64,000 bases of DNA from Thioalkalivibrio sp. XN8 (lineage in GTDB: Bacteria > Pseudomonadota > Gammaproteobacteria > Steroidobacterales > XN24): assembly GCF_011058255.1 (NCBI RefSeq), contig NZ_JAALFH010000060.1:1-64000 (forward strand), given 5' to 3'. A program made the translations under genes and the position numbers. The notes beneath the pieces are model-generated. The model did no database searches. It saw nothing but the letters and a program-made list of their open reading frames with translations, and was not told the origin of the DNA. Shown here piece by piece: positions 1 through 64,000 of the stretch; position 1 is the stretch's first letter, and the number at the start of each line of letters is the position of its first letter.

Positions 1-354
1 GAAGTTGAGCTCGCGCGGCGTGTCGCCGGCGGGCGCCGGTCCCGCCGGCGCAGCACCCGCGGGCAGCAGCTGCCGCTCGATGGATTCGGCCAGGCCGATG
101 CCGCCGCGCCGGGCCATCGCCAGGGCGAGCTGCTGGTCGTGCATGCTCTCGTAGAGCTTCATGCCGTCGCCGCCGAACAGGCCGCCGGAGGTCGGCATGG
201 CCTCGCGCATCTGCTTGATCATCATGTTGACGAACAGGGCCTCGAACTGCTGCGCGGCCTCGCGCGCCGCCCCGGCGTCCCCCGCGCGCGCCGACCGCCG
301 GAGGTCGGCGAGGCTCGCCGTGCCCGTCGGATCGGTGTTCGCCTGGAGACTCAT
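1..354 (-). CDS. flgJ: Flagellar rod-binding protein FlgJ, N-terminal part (cut by window edge)
   Basis: The 118 codons present encode the N-terminal rod-binding domain of FlgJ, the cap that guides assembly of the flagellar rod in the periplasm. Visible hallmarks are the segment AAQQFEALFVNMMIKQMREA and the following LYESMHDQQLALAMA near residues 35-80. This is where FlgJ contacts rod subunits. The reading frame stays open to the window edge, so it cannot be seen whether the C-terminal muramidase domain of the two-domain type is present. It lies 9 bp downstream of flgI as the last visible gene of the flgBCDEFGHIJ run, in the canonical order. Confidence 0.92.
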   Translation of the reverse strand, partial: MSLQANTDPTGTASLADLRRSARAGDAGAAREAAQQFEALFVNMMIKQMREAMPTSGGLFGGDGMKLYESMHDQQLALAMARRGGIGLAESIERQLLPAGAAPAGPAPAGDTPRELNF

Positions 355-363
355 GCAGCGCCC

Positions 364-1479
364 TCAGATGATGATCAGCTCGGCGCGCAGGGCGCCAGAC
401 TGGTGCAGGGCCTCGAGGATGGCGACCAGGTCGCCCGGGGCCGCGCCGACCTCGTTGACCGCGCGCACGATCTCCTCGAGCGTGGTGCCCGGGCCGAAGG
501 GGAACATCCGGCCGTCGCCCTCGCGGATCTCGATCTCGCTCTCCGGCACCACGACGGTCTCGCCGCCGCGGGAGAAGGGCGTCGGCTGCGACACGGCGAA
601 GCTCTCGGAAATGGTCACCGACAGGCCGCCATGGGCCACCGCGGCGGCCAGCACCTTGACGTTGCCGCCCATCACGATGGTGCCGGTGCGGGAATTGACG
701 ATCACCCGCGCCGGCGGCTCGCCGGGAGCGACGGTGAGGTTCTCCAGCCAGGACATGAAGCCCACCCGCTGGCCGGGATCCAGCGGCGCGCGCACGCGCA
801 CCGAGGTGGCGTCCACGGGGGCCGCCAGCTCGTCGCCGATGGCCTCGTTGACGGCCTCGGACATGCGGTAGGCGGTGGTGAAATCGGGGCTGCGCAGGTT
901 GAGCATGATGCTGTCCGAGGCATTGAAGCCGGAGGGCACGACGCGCTCGACGGTGGCGCCGCTGGGAATGCGGCCCACGCTCGGCACGTTCACCGAGATG
1001 CTCGAGCCGTCGCGGCCCTCGGCGCCGAAGCCGCCGACCACGAGGTTGCCCTGGGCGATGGCGTAGACCTGGCCGTCGGCGCCCTTCAGGGGGGCCATCA
1101 GCAGGCTGCCGCCGCGCAGGCTCTTGGCGTTGCCGATCGAGGAGACGGTGATGTCGATGGTCTGGCCGAGCTTGGCGAACGGCGGCAGCTCAGCATGGAT
1201 CGCCACCGCGGCGACATTGTTCAGCTGCAGGTTGACGTTGCCCGGGATGGTCACGCCGAGCTGGCCCAGCATGTTGCGCAGGCTCTGGGCGGTGAACGGC
1301 GCCTGGGTGGTCTGGTCGCCGGTGCCGCTCAGCCCCACCACCAGGCCGTAACCGACCAGCTGGTTGCTGCGCACGCCGGAGACGACGGCCAGGTCCTTGA
1401 TGCGTTCCTCGGCCTGCGCGGCCTGGCCCGCCAGGGCGGCCAGCAGCAGGGAGCAGAGAACGGTGCGGAAAATCTTCAT
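364..1479 (-). CDS. flgI: Flagellar P-ring protein FlgI
   Basis: FlgI forms the P-ring around the rod in the peptidoglycan layer. The 371-residue length is normal for the family. A signal peptide ends near QAAQA, followed by the conserved start of the mature protein, [20 protein letters not shown]. The segments [16 protein letters not shown] and the C-terminal [20 protein letters not shown] are typical. I chose the ATG at 1479 because GGAG lies 8 nt upstream; a GTG three codons earlier (1488) is the alternative. It follows flgH by about 20 bp and depends on the disulfide and chaperone system, including FlgA encoded divergently. Confidence 0.96.
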
Positions 1480-1498
1480 GCCGGGCACTCCGCGGGGC

Positions 1499-2200
1499 TC
1501 AGAAAGGCCAGATCGGGCTGCTGAAGAAGCGGGTCAGCCAGCCCGGCGAGTTCGCCTGGGCCACCGCCCCGGTCCCGCCGTAAGCGAGCTGGGCGTCGCC
1601 GACCTGGGTCGAGAGCACGGTGTTGTCGGCGCGGATGTCCACCGGCCGCACGATGCCGCGCAGGCGGATGTACTCCTTGCCCTGGTTGATCTGCACCCAC
1701 TTTTCGCCCTGCACGACCAGGTTGCCGTTGGGCAGCACGGCCGCGACGGTGACGGTGATCGAGCCCTCGAGCTGGTTGCTCTGGGCGGCGTCCCCGCTGC
1801 CGTCGAAGGCGCGCTGCATCTCGACCTCGGTGTTCAGGATGGGCGTGCCGCCGGCGGTCACCGGCCGGCCGCCGAGAATCGGGTCGGTCAGCCCGACGCT
1901 GCTGTCCTTGGCGGTCGAGGTGTTGGCCGACTTGCGGGCGTCGGTGCGCTCGGAGAGCACCACCGTGAGGATGTCCCCGACGCGCCGCGCCTTGAAGTCC
2001 TCGAACAGGGCGGCGGCGTTCGCGGCCTGGAAGATGGCGCCGTGATTGGCCTCGGGCGGCACCGGCTCCGGCGGCAGCACCGTCCGGTAGTCGGGATGGT
2101 CGCCGCGCGTGACCGGCGGCAGCGTCGAGGCGCAGCCGGCCAGCACCGCCACGGCGAGCAGCGCGAGAGGTACGGTGATCCGGCGGGCGTGGTTATCCAT
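1499..2200 (-). CDS. flgH: Flagellar L-ring lipoprotein FlgH
   Basis: FlgH is the outer-membrane L-ring subunit of the basal body. The 233-residue product has a lipoprotein signal with lipobox VLAGC near residue 20. It also has the conserved features [41 protein letters not shown], and the end motif [20 protein letters not shown]. The ATG at 2200 gives the expected length, although the open frame extends much further upstream as a shadow of flgG. It starts 2 bp after the flgG stop, so the two are probably translationally coupled. Confidence 0.96.
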
Positions 2201-2202
2201 GG

Positions 2203-2994
2203 CTAGCGTCCCAGCTGGTTGTTGGCGTACTGCAGCATCGCGTCGGCCGTCGAGATCGCCTTGGAGTTGACCTCGTAGGCCCGCTGCGTCTCGATCATGT
2301 TCACGAGCTCTTCGACGGTGTTCACGTTGGAGCCCTCCAGCGCGCCCTGGACCAGGGTGCCCAGGCCGTTGAGGCCGGGATTGCCGACCTGCGGCGGGCC
2401 GCTGGCGGCGGTCTCGATGAACAGGTTCTCGCCGGCCGGCTGCAGGCCTGCCGGGTTGATGAAGTCGGCCATCTGCAGCGTGCCGACCTGTACCGGGGCC
2501 ACGCTGCCGGGGATGGTGGCGGTGACGATGCCGTCGCGGCTGATGCTGACGCTCTGGCTGTTCTGCGGCAGCACGATGCCGGGCTGCAGCTCGTAGCCGC
2601 TGGCGGTGACGAAGCGACCCTCGCTGTCGACCTTCATGGAGCCGTCGCGGGTGTAGCCCACGCGGCCGTCCGGCAGCAGGATCTGCAGGAAGCCGCGGCC
2701 CTCGATGGCGACGTCGAGCGCATTGTCGGTCTGCACGATGTTGCCCTGGGTAAAGGACTTCTCCGTGGCGACGGTGCGCACGCCGGTGCCGAGCATCAGG
2801 CCCGAGGGCAGCTGCGTGTCCTGCGAGGACTGCGCGCCGGCCTGGCGCACGTTCTGGTAGATGAGGTCCTCGAACACGGCGCGGCCTTTCTTGAAGCCGG
2901 TCGTGTTGACGTTGGCGAGGTTGTTGGAAATGACCGACATCCGCGTCTGCTGCGCGTCGAGTCCGGTCTTGGCGATCCACAGGGCCTGGTTCAT
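2203..2994 (-). CDS. flgG: Flagellar distal rod protein FlgG
   Basis: FlgG builds the distal rod. The 263-residue length is standard. The N-terminal helix contains the family signature, with [20 protein letters not shown] around residues 20-40. The C-terminal helix has [20 protein letters not shown] and ends in [13 protein letters not shown]. Both termini form the coiled-coil core shared by rod and hook proteins. It lies between flgF and flgH in the canonical order. Confidence 0.98.
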
Positions 2995-3023
2995 GTCGTC
3001 TCTCCTTCAGATTCCGGGGCGCG

Positions 3024-3767
3024 TCAGCTCATCCGCAGCAGCTGGGCCGAGGCTTCGTCGGTCTGCTCGGCGGTGTTCATCATCTTGACCTGCACCTCGA
3101 ACTGCCGGGCGAGCTGGATCATGTCCACCAGCTGGGCCACGGTGTTCACGTTGCTGGTCTCCAGCGCGCCAGTGCGCAGGCGCACGGCGGCATCGGCGGG
3201 CGGCGGCGCGATGCCGTCCTGGACCCGGATCAGGCCGTCTTCGCCCCGCTGCAGGGTCGCCGGGTCGGGGTTCACCAGCCGAATCCGCTCCACCTGGGCC
3301 AGCGCATTGGCCGGCTGGCCGAGCGGCTGGACGGTGATGGTGCCGTCGGTGCCGATCTCGAGCTGCTCGAACGGCGGCAGCGCGATCGGGCCGCCCTCGC
3401 CCATGACCGGGTGGCCGGAACCGTTGGTCAGGCGGCCGAGCGAGTCGACGCGCAGGTCGCCGGCGCGGGTGTAGGCCTCGCTGCCGTCGGGCGACTGGAC
3501 CGCGATCCAACCCTCGCCCTCGATGGCCACGTCCAGCGGCTGCCCGGTGGTCTGCAGGGCGCCGGGCGTGAGGTCGGCCGCGCGGTCGAGTCCGAGCGCA
3601 TAGGCGCGCGCCGGCTGGCCGGGGCCTTCCACGTCCAGGGTCTGCACCTGCTGCAGGCTGGCCTTGAAGCCGGTCGTGTTGGCGTTGGCGAGGTTATGGC
3701 TGACGCCGGCCTGCGCGAGCATGGTCTCGCGCGCGCCGGTCATTGCCAGGTAGATCATCCGGTCCAT
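3024..3767 (-). CDS. flgF: Flagellar proximal rod protein FlgF
   Basis: FlgF is a proximal rod subunit, 247 residues here. The N-terminus MDRMIYLAMTGARETMLAQA followed by SHNLANANTTGFKAS, and the C-terminal SNVNTVAQLVDMIQLARQFE, are the paired rod signatures. It is shorter than FlgE and begins with the MDRMIY/L pattern seen in FlgF. That start, together with its position between flgE and flgG, separates it from the similar FlgG. Confidence 0.96.
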   Translation of the reverse strand: MDRMIYLAMTGARETMLAQAGVSHNLANANTTGFKASLQQVQTLDVEGPGQPARAYALGLDRAADLTPGALQTTGQPLDVAIEGEGWIAVQSPDGSEAYTRAGDLRVDSLGRLTNGSGHPVMGEGGPIALPPFEQLEIGTDGTITVQPLGQPANALAQVERIRLVNPDPATLQRGEDGLIRVQDGIAPPPADAAVRLRTGALETSNVNTVAQLVDMIQLARQFEVQVKMMNTAEQTDEASAQLLRMS

Positions 3768-3781
3768 TTATCGCTCCCGTC

Positions 3782-4999
3782 CTAGCGGAGGTTGATGATG
3801 GTCTGGGTGATGGTGTCGGCGGTGCTGATGACCTGCGCATTGGCCTGGAAATTGCGCTGCGCAGTGATCAGGTTCACGAGCTGCTCGGACAGGTCCACGT
3901 TGGAGGCCTCGAGGCCGCCCGACTGGATCGCCCCGAAGGTGCCGCTGCCGGCCGAGCCGAGCACCACCTCGCCGGCGCCGAAGGTCGCGGCCCAGGCGTT
4001 GTCGCCCAGCTGCTGCAGGCCCTGCGGGTTCGGAAAGCTGGCGAGCGCGACCTGGCCGAGGGCGCGCGACTGGCCGTTGGTGAAGCGGGCCAGCACCACG
4101 CCGTTCGGGTCGATGTCGATGCTCGACAGGCGGCCGGTGGTAAAGCCGTCCTGGCGCAGCGCGCTGACGCTGCTGGAGCTGCCGAACTGGGTCGCGGCAC
4201 TGAAGTCGACCTGGACGTCGAGCGGGTCGGCGCCGGTGCCCGGGTCGTAGGCGCCGAAGCCCACCGGCGTCAGCGGCGAGGCCAGGGTGCCGTCCGAGTT
4301 GAAGTCCAGCGGCTGGGCGCCGCCGACCACGTTGCCGTCAATGGCGAAGTGCGACTCCCACTGCAGCGGCCCGATGTTGCGGAAGTACATGGTCCCGGTG
4401 TGGGCCTGGCCGAGCGAGTCGAACACGGTCAGCGAGGTCGTGTAGTTGAAGGTGTTCGGGTCGGTGGCGTCGAAGGGCAGCGCCGAGAGGTCTTCCGCCT
4501 CGGCGCTCAGGTTGATGGTCGCGCCTACCAGCGAGGTGGCCTGCGGGGCGGACTCGGAGGCGTCCAGCTGGAGGTCGCCCAGCATGCCGGTGCTGAAGGC
4601 GGTGCCATCATCGCTCGCGGGCGGGTAAGCCTGCAGGCGCTGGCCGGAGGAGTTCACCACGTAGCCGTCGCGGTCCACCTGGAAGGCGCCGGCGCGGCTG
4701 TAGACCTGGGTGCCGCGGTCGCTGAGCACGAAGAAGCCCTGGCCGTTGAGCGCCAGGTCCAGGTTGTTGCCGGTGAAATCGACGTTGCCCTGGGTGAACT
4801 GCTGGCTGACGGAGGCGATACGCACGCCCGCGCCGACGGCGTTCTGCGAAATGCCGCTGTAGGACAGCGCGAAGACGTCGGCGAATTCGGCGCGGGACTG
4901 CTTGAAGCCCACGGTGGCCGAGTTGGCTACGTTGTTGCCGGTGATGCGAAGGTCGGCGGAGGCGGCGTTCAAGCCGCTCAAGGCGGTTCTGAAAGGCAT
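3782..4999 (-). CDS. flgE: Flagellar hook protein FlgE
   Basis: FlgE polymerises into the hook. At 405 residues it is the usual size for gammaproteobacteria. The N-terminus (MPFRTALSGLNAASADLRI, then GNNVANSATVGFKQSRAEFA) and the C-terminus (SNVDLSEQLVNLITAQRNFQ, then ISTADTITQTIINLR) are the conserved core helices. The central part is the variable hook-surface domain. It sits directly downstream of flgD, the hook cap it needs for assembly. Confidence 0.98.
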   Translation of the reverse strand: MPFRTALSGLNAASADLRITGNNVANSATVGFKQSRAEFADVFALSYSGISQNAVGAGVRIASVSQQFTQGNVDFTGNNLDLALNGQGFFVLSDRGTQVYSRAGAFQVDRDGYVVNSSGQRLQAYPPASDDGTAFSTGMLGDLQLDASESAPQATSLVGATINLSAEAEDLSALPFDATDPNTFNYTTSLTVFDSLGQAHTGTMYFRNIGPLQWESHFAIDGNVVGGAQPLDFNSDGTLASPLTPVGFGAYDPGTGADPLDVQVDFSAATQFGSSSSVSALRQDGFTTGRLSSIDIDPNGVVLARFTNGQSRALGQVALASFPNPQGLQQLGDNAWAATFGAGEVVLGSAGSGTFGAIQSGGLEASNVDLSEQLVNLITAQRNFQANAQVISTADTITQTIINLR

Positions 5000-5025
5000 A
5001 TTCCTGTTCTCCTGTTGGCGGCTTG

Positions 5026-5697
5026 TTAGCTGATCTGGCGGACCTGGCCGAGGTCGATGACACCCAGCCCGGTCACGGTGAGCGACAGGGCGCCCGAAAA
5101 GCGGTCGATGGCGACGCTCTCGACGTCCCCGCGCACGAGGGCGTCGAGCGCCACCTGCTCGCCGGACACCTGGCCGACGGCACGAATCTCGTAGAAGCCC
5201 GGCGGCACCTCCTCGCCCTCCATGTTGGTGCCGTCCCAGCTGAACGCGGCGCGGTCGCCCTCGCCTGCCGCGGGCACCGTCGCGACCAGGCGGCCGGCGA
5301 AGTCGTAGATGCCGACGGTGATGTCGCGCGCGCCGCCCGGGTTCTCCACGGCCCCGGACACGGCGCCCTCGGGCGGCAGCCAGGCCTCCTGGGCCGGCAC
5401 GAAGACCGAGCGCCCGACGAGGCCGGCGGCCTGCAGGGCCTGGTTGGACTGCATCGAGCCGGCCAGCGACTGGAACGACTGCTGCATGTCCTGGATGCCC
5501 GAGACGGTGCCGAACTGGGCCAGCTGGCCGAGGAACTCGCCGCTTTCCAGCGGCTTGAAGGGATCCTGGTTGCTCAGCTGCGCAACCATCAGCTCCAGGA
5601 ACTGCTCCTGGCCGAGCTCGTCGTTCGCCCGCGGCTCAGGGTTCGGCTGGCGCGCCAGCCCGGCCTGCTCGAGGGTGGTTGAATCTATCGTTGGCAT
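5026..5697 (-). CDS. flgD: Hook-capping/assembly protein FlgD
   Basis: FlgD is the scaffold that caps the growing hook. The 223-residue protein has the conserved N-terminal segment LGQEQFLELMVAQLSNQDPF followed by KPLESGEFLGQLAQFGTVSG. It then has a FlgD Ig-like or tudor domain with YDFAGRLVATV and SWDGTNMEGEEVPPGFYEI. It lies 2 bp after flgC and 26 bp before flgE. Confidence 0.97.
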   Translation of the reverse strand: MPTIDSTTLEQAGLARQPNPEPRANDELGQEQFLELMVAQLSNQDPFKPLESGEFLGQLAQFGTVSGIQDMQQSFQSLAGSMQSNQALQAAGLVGRSVFVPAQEAWLPPEGAVSGAVENPGGARDITVGIYDFAGRLVATVPAAGEGDRAAFSWDGTNMEGEEVPPGFYEIRAVGQVSGEQVALDALVRGDVESVAIDRFSGALSLTVTGLGVIDLGQVRQIS

Positions 5698-5699
5698 GA

Positions 5700-6125
5700 T
5701 CAGCCCCGACCGAGCTGCAGCGTCCGCAGCATCAGTTCCTTGGTGGTTGAGAGAACCTCGACGCTGCTGGAATAGCTGCGCGAGGCGGAAATCATGTCGG
5801 CCATCTGCTCCACGGTGTTGACCGCCGGGAGAAAGATGTAGCCCTCCTCGTTGGCCAGCGGATGGCCGGGCTGGTAGCGGGCCACCGGCGGCGCCTGGCT
5901 CTCGACGATGCCGGCCACGCGCACGCCCGCGGCGGCCTGTTCCGTGCCGGCGCCCCGGGCCTGATCGAGGACGGTGGCGAACACCGGATGGCGCGCGCGG
6001 TAGGCGCTCTCGGGGTCAGTGGCCGCGGCATCCGCGTTGGCGAGATTGCTCGCGATGGTGTTGAGGCGCGTGGATTGCGCGCTCAGCGCCGAGCCGGAAA
6101 TCTCGAAGATCTTGCTCAGGTCCAT
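5700..6125 (-). CDS. flgC: Flagellar proximal rod protein FlgC
   Basis: FlgC is a proximal rod subunit, 141 residues. The N-terminus carries SGSALSAQSTRLNTIASNLA and the C-terminus NTVEQMADMISASRSYSSSV followed by STTKELMLRTLQLGRG, both typical of FlgC. It is separated from flgB by 3 bp and from flgD by 2 bp, which fits one transcript. Confidence 0.97.
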   Translation of the reverse strand: MDLSKIFEISGSALSAQSTRLNTIASNLANADAAATDPESAYRARHPVFATVLDQARGAGTEQAAAGVRVAGIVESQAPPVARYQPGHPLANEEGYIFLPAVNTVEQMADMISASRSYSSSVEVLSTTKELMLRTLQLGRG

Positions 6126-6128
6126 GTC

Positions 6129-6530
6129 TTACTCTCCCTTCAGGGCCTTGCGCAGGCCGCTGATCCGGCTGTTGATGAAATCGAGCGATGCCTGGTAGCG
6201 CACCGCGTTCTCGGCGAAGGCCGCATGCTCCAGCTGGCTGTCCACCGTGTTCCCGTCCAGGGAGGCGTGGTTGGGCACGCGGTAGCGCACCTCGGCCATC
6301 GCGTCCGCGCCGGACGTGGCGTGGATGTGGCCGGGCCGGGTCGCGGCGAGCCGGACCGGGTCCTGCTCGCTCGCGGCCTGGCTCAGCGCGGCGCGAAAAT
6401 CGATGTCGCGGGCCTTGTAGTTCGGCGTGTCCGCGTTGGCGATGTTCGACGCCAGCAGCTCGAGACGCCGCGACGAGACCTCCAGGGCCTGCTGGTGAAT
6501 GCCGAGGGCACGGTCTAAGACGGAACTCAT
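6129..6530 (-). CDS. flgB: Flagellar proximal rod protein FlgB
   Basis: FlgB is the first rod subunit gene of the operon, 133 residues. It begins MSSVLDRALGIHQQALEVSS and contains LLASNIANADTPNYKARDID, the clearest FlgB signature, plus a C-terminal VRYQASLDFINSRISGLRKA. I chose the ATG at 6530 over an upstream in-frame start because it matches family N-termini and has GAGGA about 8 nt upstream. Its transcription probably starts from the sigma54 promoter at 6582-6597. Confidence 0.96.
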   Translation of the reverse strand: MSSVLDRALGIHQQALEVSSRRLELLASNIANADTPNYKARDIDFRAALSQAASEQDPVRLAATRPGHIHATSGADAMAEVRYRVPNHASLDGNTVDSQLEHAAFAENAVRYQASLDFINSRISGLRKALKGE

Positions 6531-6581
6531 GCTCGATGTCCTCACTCTCTGCCCGCCGACGGACGGGCTCGCAGCCATTCA

Positions 6582-6597
6582 TGCAAGCCGCGTGCCA
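6582..6597 (-). promoter_or_regulatory. Sigma54 (RpoN) promoter of the flgB operon
   Basis: Read on the minus strand the sequence is TGGCACG-CGGC-TTGCA, an exact match to the sigma54 -24/-12 consensus with the required GG-N10-GC spacing. The predicted start is near 6571, about 40 nt upstream of the flgB ATG. Sigma54 control of flgB through an FlrC/FleQ-type activator is well known in polarly flagellated gammaproteobacteria. The activator gene is not in this window. Confidence 0.9.
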
Positions 6598-6706
6598 AGC
6601 GGTGAAAAACTGAGCAATAGCTGGGATTCCGCCTTGGCCGGCGCGGTGCGCGACGGTTTTTTGACGTCAGCGACGTGGCGCCGGCTGCCGCGCGGCCGGC
6701 CGCCGC

Positions 6707-6724
6707 TTGCCGGCCAACCGGCAA
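6707..6724. repeat. Inverted repeat in the flgB-flgA divergent region
   Basis: TTGCCGG-CCAA-CCGGCAA is a perfect 7-bp inverted repeat with a 4-base centre. It lies about 110 bp upstream of the sigma54 promoter and 107 bp upstream of flgA. The 300-bp gap between flgB and flgA otherwise shows no recognisable gene. The repeat could be an activator or repressor site, or a hairpin; nothing in the sequence decides between these. Confidence 0.45.
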
Positions 6725-6830
6725 ACCCTTGCCGCACGGGGCCTGCAGCAGCGGGGCGGCGGCGGCAGCCGGGAATTGGTACGGACCTTGCAGGTCTGGC
6801 GGGCATCGACGCGCGAGGATTGGCATCGGC

Positions 6831-7601
6831 ATGAAGATGATTCGGACACATATCGTTATGGGCGCGCTGGCCCTGGCCGGCATCCTGCCCTTGCCGGCGG
6901 CCGCTGCGAGCGCAGGCCAGGCTGTGCAACCCCTTGATTCAATTGCGGCTGCCGCCTCCCGGCGCCTGCAGGCGGAGGCCGAGGCGGCCTGGGGCGGCGA
7001 CGCCGAGGCGACGATCGAGATCACCGTCGGCCGCCTGGACGGGCGGCTGCGGTTGCCGGCCTGTTCGCTGCCGCTGGAAACCGAGCTGCCGCCGGGCGCC
7101 CAGGCCTTGGGGGCGGTCGCGGTCGGCGTGCGCTGCCCGGCGCCGGCCTGGTCGCTGTTCGTCCCCGCGCGGGTGGCGGTGAAACGACCGGTGGTGGTGC
7201 TGGCCGTGTCACGGTCGCGGGGCGACACACTGGCGGAATCTGACCTGGCCCTGGAGGCGCGCGATCTCGCCGCGCTGGCGGGCGGCTATATCACCGACCC
7301 GGCCGAGCTGGTGGGCAAGTCCCTGCGCCGGACGCTCCAGGCCCGGGCGGTCCTGCTGCCGAGCCATGCGGCGGCGCCGGAGCTGGTGCGGCGCGGCGAG
7401 CGGGTGACCCTGCAGGCCGCCGCCGGCACGATCTCGGTCCAGGTGGAGGGCGAGGCTCTTGCCGACGGCGCCCTGGGCGATCGCGTCCGGGTCCGGAATC
7501 TCGCCACCCGCCGGGTGGTCGAAGGCACCGTCGGCGGCGCGGGTCTGGTGCTGATGGGCACCGCGGGCCGCGGCCTGCCGGCCGGGGCCAATGGAGGTTA
7601 A
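6831..7601 (+). CDS. flgA: P-ring assembly chaperone FlgA
   Basis: FlgA is a periplasmic chaperone for P-ring (FlgI) assembly. The 256-residue protein has a signal peptide ending around PLPAAAAS and then the SAF-like/FlgA region. Visible conserved segments are VSRSRGDTLAESDLALEARD, GYITDPAELVGKSLRRTLQA, LVRRGERVTLQAAAGTISVQ and the ending VRNLATRRVVEGTV. The ATG at 6831 is preceded by GAGGA 11 nt upstream; another ATG two codons on is possible. It is divergent from flgB, and its stop codon forms part of the flgM promoter. Confidence 0.93.
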   Translation: MKMIRTHIVMGALALAGILPLPAAAASAGQAVQPLDSIAAAASRRLQAEAEAAWGGDAEATIEITVGRLDGRLRLPACSLPLETELPPGAQALGAVAVGVRCPAPAWSLFVPARVAVKRPVVVLAVSRSRGDTLAESDLALEARDLAALAGGYITDPAELVGKSLRRTLQARAVLLPSHAAAPELVRRGERVTLQAAAGTISVQVEGEALADGALGDRVRVRNLATRRVVEGTVGGAGLVLMGTAGRGLPAGANGG

Positions 7602-7625
7602 AGTTCCCGCCACGAGCGCCGATAA
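7599..7625 (+). promoter_or_regulatory. Sigma28 (FliA) promoter of flgM
   Basis: TAAAGTTC, an 11-base spacer, then GCCGATAA matches the flagellar sigma28 consensus almost perfectly. The TAA at its left edge is also the flgA stop codon. The predicted start is near 7633, about 35 nt before flgM. This places the anti-sigma28 gene under control of the sigma factor it inhibits, a known feedback arrangement. Confidence 0.9.
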
Positions 7626-7667
7626 CCACCTCGTGAAGGCGCATATGGCGTGTCCGGGACGATAGCA

Positions 7668-7973
7668 ATGAACAACGGGATCAAGAATCTGCTGCAGATG
7701 GAGCCGCGCCGGAACGGCGCGCTGCCCGGCAATCCGCCGGCCGGCAAGCCGGCCGAGGCCGGGCGCGAGGCCGTGGCCCGCGAAGCGCCCCAGGAGAAAG
7801 TGACCTTGACCGAAGCCGCTCGCAAGATCGCCGACCTGTCCAACAAGGCCGGCGGCGTGCCGATGGACGAAGCCAGGGTCCGGCAGATTCGCGAGTCAAT
7901 CGAGAACGGCAGTTACCAGCCCGATCCCGTCGCCATCGCCAAGGCGCTGATGCGCTTCGAGCAGGGCGGCTGA
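7668..7973 (+). CDS. flgM: Anti-sigma28 factor FlgM
   Basis: FlgM binds and inhibits FliA (sigma28) until it is exported through the completed hook. The product is about 100 residues with a disordered N-terminus and the conserved C-terminal half. That half includes KVTLTEAARKIADLSN, then PMDEARVRQIRESIENGSYQ and ending in PVAIAKALMRFE. The start is uncertain: the ATG at 7668 has GGGA 8 nt upstream, while an in-frame GTG at 7650 has GAAGG 10 nt upstream and would add six residues. Both lie downstream of the sigma28 promoter. Confidence 0.93.
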   Translation: MNNGIKNLLQMEPRRNGALPGNPPAGKPAEAGREAVAREAPQEKVTLTEAARKIADLSNKAGGVPMDEARVRQIRESIENGSYQPDPVAIAKALMRFEQGG

Positions 7974-8000
7974 CGGGAGCCGGGCGAGACGGAGACGCGC

Positions 8001-8429
8001 ATGAGCGACACTCTCAGACTCGTCGGTGAGCCGGCGCCCGGCACTCCGCCCCTGGAGCGCTGCGCCGAGGTCTTCGATGCCCTCGAAGCGACGCTGCTGG
8101 AAGAGCAGCAGGCGCTGCTCGACCGTGACCCGGAAGTGCTGCTGAACGTGGCGGAGCGCAAGCGCGGCCACCTGCTGGAGCTGCAGCGGATCGCCACCGC
8201 GCTGGTGGACCTGCCTGCCGCAGCGCCCGCCCTGCGCGAACGCCTGGAGGCTACCTTCGCACGCTGCCGCCAGCTGAACCAGATCAACGGCGGCGTGGTC
8301 GCCGCCAGCCGCGGCGCCACCGAGAAGGCCCTGGCCCTGCTGCGCGGCGACGATATCGCCGTTTCACTCTACGACAGCCACGGCGATACCCGCGCGACGG
8401 GAGGCTCCCGGTCCCTGGCGCAGGCCTGA
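8001..8429 (+). CDS. flgN: Flagellar export chaperone FlgN
   Basis: FlgN chaperones the hook-filament junction proteins FlgK and FlgL. The 142-residue protein is helical and contains LEEQQALLDRDPEVLLNVAERKR split across the typical FlgN helices. It also has the C-terminal RCRQLNQINGGVVAASRGAT, where NQ..GG..IA is the recognisable FlgN pattern. It follows flgM by 27 bp and precedes the YcgR-like gene by 17 bp, so all three probably share the sigma28 transcript. Confidence 0.9.
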   Translation: MSDTLRLVGEPAPGTPPLERCAEVFDALEATLLEEQQALLDRDPEVLLNVAERKRGHLLELQRIATALVDLPAAAPALRERLEATFARCRQLNQINGGVVAASRGATEKALALLRGDDIAVSLYDSHGDTRATGGSRSLAQA

Positions 8430-8446
8430 CCGCAGGCGCCGCCGTC

Positions 8447-9199
8447 ATGGCCTCGCCTGACGAACAGGTCCTGCAGCCACCCCGGAGCGAACACGACGCA
8501 GCCGCCGAGACCGTCCGGGACCCGGCGCGCATCGCCGGCATCCTCAACGCCATCACCTTCCCGCCAGTGCTGGTCAACGTCGCCCTGCCCGGCGTCCGCG
8601 GCCTGTTCACCAGCGCGCTGCTGCAGGTAGACATTCCCGGCGGGCAGGTCCTGCTGGACGCGCTCAACCCGGACGAGGGCCATGCGCTGGTGGCGCCCGG
8701 CAGCGTCATGCACGTCCATGCCAAGCTCAAGGGCGTGCAGGTCGACTTCCCGACCCGGGTGCTCGAGATCCAGTCCCGCGAACACCTGCCGGCCTACGTA
8801 GCGCGCACGCCCGCCTCGGTCCGCTATCACCAGCGCCGCCGGCATTTCCGCCTGCGCACCGGCCAGCTGCGCGACTACTCGATCGTCAGCCTCGGCCCCG
8901 AGGCGGGCGAGCTGCGCGGCCGCCTCGTCGACCTGTCGGCCGGCGGGCTGCGCGGCGCCTTCCCCCGCGACCCCGGTCTCGTGCCGGGCAGGATCATCGA
9001 CGGCTGCGCGCTGACCATCCTGGGCGAGCAGCCCTTCGACTGCGGGCTCGAGTTCGTCCACGTGCATCCCTCGCCGGTCACCGGCGAGATCGAGGCCGGC
9101 GCCCGGTTCCTCGGCACCGACGCGCGCAGCCGGGAACGGCTGCAGCGCCTGCTCACCAAGCTGCAGCGCCAACACCTGAGGCATCGCATCCCGGAGTAG
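8447..9199 (+). CDS. ycgR: YcgR-type flagellar brake protein (YcgR-N and PilZ domains)
   Basis: The 250-residue protein has an N-terminal YcgR domain (about residues 25-120) and a C-terminal PilZ domain. The c-di-GMP-binding signatures are visible: [10 protein letters not shown], containing the RxxxR motif, and the later DLSAGGLRG, a D/NxSxxG motif. In the family, c-di-GMP-bound YcgR acts on the motor to slow swimming. Its place after flgN suggests late flagellar expression. Confidence 0.9.
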
Positions 9200-9246
9200 C
9201 CGAGCCGGTATCATCTAGGGCCTGCGCCAGCACCGCCCCGAGCCCG

Positions 9247-11055
9247 ATGCCCCTAACCCCTCTCCAGGACGAACTCGACCGGACCCTCGCCACGGTCTTC
9301 GGCTTCGCCTCCTTCCGTCCGCAGCAGCGCGAGATCGTCGCGGGCCTGGTGGCCGGGCGCGACGCCTTCGTGCTGATGCCGACGGGCGGCGGCAAGTCGC
9401 TGTGCTACCAGGTGCCGGCGTTGCACCGGCCCGGCACCGCCATCGTGGTCTCGCCGCTGATCTCGCTGATGAAGGACCAGGTCGACGCCCTGCTGGCGAA
9501 CGGGGTCGCCGCGGGCTACTACAACTCCTCGCTCGAAGCCGCCGCGGCGCGCCGGGTGCTCGCAAGGCTGCACGCGGGCGAGCTCGACCTGCTGTACGTC
9601 GCGCCCGAGACGCTGATGAGCGACAGCTTCCTCGCGCGGCTGGACGGCATCGAGATCGCCCTGTTCGCCGTGGACGAGGCGCACTGCGTGTCGCAGTGGG
9701 GCCATGATTTCCGCCCGGAATACGTGCAGCTCGGCGGACTCAGGGCGCGCTTCCCCGGCGTGCCCATGGTGGCGCTCACCGCCACCGCGGACCCGCAGAC
9801 GCGCGAGGACATCGTGCGCGTGCTGGGCCTCGAGGACGCGACCCGCTACGTCGCCAGCTTCGACCGGCCCAACATCCGCTACACGGTGCGGGAGAAGCAC
9901 CAGCCCTTCGAGCAGCTCAAACGCTTCCTCGCGACGCACGAGGGCCAGGCCGGCATCGTTTACGCCCTGTCGCGCAAGCGCGTCGACGAGCTGGCGGCGA
10001 AGCTCGCCGAGCTCGGCCTGCGCGCCGGCGCCTACCACGCCGGCCTGGCAGCGGCGGAGCGCGTGCGGGTACAGGACGGTTTCCTGCGCGACGAGCTCGA
10101 CATCGTGGTGGCGACCGTGGCCTTCGGCATGGGCATCGACAAGCCCAACGTGCGCTTCGTCGTGCACTACGACATGCCGAAGCACATCGAGGGCTACTAC
10201 CAGGAAACCGGCCGTGCCGGCCGCGACGGGCTGCCGGCCGAGGCGCTGTTGCTGTTCGGCGCCCAGGACGTGGTGACGGCGCGCGCGCTGGTCGAGCGCA
10301 GCGGCGACCCGGACCGGCAGCGCATCGAGCTGCACAAGCTGAACGCCATGGTGGCGCTGGCCGAGAGCCTGACCTGCCGGCGCCGCGTGCTGCTCGGCTA
10401 TTTCGGCGAGCGCCTGGCGCAGGACTGCGGCAATTGCGACGTCTGCCTCGAGCCGCCGGAGCGTTTCGACGCCACCGAGGACGCGCGCAAGGCCCTGTCC
10501 TGCGTGTACCGGCTGAACCAGGGTTACGGCATCAAGTACGTCATCGACGTCCTGCGCGGGACTGACAATGAACGCATTCGCGCCGCCGGCCACGACCGGC
10601 TGTCCACCTGGGGGATCGGCGCCCATTTCAGCGTGCAGGAGTGGGCCTCGCTGATCCGGCAGCTCATCCACCGCGGCTACCTCGAGCAGGACATCGCGCG
10701 CTACTCGGTGCTGCGCCTGACGCCGGCCGCGCGCCCGCTGCTGCGCGGCGAAGAGTCGCTCGAGCTGGCCAAGCCGCGCATCCGCACACCCGCGAAACGC
10801 AAGCCGCCGAAGGCGGCGGCCGGCGCCGGCAAGTACGACGAGGCGCTGTTCCAGGAGCTCCGGGCGCTGCGCAAGTCGCTCGCCGACGCGCAGGGCGTGC
10901 CGCCCTACATCATCTTCGGCGACGCCACGCTGGTGGAGATGGCGCGCGACCTGCCGGCCAGCCCGGCGGCGCTATTGGAAGTTTCCGGCGTGGGCCAGAA
11001 GAAGCTGGAGCGCTACGGCGAGGAATTCCTGGCGGTGATCCGGCAACACGCCTGA
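9247..11055 (+). CDS. recQ: ATP-dependent DNA helicase RecQ
   Basis: RecQ unwinds recombination and replication intermediates in the 3'-5' direction. The 602-residue length is normal. Visible motifs are [20 protein letters not shown], Walker A with [12 protein letters not shown], the DEAH box in [19 protein letters not shown], and helicase motif VI in [13 protein letters not shown]. The zinc-binding cysteines are in [12 protein letters not shown] and [10 protein letters not shown]-terminal HRDC domain spans roughly residues 525-602. It stands alone, downstream of the flagellar block. Confidence 0.97.
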
Positions 11056-11066
11056 GCGCCGTGAAG

Positions 11067-11142
11067 TGGTGGCCAGGGGCAGAATCGAACTGCCGACACC
11101 GTGATTTTCAGTCACGTGCTCTACCAACTGAGCTACCTGGCC
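11067..11142 (-). tRNA. tRNA-Phe (GAA)
   Basis: On the minus strand a complete 76-nt cloverleaf can be folded. The acceptor stem begins GGCCAGG, the D-arm contains AGCTCAGTTGGTAGAGC, and the anticodon loop CTGAAAA gives anticodon GAA between CGTGA and TCACG stems. The T-arm contains GTTCGATTC. The 3' CCA is encoded. It sits 11 bp after the recQ stop codon, on the opposite strand. Confidence 0.97.
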
Positions 11143-11301
11143 GTCGGCGGGAGGCGCGTATTAGACCCGCGGCGCCACCGGGCCGTCAAGGCAGGCGGGG
11201 CCCCAGGGCGCTTCAACACGGGCGCTTTAACAATGGCGCTTTGACCCGCCTCCGTTCCAGCGTCTACCCTGAAAGCAGGCCCTGGCACCGACAGCATCAT
11301 C

Positions 11302-12576
11302 GTGAGCACCACCCAGCCCCTGCCGGCGGCGCCGTCTCCCGTGGCCCGCCTCCATGACACCTTTGCCGCCGTGCGCGGCCGCACCGAGGCCCTGGTCGCC
11401 CCACTCTCGGCCGAGGACGCCTGCGTACAGAGCATGCCCGACGCCAGCCCGGCCAAGTGGCACCTGGCGCACACCACCTGGTTCTTCGAGCACTTCATCC
11501 TCGCAGACCGGCTGCCCGGCTACCGGGTATTCCACGAGCGTTTCGCCTTCCTGTTCAACTCGTATTACTACGGCGTGGGCGAAATGCACCTGCGCCCGCG
11601 CCGCGGCCTGGTGACGCGGCCGTCGCTGGACGAGGTCCGGGCCTACCGCGCGCACGTCGATCAGGCCATGGCGCGGCTGCTGGAGCACGAAGCCGGGAAC
11701 CCCGAGCTGGATCAACTCGTCACGCTCGGGCTCAACCACGAGCAGCAGCACCAGGAACTGATCCTCACCGACATCAAGCACCTGCTGGCCCAGAACCCGC
11801 TGCTGCCGGCCTATGCCGAGCTGCCGCCGGCGGCGGCTGCCGCGGCGCCGGCGCTCGAGTGGATCCCGGGCCACGCCGGCATCGTCGAGGCCGGCCATGC
11901 CGGCGACGGCTTCGCCTTCGCCTTCGACAACGAGACGCCGCGGCACCGCGAACTGTTGCGCGACTACCTGCTCGCCTCGCGCCCGGTTACCAATGGCGAG
12001 TACCTCGAGTTCATCCGCGACGGCGGCTACCGCAACACGACCCTGTGGCTGTCCGACGGCTGGTCCACCGTGGCGGCCGAGGGCTGGCAGCGCCCGCTCT
12101 ACTGGCAGGAGGACCTGGAGCACGTCTTCACCCTCGGCGGCGTCCGGCCGCTGGACCTCGCTGCCCCGGTCGCGCACCTGAGCTACTACGAGGCCGATGC
12201 CTTCGCCCGCTGGGCCGGCGCGCGCCTGCCGACCGAGTTCGAGTGGGAGGCGGCGGCCGCCGACCGGCCCTGCGGGGGCAACTTCGCCGACAGCGGCTTC
12301 CTCGAGCCGCAGCCCGCCGCGCCCGGCGCGGGCCTGCAGCAGCTCTACGGCGACACCTGGGAATGGACCGCCAGCCCGTACGCGCCCTACCCCGGTTTCC
12401 GCCCGCTGGCGGGCTCGCTGGGCGAGTACAACGGCAAGTTCATGTGCAGCCAGCTGGTACTGCGCGGCGGCTCCTGCGCCACGCCGGCAGGCCACGTGCG
12501 GCCCACCTATCGCAATTTCTTCTATCCCGCGCAGCGCTGGCAGTTCAGCGGGCTGCGCCTGGCGAAGGACGCCTGA
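11302..12576 (+). CDS. egtB: Ergothioneine biosynthesis protein EgtB
   Basis: EgtB is the non-heme iron sulfoxide synthase that joins trimethylhistidine to a thiol donor in ergothioneine synthesis. The 424-residue protein has an N-terminal DinB-like domain with the iron-ligand histidines in KWHLAHTTWFFEHF and NHEQQHQELILTD. Its C-terminal formylglycine-generating-like domain includes RLPTEFEWEAAA and VLRGGSCATPAGHVRPTYRN. The start is a GTG with a weak upstream ribosome site. It overlaps egtD by one base, and together they form the minimal egtBD cluster. Confidence 0.95.
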   Translation: MSTTQPLPAAPSPVARLHDTFAAVRGRTEALVAPLSAEDACVQSMPDASPAKWHLAHTTWFFEHFILADRLPGYRVFHERFAFLFNSYYYGVGEMHLRPRRGLVTRPSLDEVRAYRAHVDQAMARLLEHEAGNPELDQLVTLGLNHEQQHQELILTDIKHLLAQNPLLPAYAELPPAAAAAAPALEWIPGHAGIVEAGHAGDGFAFAFDNETPRHRELLRDYLLASRPVTNGEYLEFIRDGGYRNTTLWLSDGWSTVAAEGWQRPLYWQEDLEHVFTLGGVRPLDLAAPVAHLSYYEADAFARWAGARLPTEFEWEAAAADRPCGGNFADSGFLEPQPAAPGAGLQQLYGDTWEWTASPYAPYPGFRPLAGSLGEYNGKFMCSQLVLRGGSCATPAGHVRPTYRNFFYPAQRWQFSGLRLAKDA

Positions 12577-13547
12577 TGGCCGAGAACCTCGGCCGCGTCG
12601 CCGACTTCAGCCCGGACGACGAGGTGATGCTCCAGGACGTGCTGCGCGGGCTGGCGCTGCCGGAGAAAAACATCCCCTCGCTGTATTTCTACGACCAGCG
12701 CGGCTCGGAGCTGTTCGACACCATCACCGAACAGCCCGAGTACTACCCGACCCGCACCGAGATCGGGATCCTGGAGCGGCACGGCGCCGAGATGGCTGCG
12801 GCGCTCGGGCCCGGGGCGCGGCTGATCGAGCTGGGCTCGGGCTCGGCGCTGAAGACCGAGCTGCTGCTGGCGCGGCTCGAGGACCCGGCGGCTTACGTGC
12901 CGGTCGAGATCTCGCGCGAGCACCTGCTGGCGGCGGCGGCGCGGATCGCGGCGGACTTCCCGGGCCTCGAGGTGCTGCCGGTGACGGCCGACTTCACCGA
13001 GCCCTATGAGCTGCCGGAGCCGACCCGGCGGCGCGTGGAGCGCAACGTCGCTTTCTTCCCCGGCTCCACTATCGGCAACTTCCCGCGGCCCATGGCGGCG
13101 GACCTGCTGGCGAATACCTGCCGCGAGGTCGGCCCCGGCGGCGCCATGCTGGTCGGCGTCGACCTGGTGAAGGACCGGGAGACGCTGGAGCGCGCCTACA
13201 ACGACGACGCCGGCGTCACGGCCGAGTTCAACCTGAACCTGCTGGTGCGGCTGAACCGCGAGCTCGGTGCCGATTTCGACGTCGGCGCCTTCGCGCACCG
13301 CGCGGTGTGGGACGACGATGCGGCGCGAATCGAGATGCGGCTCATCAGCACGCGTGACCAGCGGGTGACCGTCGCCGGCCAGGCCTTCGACTTCGCCGCC
13401 GGCGAGGTGCTGGTCACGGAGTACTCGCACAAGTACACGCCGGAAGCATTCCGGGCGCTGGCCGAGGGCGCGGGCTTCGCGCTGGCCCGCACCTGGACCG
13501 ATCCGGACGGGCTGTTCTCGGTGCACCTGATCGAGGTGCCGGGCTAG
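12576..13547 (+). CDS. egtD: L-histidine N-alpha-methyltransferase EgtD
   Basis: EgtD trimethylates histidine with SAM to make hercynine, the EgtB substrate. The 323-residue product starts at an ATG embedded in the egtB stop (TGATG). It contains SLYFYDQRGSELFDTITEQP, the SAM-binding LIELGSGSALKTELLL, and FFPGSTIGNFPRPMAADLL, all characteristic of EgtD. The C-terminus includes VLVTEYSHKYTPEAFRALAE. Translational coupling with egtB is likely. Confidence 0.96.
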   Translation: MAENLGRVADFSPDDEVMLQDVLRGLALPEKNIPSLYFYDQRGSELFDTITEQPEYYPTRTEIGILERHGAEMAAALGPGARLIELGSGSALKTELLLARLEDPAAYVPVEISREHLLAAAARIAADFPGLEVLPVTADFTEPYELPEPTRRRVERNVAFFPGSTIGNFPRPMAADLLANTCREVGPGGAMLVGVDLVKDRETLERAYNDDAGVTAEFNLNLLVRLNRELGADFDVGAFAHRAVWDDDAARIEMRLISTRDQRVTVAGQAFDFAAGEVLVTEYSHKYTPEAFRALAEGAGFALARTWTDPDGLFSVHLIEVPG

Positions 13548-13561
13548 CCGCGACTTCCGTC

Positions 13562-13837
13562 TCAGCTTTCTTCGGGCGGCACGTAGCCTTCGGGCTTGGC
13601 GGCGCCCTGGCCGAAGAAGAACTCTTCCATCTGCTGGCGCAGGAACTCGCGCGCCTGGGGCTCGATGACCACCAGCCGGTACTCGTTGATCAGCATGGTC
13701 TGGTGCGCCAGCCACTGCTGCCACGCCTGCTTCGAGACCTGTTCGTAGACGCGCTGGCCGAGCTCGCCGGGATACGGCGGGCGATCCAGGCCCTCGGCCT
13801 CGTGGCCGAGCACCACGCAATTGACGGTTCTGGTCAT
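13562..13837 (-). CDS. yggX: Probable Fe(2+)-trafficking protein YggX
   Basis: YggX is a small protein linked to iron trafficking and protection of Fe-S clusters from oxidation. The 91-residue product begins [20 protein letters not shown] and contains [20 protein letters not shown] and [20 protein letters not shown], the whole-family signature. It overlaps the end of mutY by 4 bp. The yggX-mutY pairing is typical of gammaproteobacteria and makes functional sense because MutY carries an Fe-S cluster. Confidence 0.97.
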
Positions 13838-14922
13838 GGTGCCTTCCTGGTTGCGGCTGGAGTGCCGGCGGTCGCTCCGGGCGCCTGCAGCGCCGTGATC
13901 AGCCGGCCGACGACGGCGGCCAGCCCGAACTTCGCCGGGGAGCGGGCGTTATACCAGACCCACCGGTCGCTCTCCAGCACGCGGGCCGGCGCGCGCTCCA
14001 GCCGTGCCCGCAGCGGCGTGATCTCGAGCTCGAAATGCGTGAAGCCGTGGCGTACCGCTGCCAGCGCCGGCGCCGGCCGCAGCCGGGCGCCGAGCACCCG
14101 CTCACCCCAGTCCACCGGGCTCTCGCCGGCCAGCTCGGGCGGGCACCACAAGCCGCCCCAAACCCCGGACGGCGGCCGCCGCTCCAGCAGCACGGCACCG
14201 GCCGCGTCCTGCAGCAGCAGCATGCGCGTGCGCCGCAGCGGGCGCTCCCGCCGCGGCCGCGGCGCCGGAAAGTCGGCCTGCCGGCCGGTCCGGCAAGCGA
14301 TGCAGTCGGCCGCCACCGGGCAGGCCTCGCAGGCCGGCCTGGAACGCCGGCACACGGTAGCGCCGAGATCCATGATGGCCTGGGTGTAATCGCCGACCCG
14401 TTCCGCCGGCGTGTGCGCCTCGGCCAGCTCCCACAGCCGCCGCTCGACAGCGCTCCGGCCGGGCCAGCCGGCCACCGCGTGCACGCGCGCCAGCACGCGC
14501 TTCACGTTGCCGTCGAGGATCGGGTGACGCCGGCCGTGCGCCTGGGCGAGGATGGCGCCCGCGGTCGAGCGGCCGATCCCGGGCAGCGCCTGCAGGCCCT
14601 CGAGGTCCCGCGGCAGTTCGCCGCCATGCTCGGCCACCACCTGCTGTGCCGCCCGCTGCAGGTTGCGGGCCCGCGCGTAGTAGCCGAGCCCCGACCAGAG
14701 ATGCAGCACCTCGTCGAGCGGCGCTGCTGCCAGCTCAGCGACGGTCGGGAAGCGCGCCATGAAACGCTCGAAATAGGGGATTACGGTCGCCAGCTGGGTC
14801 TGCTGCAGCATGATCTCCGAGACCCAGCTGCGGTAAGCGCTGCGCTCGAGCTGCCACGGCAGGTCGCGGCGGCCGCAGCGATCGAACCAGGCCAGCAACC
14901 GGGCCGCGAAGGCGTCACTCAT
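13834..14922 (-). CDS. mutY: Adenine DNA glycosylase MutY
   Basis: MutY removes adenine mispaired with 8-oxoguanine. The 362-residue protein shows the catalytic Glu in [17 protein letters not shown] and the helix-hairpin-helix in [18 protein letters not shown]. The catalytic Asp lies in [13 protein letters not shown]. The Fe-S cluster pattern C-x6-C-x2-C-x5-C is in [20 protein letters not shown]-terminal NUDIX-like domain that recognises 8-oxoG follows. It overlaps both neighbours by a few bases. Confidence 0.97.
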
Positions 14923-15481
14923 CGCGCTGCAGGGCCCGCCGGTCCACTTCGGCCATGGTCTCCACCGTCATCTTCTCGACGGCGGCCAGCAGCAGCGCCG
15001 GGCCCAGCAGCGGCGCCGGCTCGAAGGCCGGCACGAAGCGCGTGTGGTACTCGAGCACCGTGCCGCCGTCCTCCCGGCGGAAATGCCACTCGGTCCGGCC
15101 CTCGCGGAAGGAGCCCCGGCGCGGCACGTCCGTGGCGACCAGCCCGTCGTCGGACGCGCGAATCTGCTCGACCCGGCGCAGGACCTGGCAGAACATCATC
15201 ACGCAGCCCTCGAAGCGGATGTAGACTTCCTCCACGCCCGGCGCCACCTGGCCGAGGGAGCGGCTCGCCAGCAGGCGCGGGTGGAGTTCGTGGATCCGCT
15301 CATAGTCCGTGAGCACCGCCAGCAGTTGCGCGGTGTCGGCAGAAAAACGGGCCTCGATGCGCAACTCGTAGGCCTCGCCGTCCCGGCGCGTATCCACCGT
15401 GAGCAGTTCGAAAGCCTGGACCCCGGGCGCCCACGGCCCGAGCGCCGCCAGCGCGAGCAGCATGCAGCCCGCGCGGCTCAT
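14915..15481 (-). CDS. Secreted SRPBCC/START-like protein
   Basis: The 188-residue protein has a signal peptide (LLALAALGPWAPGVQA) and then an SRPBCC-type fold inferred from FSADTAQLLAVLTDYERIHE, VYIRFEGCVMMFCQVLRRVE and TEWHFRREDGGTVLEYHTRF. Such domains bind hydrophobic ligands, but the ligand here is unknown. It overlaps the mutY start by 8 bp and the AsmA-like stop by 4 bp, so it lies within a compact minus-strand operon. Confidence 0.75.
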   Translation of the reverse strand: MSRAGCMLLALAALGPWAPGVQAFELLTVDTRRDGEAYELRIEARFSADTAQLLAVLTDYERIHELHPRLLASRSLGQVAPGVEEVYIRFEGCVMMFCQVLRRVEQIRASDDGLVATDVPRRGSFREGRTEWHFRREDGGTVLEYHTRFVPAFEPAPLLGPALLLAAVEKMTVETMAEVDRRALQRDE

Positions 15482-17529
15482 CCGTCCGGGCGCAGGCGCT
15501 CGCGCAGCTTCTCGAGCGGATCGCGCAGGCGCTCCTTGATCTCCTCCACCGCCCGTTCCTTGAGCAGCTCTTCGACATCGACGCTGACCTTGGGCGCGCC
15601 GAGCTCGCCGCTCAGCCTGAGCGGGATACGGGTGCCCGCCAGCTCGCTGCGCTCGCCGGTAGCCTCGTCCACGGCCTCGCGCATGACGGTCGCGGTCAGG
15701 CGGTAGTCCAGTGTGCCGTCGGCCAGGTCGATAGCGCCGCTCCCCGCCAGCGCCAGCATGGGCAGGCCGCCGGAGAGATCATCGTTGACCAGCTTGCCGT
15801 CGCGGATGACGGCGGTGCCCGCCAGCTGCCGGAACTCGGTGTCGGGGGAGGTTCTTTCCGGTACCGGGCGGCCCTTCGCCAGCGCATAGGCGCGCTGGAT
15901 CTCGTACCACAGGTTGATGCCTTGCAGCGCCCCGTCGCTGAGCTCGAAGCCGACCGTGCCGTTCAGGCCGCGGACGAGTCCGGCCGTGGTGGCGGCCGAG
16001 GCGGTCAGGTCCGCCTCGAGATTCGCGATCCCTGTCAGGCGGGCGAAATCAGCCAGGTCGCTGACGAAAGGCTGCACGGCGAGCCCCGCCAGCGACTGCC
16101 GCAGGCGCAGGGTGGCCGGCGACTTCCGCGCGTCGAGTTCGGCGCGCCCCCGCGCCTCGCCCTCGTACAGATCGGCCCGCAGCGGCTCCACGACCAGCCG
16201 ACCGCCGCCGGCTACAACCCGGGCCCGCACCGGCCCCAGGGCCAGGCCGGACACGCGCAGGCTGCCGGCCTCCAGCCCGAGATCCAGTGCCAGCGCGCGC
16301 AGCCAGTCGAAGACCAGCGGTTCGTCGGCGGCGGTCGCGGGCGTTCCTTCGTCCGCCGGCGGCGCCGCGTAGCGATCGAGATCGAGCTGGTCGAGCGCCA
16401 GCGCGCCGGTCACCCGCGTCACCTCGCCGCCGGCGACGGCCAGCCGCCCGGTCAGCGCCGAGTCGTCGAGCGTGGCCCGCAGGTCGTCCAGCGTAACTTC
16501 GCCGTCGGCCACCCGCAGCCCGGTTTCGAGCGCCGCGCGCTGGAGCACGTCCGGGTCCCGGGTGACGGGTGGCGGCATGCCGAGCGACTCCAGCGCCGCC
16601 CGCGGCGAGAACTCCGCCAGCTCCAGCCGCCCGGTGAACACGGGTGCCTGTCCGAGCGCCTCGCCCTGCAGCGCCAGCGTGGCCTGCAGGCCGGCCGCTT
16701 CGAGCACCGCCGCCGGCAGGTCCAGCACCTGCCGGCGACCGTCCAGCGCCAGCCGCGGGACCGCCAGGCGGGCCGACTGCGCCCCGCCCGGCACAGCCGC
16801 GCCACTGAAGTCGAGTTGCAGCTCGAGATCGCGGAATTCCGCGACGTCGCCGCTCCCCGGCCCCGCCGCGACCAGGGCGAGGTCTGCCTGCATCCGGACC
16901 GCCCCGTCGTCCAGGTCCAGCGTCGCCTCGGCCTCGAGGGGAAAGGACTCCCCCGGCACGATGGCGCCGGTGCTGAGGCGCGGGATCCCGGCAACGACGA
17001 CCCGGCCGCTGGCCTCGTCCGTGTAGCGCACCCGCACGTCGCGCACCTCGAGGCCGGCAATCCGCCCGAGTTCGCCCTGCGCCTGGCCGGGCTGCCGCGG
17101 GGCGCCGCGGCCCGCGTCCCCATCGGGCTCGCCGAGCCCGGCCCAGTTGGTGCTGCCGTCGGCGCGACGCTGCAGGTTCAGGCGGAGCCCCTCGAGCCGC
17201 AGCGTGGTCACCTCGAGCCGCCGGGACAGCAGGGGCAGGACCCGCGCGCCGAGCGCCGCCGACCCGATCTCGAGAAAGGGCTCCGCGGCGAAGCCGGGCG
17301 GGTTGCCAAGGGTGATCTGCGCAACTTCGAGGCCGATGGTCGGGAACAGGCTGAGGGAGATGTCGCCCTCGATCCGCGCGCTGCGGCCGGTCTCGCCCTC
17401 GATCGCGACCGCGATCTCGTCCTTGTAGTCGGCCGGGTCGACCAGCACCAGGATGGCCGCCGCGGCCACCACGACCAGTACCACGACCGCGGCGAACACG
17501 CCGAATATCACCTTGAGGATGGTGGGCAT
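15478..17529 (-). CDS. AsmA family protein
   Basis: The 683-residue protein has one N-terminal membrane segment (VIFGVFAAVVVLVVVAAAAILV) and then a long periplasmic beta-rich region. AsmA features include VDPADYKDEIAVAIEGETGR and the C-terminal GLVRGLNGTVGFELSDGALQGI plus LVNDDLSGGLPMLALAGSGAIDL. AsmA-like proteins are thought to help phospholipid transport or outer-membrane assembly. It is probably the first gene of the asmA-SRPBCC-mutY-yggX run. Confidence 0.9.
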   Translation of the reverse strand: MPTILKVIFGVFAAVVVLVVVAAAAILVLVDPADYKDEIAVAIEGETGRSARIEGDISLSLFPTIGLEVAQITLGNPPGFAAEPFLEIGSAALGARVLPLLSRRLEVTTLRLEGLRLNLQRRADGSTNWAGLGEPDGDAGRGAPRQPGQAQGELGRIAGLEVRDVRVRYTDEASGRVVVAGIPRLSTGAIVPGESFPLEAEATLDLDDGAVRMQADLALVAAGPGSGDVAEFRDLELQLDFSGAAVPGGAQSARLAVPRLALDGRRQVLDLPAAVLEAAGLQATLALQGEALGQAPVFTGRLELAEFSPRAALESLGMPPPVTRDPDVLQRAALETGLRVADGEVTLDDLRATLDDSALTGRLAVAGGEVTRVTGALALDQLDLDRYAAPPADEGTPATAADEPLVFDWLRALALDLGLEAGSLRVSGLALGPVRARVVAGGGRLVVEPLRADLYEGEARGRAELDARKSPATLRLRQSLAGLAVQPFVSDLADFARLTGIANLEADLTASAATTAGLVRGLNGTVGFELSDGALQGINLWYEIQRAYALAKGRPVPERTSPDTEFRQLAGTAVIRDGKLVNDDLSGGLPMLALAGSGAIDLADGTLDYRLTATVMREAVDEATGERSELAGTRIPLRLSGELGAPKVSVDVEELLKERAVEEIKERLRDPLEKLRERLRPDG

Positions 17530-17556
17530 CAGGCGGCCTCCGCGGTCACTCCGCGC

Positions 17557-18711
17557 TCACAGCCATTGCTGCGCCGCCGCCTGGAAAGCGGCCGCCGCGA
17601 GCGGGCGGCTGATGTGGAAACCCTGGACCCGGTCGCAGCCCGCCGCGTGCAGGAAGTCGAGCGCGTCCGCGGTTTCCACGGCCTCCGCGCTGGTCTCGAG
17701 CCCCAGTTCCCGCGCCAGCGCGATGATGCCGCGCACCAGCTGGCGCGCGTCCTCGTCGTCGTCGAGCCGGGTGACCAGGCGACGGCTGATCTTGAGCTCG
17801 CTGAACGGCGTGCGGTAGAGGTCCGCCACCGACGACACGCCGGCGCCGAAATGCTCGAGCGCGAGCCCGAAACCCAGCACCCGCAGCCGCGCCAGCATGC
17901 CGCGGAACTCCGGCGCCACCGTGGCCAGCGCCGGCTCCGGGATCTCCAGCACCAGCGCGCGCGGCGGCACGTCGTATTCGTGCAGCAGGCGCGCCAGCCG
18001 CTCGGGGAAATCCGCGTCCTCGACCAGCGTCGGCGAGAGATTCACGCCGACGCGCAAGGCCATGCCCTGGCGGTGCCAGATGCTCAGCTGCTGGATGGCG
18101 GTCTGCAGCACGCAGTCGGTGATCAGGGCGATCAGCCCCTCCGCCTCGGCCACCGGCACGAAATCGGCCGGCATGACCACGCCGTGGTCGGGATGCTGCC
18201 AGCGGGCCAGCGCCTCGGCCCCGACCGTGCGCCAGCCCTCCGGGGTGCGCTGGAGCTGGAGCTGGTACCAGGCCGTCAGCTCGCCGCGCATCGCCGCCGC
18301 GCTGATATCGGCGGCGGAAAACGCGATCTGGCCAACGATGACCCGCAGCGCCGTCGCGAGGCTCTCGGGGTCCAGGGGCCTGGCGAGCAGGCCGTCGACC
18401 TTCAGGCCGGCCTCGAGCGCCGCCTGCCGCAGCCGCTGCAGGTCGGGCTCGTCGGGGCTGCCCAGCAGCAGCAGTGCGACGCCGCTCCCGTTGACGGCCG
18501 CCAGCACTGCTGCGTGCGCGCCCTCGACCGCGGCCGGATCGATGATCACGGCGTCGGGCCCGAACTCCTCGACTACGGGGGCGGATTCGCCGGACTGCCG
18601 GACCTGGCGCACCACCAGCCCCAGGGCGGCGGCCGCCTCGTCCAGGGCCTGGGTCGCGAACTCGTCGTCGGCAATCACCAGGACCCTGCGGATGTTCATC
18701 GGCTGGTTCAT
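17557..18711 (-). CDS. REC-EAL protein with degenerate metal site
   Basis: The 384-residue protein has an N-terminal receiver-like domain (residues about 8-125) and an EAL domain (about 130-375). Kept EAL-family residues are EAL in GAEALARWQHP, the Asn in VNLSPT, the Lys in LKISRRLV, the Glu in SAEAVET and the Gln in RVQGFHIS. The usual DDFGTG, whose two Asp residues bind catalytic metal, reads EHFGAG. This suggests c-di-GMP binding without normal hydrolysis, as in FimX-type receptors. It starts 4 bp after the REC-PAS-coiled-coil gene, so the two probably act together. Confidence 0.85.
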   Translation of the reverse strand: MNQPMNIRRVLVIADDEFATQALDEAAAALGLVVRQVRQSGESAPVVEEFGPDAVIIDPAAVEGAHAAVLAAVNGSGVALLLLGSPDEPDLQRLRQAALEAGLKVDGLLARPLDPESLATALRVIVGQIAFSAADISAAAMRGELTAWYQLQLQRTPEGWRTVGAEALARWQHPDHGVVMPADFVPVAEAEGLIALITDCVLQTAIQQLSIWHRQGMALRVGVNLSPTLVEDADFPERLARLLHEYDVPPRALVLEIPEPALATVAPEFRGMLARLRVLGFGLALEHFGAGVSSVADLYRTPFSELKISRRLVTRLDDDEDARQLVRGIIALARELGLETSAEAVETADALDFLHAAGCDRVQGFHISRPLAAAAFQAAAQQWL

Positions 18712-18715
18712 GCGA

Positions 18716-20803
18716 TCAGTCCGGCTTCCCGAGCGAGCCCAGGGTCCGTTCCATCAGTCCCGCCATCTCGTCCCGCAGCCGGGCGCGCAGCTGTTGCAGG
18801 GACTGGCGCAGCTCGGCCACCTCTTCCTGCGCCGCCGCCAGCGACCGGGCCAGCTCGGCCCGCTCCTCTTCTGCTGCCGCCAGCTCGCGCTGGCGCGCGG
18901 CACGCTCTTCCTCGAGGACGCGGGCGTGCTCGGACCGCTCGTGATCGAGGGCCTGGCCGCGCTCGGCGCGCTCGTGCTCCAGCGACTGGGCCAGTTCCTC
19001 GCGCGCCTGCCGGGCACGGGTTTCCTGGCGCTTCGCTTCCTCGGTCTCCAGCTGGGCCTCGCGTACCTGGAGCCGCAGCTGCTCGAGGTCGAGCTGCATG
19101 CGTTCGCCCGCGTGGTTCGCGTCATCGGCGGCGATGCGCAGGCTCTCCAGCTCGTCGCGGGTCATGGCGGACTTCTGCTCCGCCTCGGCCAGCAACTCCC
19201 CGATCCGCTCCCGCTCCCCGGCCACCCGCTCGAGTTCCGCCCGCAGCGCCGCCAGTTCGCGGTCGGGCCCGGCGTCGTCGTCGGGCTCCGGCGGCGCGAG
19301 ATCGGACAGGTCCAGCGCCTGCAGCAGGAAGCCGCGATGAGTGCCGCCCGCATCGCGCCGGACCGAGAGATACCAGCGCGTCAGCCCGCCGTCGGGCAGC
19401 CGCGCGTCGCGGATGGCCTCCTCGCCGCCCGAGGCCAGCGCCACCAGGCCGTCGCTGACCACGTCGGCGTGCGCGCGCGGCAGGACCTGGACGATATCCC
19501 GCCCGATCACGGGCGGCCGGCCGAGCGCCTGCGCGGTCTCGTTGGCGGCCCGGACCTCGAAATCGGGCCCGAGGCGGAACACCGGGCCGCGCAGGGCCTG
19601 GAAGTCGCGCGCCAGCGCGCCGAGCCGGGTGCGCGTCTCGCGCTCCACGCGACGCCAGGAGCTGACTTCCTCGTGGCTCACCAGGGCGCCCGCGATGCCC
19701 GGGTTCAGCAGCGGGCTGATGCTGATGCGCCAGCGGCGGGGATCGTCGCCGTACTCGACCTGGTATTGCTCCACCACGCCGCCCAGCACCTGTTTCAGTC
19801 CGCGGGCCAGCGCGGCGATGTCCAGGTCCCCGTAGCGGCCCTTGTCCTCCGGGTCGGTAAAGGGCACCCCGGGCTCGAAAGCCTGGCCGGCATAGCAGGC
19901 GGGTTCCTGCAGCGCCCTCCAGGCCTGATTGCAATGGGTGATCAGGCCGGCGGCGTCCAGCAGCGCCATCGGGACGCGACTGGAATCGAACACCGCCCGC
20001 ATGAAGCGCAGGTCGTGCTGCACGGCCAGCAGCCGCTTGTGATGGAACTGCGCGTCCGCGACCACGCCCGCGGCGCGCTGCAGCTGCCCGCGCCCGTCCA
20101 GCTGCGACAGGCCGCGGAGCACGCACCAGCGATACGCGCCGCCGGCCACCTTGACCCGCGCCTCGACCTGCCACGGGTCGTTGCGCAGGGCGACTTCCTC
20201 GAGCCGGCGCACCGCCATTTCCCGGTCGTCGGGATGGACCCAGCCGCGCACCGCCTCCAGGCTCTCGGTGCACTCGGGCCCGGGCAGCTGCCAGGCCGCC
20301 GGCTGGGGCGAAGCCAGCCAGACCTCGCCGCTCCCGGCCTCGTAGTGCCAGGCCAGTTCGCCGGCGGCCCCCAGGCTCGCGGCGATGCGCTGGTTATGCT
20401 GGCGGATGTCCTGCGAGGCCGCGGCGCGCGCCAGCACGTTCAGCAAGCGGTCGTGCAGCCCTCCGGCATCGAGCGCCTCGGCGGCAACGCGGTCGCGGGC
20501 GCCCACCGCCAGGCAGGTGGCGGCATCAGGCGCGTCCGGCCCGGCGGCCAGCGCCACCAGCGGCAGCCCGGGCGCGGTGCTGCCCAGTTCCGACAGCAGG
20601 TGCAGGCCGTCGCCCGGCCCGACCGACAGGTCGACCAGCGCCAGGTCGTGGGCGCCGGCGCGCAGCCGGCGGACCGCGGTCGCGAGGCTGTCGGCACCCT
20701 CCAGCTCCACCTCGGGCGAGCCGGGCCGATGCAGCCCGGCGCCGACCTTGCGGATGATCTCCGGGTCGTCCGCGATCAGCAGGATGCGAAGCGCGTCAGT
20801 CAT
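18716..20803 (-). CDS. REC-PAS-PAS protein with long C-terminal coiled coil
   Basis: The 695-residue protein begins with a receiver-like domain (about residues 5-125; DD pair in LLIADDPEII and an Asp in LALVDLSVG). Two to three PAS-like segments follow (for example VHPDDREMAVRRLEEVALRN and FRLGPDFEVRAANETAQALG). Residues from about 510 to 690 are a highly charged heptad-rich coiled coil. No histidine-kinase, GGDEF, EAL or helix-turn-helix output domain is present. It is probably a scaffold or sensor whose output is the EAL protein encoded 4 bp downstream. The ribosome site is weak. Confidence 0.8.
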   Translation of the reverse strand: MTDALRILLIADDPEIIRKVGAGLHRPGSPEVELEGADSLATAVRRLRAGAHDLALVDLSVGPGDGLHLLSELGSTAPGLPLVALAAGPDAPDAATCLAVGARDRVAAEALDAGGLHDRLLNVLARAAASQDIRQHNQRIAASLGAAGELAWHYEAGSGEVWLASPQPAAWQLPGPECTESLEAVRGWVHPDDREMAVRRLEEVALRNDPWQVEARVKVAGGAYRWCVLRGLSQLDGRGQLQRAAGVVADAQFHHKRLLAVQHDLRFMRAVFDSSRVPMALLDAAGLITHCNQAWRALQEPACYAGQAFEPGVPFTDPEDKGRYGDLDIAALARGLKQVLGGVVEQYQVEYGDDPRRWRISISPLLNPGIAGALVSHEEVSSWRRVERETRTRLGALARDFQALRGPVFRLGPDFEVRAANETAQALGRPPVIGRDIVQVLPRAHADVVSDGLVALASGGEEAIRDARLPDGGLTRWYLSVRRDAGGTHRGFLLQALDLSDLAPPEPDDDAGPDRELAALRAELERVAGERERIGELLAEAEQKSAMTRDELESLRIAADDANHAGERMQLDLEQLRLQVREAQLETEEAKRQETRARQAREELAQSLEHERAERGQALDHERSEHARVLEEERAARQRELAAAEEERAELARSLAAAQEEVAELRQSLQQLRARLRDEMAGLMERTLGSLGKPD

Positions 20804-20915
20804 ATTTGCTCAGCGGGCACTGCCAGCGACCTTGCCGGGGTCAGAAATTAACACGATCCCGTGACGCCGTCGTGGTCCGGCCGCGCGCGGTGCGCCGTGG
20901 TCGCGGTCCCGGCGC

Positions 20916-21893
20916 TCAGATGCCGGGCACTCCCAGCGGGGGAATGCCCTCCTGCTGCGGCCACCGCTCGTGCGGCACCGGCGTGCGGAAGGATTCCGGC
21001 TTCACCACCATGAGGTCGCAGGGCAGCTGGTCCAGCACGCGCTCGGCGGTGCTGCCGATGAAGATGCGCCCGAAAGGATTGCGTGCAATGGCGCCCATCA
21101 CTACGACGTCGGCGCGCTGCTGCCGGCAGTAATCCGGCAGCGCCTGCTCCGGGCGGCCCTGCACGATTGCAATATGCGCCGGCTCGACGCCGGCAGCCTG
21201 CAGTGCTTCATCGAGGGCCTCGCGGTGGCGCTGGGCCGCGCGCTCGCCCGGCAGCTCGGAGGCCAACGGCCGGTCCAGCCCGCCGATCGCCGTGCCCAGC
21301 CCGGGCTCCCAGGCATGCCACGCATGCAGTTCGCCGCCGGTCGCGGCCGCCAGCTCGCCGGCCTGGGCCAGGATGCGGTGCTCGAGGTCGGCGTGGCGGG
21401 CATGGCGCCCGACCGGGTCCACGGCGGCCACGATCACGGGCGGCCGGGCCCAGGGCACCCCCTGGGTGAACAGCACGGGCGCGGGGCAATGCCGCACCAG
21501 CTGCCAGTGCCCCGCCGACCAGCGGCCCCGCTCCCGGGCCGCCGCGGCAGGCAGCCCCACCACCAGCAACCCGGCTTCCCGCTCGAGCACGCGCCGGATC
21601 AGCGCTTCCTCGAAGGGATGGTCCCAGGCTGCGTGGCAGTCCACGGCTTCGCCGGGCAGCTCGCTGGCGAGCCGGTCCAGCCGCTCGCGGGCCTGCGCCA
21701 CCAGGAGTTCGCGGGCATGCTCCAGGCTCGCGCGGGTTTCGAAGTGCGCCAGTGTGACTTGCGAATTGTACACGGCGCTGTACAGCTCGAGCCGGGTGCC
21801 AAGCTGCCCGGCCAGGTAGGCCCCGAGCGCCGCAGCCTGCGGGTCGGGTGCGTGGGGATCGATGCCGACGATGCTTGTTGCGCTCTTGCTCAT
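20916..21893 (-). CDS. Tandem universal stress protein (UspE-like)
   Basis: The 325-residue protein holds two Usp domains (about residues 5-150 and 155-305). The second keeps the ATP-binding pattern G-2x-G-9x-G-S/T in the segment GAIARNPFGRIFIGST. The first domain lacks an obvious copy. Length and architecture match UspE-type proteins, which respond to stress and in several bacteria to oxygen limitation. It is divergent from the FixL-like kinase gene, with a 124-bp gap. No FNR-type box was seen in that gap. Confidence 0.88.
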   Translation of the reverse strand: MSKSATSIVGIDPHAPDPQAAALGAYLAGQLGTRLELYSAVYNSQVTLAHFETRASLEHARELLVAQARERLDRLASELPGEAVDCHAAWDHPFEEALIRRVLEREAGLLVVGLPAAAARERGRWSAGHWQLVRHCPAPVLFTQGVPWARPPVIVAAVDPVGRHARHADLEHRILAQAGELAAATGGELHAWHAWEPGLGTAIGGLDRPLASELPGERAAQRHREALDEALQAAGVEPAHIAIVQGRPEQALPDYCRQQRADVVVMGAIARNPFGRIFIGSTAERVLDQLPCDLMVVKPESFRTPVPHERWPQQEGIPPLGVPGI

Positions 21894-22017
21894 ATTGCGC
21901 CGCTCCGCGGTCGAGATGCTTTCTGCGCCTGCCTGAAGTTATTCTAGTCCGCCGTCGCCACCCCGGCCACGCGCCGGCGGAAGCGGCTTCGACAGCAGCA
22001 GGATCGCAACGCACGAG

Positions 22018-24345
22018 ATGAACAGCTCCGTCACCATCCCGGCCCGGCAGGGCGGCACGACACCGGCCGAGAGCCGGCTCTCCGCGCTGCTCGACGCCAC
22101 CCCCGACGCGGTGGTGCTGATCGACGGCAGCGGCGTGATCGAGACCTTCAACCCCGGTGCCGAGCGCATTTTCGGGTACCGCTCGGACGAGATCGTCGGC
22201 CGGAACATCTCGCTGCTGATGCCGAAGCCGTTCCAGGCCAATCACGACGAGTACATCCGCCGCTACCAGCGCACCGGCGAAGCCCGCTTCATGCTGGCGC
22301 CGCGCGAGGTCGAGGCCTGCCGCAAGGACGGCACGGTATTCCCGGCCGAGGTGTCCGTCGGCCAGGTGGACGCCGAGCCCGGCCGCCTGCCCAGCTTCAT
22401 CGGCATCATTCGCGACATCAGCGAGCGGATGGACGCCGAGGCCCGCCTGCACCAGGTCGAGGCCAACCTGGTGACGGCCCAGTCGCTGGCGCATGTCGGC
22501 AGCTTCGAAGGCGACTGGCCCGCCGCCGAGACGAACTTCTGGTCCGACGAGTTCTTCCGCATCGCCGGCATCGACCCCGCGACGGGACCGATGGGCCCGC
22601 GGGAATTCGTGCGCCGCTTCGCCCACCCGGAGGATCGCGAGCGGGTCGAGGCGCGTCTCGCGGAAGACGTCCGCAAGGCTTCCGGTGGCGGCGAGCTGGA
22701 GTACCGGATCATCCGCCCGGACGGCACGGTGCGGCACATCCAGACGATCTACCAGATCGTCCCGGACCCGGCGACCGGGGCGGGACGCATCCAGGGCACC
22801 ATCCTCGACCAGACCTTCCGCCGCCAGGCGGAGGAAGCGCTGCGCCGCGAGCGCGACCGCGCCCAGCGTTATCTCGACCTGGTGAACGTGATGATCATCG
22901 CGGTGGACCGCTACGGCCGGATCACCCTGGTCAACCGCAAGGCCTGCGAGCTGTTCGGCTGTCCCGAGCACGAGATGCTGGGCAAGGATTTTTTCGCCAC
23001 CTGCCAGCCGCCGGGCTTTGCCGGGCGTTCCCGGATCCTGTTCGAGGAAGCGCTGGCGGGCCGGGAGGCGGGCTTCAGCCTGCTCGAGGGCCCGGTCATC
23101 TCCCGGGACGGGCATACCCGCCGCGTGTTCTGGCGCAACCAGTTCCTGCGCGACGAGACCGGCCGGATCAACGGCGTGCTCAGCGCCGGCGAAGACGTCA
23201 CCGAGCAGCGCGAGACGGAGTCCCAGCTGCGCCAGGCCGAGGAAGAGCTGCGGCTCATCTTCCGCCGCGCGCCGGTGGGGATGGCGACCCTGGCGGCGGC
23301 CCACGAGGTCGACGGCCATTACCTCTCGGTCAACCAGGCGCTGTGCAACATGCTCGGCTACACCGAGGGCGAACTGCTGGCCCGCTCGGTGCGCGACGTC
23401 ACCCCGACCGAGGACATGGCCGAAACGCAGCGCCAGTTCCGGCTGCTGCTGACCGGCGGCGACACGGTGAAGTACGAGAAGCGCTTCTTCCACAAGGACG
23501 GTTCGATCGTCCATGCCATGGTTCACCTCAGCGTCATCGCGGATCATGCCGGGCGGCCGTCGCTGATCGTCAGCCAGATCCTGGACCGGACCGACGTGGT
23601 GCTGGCGGAGATGGAAGCCCGGCGGCAGCGCGAGCGCCTCGCCCACGTCGCCCGGCTGGGCACCATGGGCGAGATGGCGGCCGGCATCGCCCACGAGCTC
23701 AACCAGCCGCTGGCGGCCATCGCCAATTACACCCAGGCCTGCCAGCGCCTGCTCGCGGCGGGCGACATGGACCCGGAGGAACTCGGCCAGGTGCTGGGCC
23801 GTGTCACCGGCCAGGCGCGCCGCGCCGGCGACGTCATCCAGCGGCTGCGCGCGTTCGTGCGCCGCCACACCCCGGACCGCCGCAACCGCGACGCCAACGA
23901 GCTGATCCACGAGATCCTGCCGCTGGTGGAAATGGACTGCCGCTCGCACGAGGTCGAGCTGGAACTGGCGCTGCAGGAAGACCTGCCCCGGGTGCAGGTC
24001 GACGGCGTCCAGCTGCAGCAGGTGTTGCTCAACCTGACCCGCAACGCGGTCGAGGCGATGAACGCCTGCGAGCCGGACACCCGGCGCCTCGAAATCCGCA
24101 CCCGCTGCAGCGGGCAGGACGAAGTCGAGATCTGTGTCGAAGACGCCGGGCCGGGCGTCCCCGATACCCTGCTCGAGCAGCTGTTCGAGCCGTTTTTCAC
24201 TACCAAGCCCGAGGGCATGGGCCTCGGGCTGTCGCTGAGCCGCTCCATCATTGAAGCGCACGGCGGCACATTGCGATACGATTCTGCCCCGGAAAAAGGC
24301 AGTATTTTCCGGATCGGGCTGCCCACGGCACCGGAGGAGGAGTGA
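22018..24345 (+). CDS. FixL-like multi-PAS sensor histidine kinase, probable heme PAS
   Basis: The 775-residue soluble kinase has four PAS domains (about residues 18-140, 145-265, 280-400, 405-530) and a HisKA/HATPase core with His559 in IAHELNQPLAAIANY. No membrane segment is visible. PAS1 aligns without gaps to the heme pocket of Bradyrhizobium FixL: His76 in ANHDEYIRRY matches the proximal heme histidine, Arg82 matches the propionate-contacting Arg, and Arg96 matches the oxygen-binding Arg220. It probably senses O2 and phosphorylates the FixJ-like regulator encoded by the next, overlapping gene. Heme binding is inferred. Confidence 0.9.
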   Translation: MNSSVTIPARQGGTTPAESRLSALLDATPDAVVLIDGSGVIETFNPGAERIFGYRSDEIVGRNISLLMPKPFQANHDEYIRRYQRTGEARFMLAPREVEACRKDGTVFPAEVSVGQVDAEPGRLPSFIGIIRDISERMDAEARLHQVEANLVTAQSLAHVGSFEGDWPAAETNFWSDEFFRIAGIDPATGPMGPREFVRRFAHPEDRERVEARLAEDVRKASGGGELEYRIIRPDGTVRHIQTIYQIVPDPATGAGRIQGTILDQTFRRQAEEALRRERDRAQRYLDLVNVMIIAVDRYGRITLVNRKACELFGCPEHEMLGKDFFATCQPPGFAGRSRILFEEALAGREAGFSLLEGPVISRDGHTRRVFWRNQFLRDETGRINGVLSAGEDVTEQRETESQLRQAEEELRLIFRRAPVGMATLAAAHEVDGHYLSVNQALCNMLGYTEGELLARSVRDVTPTEDMAETQRQFRLLLTGGDTVKYEKRFFHKDGSIVHAMVHLSVIADHAGRPSLIVSQILDRTDVVLAEMEARRQRERLAHVARLGTMGEMAAGIAHELNQPLAAIANYTQACQRLLAAGDMDPEELGQVLGRVTGQARRAGDVIQRLRAFVRRHTPDRRNRDANELIHEILPLVEMDCRSHEVELELALQEDLPRVQVDGVQLQQVLLNLTRNAVEAMNACEPDTRRLEIRTRCSGQDEVEICVEDAGPGVPDTLLEQLFEPFFTTKPEGMGLGLSLSRSIIEAHGGTLRYDSAPEKGSIFRIGLPTAPEEE

Positions 24346-24980
24346 TGGCGTCCAACGAGGCAACGGTTTTCATTGTGGATGACGACGAGGCGGTCCGCGA
24401 TTCGCTGGGCCTGCTGTTGCGTTCGGTCGGTTACCGGGCCCGCTGTTACGCCAGCGCCAAGGATTTCCTGAAAGCCTTCGATCCACGCGACTACGGCTGC
24501 ATGGTGCTCGATATCCGCATGCCCGGCATGACGGGGCTGGAGCTGCAAAAGCACCTGTCCGAGATCGGCTGCAACATCCCGATCGTGTTCATCACCGGCC
24601 ACGGCGACATCCCGATGGCCGTGGAGGCCGTGCGGCTGGGCGCCGTGGACTTCCTGCAGAAGCCCTTCGAAGACCAGGAACTGGTCGATCGCATCAATGA
24701 CGCCCTCAGGCAAGCCGCCGAGCAGCGCGAAGGCGAGCTCGAGCGCCTGGAGATCCTCGACCGCATCGACAGCCTGACCGCGCGCGAAAAGCAGGTCATG
24801 GGGCAGGTGGTGCTGGGCAAGGCGAACAAGGTCATCGCCGGGGACCTGGGCGTCAGCCAGCGGACGGTGGAAATCCACCGCGCCCGCGTGATGGAGAAAA
24901 TGCAGGCGAACTCCCTCGCGCACCTGGTCCGGATGGTCATGGTCGCCGAGGCGCAGGGCACCCCCCCGCCCGCGGCTTAG
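24345..24980 (+). CDS. FixJ-like response regulator (REC-LuxR HTH)
   Basis: The 211-residue regulator has a receiver domain with phospho-acceptor Asp56 in VLDIRMPGMTGLEL, the Thr in FITGHGDIPMAVEA and the Lys in FLQKPFEDQEL. A LuxR-type helix-turn-helix follows (LTAREKQVMGQVVLGKANKV, then GVSQRTVEIHRARVMEKM). This is the FixJ/TodT layout. The ATG at 24345 sits inside the kinase stop (GTGATG) with GGAGGAGG just upstream. In FixLJ systems the regulator activates fixK, but no intact fixK is found nearby. Confidence 0.93.
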   Translation: MASNEATVFIVDDDEAVRDSLGLLLRSVGYRARCYASAKDFLKAFDPRDYGCMVLDIRMPGMTGLELQKHLSEIGCNIPIVFITGHGDIPMAVEAVRLGAVDFLQKPFEDQELVDRINDALRQAAEQREGELERLEILDRIDSLTAREKQVMGQVVLGKANKVIAGDLGVSQRTVEIHRARVMEKMQANSLAHLVRMVMVAEAQGTPPPAA

Positions 24981-25107
24981 GTAGATGTTCGTATTTCCTT
25001 GCCGGAAGCGAGTTTCAATACTCGCATAGCGACTAAAAGAAAATCAGAGAGGACGTCGGCTCCGAGCGGGCTGGCGGAATCGCTAGTCTTATCCGGTTCG
25101 GAAATCC

Positions 25108-25515
25108 ATGGCCCCAGTCTCGGGAAGTATCGCTGAGGCACAACAGGCGACGATCTGCGTCGTAGCCGGTGACCCCCGGGAGCGGGAATCACTGTCCCAC
25201 CTGTTGAGCCACCTGCAGCATCCGGTCAGCGCCTTCGCCTCGGCGGAAGCGCTGCTGGAAGAAGTGGACCCGACGCACATAGGCGTGCTGGTGGTCGATC
25301 TGGAGCTGCCCGGCCAGGGCGGTGTGGAGCTGCTGCAGGCGCTGCGGGCCCGCGGCTGCCCCGCCCCCACCATCATGCTGGCCGGTGAATCCGACGTCGC
25401 CACGGCCGTCGGCGCGATCCGCGCCGGGGCCATCGACTTCATCCAGAAGCCGGTCATCGACCGCATCCTCCTGCGCCGCGTGCGCGACGCGCTCGAGCAG
25501 CAGCCCGCAGCCTGA
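25108..25515 (+). CDS. Single-domain response regulator, FixJ-receiver type
   Basis: The 135-residue protein is a lone receiver domain resembling the FixJ receiver: Asp64 in VLVVDLELPGQGGVELLQAL, then MLAGESDVATAVGAIRAGAI and FIQKPVIDRILLRRVRDALE. The first acidic pair is replaced (VVAGDPRERE), so phosphorylation may be altered. It has no output domain. It lies 127 bp after the FixJ-like gene and may compete for phosphate from the FixL-like kinase, like FixT-type or sink regulators; this is inference. Confidence 0.82.
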   Translation: MAPVSGSIAEAQQATICVVAGDPRERESLSHLLSHLQHPVSAFASAEALLEEVDPTHIGVLVVDLELPGQGGVELLQALRARGCPAPTIMLAGESDVATAVGAIRAGAIDFIQKPVIDRILLRRVRDALEQQPAA

Positions 25516-25627
25516 GCGGCTCCCGCCGGGGCGGACCGGATCCCCCCGCCACTTTGTGACACAGTTCCCCTCGCCGGGCCCGCCCTGCTCATAAGCTGGG
25601 GTTCGTATCGTTGCGGGACGGGTCGGC

Positions 25628-26761
25628 ATGCAGTTCCTTGTCCGTTTGGTGATCACCCTGGTCGTCATCGTCGTATTGGCGGTGGCCGGCCTGCGCCTGT
25701 GGTTCGGCGACGGCGGCACCTACAAGGACCTGACCACCCAGCCGGCGATCGGGGAGCCCGGCCTCGAGACCGTGCTCGAGCACGGCTCGCCCATCGGCGC
25801 CGTCGCGGTGAGCGCCGCGGGGCGGATCTTTTTCGCCACTCATCCCGACATCCCCGTGACGGGTCCCCGGGTATTCGAATGGCGTGACGGCGAGGCGCGG
25901 CCGTTCCCGGCCGCCGCCACGCAGGCGAACCTCCTGGACACGCCGGCGGGGCTGGTCGTCGACCGGTTCGAACGCCTGTGGATCATCGATCCGGCGCGCC
26001 ATGGCCTCGGGCGGCCGCGGGTGGTGGCGGTCGATCTCGCCAGCGGGCTGGTGACCCACGAGCATGTCTTCCCGCGCGAGGTCGCCCCGCGCGGCTCCTT
26101 CCTCCACGACCTGGAAGTCGATCCTGCCGGCCGCATGGTTTTCATCGCCGACACCAGCGTGTGGCGCAAGACTCCGGCCGTGGTGGTCTACGACTCGCTG
26201 ACGCGCGAGTCGCGCCGGCGGCTGGAGGGGCACACTGCCGTCCGGGCCCAGGACTGGGTGCCCGGAACCAAGGTCCGCGAACTGCGCTATCTCGCCGGCC
26301 TGGTGCCGTACAAGCCGGGCCTGCACGGGCTGGCCCTGGACCCGACCGGCCGCTGGCTCTACCTGGCCGCCATGGCCAACGACACGCTCTATCGCGTGCC
26401 GGCCGCGACCCTGGCGGACCCCGCCGTCGGCGACGGCGAACTCGCCGCGGCGGTGGAGCCCGCCGGAGTGAAGCCGCTGAGCGACGGCCTGGTGGCGGAC
26501 CTTGCGGGCAACGTCTTCGTCACCGACGTGGAACACGGCGCGGTGCTGCGCCTCGATCCCGCGGGCCGGCTCCAGACCATCGTCCGCTCGCCGCGCATCC
26601 GCTGGGCGGACAGCCTGTCCTTCGGCCCCGGCGGCTGGCTCTACCTGTCGGACAGCGCCCTGGCCGAGACCCTGTTGCAGACGCCCGGGACGGTGGACGA
26701 CCGCGCGCCCTACCGGGTGTTGCGCTTCCGCCCCGGCGCCGTGGCCGCGCAGGCGCAATGA
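25628..26761 (+). CDS. Membrane-anchored MRJP/SMP-30-like beta-propeller protein
   Basis: The 377-residue protein has one N-terminal membrane segment (FLVRLVITLVVIVVLAVAGL). A propeller related to the major royal jelly/Yellow protein and gluconolactonase groups follows, with repeated blades such as GLVVDRFERLWIIDPARHG, LHDLEVDPAGRMVFIADTS and GLALDPTGRWLYLAAMANDT. Substrate and role are unknown. It is probably periplasmic. It precedes the FNR-type promoter region and may be transcribed separately. Confidence 0.75.
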   Translation: MQFLVRLVITLVVIVVLAVAGLRLWFGDGGTYKDLTTQPAIGEPGLETVLEHGSPIGAVAVSAAGRIFFATHPDIPVTGPRVFEWRDGEARPFPAAATQANLLDTPAGLVVDRFERLWIIDPARHGLGRPRVVAVDLASGLVTHEHVFPREVAPRGSFLHDLEVDPAGRMVFIADTSVWRKTPAVVVYDSLTRESRRRLEGHTAVRAQDWVPGTKVRELRYLAGLVPYKPGLHGLALDPTGRWLYLAAMANDTLYRVPAATLADPAVGDGELAAAVEPAGVKPLSDGLVADLAGNVFVTDVEHGAVLRLDPAGRLQTIVRSPRIRWADSLSFGPGGWLYLSDSALAETLLQTPGTVDDRAPYRVLRFRPGAVAAQAQ

Positions 26762-26800
26762 GTCACGCCGGCTAGGGACTTTCCGCAAAAGGCCCGGAAC

Positions 26801-26842
26801 TTGACCCGAGTCAATATCCCCGGTCGCCGGACGCCCTATAAA
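26801..26842 (+). promoter_or_regulatory. FNR/FixK-type box with class II spaced -10 element
   Basis: TTGACCCGAGTCAA (26801-26814) fits the core TTGA-N6-TCAA of FNR, ANR, Dnr and FixK sites and is a perfect inverted repeat around its centre. TATAAA at 26837-26842 is centred 32 bp downstream, exactly the distance expected if the box sits at -41.5 as in class II activated promoters. The predicted start is near 26849. The regulator cannot be named from the site alone. Confidence 0.75.
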
Positions 26843-26848
26843 TAATCC

Positions 26849-26990
26849 CGGCAGTCGAGACCATAGGGAAGTGGCACCGGCCGGCACGCCATGGAGGCAT
26901 TGTCGGCCGGTCTTTCCCGCAGCGGTCCCGGCTCCCGACACTCTCCTCTTGGTTTAGGCCCTCGTGACGCAAGCCCGGGGGCCTTTTTCT
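26849..26990 (+). ncRNA. Candidate FNR-controlled small RNA or attenuated leader
   Basis: From the predicted start to the terminator lies about 140 nt with no convincing reading frame. It holds a strong hairpin, ACCGGCCGGCA pairing with TGTCGGCCGGT (26876-26886 with 26901-26911). Next comes a pyrimidine-rich single-stranded stretch including CTCTCCTCTT (26941-26950), able to pair with ribosome-binding sites, then an intrinsic terminator. This layout matches a trans-acting sRNA of the FnrS kind. It could equally be the leader of the downstream operon with read-through. I know of no matching RNA family. Confidence 0.5.
26956..26988 (+). terminator. Intrinsic terminator inside the acs operon leader
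   Basis: AGGCCCTCG pairs with CGGGGGCCT (9 bp, one U-G pair) around an 11-base loop and is followed by TTTTT then CTT. It lies downstream of the FNR-type promoter and 100 bp upstream of the ligase start codon, so it would end a short transcript or attenuate the operon. Confidence 0.7.
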
Positions 26991-27050
26991 TGGGCGTCCG
27001 TAATTGTCCGCAGGGCATTCCCGGCGTGGCCGGACTAACCTCGATGGTAA

Positions 27051-27070
27051 GGGAGCAGGGACCTGCTCCC
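27051..27070 (+). promoter_or_regulatory. Hairpin just upstream of the ligase ribosome site
   Basis: GGGAGCAGG-GA-CCTGCTCCC is a perfect 9-bp inverted repeat with a two-base centre, ending 18 bp before the start codon. The ribosome site CGGGAG (27076-27081) lies just downstream, so the hairpin could protect or modulate translation. Its GGGAG arm could also compete for the same partner as the ribosome site. There is no U-run, so it is not a terminator. Confidence 0.5.
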
Positions 27071-27088
27071 GCCACCGGGAGTCGGCTC

Positions 27089-28867
27089 ATGAGCTACGAA
27101 ACCCTGGCCGCAGACAGCAGTCGCCCGGGAGAGCCAACCGCCATCCTCGAGGACTACGAGCGCGCCTGCGGGACCTTCGACTGGGACGAAACGCGCCGCG
27201 CGCTCGGCCGGCCGCCGGCCGGGGGGCTGAACATGGCCCATGCGGCCGTCGACCGCTGGGTGGTCAACGGCCTCGGCAACCGGATCGCGATGCGCTTCAT
27301 CAGCCGCCAGTGGGAGCGCCGGAACTACAGTTACGCTGCGCTCTCCGGCCAGGCCAGCCGCTTCGCCAACGTGCTCGACGGGCTCGGCGTCGCCGCCGGT
27401 GACCGCGTCTTCACGCTGGCCGGCCGGATTCCCGAGCTCTACGTCACCCTGTTCGGCGCCCTGAAGTTCGGCGCGGTTTACTCCCCGCTGTTCTCCGCCT
27501 TCGGCCCGGAGCCCGTCGCCGCGCGGCTCGAGATCGGCGGCGGGCGCGTCCTGGTCACGACGACGTCCCTCTACCGGCGCAAGGTCCTGCCGGTCCGCAA
27601 CCGGCTCCCCGCGCTCGAGCACGTGCTGCTGGTCGATGCGAGCGGCGCCGAACTGCCGCCGGGCACCCGCAGCTTCCCCGAACTGATGCGCGCGGCCGCC
27701 GACACGTGGCGGATCCCGCCGACCGACCCGGAAGCGCTCGCGCTGCTGCACTTCACCAGCGGCACCACGGGCAAGCCCAAGGGAGCGATGCACGCCCACG
27801 AGGCGGTCGTGGCGCACTACGCCACCGGGCGCTACGCGCTCGACCTCCACCCGGGCGACGTCTACTGGTGCACGGCCGACCCCGGCTGGGTCACCGGGAT
27901 CTCCTATGGCGCGATCGCGCCGCTGGCCAACGGCGTGACCATGATCATCGACGAGGAGGAGTTCGACGCGGCGCGCTGGTACCGCATCCTCGCGGAGGAG
28001 CGGGTCAACGTCTGGTACACGGCGCCGACCGCCATCCGCATGCTCATGAAACAGGGCAAGGAACTGGCGGCCGCGCATCACTACGACCGCCTGCGCCATC
28101 TCGCCAGCGTCGGCGAGCCCCTCAATCCCGAAGGCGTGGTATGGGGCAAGGAGGTCTTCGGCCGGCCGTTCCACGACACCTGGTGGCAGACGGAGACCGG
28201 CGCCATCATGATCGCCAATTTCCGCGGCGCCGAGGTCCGGCCGGGCTCCATGGGCCGGCCGGTGCCGGGGATCGAGGCGGCGATCGTGCGCGTCCGCCGG
28301 GACGACGAGGGCAACCCCGTCGCGGCCGAGCCGGTCACCACGCCCGACACCGAGGGCGAGCTGGCGCTGCAACCCGGCTGGCCGTCGATGTTCCGGGGCT
28401 ATTTGGGCAACGAGGCGCGCTACCGGCGCTCCTTCGCCGACGGCTGGTACCTGTCCGGCGACATGGCGAAGCGCGACGGCGACGGCTGGTACTGGTTCGT
28501 CGGCCGGGCCGACGACGTGATCAAGTCCGCCGGGCACCTGATCAGCCCCTTCGAAGTCGAGAGCGTCCTGCTGGAACACCCGGCAGTCGCCGAGGCCGGC
28601 GTCATCGGCCTGCCGGACCCCGTGGCCGGCGAGGTGGTCAAGGCCTATGTGGAACTCAAGCCGGGCCACGCCGGCGGCGACGAGCTGGCGCTGCAGCTCA
28701 TCGGCTTCGCCCGCAAGCGGCTGGGCGCGGCACTGGCGCCGCGCAGCATTGCCTTCAGCAGCCAGCTGCCCAGGACCCGCAGCGGCAAGATCATGCGCCG
28801 CCTGCTCCGGGCCCGCGAGCTCGGGCTGCCCGAGGGCGACACCTCGACCCTGGAGCAGGGCAAGTGA
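27089..28867 (+). CDS. Acetyl-CoA synthetase-like acyl-CoA ligase (AMP-forming)
   Basis: The 592-residue ANL-family ligase resembles the shorter AcsA type. The ATP-binding loop is [17 protein letters not shown]. The adenylate motifs are in [19 protein letters not shown] and [20 protein letters not shown], and the catalytic, acetylation-prone Lys567 is in [10 protein letters not shown]. The aromatic pocket Trp in WWQTETG supports acetate or another very short acid. The ATG at 27089 has CGGGAG 7 nt upstream, although the frame is open further. It overlaps the E1alpha start by 4 bp and is the first gene of a five-gene operon. Confidence 0.9.
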
Positions 28868-29853
28868 GCAGGGCGGACACCGAGCTGCCCGGCCGCGAGG
28901 AGGGGCTGCAACTGCTGCGCGGGATGCAGCGCATCCGCCGTTTCGAGGACCGGGCCGCGGAGTTGTACTCGGCCATGAAGATCCGGGGCTTCCTGCATCT
29001 CTACAACGGCCAGGAGGCGGTGGCCGTCGGGGTGCTGCAGGCGCTGCACGAGGACGACGCCGTGGTCGCCACCTACCGTGAGCACGGCCACGCGCTGGCA
29101 GCCGGCCTGCCCATGGGCGAGGTCATGGCCGAGCTCTACGGGCGCGAGCAGGGCTCGAGCGGCGGCCGGGGCGGCTCGATGCATATCTTCGATGCCGAGC
29201 ATCGCTTCTACGGCGGCCAGGCGATCGTCGCCGGCGGCCTGCCCCTGGCGGTCGGGCTGGCGCTGGCGGACCAGATGCAGCACCGGCCGCGCGTGACCGC
29301 CTGCTTCTTCGGCGAGGGGGCCGCGGCCGAAGGCGAGTTCCACGAGGCGCTCAATCTCGCCGCGCTGTGGACCCTGCCGGTCCTGTTCGTGTGCGAGAAC
29401 AACCTCTACGCCATGGGCACGGCCCTGGGCCGCTCCCAAGCGGAGACCGACATCCATGCCCGGGCCGGCGGCTACGGGATCGAGTCGACGGCGCTCGACG
29501 GCATGGACGTGGTGGCGGTGGCAGCGGCGGCGCGCGCCGCCGTGACAGGGATCCGCGAGGACGGCAAGCCGCGCTTCCTGGAATGCCATACCTACCGCTT
29601 CCGGGCTCATTCCATGTTCGACGCCCAGCTGTACCGCCCGCGGGAGGAAATCGAGGCCTGGAAGAAACGCTGCCCGATCATGGGGCTGCGCCAGCGGCTG
29701 CTGGCCGCGGAGCTGGCCACGGAGGCGGACTTCGCTGCCCTGGAGCAGGACATCGAGGCCGAAGTCGAGGCTGCGGTGGCCTTCGCCGAGGCCGGCAGCT
29801 GGGAGCCCGTGGAGCAACTGGCAAGTCACGTGATGACGGAGCGCGAGGCATGA
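28864..29853 (+). CDS. 2-oxoacid (pyruvate/acetoin-type) dehydrogenase E1 alpha
   Basis: The 329-residue protein is the TPP-binding alpha subunit. Markers are [37 protein letters not shown], and the TPP/Mg motif [20 protein letters not shown] ending at ENN. The phosphorylation-loop-like [15 protein letters not shown] also matches. Translation starts at a GTG overlapping the ligase stop codon. Together with E1beta it would decarboxylate a 2-oxoacid and transfer the acyl group to lipoyl-E2. The sequence alone does not separate pyruvate from acetoin or branched substrates. Confidence 0.92.
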
Positions 29854-30833
29854 GCGCCGCGCGGACCACTTACCGCGAGGCGGTGCGTGCGGCGATCCGG
29901 GCCGCGCTGCTGGACGACGAGCGCGTGTTCCTGATGGGCGAAGACGTCGGTTCCTACGGCGGCTGTTTCGGCGTGAGCAAGGGGCTGCTGGAGGAGTTCG
30001 GGCCGGAGCGGATCCGCGACACGCCGCTGTCGGAATCCGGCTTCACCGGCGCCGGCATCGGCGCGGCGCTGGGCGGCATGCGCCCCATCGTCGAGATCAT
30101 GACGGTGAACTTCAGCCTGCTGGCGCTGGACCAGATCGTGAACAGCGCGGCCACTATCCGGCACATGTCGGACGGGCAGTTCAGCGTGCCGCTGGTGATC
30201 CGCATGGCGACCGGCGCCGGCCGCCAGCTGGCTGCCCAGCACTCCCACAGCCTCGAATCTTTCTACGCCCATGTGCCCGGGATCCGGGTCGTGGCGCCGG
30301 CGACCCTGGAGGACGCCCGCGGCATGCTGCCCGCTGCCCTGGCGGACCCGGACCCGGTAGTGATCTTCGAACACACCTCGCTGTACAACCTCGAGGGCGA
30401 GCTGGCGGAGGACGCCGGCGCGGTCGACCTCGACCGCGCCGCGATCCGGCGGCCGGGCCGGGACGTCACGCTGGTCACCCACGGCGGCAGCCTCGCCAAG
30501 ACGCTGGCGGCCGCGGCCACGCTGGCGGAGGAGGGGATCGAGGCCGAGGTCATCGACCTGCGCAGCCTGCGGCCGCTGGACGACGCGACCATCATCGCCT
30601 CGGTGTCCCGGACGCGCCGCGCGGTGATGGTCGACGAGGGCTGGCGGACCATGAGCCTTGCGGCCGAGCTGGTCACGCGCATCGTCGAGCAGGCCTTCTA
30701 CGAGCTCGACGCGCCGCTGGCCCGTGTCTGCACGGCAGAAGTGCCCATCCCCTATCCCGCCCACCTGGAGCAGGCCGCGCTGCCCAGCGCGGACAAGATC
30801 GTAGCGGCCGCAAGGAGACTCACCGGTGGCTGA
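29850..30833 (+). CDS. 2-oxoacid dehydrogenase E1 beta
   Basis: The 327-residue beta subunit has [40 protein letters not shown], and the central [20 protein letters not shown]. The C-terminal transketolase domain has [20 protein letters not shown] and [20 protein letters not shown]. The length is normal for pyruvate dehydrogenase beta subunits. The ATG overlaps the E1alpha stop by 4 bp, and the stop overlaps the E2 start by 8 bp. Confidence 0.94.
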
Positions 30834-31977
30834 TTTCCTGATGCCCTCGCTGGGCGCCGACATGGATGAAGGGACCCTGGTCCAGTGGGAGGTCGCCCCC
30901 GGCGACACCGTCAGGCGCGGCCAGGTCGTCGCAGTGGTCGAGACCGCCAAGGGTGCGATCGACGTCGAGATCTTCCGCGACGGGGTGGTCGAGGAACTGC
31001 TGGTCGAGCCCGGCACGACCGTGCCCGTCGGCCAGCCGATCGCGCGCCTGCGGGAGTGCGGGGAGGCCGAGCCCACCCCCGGGCCCGCGCCCGCGCCCGC
31101 GACCGCGACCGCCGAACCCGACACGGCGCGGGTGCGGGCCTCGCCCGCGGCGCGCCGCCAGGCCGAGGCGCTCGGCATCGACCTCGAAGCCCTGGCGGGC
31201 AGCGGCCCCGACGGCGCCATCACCCTCGAGGACGTCGGGCGGGCGGGCAGCGCCAGGGAGAGCATGGCAGAGGCCGTGGCGCCGGCGCCGGCAAAGCCCG
31301 CCGCGCCAGGCCGACCCGTCGACATCCGCGGCGCCATCGCCGCGGCGATGAGCCGGGCCAAGCGCGAGATTCCGCACTACTACCTGGGCCACTGGGTCGA
31401 CCTGTCGCCGGCCAACGAGTGGCTCGCCGACTGGAACGCCTCGCACCCGGTCGCGGAACGGCTCCTGCCGGCGGTACTGATGCTGCGCGCCGTGGCGCTG
31501 GCCGCGGCCCGGTTTCCCGACTTCAACGGCTTCTGGCGCGACGGCAAGTTCGTCGCGGGCGATGGCGTGCACGTCGGCACCGCGATCTCGCTGCGGCGCG
31601 GCGGCCTGGTGGCGCCGGCGCTGAAGAACGCCGACCGGCATTCCCTGCCGGAGCTGATGGACGCTTTTCGCGACCTCGTCGGCCGCGCCCGGGCAGGTCG
31701 CCTCACCGGCTCCGAGCTCCTCGGCGGGACGATCACCGTCAGCAGCCTCGGGGAACAGGGCGTCGAGGAAGTCTACCCGGTCATCTACCCGCCACAGGTC
31801 GCCATCGTGGGCTTCGGCACGCCGGTCGAGCGCCCCTGGGTGGTCGGGGGACGCATCGAGCCGCGCTGGCTGGTGCGCGCCACGCTGGCGGCCGACCACC
31901 GCGTCAGCGACGGTCGCCGCGGCGCACTGTTCCTCGAGGCGGTGACCGGCTTGCTGCAGGAACCGGAGACCCTATGA
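30826..31977 (+). CDS. Lipoyl-E2 dihydrolipoamide acyltransferase
   Basis: The 383-residue E2 has one lipoyl domain (about residues 1-77, lipoyl Lys42 in [10 protein letters not shown]). A Pro/Ala linker and a peripheral subunit-binding domain (about 103-140, [20 protein letters not shown]) follow. The catalytic domain (about 165-383) keeps the active-site His and Asp in ADHRVSDG. It is short because it has only one lipoyl domain. The start is a GTG within the end of E1beta. No E3 (dihydrolipoamide dehydrogenase) follows, so E3 must come from elsewhere. Confidence 0.92.
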
Positions 31978-32219
31978 AGACTGATGAGCTGGAGCGCGTG
32001 ATGCGCACCGCGCTGGCGGGCGTCGCACCGGACCTCGAGTTCGACGAGCTGGACCCGGAAACGCCGATCCGCGACCAGGCCGACTTCGACTCGATGGACA
32101 CCCTGAATTTCGCCATCGCGCTGAGCCGGGCGCTCGGGATCGACATCCCGGAGTCGGACTACCCCCACCTCGCCAGCCTGGCGGAGTGCCGGCGTTACCT
32201 CGCGATGCGGACCGGGTAG
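31974..32219 (+). CDS. Acyl carrier protein
   Basis: The 81-residue protein has the carrier-protein fold, with phosphopantetheine attachment Ser40 in DFDSMDTLNFAIALSRAL and helix III GIDIPESDYPHLASL. It overlaps the E2 stop by 4 bp and is therefore part of the ligase-E1-E2 operon, not a fatty-acid synthesis cluster. Its 3' end overlaps the convergent M48 protease gene by 25 bp. It may take acyl groups from E2 or from the ligase; this is inference. Confidence 0.9.
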   Translation: MKTDELERVMRTALAGVAPDLEFDELDPETPIRDQADFDSMDTLNFAIALSRALGIDIPESDYPHLASLAECRRYLAMRTG

Positions 32220-33004
32220 ACCGGGCGCTCGCCGGGCGCCTCGTACAGCGGCATCATCCGGGGCACCAGTGCCGCGAGCTTCTCCTGGCGGTTGCCCGGC
32301 GAGGGGTGGGTGCTCAGGAACTGCGGCGGCCCGTCGCCGCCGGCCTCCGCCATCTTGCGCCACAGGGTGACGGCCGCCTCGGGGTGGTAGCCCGCGCGCG
32401 CCGCCAGCTCGATGCCGATGAGATCCGCCTCGGTCTCGGCGGTGCGGCTGAAGGGCAGGTTGACCGCCAGCGTCGCGGCCACCGCGGCGCCGGCCATGGC
32501 GCGCGCGTCCTCCGTCTTGATGCCTACTGCGATCACGCCCAGCTGGCTGGCCATGGCCACGGACATCTTCTCGGCCGTGTGGTTGGCCAAAGCATGCGCG
32601 ATCTCGTGGCCCATGACCTGGGCGATCTCGTCGTCGGTGGCCTGGGTCTGCTCGATCAGGCCGGTGTAGATGGCCATGCGGCCGCCGGCCATCGCCCAGG
32701 CGTTGACGGTCTCGGGATCGTCGATGACGGCGACACTCCATTCCCAGTCGGCGGTCTTGGGGAACTGCTGCACGGCCTGGGCAACGAGCCGGCCGGTGAT
32801 GAGCTGCACGCGCTCGATCAGCGCCTCGTCCTTGCTGAGCAGGCCCTTCTCCTCGAAGGCCGCCATCTGCTGCAGATAGGCGGTGCGGGACGCCGCGATC
32901 GCCTGGTCGGGGGAAACCAGCATCAGCTGGCGACGGCCGGTCGGGCTGGTCGCGCAAGCCACCAGGACCACGGTCAACACGGCGGTGAGGAAGGCTTTCT
33001 TCAT
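32195..33004 (-). CDS. Periplasmic M48-family metallopeptidase (lipoprotein)
   Basis: The 269-residue protein has a lipoprotein-like signal (VLTVVLVACATSP), the zinc motif HEIAH in QVMGHEIAHALANHTAEKMS, and the third-ligand Glu in AETEADLIGIELAARAGYHP. The end motif LSTHPSPGNRQEKLAAL is typical of the M48 group that includes LoiP/BepA-like outer-membrane quality-control proteases. It runs convergent with the ACP gene and overlaps its end. Confidence 0.92.
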   Translation of the reverse strand: MKKAFLTAVLTVVLVACATSPTGRRQLMLVSPDQAIAASRTAYLQQMAAFEEKGLLSKDEALIERVQLITGRLVAQAVQQFPKTADWEWSVAVIDDPETVNAWAMAGGRMAIYTGLIEQTQATDDEIAQVMGHEIAHALANHTAEKMSVAMASQLGVIAVGIKTEDARAMAGAAVAATLAVNLPFSRTAETEADLIGIELAARAGYHPEAAVTLWRKMAEAGGDGPPQFLSTHPSPGNRQEKLAALVPRMMPLYEAPGERPVYPVRIAR

Positions 33005-33166
33005 CGGGGACGACCTCGCAAGGGCGCTGGGCCGGCCCCGGGGCCGGCGGGCATAGCCGCTATTCTAGTCGACAGTCGCAGGATATCGCGCTGCAGGGGA
33101 CCGCAGTTGGTGCCGCGGCCGGGGGCGGCTAGAGTGGCACGGTAGCACCCCGACCCGGAACCAGGC

Positions 33167-34771
33167 ATGCACCGACCAGCCAGCGACACGCTCATAATCG
33201 GCGGCGGCCACAACGCCCTGGCCTGCGCCGCCTACCTGGCCGCGGCGGGACAGCAGGTGACGGTGCTCGAAGCCCGGGCCGTGGTCGGCGGCGCCGCCGT
33301 GACCGAGGAATTCCATCCCGGCTTTCGCAACTCGAGCTGCAGCTACACGGTGAGCCTGCTCCACCCCGACGTGATCCGGGAGCTGCGCCTGGCGCAGCAC
33401 GGGCTGAGGATCGTCGAGCGCCCGATGGCGAATTTCCTGCCGCTGCCCGGAGGCGACGCCTTCCGCTTCGGCGGCGAGTGGACCCTGCCGGAGGTGGCGC
33501 GCTTTTCCCGCCGGGACGCCGAGCGGCTGCCGGCCTGGAACGCGATGCTCGAACGGGTGGCGGACGTGCTGCGCGCCCTGGCTACCGAGATCCCGCCGAA
33601 CGTGTCAGACCGCTTCGTGCTGGCGGACTGGCTGGCCTCCTGGTCGGTGGCGCGCAAGCTCAAGGGACTCGACATGCGCGGCCGCCGCGACCTGCTCGAG
33701 CTCTTCACCCGCAGCGCCGGGGAGCTGCTGGACCACTGGTTCGAGGCCGAGCCGCTGAAGGCAGTGCTCGGCTGGGACTCGATCGTCGGCAACTTCGCCA
33801 GCCCCTATGCGCCGGGCAGCGCCTACGTGCTGCTGCACCACGTCTTCGGCGAGGTGAACGGCAGGCGAGGCGCCTGGGGCCACGCCATCGGCGGCATGGG
33901 CGCCATCAGCGAGGCCATCGCGGCCGAAGCGCGGGCGCGGGGGGCCGAGATCCGGACCGGCGCGCGGGTCGCGCAGGTGCTGGTGCGTGACGGCCGGGCA
34001 GCGGGCGTGGCCCTGGCGGACGGCACCGAGCTGGGCGCCCGGCGCGTGGTCGCCGGCGTCAACCCGAAGCTGCTCTACACCCGGCTGTTCGAGCCGGCCG
34101 ATCTCGACCCCGAGCTGCTGGCGCGCTTCGCGCGCTACCGCTGCGGCTCGGGCACCTTCCGTATCAACGTGGCGCTGGCCGAGCTGCCGGACTTCCGCGC
34201 CGCCCCCGGGACCCGCCTGCAGCCTCACCATGGCAGCGGCATCCTGGTCGGGCCTTCCCTGGGCTACTTCGAGCGCGCCTGGATGGACGCCCGCTCGAGG
34301 GAACACAACCCCGGCTGGGCGCGCGAGCCGGTGGTGGAACTGGTGATCTCCTCGGCCCTCGACGACTCGCTGGCGCCGGCCGGGCAGCACGTGGCGAGCC
34401 TGTTCTGCCAGCACGTGAATCCCGAGCTGGACGACCCCGAGGGGGGCGGCTGGGACGCCCACCGCGAGACCTTTGCCGACCTGGCGATCGCGACCGTCGA
34501 CCGGCACGCGCCGAACTTCGCCGCCAGCATTCTCGGCCGCCGGGTCCTGTCGCCGCTGGACCTGGAGCGCGAGTACGGGCTGCTGGGCGGCGACATCTTC
34601 CACGGCGCGCTCGGGCTCGACCAGCTGTTCAGCGCCCGCCCCCTGCTCGGCCAGGCCGATTACCGCGGCGCCGTGCCCGGGCTGTATCTCTGCGGCTCGG
34701 GCACCCATCCGGGCGGCGGCGTCACCGGCCTGCCCGGCCGCAACGCGGCGCGCGCCATCCTGCGTGACTGA
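33167..34771 (+). CDS. FAD-dependent oxidoreductase, phytoene desaturase/PYROXD2-like
   Basis: The 534-residue flavoprotein has an N-terminal dinucleotide-binding motif (DTLIIGGGHNALACAAYLAA, then VTVLEARAVVGGAAVTEEF). It also has YTVSLLHPDVIRELRL and a C-terminal flavin motif LYLCGSGTHPGGGVTGLPGR. This set is typical of the CrtI-like group that includes PYROXD2. There is no carotenoid gene nearby, so carotenoid desaturation is not supported. The substrate is unknown. Confidence 0.85.
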   Translation: MHRPASDTLIIGGGHNALACAAYLAAAGQQVTVLEARAVVGGAAVTEEFHPGFRNSSCSYTVSLLHPDVIRELRLAQHGLRIVERPMANFLPLPGGDAFRFGGEWTLPEVARFSRRDAERLPAWNAMLERVADVLRALATEIPPNVSDRFVLADWLASWSVARKLKGLDMRGRRDLLELFTRSAGELLDHWFEAEPLKAVLGWDSIVGNFASPYAPGSAYVLLHHVFGEVNGRRGAWGHAIGGMGAISEAIAAEARARGAEIRTGARVAQVLVRDGRAAGVALADGTELGARRVVAGVNPKLLYTRLFEPADLDPELLARFARYRCGSGTFRINVALAELPDFRAAPGTRLQPHHGSGILVGPSLGYFERAWMDARSREHNPGWAREPVVELVISSALDDSLAPAGQHVASLFCQHVNPELDDPEGGGWDAHRETFADLAIATVDRHAPNFAASILGRRVLSPLDLEREYGLLGGDIFHGALGLDQLFSARPLLGQADYRGAVPGLYLCGSGTHPGGGVTGLPGRNAARAILRD

Positions 34772-34846
34772 AGCCGGCCCGTCGCCCGGCAAATTAGAAT
34801 CAGTTAAAGTTCAGGCACCGGCCTCTGCCTGACACGGTCCCCTTCG

Positions 34847-35221
34847 TTGGCCCACCCACCCCGTCCCGGAAGCTCCCGTCTCGCCGCCGCCCTGCTGCTC
34901 CTGGCGCTGGGTGCGCGCGCGCTGGTGCCGGAGGGATTCATGCCGGCCAACGGGGAGCTGGTGGAGCTGTGCACCGAGCACGGCCTGCAGCGGCTGCTGA
35001 TCGACCCCGGCAGCGGCGAGATCCTCGGGGCGGGAGACGACACCGCTACGTCGACCTGTCCCTGGTCGGTCATGCTCACCACGCTCGCCCCGCCGGTGCT
35101 GCCTGCCGCAGCGCCGCCGGCTTTCGCCGTGCACGAGACACCCCCGCGCTCGACCCTGCCGCGGCTGGTGCCCGACCGGCCCCTCCTGCCCCCGGCCCGC
35201 GCCCCGCCCCGCCTCGCCTGA
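34847..35221 (+). CDS. Small secreted protein, DUF2946-like
   Basis: The 124-residue product starts at a TTG and has an N-terminal hydrophobic segment (LAAALLLLALGARALVPEGF). The pattern LVPEGFMP, a Cys in ELCTEHGLQRL and a second in STCPW resemble DUF2946 proteins, often encoded beside copper-related TonB receptors. That fits the OprC-like gene 103 bp downstream. The C-terminus is Pro/Arg rich. The start codon is a best guess because no ATG lies in the right place. Confidence 0.6.
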   Translation: MAHPPRPGSSRLAAALLLLALGARALVPEGFMPANGELVELCTEHGLQRLLIDPGSGEILGAGDDTATSTCPWSVMLTTLAPPVLPAAAPPAFAVHETPPRSTLPRLVPDRPLLPPARAPPRLA

Positions 35222-35324
35222 GCTGAATCGTCCAGCCGTCCGGCGCCGCGCGCGCCGGGTCGGCGCGCCTTGCACCGGCAGCACTACCCGCTGCCTCCAG
35301 CACTCCGTATGACGAGGCCATTTC

Positions 35325-37628
35325 ATGACCCGTAGCCCGATTCCGGCCGGCCGCCTGCTGCTGGCCATCTCCCTGACGTTCACGGCATATCCTTCATTCG
35401 CGCAGGCCGCGGGCGAAGAGGCCGAGAGCAAGGCCGAGGCGCAAGCCGCCTCGCTCACCCAGATCACGGTCGCCGGCGACCCGCTCCAGGACCGCCGGCC
35501 CGGGGCGCTCGGCGTGGACGCCGCGACCCTGCGCCTGCTGCGGCACGCGACCAGCGATACCGCCAGCCTCCTCCGGGAGGTGCCGGGCGTGAACCTGAAC
35601 GCGGCCGGCGGTGTCTCGAGCCTGCCGTCGATTCACGGGCTGGCCGACGACCGCCTGCGGATCAAGGTCGACGGCATGGACCTGGTCGCCTCCTGCCCGA
35701 ACCACATGAACCCGCCGCTGTCCTACGTCGACCCGGGCAACGTCGGCGAGATCAAGGTCTTCGCCGGGATTGCGCCGGTCAGCGTGGGCGGCGACAGCAT
35801 CGGCGGCACCATCTCGGTGGAGACCCTGGGGCCGGAGTTCGCGCCGCCCGGCGAAGACCGCCTGACCTCCGGCGAACTGGGCACGTTTTACCGCAGCAAC
35901 AACGGGGCCTTCGGCGGCAATGCCTCCGCCAGCCATGCCACGCAGGCGGCCAGCATCCGCTACGACGGCAGCTGGAGCCAGGCCGACAATTACACGGCCG
36001 GCGGCGACTTCAAGACCGATACCGCCACCGGCCGCCCCGGCCGCACGCTGCCGCTGGACGAAGTCGGCTCGACGGCCTACGAGACCGCCAATCACACCCT
36101 CGGCCTGGCGCTGAAGCGCGGCAGCAACCTGTTCGACGCCGAGCTGGGCTACCAGGACATGCCCGAGCAGCTCTTCCCGAACCAGCGCATGGACCTGCTG
36201 GACAACGAGCAGGCGCGCATCAACCTGGCCTGGAGCGGGGCCTTCTCGGGCGGCAGCTTCAGGACCCAGCTCTACCACGAGCAGGTCGATCACTTCATGG
36301 ACTTCGGCCCGGACAAGCGGTTCTGGTACGGCGCGCTCTCGCAGCCTCCGGCAGCCCCGGAAACGGGCACTCCCTGCGATCCCGTGGGCTTCATGAGCTG
36401 CGCCGCCGGGATGCCGATGTACAGCGAAGCCGACACCACCGGCGCCTCGCTCAAGGCCCAGTTCGATCTCTCGCCGGCCGACCTGGTGCGGGCGGGCGTC
36501 GAGTACCAGCGCTATCGCCTCGATGACTACTGGACCGCCTCCGGCGGCGCCATGTGGCCCGGCACCTTCCTCAATATCAACGACGGCGAGCGCGACCGCA
36601 TCGGCGTGTACGCCGAGCGCGAGACGCAGATCGATGCCCGCTGGCTGGCCCTGGTGGGCGCCCGCCTCGAGCGCGTGGATACCGACGCCGGCGACGTGCG
36701 GGGCTACGCCACGGCCCCGCCTGCCCCGGGCAACCAGATCGAGGATGCGGCGGCCTTCAATGCCCGCGACCGCGAGCGCACCGACTACAACGTCGACCTG
36801 GCGGCGCTGGCACGCTACCAGGCCAGCGACACGCTGGACATCGAACTCGGCGCGGCGCGCAAGGTGCGCTCACCGAACCTCTACGAGCGCTACACCTGGT
36901 CCACCTGGCCGATGGCCGCGATCATGAACAACACGGTGGGCGACGGCAACGGCTACGTGGGCGATATCGACCTGGATCCCGAGACCGCCTACAAGCTGTC
37001 CGCCAGCTTCGCCTGGCGTGCAGCCGACGAGAGCTGGGAGTTCACGGCCACGCCCCACTACGCCCGCGTCGAAGACTACATCGACGCCGTGCCGCTCGAT
37101 CCCGCCACGTTCCAGGCCGGGCAGTTCAACGTCCTGCGCTACGCCAACCAGTCGGCCCGCCTGTTCGGCATCGACCTGTCGGGGCAGGTGGCGCTGGGGA
37201 GCGGCGCCTGGGGCGAATGGGAGCTCAGGGGACTGGTCAACTACGTCGACGGCGAGAATCGCGACACCGGCGACGAGCTCTTCAACATCATGCCGCTCAA
37301 CGCCCGGCTCACCTTGATCCACCAGCACCGCGGCTGGGACAACGCCCTGGAATGGGTCATGGTGAGCAGCAAGGACGAGGGCTCCGACGTGCGCAACGAG
37401 ATCCGGACGCCGGGCTACGGGTTGCTCAACCTGCGGGCCAGCCACGCCTGGCAGCGGGTGCGGGTCGATTTCGGCGTCGAGAACCTGTTCGACAAGCTCT
37501 ACTTCCTGCCGACGGGCGGCGCCTACCTGGGCCAGGGCACCACCATGCAGATCAACGCCATCCCCTGGGGCACGGCGGTACCGGGCATGGGGCGTTCGAT
37601 CTATGCCGGCGTGACGGTCAGCTTTTGA
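35325..37628 (+). CDS. TonB-dependent outer-membrane receptor, copper OprC/NosA-like
   Basis: The 767-residue receptor has a signal peptide, a plug domain (about residues 45-180) and a beta-barrel ending in the C-terminal aromatic GVTVSF. The plug holds DLVASCPNHMNPPLSYVDPG; this Cys-Pro-Asn-His-Met segment matches the Cys/Met copper site of OprC. Other plug markers are LLREVPGVNLNAAGGVSSLP and IHGLADDRLRIKVDGMDL. Copper uptake is thus the best guess. It is followed by a hairpin terminator at 37657-37691. Confidence 0.9.
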   Translation: MTRSPIPAGRLLLAISLTFTAYPSFAQAAGEEAESKAEAQAASLTQITVAGDPLQDRRPGALGVDAATLRLLRHATSDTASLLREVPGVNLNAAGGVSSLPSIHGLADDRLRIKVDGMDLVASCPNHMNPPLSYVDPGNVGEIKVFAGIAPVSVGGDSIGGTISVETLGPEFAPPGEDRLTSGELGTFYRSNNGAFGGNASASHATQAASIRYDGSWSQADNYTAGGDFKTDTATGRPGRTLPLDEVGSTAYETANHTLGLALKRGSNLFDAELGYQDMPEQLFPNQRMDLLDNEQARINLAWSGAFSGGSFRTQLYHEQVDHFMDFGPDKRFWYGALSQPPAAPETGTPCDPVGFMSCAAGMPMYSEADTTGASLKAQFDLSPADLVRAGVEYQRYRLDDYWTASGGAMWPGTFLNINDGERDRIGVYAERETQIDARWLALVGARLERVDTDAGDVRGYATAPPAPGNQIEDAAAFNARDRERTDYNVDLAALARYQASDTLDIELGAARKVRSPNLYERYTWSTWPMAAIMNNTVGDGNGYVGDIDLDPETAYKLSASFAWRAADESWEFTATPHYARVEDYIDAVPLDPATFQAGQFNVLRYANQSARLFGIDLSGQVALGSGAWGEWELRGLVNYVDGENRDTGDELFNIMPLNARLTLIHQHRGWDNALEWVMVSSKDEGSDVRNEIRTPGYGLLNLRASHAWQRVRVDFGVENLFDKLYFLPTGGAYLGQGTTMQINAIPWGTAVPGMGRSIYAGVTVSF

Positions 37629-37656
37629 GCTGCGTGAAGCCACGATGAAGCCCGCC

Positions 37657-37691
37657 GGGGCGGCCGGTTAAACTGGCCGCCCCGTATTTTC
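37657..37691 (+). terminator. Terminator after the TonB receptor
   Basis: GGGGCGGCCGG pairs with CTGGCCGCCCC (one G-U pair) around TTAAA and is followed by GTATTTTCC. The U-run is short but the stem is strong. It ends 14 bp before the next small gene. Confidence 0.75.
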
Positions 37692-37705
37692 CTGCGGACG
37701 AAGCG

Positions 37706-37939
37706 ATGAACGCGGCACAAAGAGAACTCTTCGAGGGGCTGGGCCTGGCGGCGCTGGCCTGGATTTTCACGGCCGGCATGCTGTACGGCGCTTTCGTGGC
37801 TTTCGGCAAGGCCGACTGGTTGCGCTTCGTGCCCTTCGGCGTGCTGGGCGTGGCCGGGCTCTACTGGAGCGTCCGCTTCACCCGGGCGCAGTTCGCCGCC
37901 TACGAGGCAGAGAAGTCGGGGGCTCGGCGCGGGCAATAG
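37706..37939 (+). CDS. Small membrane protein of unknown function
   Basis: The 77-residue product has two predicted membrane segments (LGLAALAWIFTAGMLYGAFV and FVPFGVLGVAGLYWSVRF) and a charged C-terminus. I do not recognise the family. It is separated from the TonB receptor by a terminator and is convergent with the NifX-like gene. A role linked to copper is possible only by neighbourhood. Confidence 0.65.
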   Translation: MNAAQRELFEGLGLAALAWIFTAGMLYGAFVAFGKADWLRFVPFGVLGVAGLYWSVRFTRAQFAAYEAEKSGARRGQ

Positions 37940-37958
37940 GGACCGGTCGGGCCCGGCG

Positions 37959-38312
37959 TCAGTGGTGGCAGTGGCAGTCCGCGCCCGCGGCCGCCTCGGG
38001 CAGCTCGCCCGCGAGCCATAGCCGCACCGCCCGCTCCGGGTCCTTCTCGTCGGTCACCACCGCGCGGATACCGTGGCGGGCCAGGCGGGTGCTCAGCCCG
38101 TTGCCCATGCCGCCCACGATCAGCACGTCGACCTCCTGCAGCGGCGGCGGAATGGCCGGCGCCAGGTCGTGGAAGCACTGTTCCTTCGGCAGCTCGATGA
38201 GCTCGCGGGCATGCAGCTCGGGTTCGGTGCTGTCGAAAATCCAGAAGCGGCGGCAGCGGCCGGCGTGACCGGTGACCTCGCGGCGGTTCTGGCTGGCGAC
38301 GGCAATCTTCAT
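37959..38312 (-). CDS. NifX/NifB-like dinitrogenase cofactor-domain protein
   Basis: The 117-residue protein belongs to the NifX/NafY/NifB C-terminal fold: MKIAVASQNRREVTGHAGRC, FWIFDSTEPELHARELIELP and DVLIVGGMGNGLSTRLARHG. Its C-terminal end DCHCHH is rich in Cys and His and may bind metal. No nitrogenase genes are present, so a general metal-cluster or metal-binding role is more likely than nitrogen fixation. Confidence 0.85.
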   Translation of the reverse strand: MKIAVASQNRREVTGHAGRCRRFWIFDSTEPELHARELIELPKEQCFHDLAPAIPPPLQEVDVLIVGGMGNGLSTRLARHGIRAVVTDEKDPERAVRLWLAGELPEAAAGADCHCHH

Positions 38313-38573
38313 GTCCTGGCCTCGTTATTCGGATCCAGGCGCCATTATTCGTCGTCTCGCGCGGCGGCCGGTATCGTGGAATCCCGGTGCAGCACGGCCA
38401 GGTCCGCCGAGGCGCGACCCGGACAAGGCGGCCGGAAGGTGTGGCAATCGGGTCAATTACTTATAGCCGTCGGCCCCGATTTGTCCTATATGGAGGCCAT
38501 GTCGCTCGAGCTTTAGCAATGCCTCGGGTGGTTGTTACGTGGACATCCACAGGGACTGATTGAGGAAAACAAG

Positions 38574-39710
38574 ATGAAGAAGACTGCACTGGGCCTGGCG
38601 GTCGCCGCCGCACTCTGCTTAACCATTCCAGCCACCGCGCTGGCCGAGAAGGGCGACTGGCTGCTGCGCGCCGGCGCCAGCAGCGTCCAGCCGAAGGACG
38701 ACAACCTGGTTTTGGGTCCCGGCGTCATACTGCAGGTCGACGACGACGACCGCTTCACCTTCGACGTCACCTACATGATCCGCGACAACTGGGGCATCGA
38801 GCTGCTGGCTTCCGACACCTGGAACCATGGCTTCACGGTGCCAGGCGCGGGCATCTCCGGCGTGGTCGAGCACCTGCCGCCGACGCTCAGCCTGCAGTAC
38901 CACTTCCTGCCCGAGGCACGCATCCGGCCTTATGTCGGCGCCGGCCTCAACTACACCATCTTCTCCAACGAAACGAGCAACGCCGGGAGCCTGAACCTGC
39001 GCGGCTCCTTCGGGCCGGCCGTCCAGGCGGGCGTGGACATCGGCATCACCAGGAACATCTTCGTCAACGGCGTGGTGCGCTGGATCGACATCGATTCCGA
39101 CGCCAGCCTGGGCGGCGCTGATATCGGCACCATCGAGATCGACCCGATCATCTATGGCGTCCACCTGGGTTATCGCTTCGGTCGCCCGGAACCGGTCGCC
39201 GCCCCGGTGGCGCGTGCCGCCGAGCCCCCGCCGCCTGCCCCGGCACCGCCGCCGCCTCCGCCGCCGCCCCCGCCGCCCGCAGATTCGGACGGTGATGGCG
39301 TGCCGGACTCGATCGATCGTTGCCCGACCACACCGATGGGCGCGCGCGTCGATTCGTATGGCTGCAGCTGTGATTTCACGATGTCGCTCGCCTTCGAGTT
39401 CGGCTCGGCCACCCTGTCTGCGGCTGACAAGGCCATGCTCGACGAGATCATTCCGACGCTCCGCGACCTGACCTTCATCCGCGGCGTGATCGCCGGCCAT
39501 ACCGACAGCGTCGGACCCGAGGCCTACAACCAGCAGCTCTCCGAGCGGCGTGCCCAGGCAGTCAAGGACTACCTGGTCGCCAACGGCGTGCCGGCCCAGG
39601 AGTTCAGGGTGGTCGGCTATGGCGAGTCCATGCCCGTCGCGACCAATGACACGGCCGAAGGCCGCGCCATGAACCGCCGCGTGGTCCTGGAACGGGTCGA
39701 CTGCGACTAG
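38574..39710 (+). CDS. OmpW-type barrel fused to an OmpA peptidoglycan-binding domain
   Basis: The 378-residue protein has a signal peptide ending ATALA. An OmpW-like eight-stranded barrel (about residues 22-200) includes VTYMIRDNWGIELLASDTWN, LSLQYHFLPEARIRPYVGAG and IDPIIYGVHLGYRFG. A Pro-rich linker with an uninterrupted proline run follows, then one thrombospondin type-3-like calcium repeat (DSDGDGVPDSIDRC). The C-terminal OmpA domain has GHTDSVGPEAYNQQLSERRA. The ATG at 38574 has GAGGAAAA upstream. OmpA usually has its own barrel, so this is a domain swap. Confidence 0.88.
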   Translation: MKKTALGLAVAAALCLTIPATALAEKGDWLLRAGASSVQPKDDNLVLGPGVILQVDDDDRFTFDVTYMIRDNWGIELLASDTWNHGFTVPGAGISGVVEHLPPTLSLQYHFLPEARIRPYVGAGLNYTIFSNETSNAGSLNLRGSFGPAVQAGVDIGITRNIFVNGVVRWIDIDSDASLGGADIGTIEIDPIIYGVHLGYRFGRPEPVAAPVARAAEPPPPAPAPPPPPPPPPPPADSDGDGVPDSIDRCPTTPMGARVDSYGCSCDFTMSLAFEFGSATLSAADKAMLDEIIPTLRDLTFIRGVIAGHTDSVGPEAYNQQLSERRAQAVKDYLVANGVPAQEFRVVGYGESMPVATNDTAEGRAMNRRVVLERVDCD

Positions 39711-39737
39711 ACGCCTTACGGACAGCAACCCACCGGA

Positions 39738-39773
39738 CCCCGGCGGCCGCGAGGCCGCCGGGGTTCTTTTTTT
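39738..39773 (+). terminator. Strong intrinsic terminator after the OmpW/OmpA gene
   Basis: CCCCGGCGGCC and GGCCGCCGGGG form a perfect 11-bp stem around GCGA, followed by TTCTTTTTTT. It lies 27 bp after the stop codon. Confidence 0.95.
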
Positions 39774-39867
39774 GGCCGTCGCCGCGTTGTCATTGCGCGG
39801 TCATCCTGCCTTAATCTGCCGTGGCCATCCTCCTGCGTTTCTTGTCACAGTTCGCAGGAGTGAGCCC

Positions 39868-41628
39868 ATGCGGAATTGGAAAGCGGTGGCCGTGGCTGCC
39901 TCGGTGATCATTCTGGGCGCCGGCCTCGCCGGCTGCGAGGGAGACGACGGGGCGGACGGGGCACCCGGCGCCACTGGCGCCACCGGCCCGGCCGGGCCCG
40001 CCGGCGCTACAGGACCCGCCGGACCCGCCGGACCCGCCGGCGCTACAGGACCTGCCGGACCCGCAGGCCCGCAGGGCCCGGCGGGAACCACCGAAGTGCT
40101 GGTTGACCTGAACCTGGTCGGTCGCTATTCGTCCGGCCTGTTCGACGAGAGCGCTGCCGAAATCGTCTCCTACGACCCCACCACCCAGCGCCTGTTCGTG
40201 ATCAATTCCGCCGCCGTCGCGGTCGACGTGCTCAACCTCGCCGACCCGTCCAACCCCGTGCTGCTGGACACCATCGACGCCAGCGCCGAGGGCGGCGGCG
40301 CCAACAGCGTGGATGTCTATGACGGCGTGGCGGCGGTGGCCATCGAAGCCGCCGTCAAGACCGATCCCGGCAAGGTCGTGTTCTACGACACCTCGACCCT
40401 GGCCAAGATCAGTGAAGTGACGGTCGGCGCCCTGCCCGACATGCTCACCTTCACCGCGGATGGCAGCGCCGTGCTGGTGGCGAACGAGGGCGAGCCCAAC
40501 GAGGGCTACACGATCGACCCCGAGGGTTCGGTGAGCGTGATCGACCTGACGGCCGGCGTGGCCAATCCGACCGCGGCCACGGCCACCTTCACGTCCTTCA
40601 ACGCCCAGATCGACGAACTGCGGGCCGCCGGCGTAAGGATCTACGGCCCGGGCGCCACGGTTGCCCAGGACCTGGAGCCCGAGTACATCGCCATCTCCCC
40701 CATCAGCGACATCGCCTGGGTGGCGCTGCAGGAAGCGAACGCCGTGGCTGCGCTCGATTTCTCCGACCTTGCCGCGCCGGTCATCGCTGCCGTCCTGCCG
40801 CTCGGGTTCAAGGACCACATGGTGCTCGGCAACGAGCTGGATCCCAGCGACCGTGACCCGGACGGCGATCCTCAGATCCGGATTCGCAACTGGCCGGTCT
40901 TCGGCATGTACCAGCCGGACGCCATTGCCGCCTACGAGTTCAACGGCAGGACCTACTACATCACCGCGAACGAGGGCGACGACCGCGACGACTTCATTCC
41001 GGGCGAAGAGACCTCCCGGATCAGCGGCATCACGCTCGACCCGACCGCGTTCCCGAATGCTGCCGAACTGCAGGCCAACGATGCCCTGGGCCGGCTGGCG
41101 GTCACGACCTTCGACGGCGACATTGACGACGACGGCGACTTCGACCGGCTCTACGCCCTCGGCGGCCGCTCCTTCTCGATCTGGGCGGACGACGGCACGC
41201 AGGTATACGACAGCGGTTCCGAGTTCGAGCGGATCACGGCGCAACGTTACCCGCGGAACTTCAACGCCAACAACGACGAGAACGACCCCGAGGGCCGCAG
41301 CGACAACAAGGGCCCCGAGCCTGAAGGCGTCGTCCTCGGCCAGATCTCGGGCCGCACTTTCGCCTTCATCGGCCTGGAGCGGATCGGCGGCATCATGGTC
41401 TATGACGTGACCAACCCGCAGAGCCCGGACTTCGTGCAGTACGTCAACTCGCGTGACTTCAGCAAGGACCCGGAGACCGAGCTGGCGCTGGTCGGCGATC
41501 TCGGGCCCGAGGGCCTGGAATTCATCCCGGCCGACGACAGCCCCATCGGCGTCCCGCTGCTGGCCGTCGGCAACGAGGTCAGCGGCACGACGGCGATCTA
41601 CCGGATCGACGTCATCGTCCTCCCCTGA
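39868..41628 (+). CDS. Collagen-repeat lipoprotein with choice-of-anchor I-type propeller
   Basis: The 586-residue protein has a lipobox (GAGLAGC, Cys about residue 20). A collagen-like Gly-X-Y stretch of about 40 residues rich in GATGPAGPAG follows, then a large beta-propeller. Propeller features such as VANEGEPNEGYTIDPEGSVS, TANEGDDRDDFIPGEETSRI and the repeated phrase GPEPEGVVLGQISG resemble choice-of-anchor I proteins. The ATG at 39868 has AGGAG 7 nt upstream. It is surface or periplasmic and lies next to a phosphatase gene, but the substrate is unknown. Confidence 0.82.
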   Translation: MRNWKAVAVAASVIILGAGLAGCEGDDGADGAPGATGATGPAGPAGATGPAGPAGPAGATGPAGPAGPQGPAGTTEVLVDLNLVGRYSSGLFDESAAEIVSYDPTTQRLFVINSAAVAVDVLNLADPSNPVLLDTIDASAEGGGANSVDVYDGVAAVAIEAAVKTDPGKVVFYDTSTLAKISEVTVGALPDMLTFTADGSAVLVANEGEPNEGYTIDPEGSVSVIDLTAGVANPTAATATFTSFNAQIDELRAAGVRIYGPGATVAQDLEPEYIAISPISDIAWVALQEANAVAALDFSDLAAPVIAAVLPLGFKDHMVLGNELDPSDRDPDGDPQIRIRNWPVFGMYQPDAIAAYEFNGRTYYITANEGDDRDDFIPGEETSRISGITLDPTAFPNAAELQANDALGRLAVTTFDGDIDDDGDFDRLYALGGRSFSIWADDGTQVYDSGSEFERITAQRYPRNFNANNDENDPEGRSDNKGPEPEGVVLGQISGRTFAFIGLERIGGIMVYDVTNPQSPDFVQYVNSRDFSKDPETELALVGDLGPEGLEFIPADDSPIGVPLLAVGNEVSGTTAIYRIDVIVLP

Positions 41629-41648
41629 TCGGTTCCGACCGGTCACTC

Positions 41649-41681
41649 GGGGCGCCCTGGCAGCAGGGCGCCCCTTTTTTT
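41649..41681 (+). terminator. Strong intrinsic terminator
   Basis: GGGGCGCCCTG and CAGGGCGCCCC form a perfect 11-bp stem around GCAG, followed by seven T. It separates the collagen-repeat lipoprotein from the alkaline phosphatase gene. Confidence 0.95.
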
Positions 41682-41835
41682 CCATTGCAGCAAGCCTCAG
41701 CAGCACCGGCCAAATAGTTTCATCAAGCAGTCGCGTCAGCTTCACGAGTTCCCGGCAGAGTCTGGGATGAACCGGCGGGTAGCCACCAGCCGGGCTTCAA
41801 CCCTTCAACTGTGCCCTAGGATAAGGAGCGGAGTC

Positions 41836-43485
41836 ATGCGGCATCAGCGATTAACAATTTTTTCTCTTACGGCCATCACCACCGCCCTGCTGGCGGTAGC
41901 GATGTCGGCCCAGGCGAAGCCGCCTGCCGGCAAGGGCTACTCGATGGACAACTTCCCGCCCGCGGCCAGCGGTCCCGCGGCGGGCAATGGCAAGGCCCAC
42001 GGCAAGAAACAGCTGCGACGCGGCCCGAAGGGCAACGTGATCTTCATCCATCCCGACGGCACCGGCCCCAACCACTTCGCCGCCGGGCGGATGTACTGGG
42101 AAGGCCCGGATGCGGTCAGCGCCTGGGACAAGCTGCCCAACATGGCCTCGTACCGCGGCCACATGACCGACCGGCTGACCGGCACCTCGAACGGCGGCGC
42201 CACCGTGCACGCCTTCGGCTACAAGGTGCTCGGCCCCGGGTCCTTCGGCCGCGACGGCGGCGAGCCGGGCCGCGAGATCCTCGCCCTGTCCGGCTATCCC
42301 GGCAGCATCCTGCGCGAGGCCGCCAACAAGGGCCACCCCACCGGGGTCGTGAACGACGGCGACCTGCCCGAGCCCGGCACCGGCGCCTTCTTCGCCGAGG
42401 TCGCCGATCGGGGCGAGTCGAACGAGATCGCCCGCCAGCTGATCGACGGCCGGCCGGGCTTCGAGTACGAGGACAGGCCGCTGGTGGTGGCAATGGGCGG
42501 CGGCGAGGGCTTCTTCCTGCCCGAAGGCACCCCGTTCTGCACCGACGTGATCACGCCGGACTGCGCGGTGCATATCGACCAGGTCAGCGGCAGCGGCCCG
42601 GACCGCGAGGACGGCCGCAACCTGGTCCAGGAGGCTATCGACGCCGGCTGGATCGTGCTGCGCACCCGCCAGGAGTTCGATGACTTCCGTGTCGCGCTGA
42701 AGGCCAATCCCCGGTGGAAGCCGCGGGTCCTCGGGCTGTTCGCGCGCGACGACATCTTCAACGACCGGCCGGAGGAGGTCCTGCTCGCGCTCGACCTGGT
42801 TGACGACACACGCAGCCCGGACGACAAGCGGGGAGCCATCATCACCCACGGCAGCAAGCCGGGCACGCTCGGCTACAACCCGCCCACGGCGGCCGAGATG
42901 ACCGAAGTCGCCATCGAGGTGCTGGATCGCTGGTCGCGTCACAGCCGCAAGCCCTTCTACCTCGTGACCGAGGTGGAGTCGACCGACAACATGGGCAACA
43001 ACAACAACGCCATCGGCACCCTCGTCGGGCTGGACCACTCCAATGGCGTGATCCAGGCGGCGCTCGATTACCTCCGGCGCAACCGCAAGACCCTGATCGT
43101 CACGGCGGCGGACAGCGACGCGGGCGGCATGCAGGTGGTCTCGACCAGCTCGGAGACCGCCGGCTCGCTGAACTACAACCCGACCGGGGACTCCAGCGAG
43201 AACGTCCCGGCGCCGCTGGACGGCATCGAGGGACGGGGCAGCGCCACCTTCGTGGCCGAGCCCGACCAGTTCGGCCAGGAGCTACGCTTCGCGATTTCCT
43301 GGATCAGCACCCCCGACGTGGCGGGCGGTATCGTGTCGCGCGCAGCCGGCCTCAACGCCAGGTTGCTGAACTCGGCCTTGGCGCCGCGCTTCGACAGCCT
43401 CGACATCTACCGCATCTCTTACCTGACGCTGTTCGGCGAGGAGCTGCCGTTCCCGGAGGGCGAACTCGCGCCTGATCGCTTCTGA
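41836..43485 (+). CDS. Secreted alkaline phosphatase family protein
   Basis: The 549-residue protein has a signal peptide ending MSAQA. It has the alkaline-phosphatase metal and nucleophile regions: the first Asp in VIFIHPDGTGPNHFAAG, the segment TGTSNGGATVHAFGYKV at the nucleophile position, the Glu in LVTEVESTDNMGNNNN, and Asp in VTAADSDAGGMQV. It is probably periplasmic and releases phosphate from esters. I chose the ATG at 41836 with AAGGAG upstream over an earlier in-frame ATG. Confidence 0.88.
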   Translation: MRHQRLTIFSLTAITTALLAVAMSAQAKPPAGKGYSMDNFPPAASGPAAGNGKAHGKKQLRRGPKGNVIFIHPDGTGPNHFAAGRMYWEGPDAVSAWDKLPNMASYRGHMTDRLTGTSNGGATVHAFGYKVLGPGSFGRDGGEPGREILALSGYPGSILREAANKGHPTGVVNDGDLPEPGTGAFFAEVADRGESNEIARQLIDGRPGFEYEDRPLVVAMGGGEGFFLPEGTPFCTDVITPDCAVHIDQVSGSGPDREDGRNLVQEAIDAGWIVLRTRQEFDDFRVALKANPRWKPRVLGLFARDDIFNDRPEEVLLALDLVDDTRSPDDKRGAIITHGSKPGTLGYNPPTAAEMTEVAIEVLDRWSRHSRKPFYLVTEVESTDNMGNNNNAIGTLVGLDHSNGVIQAALDYLRRNRKTLIVTAADSDAGGMQVVSTSSETAGSLNYNPTGDSSENVPAPLDGIEGRGSATFVAEPDQFGQELRFAISWISTPDVAGGIVSRAAGLNARLLNSALAPRFDSLDIYRISYLTLFGEELPFPEGELAPDRF

Positions 43486-43509
43486 TCGGCGCCTGCCGCT
43501 ACCTGAAGC

Positions 43510-43544
43510 GCCGCCCCGGCCTTCCGCCGGGGCGGCTCTTTTTT
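43510..43544 (+). terminator. Strong intrinsic terminator after alkaline phosphatase
   Basis: GCCGCCCCGGC and GCCGGGGCGGC form a perfect 11-bp stem around CTTCC, followed by TCTTTTTT. Confidence 0.95.
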
Positions 43545-43670
43545 GAGCCGGCTGCCCTTCCAGGCGGAACCGGGAAGAAGATGCCGCTGTCCGTTATAAT
43601 GCCCGCTCGATTCTTGCCGGCTCGAGTCCGAAAGGCCGACCCGGCCAAAACACGAACCGGAGATTCCGCC

Positions 43671-44174
43671 GTGCCTCAAACCAAGTATTTTTACGTCATC
43701 GCCCTGGGCAGCCTGTTCGCCCTCGCCGGCTGCGGCCAGGAAACCAGCGCGCCGGCGCCTGCCGCCCCGGCGGGATCCGCCGCGCCGATGTCCGCAGAGC
43801 AGCCGCATCCCATGCCGACCGCCGAAGTGGCCGACGTGGACCTGTCCGGGATCGAGACGCCCGAGGGCGGCGTGACCATCGCCGAGCTCTACGCCGGCAA
43901 GGCCGAGCTCGCCGGCCAGACCGTCACCGTCCGGGGCAAGGTGGTGAAGGTGAACGCCGACATCATGGGCCGCAACTGGGTGCACCTGCGCGACGGTTCG
44001 GGCGCCGAGGGGACCAACAACCTGGCCGTCACGACCAACCAGCTGCCCAACGTCGGCGACACGGTGCTGGTCACCGGCACCCTCGAGTCCGACAAGGATT
44101 TCGGCATGGGCTACACCTACGAGCTGATCATCGAGCAGCCGGAGCTGACCGTGGAGGGTTACGGGGACCAGTAA
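43671..44174 (+). CDS. OB-fold lipoprotein (NrfJ/DUF-type nucleotide-binding-like)
   Basis: The 167-residue protein starts at a GTG with GGAG 8 nt upstream. It has a lipobox LFALAGC and an Ala/Pro-rich linker, then a small OB-fold domain with TIAELYAGKAELAGQTVTVR, KVNADIMGRNWVHLRDGSGA and GDTVLVTGTLESDKDFGMGY. The OB-fold group includes NrfJ-like periplasmic proteins, but a specific partner is not visible. A hairpin terminator follows at 44210-44242. Confidence 0.75.
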   Translation: MPQTKYFYVIALGSLFALAGCGQETSAPAPAAPAGSAAPMSAEQPHPMPTAEVADVDLSGIETPEGGVTIAELYAGKAELAGQTVTVRGKVVKVNADIMGRNWVHLRDGSGAEGTNNLAVTTNQLPNVGDTVLVTGTLESDKDFGMGYTYELIIEQPELTVEGYGDQ

Positions 44175-44181
44175 GCCCCCG

Positions 44182-44259
44182 GGGTTCTCATCCCATCACC
44201 CGGAACGACGAAGCCCCCGCATTGCGGGGGCTTCTTTGTTCTGGAGCGGGTGATGGGAA
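44182..44259. repeat. Direct repeat copy 1: terminator plus orphan 3' end of tRNA-Gly
   Basis: These 78 bp are identical to 44352-44429, 170 bp away. The copy holds the terminator hairpin and, on the minus strand, the last 18 nt of tRNA-Gly including CCA, without the rest of the tRNA. The 92 bp between the copies contain no gene. They include an inverted repeat, AAATCGGCA and TGCCGATTT, around CTCC. Confidence 0.9.
44210..44242 (+). terminator. Intrinsic terminator, copy 1
   Basis: GAAGCCCCCGC and GCGGGGGCTTC form an 11-bp stem around ATT, followed by TTTGTTCT. It would end the OB-fold lipoprotein transcript. Confidence 0.85.
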
Positions 44260-44351
44260 AGACTCGGGCCATCCATGGCCCTCGCCCTGCGGGCGGCCTC
44301 GCTGCGCTCAGCCGTCCAAATCGGCACTCCTGCCGATTTGTCGAACCCGGT

Positions 44352-44429
44352 GGGTTCTCATCCCATCACCCGGAACGACGAAGCCCCCGCATTGCGGGGG
44401 CTTCTTTGTTCTGGAGCGGGTGATGGGAA
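44352..44429. repeat. Direct repeat copy 2, joined to the intact tRNA-Gly
   Basis: This copy is identical to 44182-44259 over 78 bp. Here the tRNA 3' end continues into the complete tRNA gene. Its position at a tRNA 3' end resembles an attachment-site duplication, but no integrase lies near. Confidence 0.9.
44380..44412. terminator. Intrinsic terminator, copy 2
   Basis: The same hairpin as copy 1 (11-bp stem, ATT loop, TTTGTTCT on the plus strand). Because tRNA-Gly is read on the minus strand, the stem is also placed to end the tRNA transcript, although its minus-strand U-run is weak. Confidence 0.7.
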
Positions 44430-44485
44430 TCGAACCCACGTTCGTAGCTTGGGAAGCTACTGTTCTACCATTGAACTACACCCGC
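44412..44485 (-). tRNA. tRNA-Gly (CCC)
   Basis: On the minus strand a complete 74-nt tRNA with encoded CCA is visible. The acceptor stem begins GCGGGTG, the D-arm holds AGTTCAATGGTAGAAC, the anticodon loop TTCCCAA lies between GTAGC and GCTAC giving anticodon CCC, and the T-arm holds GGTTCGATTCC. Confidence 0.96.
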
Positions 44486-44591
44486 AGCTGACGCTGTGGC
44501 GCCTGATTCTACTGGCTCTGATGGCCCTAATCCATGCCCCGGAGCTCTGCGCCCCGGCGCCCGGAAGCGCACGCTGGCGACAGCCTGCGGC

Positions 44592-46485
44592 TTAGTGCTC
44601 CAGGCCGTGGTTGTATTCGCGGGCACCTTTGTCGTCGAGCACCCCCGGCCTGGTCATCGTCGGCGGCATCAGCCGGCTGCGGTCGAGCACGCGATCCAGC
44701 TCGGCGAGCGGTTCGCCGCCCTTCGCCGGTGCACCCTTGCCGAGGACGAAATCCGCCAGCTCGCCCCGCGTCACGTCGACGTGGCGCTCGCTGCGCGAGG
44801 CGACCGGGGTGATCACGAGCACACTGTTACGCAGCTGGACCCGCATGATCTGCGGTTCGCCTTCCACTGCGATAGTGAAGGCGAGCCGCTGGCCCTCGGC
44901 CTTGCGAGGATCGATCAGGTAGCGCACGAACTGCAGGTTCTGCTCGACCGGGATGACCACCAAGCGTTCGGCGCGCGGCGTGCCGAGAAAGGTGCGGAGC
45001 CCGGCCATCGTCTGCGGCTGTCCCTGCACCAGAAGCTTGCCCTCCATCTGCAGCGCCTCCGTGATGTAGAAGCCACGCGCGTTGGCCGAGTCCGTGCGCT
45101 GGCCGAGCGCGCGGGCCGCCGTCGCGTGAGCCGCACGTGCAGCCGGGTCGGCAGGATCGAGCGTTAGCAGCAGGGAGGTGAGCTTGAGTCCCCAGCGCCA
45201 GTTCGCGAGCCCCCCGTCGGCCACCGCCTGCGTGGCCATTTCCCGCACCGCCGCGCGGCCGCCCATCGCCTGCACCATGCGCTCGGCTTCTTCTTTTACC
45301 GAAAGCGGGTTGATCTGGTAGACCTCACCGTCGAACCAGCCGACGGTCCCGTTGTAGACCTGCCGGACGTGACTCTCCACCTGTCCGTACCCCTCACGTG
45401 CCTCACGCAGGTCGCGCGGCAGGTAGATCGACTCTGCCGCCTCGCGGGGGCCCAGGCCGCTCGCGAACAGGCGCAGCGCCTGGTCATGGATGATCTGCAC
45501 CGAGTCGACGGAGCGCTCCAGCGCGTCCCGCACCACCTCTTCTCCCCGCAGCGTCCGGTTGTGGATGTCCAGCAGTATCTCGGCGTTCTTGGACTCGACC
45601 CAGCGCATCGTCGACGAGGATCTCGGGATTTCGGAACGCGCCGCCGCGCAGCGTGTAAATGTTGAAGATGGTGTCGATGACAAGGAAGTTGGTCACCATC
45701 AACCGGCGCTGCGGGAAGTAGAACGCGACGCTGTCCGTGGTGTCGGTGCGCATTGGCGCGACCTGGATGGGCTCACCGGCAATGACCAGATCGATGACCT
45801 GCCCGTCCGGGAACAGCTTCGTCGGCGGCTGGTAGCTCGACACGACCAGGAACTTGTCAGGGGTGAAGCTGAGCGCGTTCGGAAACGCGTCGGGACCTGT
45901 CGCCGGGTGGAACACGCCGAACTGCGCAGTGGCGCGCGAATTGAGATAGCCCCCCATGACGCTAACGCCGCCCGCGGCCCTTCGGTTGTGGTCCAGGTGC
46001 TCGTGGCCCCAGATTTCGGTCCCCTCGTCCAGCCACGCGGCGGTGCCATCGGCGTAGTGCCAGTCCGTGAGCAGGATGGCTGCGACGTTGATCTTCCGGC
46101 CGAGCGCCCGTTCCAGCGTCTCGCGCATTTCCGCGGCGGTCTGGGTGGAGTCGCCAGTGTCGACAATGATCCACCCATTCGCCGCCCCGATGGCCGAGCT
46201 GTGCGCGATGCCCCAGCCGCGCAGGGCATACACACCCGGGGCGACCGGCTCGGCGATCGTCCTTTCCGTCGCGCCCATCCGCTCATTGGCGGTGAGCGCC
46301 GTGGCCGTGGTGATGGCGCCATTGGGTCCCGTAACGGTCTCTGTGCCCAGCGACTGGTTATGCCAGGAAGCCGGCGGCGCCGACTCCCGGTTGCCACTCG
46401 CGGCGTCCGCCGCATTGGCGGTGAGGCTTGCCCCGAGCGCACAGGCGGCCAGGAGAAGGATGATGCTTGGCTTGCGGGGATTCAT
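44592..46485 (-). pseudogene. Alkyl sulfatase-like metallo-beta-lactamase gene, frameshifted
   Basis: The N-terminal part begins at ATG 46485 with a signal peptide and reads to about 45600 (for example AIGAANGWIIVDTGDSTQTA and TFNIYTLRGGAFRNPEILVD). The C-terminal part continues in another frame from about 45610 (RWVESKNAEILLDIHNRTLR, then an SCP2-like domain with QPQTMAGLRTFLGTPRAERL). Total length is 3n+1, so a single frameshift near 45598-45615 joins them. The metal motif THxHxDH reads TDWHYADG, also abnormal. It could be a true pseudogene or a base error; the abnormal metal site favours decay. Confidence 0.8.
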
Positions 46486-46642
46486 TGTGGCTACCTCGTG
46501 ATGCGGCATGGGACCCGGCGCCAGACATCGCGTTGGCGTCGATACACCTTGGAATCCGAACTCAAATAGCACGCCGCAGCGACACGCATTGCGCAAATGG
46601 GGCAATTTCCGCCCAATCGGCAACGTCCGTGGATAAGCCCGC

Positions 46643-47361
46643 ATGACCAAAATCCCTGCGCCGAGTGTTTCAGCCGGCTTTCCGCTCCGCGGCTGGTTCG
46701 CAGACACCCATCCCGGCTTCAGGCAGGCGATGCGGGGCGAGAGTTTTTCGGTGTCCGCTCAGGCGTAGTCACCATGCAGGGCAGGTTCACCCATCCGGAT
46801 GCGGTGATGCTGCACATGCTGCGGGCCGGCGACTGGTTTGGCACCGCGCCGGTGCTGGCGGGCCGGAGCCGTCGCGCCACCGCAGTGGCGCGCACCGACG
46901 TGGAGCTCCTGCTCGTGCCCGGCGGGGAGCTGCAAGCGCTGCTGCGGCGCCACCCGGAGTGGATTGTCGATCTCGCGCGCGACGTGGTGTATTTCCTGGA
47001 CGTCGCATTGCAGGGATCTGCCGACCTGCTGATCCGGGATGCCGCGGCGCGCTGCGCGGCCGTCCTGCTGCGCCTGGCCGGGCGGCGCTGGGCGTCTGGT
47101 CCGGATGCGCATTTGCCCGCCGACATCCCGGCTTCGCAGTCAGAGCTCGCGATGCTCTGTAACGTTTCCCGGAATACCTTCAGCCGCGTCGTGCAAGAAC
47201 TCGCCAGCCGGCCGTGTTCCTGCCGATTCCGGACAATTCGCTGCAGCAAATGGGGGATATACTGCGACAGCCTGCCCCCGGTTGGCAGACGGCGCGCTCG
47301 CCGACCGCAAACGCTGAAGGAGAAACTATGCGAATCGCACTGGCACTGGCGACGATGCTGA
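46643..47361 (+). pseudogene. Crp/Fnr-family regulator gene, apparently damaged
   Basis: A cyclic-nucleotide-binding domain is clear (AGDAGREFFGVRSGVV, LHMLRAGDWFGTAPVLAG), followed by a Crp-type helix-turn-helix (ASQSELAMLCNVSRNTFSRV). The natural N-terminus appears to begin in another frame at 46643 (MTKIPAPSVSAGFPLRGWFA) and stops at 46768. After QELASR the frame loses similarity to the usual wing. This suggests at least two frameshifts or small deletions. An open frame from 46597 to 47361 (254 residues) might still give a shortened protein. It is divergent from the broken alkyl-sulfatase gene. Confidence 0.65.
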
Positions 47362-48191
47362 TGGTTGTCACGACAGCGAGTTGCACCACGGCCGGGAAAC
47401 CCGCGCTCGACGGCATGTCGTTCACGGATGAGCCGCTCTCCGGCAAGGTCATCTGGAACGACCTCATTACCGAAGACATCGACGCCGCACGCCGCTTCTA
47501 CGGCGGCCTGTTCGGCTGGTCGTTCGAGGAGATCAACAGGCCCGGCCGCACGGAGTACAACGTCGCGCGCCTCGGTGATGTCTTCGTCGCAGGGCTGCTC
47601 GCCGTCGATCGGCGCGCCGACGGACAGAGCGTCTCCCGCTGGCTGCCCTATGTCTCGGTCACTGACGTCGACGAAGCAGTGCAGCGCGGCGTAGGCCAAG
47701 GCGCCAGCGTGGCCGCGGCGGCAACAGATGTCGCCCTCGGCCGGGTGGCCGCCATCATCGACCCGCAGGGCGCGGTCATCGGTCTCGCCACCAGCCGGAT
47801 CGGCGACCCGGACGACGCGACCACCCGGGCCGCACCCGGGCGCGTGGTCTGGCACGAGATGCTGGCAAGCGAGACCAGCGAAGCCGCAAGCTTCTACAGC
47901 GTGATTGCCGGCCTCGAGGCCAGGATGATCACCCGGCGCGGCGGCGAATACATACTGTTGTTACAGGAGGGAACGCCGCGGGCCGGCATCATGGCGCGGC
48001 CCAACGATGAAGTGCAGCCGGTCTGGCTGACGCATTTCGGTGTCAGCGACCCCGCCGTGGCGGCGCGGCAGGCAGAGTCGCTCGGCGGCCGGATCATAGT
48101 GCAGCCGTCGCCCGAGTTCCGGGACGGGACCATCGCCGTGGTGACCGACCCGAGCGGTGCGGTCCTGGTGCTGAGCAAGACGTCGATCTAG
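47328..48191 (+). CDS. Lipoprotein with two VOC (glyoxalase-like) domains
   Basis: The 287-residue protein has a lipoprotein-type signal (LATMLMVVTTASC) and two VOC domains (about residues 40-155 and 170-285). These show GKVIWNDLITEDIDAARRFY, GWSFEEINRPGRTEYNVARL, then GRVVWHEMLASETSEAASFY and FGVSDPAVAARQAESLGGRI. AAGGAG precedes the ATG at 47328. An export signal is unusual for this antibiotic-resistance/glyoxalase superfamily. The reaction is unknown. Confidence 0.82.
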   Translation: MRIALALATMLMVVTTASCTTAGKPALDGMSFTDEPLSGKVIWNDLITEDIDAARRFYGGLFGWSFEEINRPGRTEYNVARLGDVFVAGLLAVDRRADGQSVSRWLPYVSVTDVDEAVQRGVGQGASVAAAATDVALGRVAAIIDPQGAVIGLATSRIGDPDDATTRAAPGRVVWHEMLASETSEAASFYSVIAGLEARMITRRGGEYILLLQEGTPRAGIMARPNDEVQPVWLTHFGVSDPAVAARQAESLGGRIIVQPSPEFRDGTIAVVTDPSGAVLVLSKTSI

Positions 48192-48201
48192 GGAGAGAAT
48201 G

Positions 48202-48357
48202 ATGAAGAAGACTTTCAGGCGGATCATGCTCGTCGCCGTGCTGGTGGCCGGCTCGCTTACCACCGCCTGCACGGGCAACGTCGGGGTCGGGCTCAGCGTC
48301 GGCGTCCCGATCGGCAATCACGGCTACATGAGCGTCGGCACGCATCGCTGGCGGTGA
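48202..48357 (+). CDS. Small lipoprotein of unknown function
   Basis: A 51-codon frame begins [20 protein letters not shown] and has a lipobox-like TTACTG at about residue 23. Its mature part is glycine rich and ends [19 protein letters not shown] lies just upstream, and an extra in-frame ATG at 48199 precedes the chosen start. It follows the VOC lipoprotein by 10 bp and is likely co-transcribed. Confidence 0.65.
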
Positions 48358-48469
48358 GGCCCGGCGCCCGCGTGCGCCTCGGGTCCCCGCGGCGGCCGGC
48401 GGTCGCCTCGGGCGGCAAAATTGGCGACAATGTCGTTTTCCGCCAGCTGTCGCCAGTGAGGGCCCCGCA

Positions 48470-49363
48470 ATGAGCACGTTCAACCAGCAGAAAGCCAAGT
48501 TCCAGACCCAGACCGGCTTCATCGCCGCCCTGGACCAGAGCGGCGGCAGCACGCCCAAGGCCCTGCGGCTGTACGGCGTCCCCGAGTCGGCCTACAGCAA
48601 CGACGAAGAGATGATGGACCTGATCCACCAGATGCGGACCCGGATCATCACCAGCCCGGCCTTCAACGGCGACCGCATCCTGGCCGCCATCCTGTTCGAG
48701 GCCACCATGGACCGCGAGATCAAGGGCACCCCGACTGCCGAGTACCTCTGGGAAGAGAAGAAGGTCGTGCCGATCCTCAAGGTGGACAAGGGGCTGGCGG
48801 ACGAGGCTGACGGCGTGCAGCTGATGAAGCCCATGCCCGGCCTGGACGACCTGCTGGCCCGGGCCAAGGCCAAGGGCATCTTCGGCACCAAGATGCGCTC
48901 CGTCATCAAGCAGGCCAGCCCCACCGGCATCAAGGCCATCGTCGACCAGCAGTTCGAGATCGGCCGCCAGATCGTGGCCGCCGGCCTGGTGCCCATCATC
49001 GAGCCCGAGGTCGATATCCACTGCCCGGACAAGGCGGCCGCCGAGGATCTGCTCAAGGCCGAGATCATGCAGCAGCTCGACGCCCTGCCGGAAGGCGAGA
49101 TGGTGATGCTCAAGCTCACGCTGCCCGAGCAGGACAACCTCTATACCGACTGCATCGAGCACCCGCGCGTGCTCAAGGTCGTGGCCCTGTCGGGCGGCTA
49201 CTCCCGCGACGAGGCCAATGAGCGCCTCGCCCGCCAGCACGGCATGGTGGCGAGCTTCTCCCGCGCCCTGACCGAGGGCTTGTCAGCCCAGCAGAGCGAC
49301 GAGGAGTTCAACGCCATGCTGGATGCGTCCATCGAGAGCATCTACCAGGCGTCGAAGACCTGA
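48470..49363 (+). CDS. fda: Fructose-bisphosphate aldolase class I (short, Staphylococcus type)
   Basis: The 297-residue enzyme cleaves fructose 1,6-bisphosphate through a Schiff-base lysine. It shows the conserved [74 protein letters not shown] and the Schiff-base Lys region [15 protein letters not shown]. It is much closer to the short bacterial class I form than to the metal-dependent class II enzyme. It stands alone, convergent with the SdpI-like gene. Confidence 0.95.
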
Positions 49364-49369
49364 TCGCCG

Positions 49370-50035
49370 TCAGCCTTCGTCCGACGGGGGATTGAAGCCC
49401 TCCAGCGACCGGTAGGCGAAGAAGGAATAGACCACCGGGATCAGCGCCGCGCCGGCGATCACCAGGCCGAGGAGCAACTCGCTGGCGCGGAACAGGCCCA
49501 TGGCGATCAGCGCCAGGCCCGCGATCACCATGGTCCAGCCGCCGAGGCGATGGGTTCGGCGCCAGACCTCGTCCGAGGCCAGCGTCCACGGCGTGCGGAT
49601 GCCGAGGAAGAAGTTGCGCGTGGTCTTGCCGAGATAGTTGCCGAGGAACGCCAGCAGCAGGCCGACGCCGACCAGCACAAGACGCCCCATATCCGCGCCC
49701 CACCAGCCGAGCGCATGGCCGAGCACCGCCAGGTGCACGAACAGCAGGAAGGCGAGGATGGCCACCTGGATCCGGTTCCAGATGGGCATGAACGGCTCCA
49801 CCCGCCAGCCCGTCGGCGAAATCTTGGGCAGTCCCCAGAGGAGCAGCCAGGTCAGCAACATTGCCCCGGGCATCATCACCACGGCAGTCAGCCGGTCCGA
49901 CCAGTCGTCGGGCTCACCGGCGAGATTGAAATGGGTGGCCACCTGCTCCGGCAGGTCGCTGTAGGCCAGGGCGCCAAAACTGAGGGCCAGCAGGCACAAC
50001 ATCAACGAAATCCACTGGGTCGGTCGGCTGCTCAT
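49370..50035 (-). CDS. SdpI family membrane protein
   Basis: The 221-residue protein has an N-terminal DUF1648 part (PEQVATHFNLAGEPDDWSDR) and an SdpI part (GNYLGKTTRNFFLGIRTPWT, then SDEVWRRTHRLGGWTMVIAG) with about six membrane segments. In Bacillus, SdpI is the immunity protein against the SdpC toxin and controls SdpR. No toxin gene was seen here. Its start overlaps the stop of the ArsR/SdpR-like gene, and the pair forms an operon. Confidence 0.9.
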   Translation of the reverse strand: MSSRPTQWISLMLCLLALSFGALAYSDLPEQVATHFNLAGEPDDWSDRLTAVVMMPGAMLLTWLLLWGLPKISPTGWRVEPFMPIWNRIQVAILAFLLFVHLAVLGHALGWWGADMGRLVLVGVGLLLAFLGNYLGKTTRNFFLGIRTPWTLASDEVWRRTHRLGGWTMVIAGLALIAMGLFRASELLLGLVIAGAALIPVVYSFFAYRSLEGFNPPSDEG

Positions 50036-50307
50036 TTATTCTTCCTCTCGGGCTTGAACAGGTCGGCCATCATTCGGGCCAGGTCTTCGAACACCGAGGT
50101 GTTCAGCGAGTAGACGACGTGCTGGCCGCGCCGCTCGGACCGCACCAGGCCGGCCGCCTTGAGCACGTTGAAGTGATGCGACAGCGTGGCCTTCGCCTGG
50201 GGGAATTCCTCGGCTAGCTCCCCGGCGGTCGCCGGGCCGCGCTGCAGGCGCTTCAGCACCTCGCGGCGGGTCGGATCAGCCAGGGCCTTGAACAGGGCAT
50301 CGGACAC
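50032..50307 (-). CDS. ArsR-family autorepressor, SdpR-like
   Basis: The 91-residue winged-helix repressor begins MSDALFKALADPTRREVLKR and contains ATLSHHFNVLKAAGLVRSER plus RGQHVVYSLNTSVFEDLARM, as in SdpR. It has no Cys pair for metal sensing. It overlaps SdpI by 4 bp and lies 12 bp downstream of an inverted repeat that is a good operator candidate. Confidence 0.93.
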   Translation of the reverse strand: MSDALFKALADPTRREVLKRLQRGPATAGELAEEFPQAKATLSHHFNVLKAAGLVRSERRGQHVVYSLNTSVFEDLARMMADLFKPERKNK

Positions 50308-50319
50308 GAGTCGGCCTGC

Positions 50320-50347
50320 ATTTAGATGATTAGATTAGTATCTAAAT
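50320..50347. promoter_or_regulatory. Inverted-repeat operator upstream of the sdpRI pair
   Basis: ATTTAGAT and ATCTAAAT are perfect 8-bp arms separated by 12 bases, in an AT-rich patch that stands out from the G+C-rich surroundings. ArsR/SdpR-type repressors bind such sites over their own promoter. It lies 12 bp before the regulator start codon. Confidence 0.75.
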
Positions 50348-50390
50348 ATACGAACACCAGGTGGATTGCAAGCGGGTGTACGCCCAACAA

Positions 50391-50418
50391 AGGAAGGCCC
50401 GCATCCGCGGGCCTTCCT
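50391..50418 (-). terminator. Terminator after the secreted hypothetical gene
   Basis: AGGAAGGCCCGC and GCGGGCCTTCCT form a perfect 12-bp stem around four bases. On the minus strand it is followed by TTTGTTGGG. It lies 22 bp after the stop codon of the minus-strand gene at 50440. Confidence 0.8.
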
Positions 50419-50439
50419 CTCCATATCTCACCGAGCCTG

Positions 50440-50964
50440 CTAACGCCGCTTGGTCTTGACCTTGCACCAGCCCGTGTAAGCGATTCGTGCATCACCGCCG
50501 TCGGTGGAACCGATGCCGAACGCATCGAGCACACACCGTGTCTTGGCCCCGGCCAGCCGGGTCACGAGCCGAATCCTGCCGACAGTCTCGCCGGTGAAGA
50601 GATTGACTTCGAAGCGAAATTCGTCGTCGAACAGCAACACCGGCTCTGCCCCCCGGACCGTGCCGGAGAACACCTGGTGCCCGGTGTTCACCAGCGTCCC
50701 GGCAGCGAAGTCGAATACCGACACCGGGTGGTACAGGACGCGTCCGTGGAGATCGCCTTCGAGCTCCACGATATCGGTACTGCGCTGGATGTAGCCGGTG
50801 GCCGTCGGCTCCTGGGAGTGGATTATCGCGGTGGTGAAGTAATGGGTGCCGGTGCCGGAAACCGGCACCCAGCGATAGCCCTTGCCGGCCTTCTCGGCGG
50901 CGGCAGGGCCGGACACCAGGATCATCGCCAGAATCGTGGATAGCAGCTTGAGCTTCAGTTGCAT
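50440..50964 (-). CDS. Secreted hypothetical protein
   Basis: The 174-residue protein has a signal peptide (LLSTILAMILVSGPAAA). The mature part is beta-rich, with TGTHYFTTAIIHSQEPTATG, DLHGRVLYHPVSVFDFAAGT and GKGYRW near the start. Two cysteines near the C-terminus (TRCVLDAFG, YTGWCKVK) may form a disulfide. I do not recognise the family. It is divergent from the TolB/TPR regulator and ends with its own terminator. Confidence 0.7.
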   Translation of the reverse strand: MQLKLKLLSTILAMILVSGPAAAEKAGKGYRWVPVSGTGTHYFTTAIIHSQEPTATGYIQRSTDIVELEGDLHGRVLYHPVSVFDFAAGTLVNTGHQVFSGTVRGAEPVLLFDDEFRFEVNLFTGETVGRIRLVTRLAGAKTRCVLDAFGIGSTDGGDARIAYTGWCKVKTKRR

Positions 50965-51105
50965 GATGCGTCTCCTTGGTCGGGGTGTGGGTGCAGATGA
51001 CGACTCGACCGTAGCGACGCGCCGCCGGGCGCAGCAATGCGCACAGTCGGCCAGGACCCGGCGTGGCTGGCTTTGGCCGCGTTTGTCCCGCTACCATCTG
51101 CCGCC

Positions 51106-52758
51106 ATGTCGAACGAGAAGCCCACGGACCGGCTGGATTCCTGGAAAGCCATTGCCAACTACCTCGGCAAGAGCGTCCGGACCGCGCGGCGCTGGGAGGC
51201 CGAGGAAGGGCTCCCGGTCCATCGCCAGATGCACAAGGCACAGGGCTCGGCCTATGCCTACCGCTCGGAGATCGATGCGTGGCGACAACGCATGGCGGCG
51301 CCCGCGCCCACGGCGGCAAAACCGGAAGGTTCACTGCCGGCGCCCGCCGGGCCGGCCGGCGACCCCGACCGCTCGGTGGCCGTCCTGCCTTTCAGCTACC
51401 TCGGGCGCGACGAGCGCAACGCCTATATCGCCGACGGCTTCACCGCGGAGATCATCACCGGGCTGTCGCGGATCAGGTCGCTGCGGGTGATTTCCTGGAC
51501 TTCGTCAATGACCCTGAAGGGTCGGGCCAGGAGCGCCCGGGAGGTCGGCAGCGAGCTCGGCGTGGAGCGAATCGTCGAGGGCACAGTGCAACACGAGGGC
51601 GCGCAGATCCGGGTTTCCGCGCGCCTGGTGAACGTCCACAGTGACGACCGGGTCTGGTCCAACGCCTATGCCGGAGAACTCGACAAGCTGTTCGCGATCC
51701 AGGAACGCCTCGCCCGGGAAGTCGCGGCGTTCCTCGACCTGTCAGCTCCCGCCGCGCCCGGCGACCGCCTGACTGACCAGCCGATGGTCGATGTCACTGC
51801 CTGGCGCTGCCTGGTGCAGGCGCGCCAGGCCGCCCTGCGCTGGCAACACGACTCCATCGACCGCGCTGTGGAGCTGCTCCACCAGGGCATTTCGCTGGCC
51901 CCCGACGATGCCCGGCTGCACGCGGCGCTGGGGCGGACCTGGCTGCACTACCGCGAGATCGGAGCGGACCTCAGCGAAAGGCCGCTGATCGAAGCCCGGA
52001 CCTGCGCTGCTCGGGTATTCGCACTCCAACCCGGCCTCGCGGCGGGCCATCAGCTGGCAGGCTGGATCCACTATGCCGAGGCCGACATCCAGGCGGCGGT
52101 GCGAGCGCTGAAGACAGCGGTGGCCGCCGAGCCCTGGGAGCCCGACACCCTGTCCCTGCTGGCGAACTGCTACCTCATCTCCGGCCGAACTGCCGAGGCC
52201 GCGCCGCTGATCGAGCAACTGGTATCGGTCGACCCGCTGACGCCGCTGACCCACTGCATGCCGGGATGGGCCGCCGCGATAGAAGGCGATTTCGCCGCGG
52301 CAATAGGCCCGTACCGGGAGATGTTCACCATGGACCCGGCCAACCCCCTTGCGCGCCTGTTCCTGGTCTACATCCTGGCCGCGGCAGGCCGGCGCGAGGA
52401 AGCACGGCGTCTCGGCGTGGAGACGCCTGCCGCGACCCGCGATGCGCTGCCGGGGCGGTTGCTCGCGTTGTTCGCCCACGGCCTGGACCACACCGGGGCG
52501 GCCCCGGCACCGGCGATCGACAGCCGGCTGTTGGCTCAGGGAACGGAAGTCTTGCCGCGCTTCCTGGCGCAAGCCTATGCCCTGGCGGGCGCCGCGGACG
52601 AGGCCGTGAGATGGGCTTCGGTCGCGGTAGATCGCGGGTTCATCAACTACCCGTTTCTCGCGCGGCACGACCCCTTTCTCAGCACGCTGGTGGGGACGCC
52701 GGCCTACGACGACCTGCTCGAGCGCGTGAAGGCGGCCTGGGAGGGCTTCGAGCCCTGA
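51106..52758 (+). CDS. Regulator-like protein: HTH, TolB-like domain and TPR repeats
   Basis: The 550-residue protein begins with a helix-turn-helix-like region (SWKAIANYLGKSVRTARRWE). A TolB/FlgO-like domain follows (SVAVLPFSYLGRDERNAYIA, GLSRIRSLRVISWTSSM, RIVEGTVQHEGAQIRVSARL). Its C-terminal half carries TPR-like repeats (for example ARLHAALGRTWLHYREIGAD). This layout occurs in adenylate-cyclase-like and CadC-like regulators, but no transmembrane segment or cyclase domain was seen. The ATG at 51106 is chosen over an upstream in-frame ATG with no ribosome site. Confidence 0.8.
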   Translation: MSNEKPTDRLDSWKAIANYLGKSVRTARRWEAEEGLPVHRQMHKAQGSAYAYRSEIDAWRQRMAAPAPTAAKPEGSLPAPAGPAGDPDRSVAVLPFSYLGRDERNAYIADGFTAEIITGLSRIRSLRVISWTSSMTLKGRARSAREVGSELGVERIVEGTVQHEGAQIRVSARLVNVHSDDRVWSNAYAGELDKLFAIQERLAREVAAFLDLSAPAAPGDRLTDQPMVDVTAWRCLVQARQAALRWQHDSIDRAVELLHQGISLAPDDARLHAALGRTWLHYREIGADLSERPLIEARTCAARVFALQPGLAAGHQLAGWIHYAEADIQAAVRALKTAVAAEPWEPDTLSLLANCYLISGRTAEAAPLIEQLVSVDPLTPLTHCMPGWAAAIEGDFAAAIGPYREMFTMDPANPLARLFLVYILAAAGRREEARRLGVETPAATRDALPGRLLALFAHGLDHTGAAPAPAIDSRLLAQGTEVLPRFLAQAYALAGAADEAVRWASVAVDRGFINYPFLARHDPFLSTLVGTPAYDDLLERVKAAWEGFEP

Positions 52759-52768
52759 AGAAACGGGA

Positions 52769-54085
52769 TCAGGCCGGCGGCCGGGCCTCGAGGTCGTAGT
52801 CGTCCGCACCGGTGACCTCGACCTCGACCAGGTCGCCCGGCTCGAGCTCGCCGCCGCCGAGGAGCTTCACACGGCCGTCGATTTCCGGCGCCTCGCGGCG
52901 GGTGCGGCCGTAAGCCACGTCTTCCTCGGGATCGACCTCGTCGACCAGCACTTCCTCGATGTCGCCCACGCGGGCCGCCAGCCGCGCCGCGCTGATGCGC
53001 GCCGCGACCGCCATGAAGCGCTGCCAGCGCTCTTCCTTGACCTCGTCCGGCACCGGCGGCGCCACGTCGTTGGCGGTCGCTCCCTCGACGGGCGAATAGC
53101 GGAAACAGCCCACGCGGTCGAGCTGCGCTTCCTCGAGCCACTCCAGCAGGGTCGCGAACTCGGCCTCGGTCTCGCCGGGGAAGCCGACGATGAAGGTGCT
53201 GCGGATGGCCAGCTCCGGGCAGGTCTCGCGCCAGCGGCGGATACGCTCGAGCGTGTTCTCGGCCGCCGCGGGGCGGCGCATGCGCTTCAGCACGCCCGGG
53301 CTGGCGTGCTGGAAGGGGATGTCGAGATAGGGCAGCACCCGGCCTTCGGCCATCAGCTCGATGACGCGGTCCACATGCGGGTAGGGATAGACGTAGTGCA
53401 GGCGCACCCAGGCGCCGAGCTCGCCCAGGCCGCGCGCCAGGTCGAGAAAGCGCGTCTCGTAGCGCTCGCCGCGCCAGGTGTCGGGCAGGTACTTGAGGTC
53501 GGAGCCGTAAGCACTGGTGTCCTGCGAGATCACCAGCAGCTCCTGCACGCCGGCGCGCACCAGGCCCTCGGCCTCGCGCAGCACCTCGCCGATGGGCCGG
53601 CTCGCGAGGCGGCCGCGCAACGCGGGGATGATGCAGAAGCTGCACTTGTTGTTGCAGCCCTCGGAGATCTTCAGGTAGGCGTAGTGGCGCGGCGTGAGGC
53701 GGATGCCCTGCGGCGGCACCAGGTCGGAGAAGGGGTCGTGCTCCGGCGGCAGGTGCGCGTGCACCGCCGCCATGACCTGCTCGTAGGCCTGCGGCCCGGT
53801 GATGCCGAGCACGTTGGGGAACTTCTCGCGGATGGTCTCGGGCCGGGCGCCGAGGCACCCGGTGACCAGCACCTGGCCGTTGGCGGCCATGGCGTCGCCG
53901 ATGGCCTCCAGCGACTCGTCCACCGCGGCCTCGATGAAGCCGCAGGTATTCACGACGACCAGGTCGGCGTCCTCGTAGGTCGGCACGGTCTCGTAGCCCT
54001 CGGCGCGCAGGCGCGTGAGGATGCGTTCCGAGTCCACCAGCGCCTTGGGGCAGCCCAGGCTGACAAATCCGATGCGTCCACTCAT
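52769..54085 (-). CDS. rimO: Ribosomal protein S12 methylthiotransferase RimO
   Basis: RimO is a radical-SAM enzyme that methylthiolates Asp88 of ribosomal protein S12. The 438-residue product has the N-terminal UPF0004 cysteines ([39 protein letters not shown]), the radical-SAM motif [14 protein letters not shown], and a C-terminal TRAM domain. SFVSLGCPK-type N-termini and length match RimO rather than MiaB. I chose the ATG at 54085 over an in-frame ATG at 54127. Confidence 0.95.
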
Positions 54086-54106
54086 GGAGGCGGATTCTAC
54101 GCCAGT

Positions 54107-54146
54107 TGGGGCCTGTCCCCAGGACATGTCCTGGGGACAGGCCCCA
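54107..54146. repeat. Perfect 40-bp palindrome between rimO and thiS
   Basis: The 40 bp are an exact inverted repeat with no spacer, centred on ACATGT at 54124-54129; each arm is about TGGGGCCTGTCCCCAGGACA. It lies between the divergent rimO and thiS starts. Its CCTGTCCCC core resembles REP/BIME-type sequences common in gammaproteobacteria. No terminator function fits its position. Confidence 0.85.
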
Positions 54147-54171
54147 GCCAGTGCCGTGTAAAATGGCCGGC

Positions 54172-54372
54172 ATGGAGATCACCCTGAACGGCGAGCGGCT
54201 GGAACTGCCCGACGGCGCCACCGCCGCCGAGCTCATCGAGCAGCTCGGCCTGGCCGGCCGGCGCTACGCCATGGAAGTCAACGGCGAACTGGTCCCCCGT
54301 AGCGCCCACCCCGGCCACCGGCTGATGCCGGGCGACCGGGTCGAAATCGTGCATGCCGTCGGAGGCGGATGA
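54172..54372 (+). CDS. thiS: Sulfur carrier protein ThiS
   Basis: ThiS carries sulfur as a C-terminal thiocarboxylate for thiazole synthesis. The 66-residue protein has [33 protein letters not shown] and ends in HAVGGG, with the essential Gly-Gly end. An in-frame ATG three codons upstream is possible. It precedes thiG by one base. No TPP riboswitch was seen upstream. Confidence 0.95.
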
Positions 54373-54373
54373 A

Positions 54374-55174
<801 letters not shown>

Positions 55175-55176
55175 GC

Positions 55177-55893
55177 ATGAAAGAACCGGCCGCAGACCCG
55201 GCCCGCGACGAGGCGACGTCCCGCCACCGCCCCATCCGCAGCTTCGTCCGGCGCGCCGGGCGGCTGACGCCCTCGCAGGCGCGCGCACTGGCGACACTCT
55301 GGCCGCGGTTCGGCATCGACCCGCCGGCCGCGCCGCTCGACCTCGACGCCGTGTTCGGCCGCACTGCGCCGCGCACCCTGGAGATCGGCTTCGGGAACGG
55401 CGAGAACCTCGCCGAACTGGCAGCCCGGCACCCCGAGCGCGATTACCTCGGGGTCGAGGTGCACGATCCGGGCGTCGGCCACCTGCTGCAGCGGATCGAG
55501 CGCGAGAACCTCGGCAACATCCGCCTCGCGCGCCACGACGCCGTCGAAGTGGTCAACCAGTGGCTGCCGCCGGCCTCGCTGGACGAAGTGCTCATCTTCT
55601 TCCCCGACCCCTGGCACAAGAAACGCCACCACAAGCGGCGCCTGGTCCAACCCGGCTTCCTCGCGCAGCTGGCGCGCGTGATGGCGCCGCGCGCGCGGCT
55701 GCACCTGGCCACCGACTGGGCGCCTTACGCGGAGCAGATGCTGGAGGTATCCGAGGCCTCGGCAGAGTTCGAGAATACGGTCGCCGGGGGCGGCTACGCG
55801 CCGCGTCCCGAGACCCGGCCGGTGACGAAGTTCGAGCGCCGCGGCCTGAAGCTCGGTCACGAGGTCTTCGACCTGCTCTACCGCCGCACCTGA
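55177..55893 (+). CDS. trmB: tRNA (guanine-N7-)-methyltransferase TrmB
   Basis: TrmB makes m7G46 in tRNA with SAM. The 238-residue protein has IRSFVRRAGRLTPSQARAL, the SAM-binding LEIGFGNGENLAELAARHPE, and the catalytic VLIFFPDPWHKKRHHKRRL. The downstream DWAPYAEQML and PETRPVTKFERRG are also typical. It starts 2 bp after thiG; thiG-trmB is a common gammaproteobacterial order. Confidence 0.97.
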   Translation: MKEPAADPARDEATSRHRPIRSFVRRAGRLTPSQARALATLWPRFGIDPPAAPLDLDAVFGRTAPRTLEIGFGNGENLAELAARHPERDYLGVEVHDPGVGHLLQRIERENLGNIRLARHDAVEVVNQWLPPASLDEVLIFFPDPWHKKRHHKRRLVQPGFLAQLARVMAPRARLHLATDWAPYAEQMLEVSEASAEFENTVAGGGYAPRPETRPVTKFERRGLKLGHEVFDLLYRRT

Positions 55894-55931
55894 ATGGCGC
55901 AGCGCGGCGTCTCGCGATGTGCCCCTGGGGG

Positions 55932-56573
55932 CTAGACCAGGACTTCCGTGAGGCCGTCGACGGCGTACTGGACGGCCAGCGCGGCGAGCACCACGCCCAG
56001 CAGCCGGCTGATCACCGAACCGCCGGTCACGCCGATGACCCGCATCAGCGGCTGCGTCAGCAGCAGCATCACCAGCGTCACGGCCAGCGCCGCCAGGCCC
56101 ATGGCCAGCACCAGCCCGACGCCGATCCAGTCCTCGGCGCCGGCGGTCAAGAGCAGCATGGTGGCGAGCGCGCCGGGGCCCGTGATCAGCGGGAAAGCCA
56201 TCGGGAACACCGAGATGTCCTCGCGGTAGCGGGCCTCGTCCTGCTCGCGCACCGTGGTCGAGCGCAGGCCCGATTCGCGCGCGAGCACCATGTCCACGGC
56301 GAGCAGGAACAGCAGCACGCCGCCGGCGATCTTGAAGGCCGAGACGCTGATGCCGAGCAGCCGCAGCAGCCAGTCGCCCGCCAGGGCGAAGACGATGAAA
56401 ATGCCGGCGGAGATGGCGATGGATTTCAGCGCCATCTTCCTGCGATAGCCGGGCTCCCCGCCGCGCGTGAGCGCGCCGAACATCGGCACCAGCGAGACCG
56501 GCTCGATGACGACGAAGAAGATGATGAAGGTCTTGAGCAGGTGCTCGGTCATGGCGGGGGGATTTCGCTGCAA
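55932..56573 (-). CDS. MarC family integral membrane protein
   Basis: The 213-residue protein has about six membrane segments with MarC/YchE features: IIFFVVIEPVSLVPMFGALT, AFPLITGPGALATMLLL and VTGGSVISRLLGVVLAALAV. Its function is unsettled in the literature. It is convergent with trmB and divergent from the DUF6763-like gene, with no sign of an operon. Confidence 0.92.
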   Translation of the reverse strand: MQRNPPAMTEHLLKTFIIFFVVIEPVSLVPMFGALTRGGEPGYRRKMALKSIAISAGIFIVFALAGDWLLRLLGISVSAFKIAGGVLLFLLAVDMVLARESGLRSTTVREQDEARYREDISVFPMAFPLITGPGALATMLLLTAGAEDWIGVGLVLAMGLAALAVTLVMLLLTQPLMRVIGVTGGSVISRLLGVVLAALAVQYAVDGLTEVLV

Positions 56574-56688
56574 AGCACACTTGCAGCCGGGGTCTCATGA
56601 ACTATGTTGTGGACAGGGCCAATCGCGACAGGAAGTCGTGTCGAAAGGCGGGCAAGGATAGCAGGCCCGCGCATCAGGGGAAATCGCC

Positions 56689-56982
56689 ATGTCGCTGCCA
56701 ATACCTGCCATCGGAGAATGGTACCGGAAGCCCGGCGGAGTTTTGTTCGAGGTGATCGCGATCAACGACCAGGACGCCACCATCGACATCCAGCATTTCG
56801 ACGGCACGGTGGAGGAACTCGACTTCGCCGCCTGGGAAGACACCGAATGCCAGCCGGCCGACCCGCCGGAGGACTATTCCGGCTCGCTGGACATCGAGCG
56901 GGAAGACTACAACATGGATCTCGAGCGACCCTCCGGCCAGGACTGGAAGGACCCGCTGGAGTACCTGGATCGCAGCGAGTAA
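56689..56982 (+). CDS. Conserved small acidic protein (DUF6763-like)
   Basis: The 97-residue protein is acidic and begins MSLPIPAIGEWYRKPGGVLF followed by EVIAINDQDATIDIQHFDGT and EELDFAAW. This pattern fits small gammaproteobacterial proteins grouped as DUF6763; the assignment is from memory. A beta-rich SH3-like N-terminal half is suggested. Function is unknown. Confidence 0.7.
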   Translation: MSLPIPAIGEWYRKPGGVLFEVIAINDQDATIDIQHFDGTVEELDFAAWEDTECQPADPPEDYSGSLDIEREDYNMDLERPSGQDWKDPLEYLDRSE

Positions 56983-57053
56983 GCTCTCCGGGACTGCCCC
57001 CGGGGGAGACCAGGACGGCTCCGCCCGGGCAAGACACGGAGGTTAACCCCGCA

Positions 57054-57473
57054 ATGCCCTCGACCGTAACCGGCGGCTTCCGCAACGCCGACGAGTGCCA
57101 GGACGCTTTCTATGCCGCCATGCGCGACGGCGATGCGGACGCCATGCGGCGGGTCTGGCTCGCCAACGCGGGCGCGGTCTGCATCCACCCCGGCAGCCTG
57201 CCCCTGCAAGGCTTCGATGCGGTGCTCAAGAGCTGGCACAGCATCCTGCGCAACGGCAGCGGCATCAGGGTCCGGTTCGAGCCGCGCTCGAGGGTGGCGA
57301 TCGATCGCATCGTTATCCACACCGGCCTGGAGGTGATCCAGACCGGCGAGGACACTACGGTCGCGGTCACGGTCACCAACATCTACGAATTGACCGCCGA
57401 GGGCTGGAAGATGCGGCTCCATCACGGCGCGCCGGTGCAGGGCCGGCCGTCGGCGCCGCGCCCCCTGCACTAG
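57054..57473 (+). CDS. NTF2/SnoaL-like protein
   Basis: The 139-residue protein looks like a cone-shaped NTF2-like domain: ADECQDAFYAAMRDGDADAM, VWLANAGAVCIHPGSLPLQG and TVAVTVTNIYELTAEGWKMR with a final HHGAPVQ. Related proteins are called SnoaL-like or DUF4440 and have varied roles. ATG 57054 is chosen at family length, although the frame extends upstream. It ends in a 16-bp tandem repeat shared with the next, convergent gene. Confidence 0.82.
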   Translation: MPSTVTGGFRNADECQDAFYAAMRDGDADAMRRVWLANAGAVCIHPGSLPLQGFDAVLKSWHSILRNGSGIRVRFEPRSRVAIDRIVIHTGLEVIQTGEDTTVAVTVTNIYELTAEGWKMRLHHGAPVQGRPSAPRPLH

Positions 57474-57494
57474 CGCCCCCCTGCACTAGCGCCC
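57463..57494. repeat. Tandem 16-bp duplication across two convergent stop codons
   Basis: CCCTGCACTAGCGCCC occurs twice in direct succession. The first copy supplies the TAG of the NTF2-like gene, and the second supplies the CTA (TAG on the minus strand) of the hydrolase gene. It looks like a recent slippage duplication in the 12-bp junction between convergent genes. Confidence 0.9.
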
Positions 57495-58940
57495 GTAGGC
57501 CAGGAGTTCGCCGGCCAGGCTGTCGGCCACCCCGCCGCCGGCGTTCGCCAGCACCACGATCGCAATCCCCTCCGCCGGCACCATGGCGAGGAAACTGCTG
57601 CTGCCGGCGGTGCCGCCGTTGTGCCAGGTCACCGCGCGGCCGGCGATGTCCGCGTGATGCCAGGCCAGGCCGATACGTTTTTCCAGCTCGCCGCCATGGG
57701 GCCTTGCCTGCAGCGCCGTCGGCACCCAGGCGGGTTCGGCGGCCAGCAGGGCCTGCGCCAGTGCCAGCGCTTCCCGCGCGGACGCCTGCCAGGCCCCCGC
57801 GGGCGCATAGGCGTCCAGCGTCCACGGGGGAACTCTCTCACCGCCCTGGTGCCCGACGGCGCGCCGGCCCTCGACATCCGCCGGGTCCAGGGTCGGGGCC
57901 GCCAGCCCGAGCGGCGCGAACACGCGCTCGGCAAGCAAAGTGCCGTAGGGCTGCCCGCCGGCGCGGGCCAGCAGCTGCCCGAGCAGGGCGCTGCCGAGAT
58001 TGGAGTAGGCGTACGATCCGCGCCCGGACGCAACCACGGCCGGGTCGACCCGCGCCAGGTCGGCGAAGATCTCTGCCGGCGTGCTGCCCGCATAGGGATC
58101 GGGTCCGCTCATCCGGGCCTGCATCTCCGGTCCGCCGGCCAGCCGCGGCAAGCCCGAGCGATGCGTGGCCAGCTCTTCCAGCGTGACGGCCGCGACGAGG
58201 GGATCGAGCTCGATGCCGTCCGGCACCAGCGTGCCGATCGGCTGCTCCAGCCGCACGTCGCCCGCGGCCGCCATTTGCGCCAGCAGCAACCCGGTCAGGC
58301 CCTTGGTGATGGAGCCGGCCTCGAACACCGTGCCGGCATCGGGCGCGCGGCCGTCACCGGCGTCGCCATGCGCCACGAAGCGCGTGCCCTCCTTGTCGAA
58401 CAGTCCGACGACGACCCCGGGTGCGGCCCGCCGCTGGTCCACGAATTCCTCGAGGTACTGCGCCACGATCTTGTCCGCAGGCAGCCGCCCGTCCGGCGTC
58501 TCGCCGGCGGGCACGGCCGACCCCAGGTTCTCCGCCGGCGCCGGCCGGACGTGGAAGCCTTCGACCGTGCCGTCCGGGCCGAGCGCCCAGGTCACGACGA
58601 TCGGCATGGGCGCTGCGCTCCACCGCCCGACGCGCTGGTACACCGTGACGCCCTGCTGCGCGCTGACCCGCTCGGACAGGACCTCCTGCTCCTCGCCGAG
58701 TTGCGCCAGCATGCCGGCACCCGTCTCCGCCAGCGCCTCCTCGCTGCCGAGCGCGGCCCGCATCTGGGGCCCCATCCGCGCCCACAAGGCCGCGGTCTCA
58801 CCCGCCAGCCACTGGGCGGTCAGGGTGCGGCCCGCCTCGAGCGCAGCGGCGTCATCTTCCGCCGCCAGGGCGGGCGGGACGGTCCACGCTGCAGCGCAAG
58901 CGAGCAGCAACAGGACCACATTGCGTGCCGATCTTTTCAT
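57486..58940 (-). CDS. Serine hydrolase of the beta-lactamase/class C PBP family
   Basis: The 484-residue protein has a signal peptide (VVLLLLACAAAWTVPPALA), an N-terminal DUF3887-like segment (about residues 30-130), and a serine beta-lactamase-like domain. Catalytic motifs are SxxK in EAGSITKGLTG, YxN in YAYSNLGSALLG and HNGG near the C-terminus. It may be a D-aminopeptidase, esterase or beta-lactamase-like enzyme. The ATG at 58940 has GGAGGAGAG upstream and overlaps the regulator stop by 4 bp. Confidence 0.88.
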   Translation of the reverse strand: MKRSARNVVLLLLACAAAWTVPPALAAEDDAAALEAGRTLTAQWLAGETAALWARMGPQMRAALGSEEALAETGAGMLAQLGEEQEVLSERVSAQQGVTVYQRVGRWSAAPMPIVVTWALGPDGTVEGFHVRPAPAENLGSAVPAGETPDGRLPADKIVAQYLEEFVDQRRAAPGVVVGLFDKEGTRFVAHGDAGDGRAPDAGTVFEAGSITKGLTGLLLAQMAAAGDVRLEQPIGTLVPDGIELDPLVAAVTLEELATHRSGLPRLAGGPEMQARMSGPDPYAGSTPAEIFADLARVDPAVVASGRGSYAYSNLGSALLGQLLARAGGQPYGTLLAERVFAPLGLAAPTLDPADVEGRRAVGHQGGERVPPWTLDAYAPAGAWQASAREALALAQALLAAEPAWVPTALQARPHGGELEKRIGLAWHHADIAGRAVTWHNGGTAGSSSFLAMVPAEGIAIVVLANAGGGVADSLAGELLAYGR

Positions 58941-59281
58941 GGTGTCTCTCCTCCGTTCTGTTCCGTGGCCGCGCCGAGCAGCGCGGCGAGTTGTTTCCGG
59001 TACCTCTGGAGCGCCTCGCGGCCCGCCGGCGTGATCGCCGCACGCGTCTGCGGCCGCTTGCCGACGAAGCGCTTCTCGATACTCACCAGGCCGCCGGCTT
59101 CCAGCTTGCTCAGGTGGCTGGAAAGATTGCCCTTGCTCAGCCGGCAGGCCAGCTCCAGGAAGCCGAACTCGGCATATTCGGCCTGGCTCAGCACCGTGAG
59201 GATGGCCAGCCGCGCCGGCTCGTGGACGAGGCGGTCGACGCCCAGCACGCCGTCGATCGCCTCGCGCGTGCTGTCCTTCAT
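58937..59281 (-). CDS. Winged-helix DNA-binding regulator
   Basis: The 114-residue protein is a winged helix of the PadR/MarR-like ArsR-fold group: RLVHEPARLAILTVLSQAEY, LACRLSKGNLSSHLSKLEAG and GLVSIEKRFVGKRPQTRAAI. Such one-domain regulators repress their own small operons. It lies between the membrane protein and the serine hydrolase genes with 4-bp overlaps, so all three likely form one transcript starting near the palindrome at 59930. Confidence 0.88.
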   Translation of the reverse strand: MKDSTREAIDGVLGVDRLVHEPARLAILTVLSQAEYAEFGFLELACRLSKGNLSSHLSKLEAGGLVSIEKRFVGKRPQTRAAITPAGREALQRYRKQLAALLGAATEQNGGETP

Positions 59282-59910
59282 TCACCGGTCCCCTCGGCCG
59301 CGAACTCCGCTCGCAGCGCCAGGTACTCGCGGTGCTCGCGCCAGCCGTAGAACACGGCAATCGCAGCGCAGGCGCCGACATAGGCGAGCCAGATGGCCGG
59401 GTAGTTGCCGCCGCCAATCACCACCGCCGACTGGCACATCAGCAGCACGCCGACCAGGAAGTCGCTGACCGACCAGAACCAGCGCCAGGCGACCAGCGGC
59501 AGCGCGGCGACGATCATGGCGTAACCGATCATCCCGGCACCCGGCAGCCGCCCGGCCTCGACGGACTTCCAGGCCAGGAAGCCGAGCACGAGGGCGGAAA
59601 TCACCGCCAGGTAGATCACCGTCCAGCGGTGGCTGCGCTTTTCCTTCGCGGTGGGGGCCTGCAGGGCCCGGCCGTCACGCTGGTAGTAGCCGACCCGCAG
59701 CAGTTCCTTGGCCAGCAGCCACAACGCCGGCGCCAGCGCCAGGGCGATTCGGTCGGCCTGGCCCAGCTCGAGGTAGGCGTTGGCGAGGAAACTGGCGAAC
59801 AGCAGGATGCCGCCGATCACGGAGCTCAGGCCGCCGGCGCTGCGCGAGTAGCGCGCATAGCGCTGGGCCCGCTCGGCCAGCTTGTCGAGGTGCTGAAGGT
59901 CTGCGTGCAT
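59278..59910 (-). CDS. Membrane protein of unknown function, regulator partner
   Basis: The 210-residue protein has about five membrane segments (for example WTVIYLAVISALVLGFLAW and GYAMIVAALPLVAWRWFW) and a short cytoplasmic N-terminus. I do not recognise a precise family. Many bacteria pair such a membrane protein with a one-domain winged-helix regulator. It is the first gene of the operon, starting 19 bp from a palindromic operator candidate. Confidence 0.78.
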   Translation of the reverse strand: MHADLQHLDKLAERAQRYARYSRSAGGLSSVIGGILLFASFLANAYLELGQADRIALALAPALWLLAKELLRVGYYQRDGRALQAPTAKEKRSHRWTVIYLAVISALVLGFLAWKSVEAGRLPGAGMIGYAMIVAALPLVAWRWFWSVSDFLVGVLLMCQSAVVIGGGNYPAIWLAYVGACAAIAVFYGWREHREYLALRAEFAAEGTGE

Positions 59911-59929
59911 GGCTTGCCTCCCGAAAGAT

Positions 59930-59952
59930 GCAAACTAGTTTGCCGCGCAAAC
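59930..59952. promoter_or_regulatory. Palindromic operator candidate for the winged-helix operon
   Basis: GCAAACTAGTTTGC (59930-59943) is a perfect 14-bp palindrome, and a third half-site GCAAAC follows at 59947-59952. It lies just upstream of the first gene of the membrane protein-regulator-hydrolase operon. The AT-rich core contrasts with its surroundings. Autoregulation by the winged-helix protein is a reasonable inference. Confidence 0.7.
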
Positions 59953-59974
59953 CTTATGCCGTCAACCCCTCCCG

Positions 59975-61327
59975 TCAGCCGCTCTCCCGGGCCGCCCGAG
60001 GCCCGTATCGCATCACCACCAGCACCAGCACGATCGCCGGGATGCCGGTGGCGGCGGCATAAATGAAAAACGCGGGGTAGCCGAAGGCGTCGACGAAGAC
60101 CCCGGACCAGCCGCTGATGGCCTTGCCCACGAGTGACATGAGGGAACTGAACAGGGCGTATTGCGTGGCGGTGTAGGCCTGGTTGGTCAGGCTCGAGAGC
60201 CAGGCGATGAAGGCCACGCCCGCCAGGCCCATGCTCAGGTTGTCCCCGCTGATGGTAAAAGTCAGGAGCCGCAGGTCCGGCCCGGACAGGGCGAGGAACA
60301 TGAACATCAGGTTGGTCACCGCCAGCATCACGGCCGCCAGCAGCATGGTCTGCAGCGTCCCCCAGCGCGCCACGAGGACACCGCCGGCCGCCGCGCCGAC
60401 GATGGTCATGATGAAGCCGAAGACCTTGGTGACGCTGGCGATCTCGGACTTGGTGAAGCCGAGGTCGAGGTAAAAGGGGTTGGCCATGATGCCCAGCACC
60501 CGGTCGGAAATGTTGAAGCACAACACCAGGGCGAGCAGCACCAGCGCGAAGCGGCCGTTGCGGCGAAAGAACTCGGCAAAGGGCGAGACCACCGCCGCGC
60601 CGATCCAGGCCGCCGCCCGCCGCAGCGGCGCCCACAGGCCCGCGTGGGCGGACAGATAGCGGGCGATCTCGCCCTCCATCTCCGCCGTGATGGGGTCGAT
60701 GCGGCGTTCCGGCTCGCCGACGGACAGCGTGGTGATGACGCCGACCAGCATCAGTCCCGCCATCACCGCATAGGCCACGTGCCAGTCGTAGAAGTCGGCC
60801 AGGTACAGAGCGCCTGCGCCGCCGGCGAGCACCGCAAAGCGGTAGCCGAAGTTGTAAGCCGCCGCCATGGCGCCCTGGCGGGACTGCTCCACCGCCTCGA
60901 TGCGCCAGGCGTCCACGGTGATGTCCTGGGTCGCCGAGGAGAAGGCCACCAGCAGGGCGAAGGCCACCACCGCGCCGATCTGCAGCGACGGGTCGAGGCG
61001 CGACAGCATGAACAGCCCGCCGGCGACACCCACCTGGGCGAGCAGCATCCACGAGCGCCGCTGGCCGAGCGCCCGCGTGAGCAAGGGCAGGCCCACCCGG
61101 TCCACTACCGGCGCCCAGAGCACCTTGACCGAGTAAGTGATGCCGATCCAGGCAAAGAAACCGATGGTGGCCCGCTCGACGCCGAAATCTCTCAGCCACG
61201 CCGAGAGCGTGGAAAACACCAGCGGGAACGGCAGCCCGGCGGAAAAGCCAAGGAACAGCATCGCCAGCACGCGGGGATGCCGGTAGACCCGGACGGCCTC
61301 GCCCCAGGCCTCCAGGCGGCCCGTCAC
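59975..61327 (-). CDS. AmpG-like MFS transporter
   Basis: The 450-residue transporter has about 12-14 membrane segments and AmpG features: LFLGFSAGLPFPLVFSTLSA, WLRDFGVERATIGFFAWIGI, LGQRRSWMLLAQVGVA and SSATQDITVDAWRIEAVE. AmpG imports anhydromuropeptides for cell-wall recycling. The serine hydrolase upstream could relate to cell-wall turnover, but that link is speculative. It overlaps xthA by 4 bp. Confidence 0.9.
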   Translation of the reverse strand: MTGRLEAWGEAVRVYRHPRVLAMLFLGFSAGLPFPLVFSTLSAWLRDFGVERATIGFFAWIGITYSVKVLWAPVVDRVGLPLLTRALGQRRSWMLLAQVGVAGGLFMLSRLDPSLQIGAVVAFALLVAFSSATQDITVDAWRIEAVEQSRQGAMAAAYNFGYRFAVLAGGAGALYLADFYDWHVAYAVMAGLMLVGVITTLSVGEPERRIDPITAEMEGEIARYLSAHAGLWAPLRRAAAWIGAAVVSPFAEFFRRNGRFALVLLALVLCFNISDRVLGIMANPFYLDLGFTKSEIASVTKVFGFIMTIVGAAAGGVLVARWGTLQTMLLAAVMLAVTNLMFMFLALSGPDLRLLTFTISGDNLSMGLAGVAFIAWLSSLTNQAYTATQYALFSSLMSLVGKAISGWSGVFVDAFGYPAFFIYAAATGIPAIVLVLVVMRYGPRAARESG

Positions 61328-62112
61328 CCGCGGCTGCTCCCGAACTCGAAGTCGTAGTCGAGAATCAGGGGGGCGTGGTCGGAGAAGCGTTCGCCGGTGT
61401 AGATGTCCGCGGCCCTGACCCGGTCACCGAGTCCCGGCGTCACCACCTGGTAGTCGATGCGCCAGCCCACGTTCTTCTCGCGGGCCCGGCCGCGGTTCGA
61501 CCACCAGGTGTAGCGCTCCGGCCGCGGGTCGACGACGCGGAAGGCGTCGACGAATTTCATGCGGTCGAAGATCATGTCCATCCAGGCGCGCTCCTCGGGC
61601 AGGAAACCGGAATTCTTCAGGTTGCCGCGCCAGTTCTTGATGTCGATCTGCTTGTGGGCGATGTTCCAGTCGCCGCAGATGACGTACTCGCGCGGACGGC
61701 GCTTCACCCGCCGCAGGAAATCCTCGAACTCGTCGAGAAAGCGGTACTTGGCTTCCTGGCGCACCTCGCCGGACGAGCCCGACGGCATGTACAGCGACGC
61801 CACCGAAAGCCCCGGGAACACTGCCTCGATATAGCGCGCTTCCGGGTCGAACTCGGCCGAGCCCAGGCCCTGGATGACGCGGATCGGCTCCTGGCGACAA
61901 TAGAGCGCGACGCCGCTGTAACCCTTGCGCTCGGCATCGAGGTAATAGCAGTGGTAGCCCTCGGGCCGGAACATGCCGTCCGCAATCTGGTGCTCCTGGG
62001 CGCGCGTCTCCTGCAGGCAGACGACATCCGCGTGCTGGCCGGCGAGCCACTCGAAAAAGCCCTTGCGGGCGGCGGAACGGATGCCGTTGGCGTTGAGGCT
62101 GATGATACGCAT
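61324..62112 (-). CDS. xthA: Exodeoxyribonuclease III
   Basis: The 262-residue enzyme is an AP endonuclease and 3'-exonuclease in base-excision repair. Motifs: [20 protein letters not shown], the metal Glu in [32 protein letters not shown], and the catalytic His in [16 protein letters not shown]. It is divergent from pyrE, a common gammaproteobacterial neighbour. Confidence 0.96.
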
Positions 62113-62203
62113 TTCACATGAGAGCTCGGGCCCGGCGTGTATGATACCTGTCGGCGCAACATCGGCCGCGGCACCCCCCCGGCACGCCTTCTCGGAAACC
62201 CTT

Positions 62204-62851
62204 ATGCAGGACTACAAGCACGCCTTCATCGAGCTCGCCCTGGCGCGCGGCGCCCTCAGGTTCGGTCGCTTCACGCTCAAGTCGGGCCGCGAGAGTCCGT
62301 ACTTCTTCAATGCCGGGCTGTTCAACACCGGCGCCGCCCTGGCGGAGCTCGGCGCCTGCTATGCCGACGCGATCGTGGCCGCCGGGCTCGAGTTCGACGT
62401 GCTGTTCGGGCCCGCCTACAAGGGCATCCCGCTGGCCACCGCGGCGGCGGTCGCCCTGGCGGAGCGGCACGGGCGCGACGTGCCCTGGTGTTTCAACCGC
62501 AAGGAAGCCAAGGATCATGGCGAGGGCGGAAACCTGGTCGGCGCGCCCCTGCAGGGCCGCATCCTGGTGATCGACGACGTGATCACGGCCGGCACCGCCA
62601 TTCGCGAGTCGATCGGCATCATCCACGGCGCCGGGGCGGAGCCCTGCGGCGTGGTGCTGGCCCTCGACCGCCAGGAGCGCGGCCAGGGGGAACGGTCGGC
62701 GGTGCAGGAAGTCGAACAGGACATGGGGCTGCCGGTCAGCAGCATCATCACGCTGGCCGACCTGCTGGCGGACCTGGCGGGCCGGCATGATGCCGATGCG
62801 GCGCAGCTTGACGCGCTGCGGGCATATCGGGAACGTTATGGGGTGGCATGA
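62204..62851 (+). CDS. pyrE: Orotate phosphoribosyltransferase
   Basis: PyrE makes OMP from orotate and PRPP. The 215-residue protein shows [57 protein letters not shown] and the PRPP motif [16 protein letters not shown]. The ATG at 62204 matches family length; the frame is open upstream because it overlaps the xthA region. Confidence 0.97.
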
Positions 62852-62879
62852 AGGCATGGCGGCACGGCGGAGCAGCAAG

Positions 62880-63482
62880 ATGAGCACCAACGGCGACTTC
62901 GGGACAGGCACCAGGCCGGGCCGGCGATGGCTCGCGTTCGCGGCGGCTGCCGTGCTGGCGCTGGCGGCCGGGGATGCGCTGGCGGCCGGCGGCAAGATCT
63001 ACCGCTGGGTGGATGAGAACGGCAAGGTGCATTTCGGGGACGCGATCCCGCCGGAATACTCGCGGCAGCAGCACGAGATAGTGGATCCGCGCGGGGTGCG
63101 CACCATCGTCAATGAGCAGCGGGAACCGGCCCCGGCCCGTAGCGATCGCGACCGCGCCCTCCTGGCCACCTACGGCACGGTGGAGGAAATCGAGGAGATC
63201 CGTGACCGCCGTACCGGCTTCCTGGATGCCCAGAACGAGGTTGCGCGCGACCGGCTCAACGGCCTGCGCATCCGCCGGCAGGAACTCGAGGGCAGTGAGA
63301 CGGCAGTGAACGAGCTCGCCACCGTGAACCAGCGCATCGGCGAGTACGAAGAGGAGATCGCCCGGCGCAGCACGGAAATCGAGCGCATCCGGTCCGACTT
63401 CGAGGAGGACATCCGTCGCTTCCGCGAGCTGAAGGGGCTGCCCGAGGCCGCACCGGCGCCCGAGGCGACCGGGTCGCTCTAG
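62880..63482 (+). CDS. DUF4124 protein with coiled coil
   Basis: The 200-residue protein has a signal-like segment (WLAFAAAAVLALAAGDALA), the DUF4124 motif KIYRWVDENGKVHFGDAIPP, and a C-terminal coiled coil of about 100 residues (VEEIEEIRDRRTGFLDAQNE onward). DUF4124 proteins are periplasmic and typical of gammaproteobacteria; their role is unknown. I chose the ATG at 62880 with GGAG upstream; an in-frame ATG at 62856 is an alternative. Confidence 0.88.
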   Translation: MSTNGDFGTGTRPGRRWLAFAAAAVLALAAGDALAAGGKIYRWVDENGKVHFGDAIPPEYSRQQHEIVDPRGVRTIVNEQREPAPARSDRDRALLATYGTVEEIEEIRDRRTGFLDAQNEVARDRLNGLRIRRQELEGSETAVNELATVNQRIGEYEEEIARRSTEIERIRSDFEEDIRRFRELKGLPEAAPAPEATGSL

Positions 63483-63503
63483 CCGCAGCCAGCGGCCGCC
63501 AGG

Positions 63504-63959
63504 CTACTTCCGCCCCGAATGTCCGAAGCCGCCGGCGCCCCGCGCGCTGGCTGCGAAATCCTCGACCACCTCGAAGCGCGCCCGTACCACGGGGACGATG
63601 ACCATTTGCGCCAGCCGCTCGCCGGGTTCGATGGTGAAGGGCGCATGGCCGCGGTTCCAGGTCGAGACGAAGACCTGCCCCTGGTAATCCGAGTCGATCA
63701 GCCCGACCAGGTTGCCGAGCACGATGCCGTGCTTGTGGCCCAGGCCCGAGCGCGGCAGCAGCACGGCGGCCAGGCCCGGATCGTCGAGGTGGATCGCCAG
63801 CCCGGTGGGCACCAGCTCCGTCCGCCCAGGCTCCAGCACCAGCGGGGCGTCGATGCAGGCGCGCAGGTCGAGCCCCGCCGAACCCTCGGTGGCGTACTCG
63901 GGCAGCGGAAACTCGTGCCCGAGCCGCCGATCAAGAATCTTCAGCTTGATGACCTGCAC
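63504..63959 (-). CDS. dut: dUTP diphosphatase
   Basis: The 151-residue trimeric dUTPase keeps dUTP low. Motifs: [69 protein letters not shown] and the C-terminal [11 protein letters not shown] that closes over the active site. It starts at a GTG inside the end of the upstream gene, as in the coaBC-dut order of gammaproteobacteria. Confidence 0.97.
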
Positions 63960-64000
63960 GCATCCTCTCCGCGATCAGTTCCACCAGTTGCTTCGCCAGC
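63931..64000 (-). CDS. coaBC: C-terminal end of the upstream gene, probably CoaBC
   Basis: The last 22 codons read [18 protein letters not shown] and end EDS, overlapping the dut start by 29 bp. A helix of this kind ends CoaBC (phosphopantothenoylcysteine decarboxylase/synthase), and coaBC is normally immediately upstream of dut. Only the tail is visible, so the identification rests mainly on gene order. Confidence 0.6.

Follow-up and report, generated by a model that had tools for sequence, protein, structure and literature searches.

A window of 64 kb, the whole stretch of DNA that was analysed, lies on contig 25 of a 3.1-Mb genome and is predicted to carry a small RNA gene of about 142 nt (26850-26991; all coordinates below refer to the forward strand of the window), which is previously undescribed and nearly unchanged in the three species of the genus that were checked. 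Its product is most probably a stand-alone, trans-acting small RNA activated by FNR at low oxygen. The promoter layout, the transcript boundaries, the hairpin, the unpaired seed, the terminator, the independence from the neighbouring operon and the presence of FNR and Hfq genes are supported by sequence comparison. We infer the actual transcription, activation by FNR, dependence on Hfq, repression and the targets, in the following way. When oxygen falls, FNR, a [4Fe-4S] oxygen sensor, would activate a sigma-70-type class II promoter, with FixJ at about -70 as a possible second input, and the transcript would end at the small RNA's own terminator. Together with Hfq, the CU-rich stretch of the RNA would pair with purine-rich ribosome-binding sites of mRNAs that are dispensable at low oxygen, and this pairing would block their translation.

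The putative promoter consists of an FNR/FixK-type box, TTGACCCGAGTCAA (26801-26814), and the -10 hexamer TATAAA (26837-26842). The two are separated by 22 bp, and the coordinates and spacing confirmed the distance of 32 bp from centre to centre given in the preliminary description, which had recognised here a class II arrangement. With a start at 26849 the centre of the box falls at -41.5, the class II geometry; the start is placed at 26849/26850. The pattern TTGAYNNNNRTCAA occurs once in the 64 kb compared with 0.05 times in shuffled sequences, and the box followed by a correctly spaced TATAAW was found once in the window and in none of 100 shuffles. In the two relatives from the same genus the orthologous boxes are TTGACCCGGGTCAA and TTGATCCTGGTCAA, with the half-sites kept and the spacing identical. 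The distance of 22 bp between box and -10 is the same in all three species, as are all seven bases of TATAAAT.

The predicted transcript begins with a long imperfect 5' hairpin (26850-26936), the first 13 nt of which, GGCAGTCGAGACC, are identical in the three species. It is followed by an unpaired CU-rich stretch, CACTCTCCTCTTGGTTT (26939-26955, 17 of 17 positions identical), which is a candidate anti-Shine-Dalgarno seed, and by an intrinsic terminator (26956-26991) with its stem at 26957-26983 and the U-rich tail TTTTTCTT. The folding energy calculated for 26849-26990 was -69.5 kcal/mol compared with -56.3 kcal/mol for shuffled sequences (z -3.75), the RNAs of the two relatives gave z values of -3.8 and -4.1, and the fold is common to the three species. 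The candidate seed, CACUCUCCUCUUGGUUU, is predicted to be largely single-stranded in the three RNAs (mean unpaired probability 0.83-0.84). The terminator is visible both in the sequence and in the fold, and a simple terminator scan listed none at the small RNA, presumably because the stem is interrupted. Thus the three structural parts which had been proposed earlier, namely a transcript of about 140 nt with a strong 5' hairpin, an unpaired CU-rich stretch and an intrinsic terminator with a U-run, could all be recovered.

The block was searched for in 97 genomes, including its own and those of relatives, and was present elsewhere only in two further species, both of the same genus (G001 and G002). 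Over 26772 to about 26991 the identity was 85% and 79% in these relatives, and the alignment did not extend past the edges. The identity among the three species is distributed very unevenly. The functional parts are 75-100% identical overall: the upstream element 88%, the FNR box 79%, the -10 and the first 13 nt 100% each, the inner hairpin 83%, the CU stretch 100% and the terminator 81%. The diverged segments are the spacer between box and -10 (36%), the part before the start (17%) and one flank of the hairpin (20%); the identity is 10% past the terminator and 59% over the 3' end of the coding gene that precedes the unit. Such a distribution is the pattern that would be expected of an RNA gene together with its promoter. 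No base pair in the stems was changed on both sides among the three orthologues, since three sequences are too few for this. The preliminary description had proposed that a new small RNA is expressed from a class II promoter of the FNR type, and had made this proposal depend on the conservation of box, hairpins and terminator in relatives. Both relatives from the genus keep all of these, and this conservation of the unit, together with an encoded FNR that has the [4Fe-4S] cysteines, supports the proposal.

A small coding gene or a dual-function RNA was considered and rejected: G002 has AAG in place of the ATG at 26891, indels break the frame, and no small ORF is conserved across the three species. 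Since the indels do not come in threes and there is no shared start codon, the unit is not a coding gene.

The three RNA sequences were used to build a covariance model, which was run over 396 genomes of the order, with a closer look at the family. The RNA was found only in this genus and in none of the family's other genera or elsewhere among these genomes, so that the covariance-model search proposed earlier was positive at the level of the genus and negative outside it. The weak matches from outside the genus that were read are terminators or other sequences which look unrelated. The core pattern ACTCTCCTCTTGGTTTNGG gave nine matches in the named genome collection. One of them, in a beta-proteobacterial MAG, was rejected as an orthologue because it sits in coding DNA; the other eight (Flavobacteria and relatives, and one Rickettsiales MAG) were scanned for an FNR box only and look like chance. 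The upstream gene is found in the more distant relatives G003, G012 and G026, and no such RNA follows the gene there. In other genera of the order (G050, G160 and G077) terminators were seen with a loop of the (G)ACGCAAG or GCGCAAG type, like that of the small RNA's terminator.

At the gathering threshold, Rfam detected only two tRNAs in the 64-kb window. The FnrS covariance model gave no match at this threshold in the window and none at E<=1 around the RNA in the three species. A permissive Rfam search around the RNA in the three species yielded only sub-threshold matches, both through the CU stretch and the terminator: BjrC68 (23 bits, threshold 39) and RF02278, the Betaproteobacteria toxic small RNA (24 bits, gathering score 50). 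The weak likeness to RF02278 lies in a CUCCUC-rich stretch before the terminator, but the score is far below the gathering score and the first stem of that family is not formed here.

PhrS of Pseudomonas aeruginosa, which is Anr-dependent and carries a small ORF, resembles the present RNA as a low-oxygen small RNA under FNR/Anr activation, here a predicted one, but no ORF is conserved in our case and there is no Rfam match. The FnrS of Neisseria is also named AniS. The class II FNR site at -41.5 of E. coli FnrS has its counterpart in the short stand-alone RNA predicted here. So have the parts of Neisseria FnrS, which was described as functionally equivalent to FnrS, namely a class II FNR site followed by a 5' stem-loop, an unstructured region and a terminator (PMC3032703). 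However, no sequence or covariance match to FnrS of Escherichia coli and other Enterobacteriaceae was obtained, and both the neighbours and the candidate seed differ; in comparison with Neisseria FnrS, there is no Rfam match, and the RNA here adjoins fixLJ and its promoter region contains another conserved element farther upstream. The designation "FnrS-type" used in the preliminary description therefore holds for the layout and not for relatedness, which lacks an Rfam FnrS match. The small RNA appears to be new and restricted to its genus, resembling FnrS RNAs in layout with no detectable relationship to any of them. Few lineages are known to have FNR-dependent small RNAs (Enterobacteriaceae, Neisseria and Pseudomonas), and these apparently had separate origins. 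The gene described here would add a conserved and apparently independent example. Since its genus has both FNR and FixLJ, the gene offers a means of asking whether small RNAs that respond to oxygen have evolved repeatedly as a solution, and whether two systems of oxygen sensing act on one RNA gene.

The genome encodes an FNR with four cysteines and the motif ETVSR, which we take to be the ligands of the [4Fe-4S] cluster and the recognition helix, respectively, from what is generally known of FNR. Among solved structures, those nearest to it belong to FNR-type regulators (E about 1e-52), the score with the NCBIfam Fnr subfamily model was 217.7 bits, just under the cut-off of 228, and the fnr gene has its own box upstream. 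FNR itself is the most likely activator, one candidate among several. It is not the sole one, since each genome of the genus contains 8-10 CRP-family genes. The half-sites of the box, TTGAC/GTCAA, are one step off the ideal TTGAT/ATCAA, so a relative of the FixK/DNR type could be the activator.

We consider it possible, with a rather modest chance, that FixJ or such another CRP/FNR-family protein (FixK/DNR-like), for which the number of CRP-family genes also speaks, is the main activator of the promoter in place of FNR, and that the RNA belongs to a FixLJ cascade. In all three species the gene order is fixL, fixJ, a receiver-only protein, an NHL gene and the RNA, so that the RNA is located inside the fixL-fixJ cluster. 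The conserved neighbours, which lie outside the RNA unit, are a fixL-like PAS sensor kinase (22018-24345), the fixJ response regulator (24342-24980), the receiver-only protein (25108-25515) and, directly upstream of the RNA, an NHL/SMP30-like membrane-anchored protein (25628-26761), named by eye and with no NCBIfam match. FixJ scored 263 bits, above the NCBIfam FixJ equivalog cut-off of 255, and is 93-94% identical in the relatives. A candidate site for a FixJ-type response regulator is the conserved upstream element CTAGGGACTTTCCGCAA (26772-26788, about -77 to -61; core CTAGGGACTTTCCGCA, 26772-26787). It has 88% of its columns identical in the three species, about as conserved as the FNR box, between flanks with 10% (26762-26771) and 58% (26789-26800). 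Published FixJ sites are GTAGTTTCCC and GTAMGTAG, from in vitro selection, and TAAGTAATTTCCCTTA of S. meliloti fixK (PMC4999443). The -70 element shares by eye 10 of 16 positions with the last of these, and we infer from this that it may be a FixJ site. A looser copy of the -70 element, GGCGGAAATTACCTA (L045, contig C27 of G001, 455-469), is close to the S. meliloti site when that is read backwards, and in G001 it stands immediately before a pair of genes, the first NsrR-like and the second FNR-like. Against a promoter driven mainly by FixJ or a FixK/DNR-like protein, it is the FNR-type box that holds the activating -41.5 position, and the resemblance is a modest one, to the site of a distant species within a consensus that is unsettled and disputed (PMC4999443).

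With one change allowed, the -70 element was found at one orthologous place in the own genome (G000) and in G001. There its reverse complement, TGCGGAAANTCCCTA, precedes by about 42 bp the presumed start of a further non-coding stretch, also conserved and about 260 nt long, which has single-base indels and a strong terminator and gave no Rfam match at E<=1 (L084, 1501-1825, contig C30 of G000, with the site at 106803-106817; L086, 1501-1820, contig C29 of G001). This stretch may be a further unannotated RNA that shares its regulator with the small RNA.

Returning to the RNA activated by FNR, its mode of action would depend on the seed and on the partners that the cell provides. Hfq and CsrA are both encoded in all three genomes, and the presence of Hfq agrees, as does the U-rich tail of the terminator, with a small RNA that would depend on Hfq. 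The CU stretch, unpaired and invariant, could mask ribosome sites of the AGAGGAG type. The number of ATG-proximal AGAGGAG sites was 32, 29 and 13 in the three genomes compared with 18, 17 and 17 for the reversed pattern, which is no more than expected of ribosome sites. A limited scan of these ATG-proximal sites in the three genomes revealed no convincing conserved target; such a scan has little power, since AGGAG is an ordinary ribosome site. The AGAGGAG site common to the three genomes, before a ccmE-like gene, was rejected, since it lies partly within the end of the gene before it and its pairing is weak. A probable secreted-protein gene has its start region, AATCAATCAAGAGGAGTCAAATAATG, identical in two species (contig C17 of G000, position 163142, and contig C23 of G001, position 98369; L129 and L137), and CAAGAGGAG within it offers nine bases complementary to the CU stretch, which makes it a target candidate; no such site was seen for G002 among the matches listed.

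That the RNA binds CsrA/RsmA through two ANGGA motifs, either titrating CsrA at low oxygen or having its pairing remodelled by it, seems rather unlikely. The first motif (26865-26869) is AGGGA, ATGGA in the relatives, and lies mostly paired in the lower hairpin. The second (26891-26895) is ATGGA, AAGGA in G002, and is a candidate CsrA contact, fully exposed (unpaired probability 1.0) in a 5-nt loop on a GCC/GGC stem, GCC-ATGGA-GGC. The three species all retain both motifs and differ within them only at the free N position, which, together with the csrA product in each genome, favours CsrA binding. There is also precedent in E. coli, where CsrA is bound by FnrS, SgrS and McaS, which behave as weak sponges, FnrS being reported as a potential one (PMC10729762). 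However, two motifs, one of them mostly paired, are few for a sponge, dedicated ones having many more (22 GGA motifs in CsrB; PMC10729762), and CsrA binding gives no role to the CU stretch, the most conserved part of the RNA. Quite unlikely as a whole is the combination of a dual oxygen-sensor promoter (FNR at -41.5 and FixJ at about -70), an RNA that acts both through the CU seed and through CsrA binding, and a second, longer RNA under a FixJ-like element. If true, such a dual-sensor, dual-action RNA would link oxygen sensing to carbon-storage control.

It had also been suggested that the RNA is the leader, and possibly an attenuator, of a dehydrogenase operon. Concerning position this was correct: an operon for acetate-CoA ligase, as the first gene, then PDH E1 alpha, E1 beta and E2, and ACP (27089 to about 32219, outside the RNA unit) begins on the same strand, with its start codon (27089) 97 bp past the terminator, and a simple scan saw no separate operon promoter. 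The role of a 5' leader whose terminator controls read-through into the operon is, however, very improbable. The operon is found at this place only in the species of the window, between the RNA and an M48 peptidase gene, whereas in G001 and G002 the M48 gene, on the opposite strand, follows the RNA, and the RNA is kept unchanged through its terminator. Furthermore, no alternative anti-terminator fold is evident. Since the right edge of the operon joins the end of the M48 gene as in G002 (91% over 45 bp), the operon is probably a later insertion in this lineage, at the 3' end of the M48 gene. Read-through into the operon is possible in this one species, but it could not be what preserved the RNA. 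The natural misreading of the small RNA as the leader of the adjoining dehydrogenase operon is thereby corrected. That there is no RNA gene at all and the conserved block only terminates transcription from both sides, that of the NHL gene and that of the M48 gene, which are convergent in the two relatives with the terminator between them, is hardly credible, as it leaves the conservation of the FNR box, its exact spacing, the -10, the first 13 nt and the CU stretch unexplained.

Apart from the RNA gene, a repeated sequence, TGGGGACTGTCCCCA, was noticed. More than 40 copies of it are present in the own genome (for example on contigs C27, C9 and C38), often as inverted pairs about 25 bp apart, and the matches listed for the relatives included one for G001 and none for G002. 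It is apparently a REP-like repeat family which was expanded in one species.
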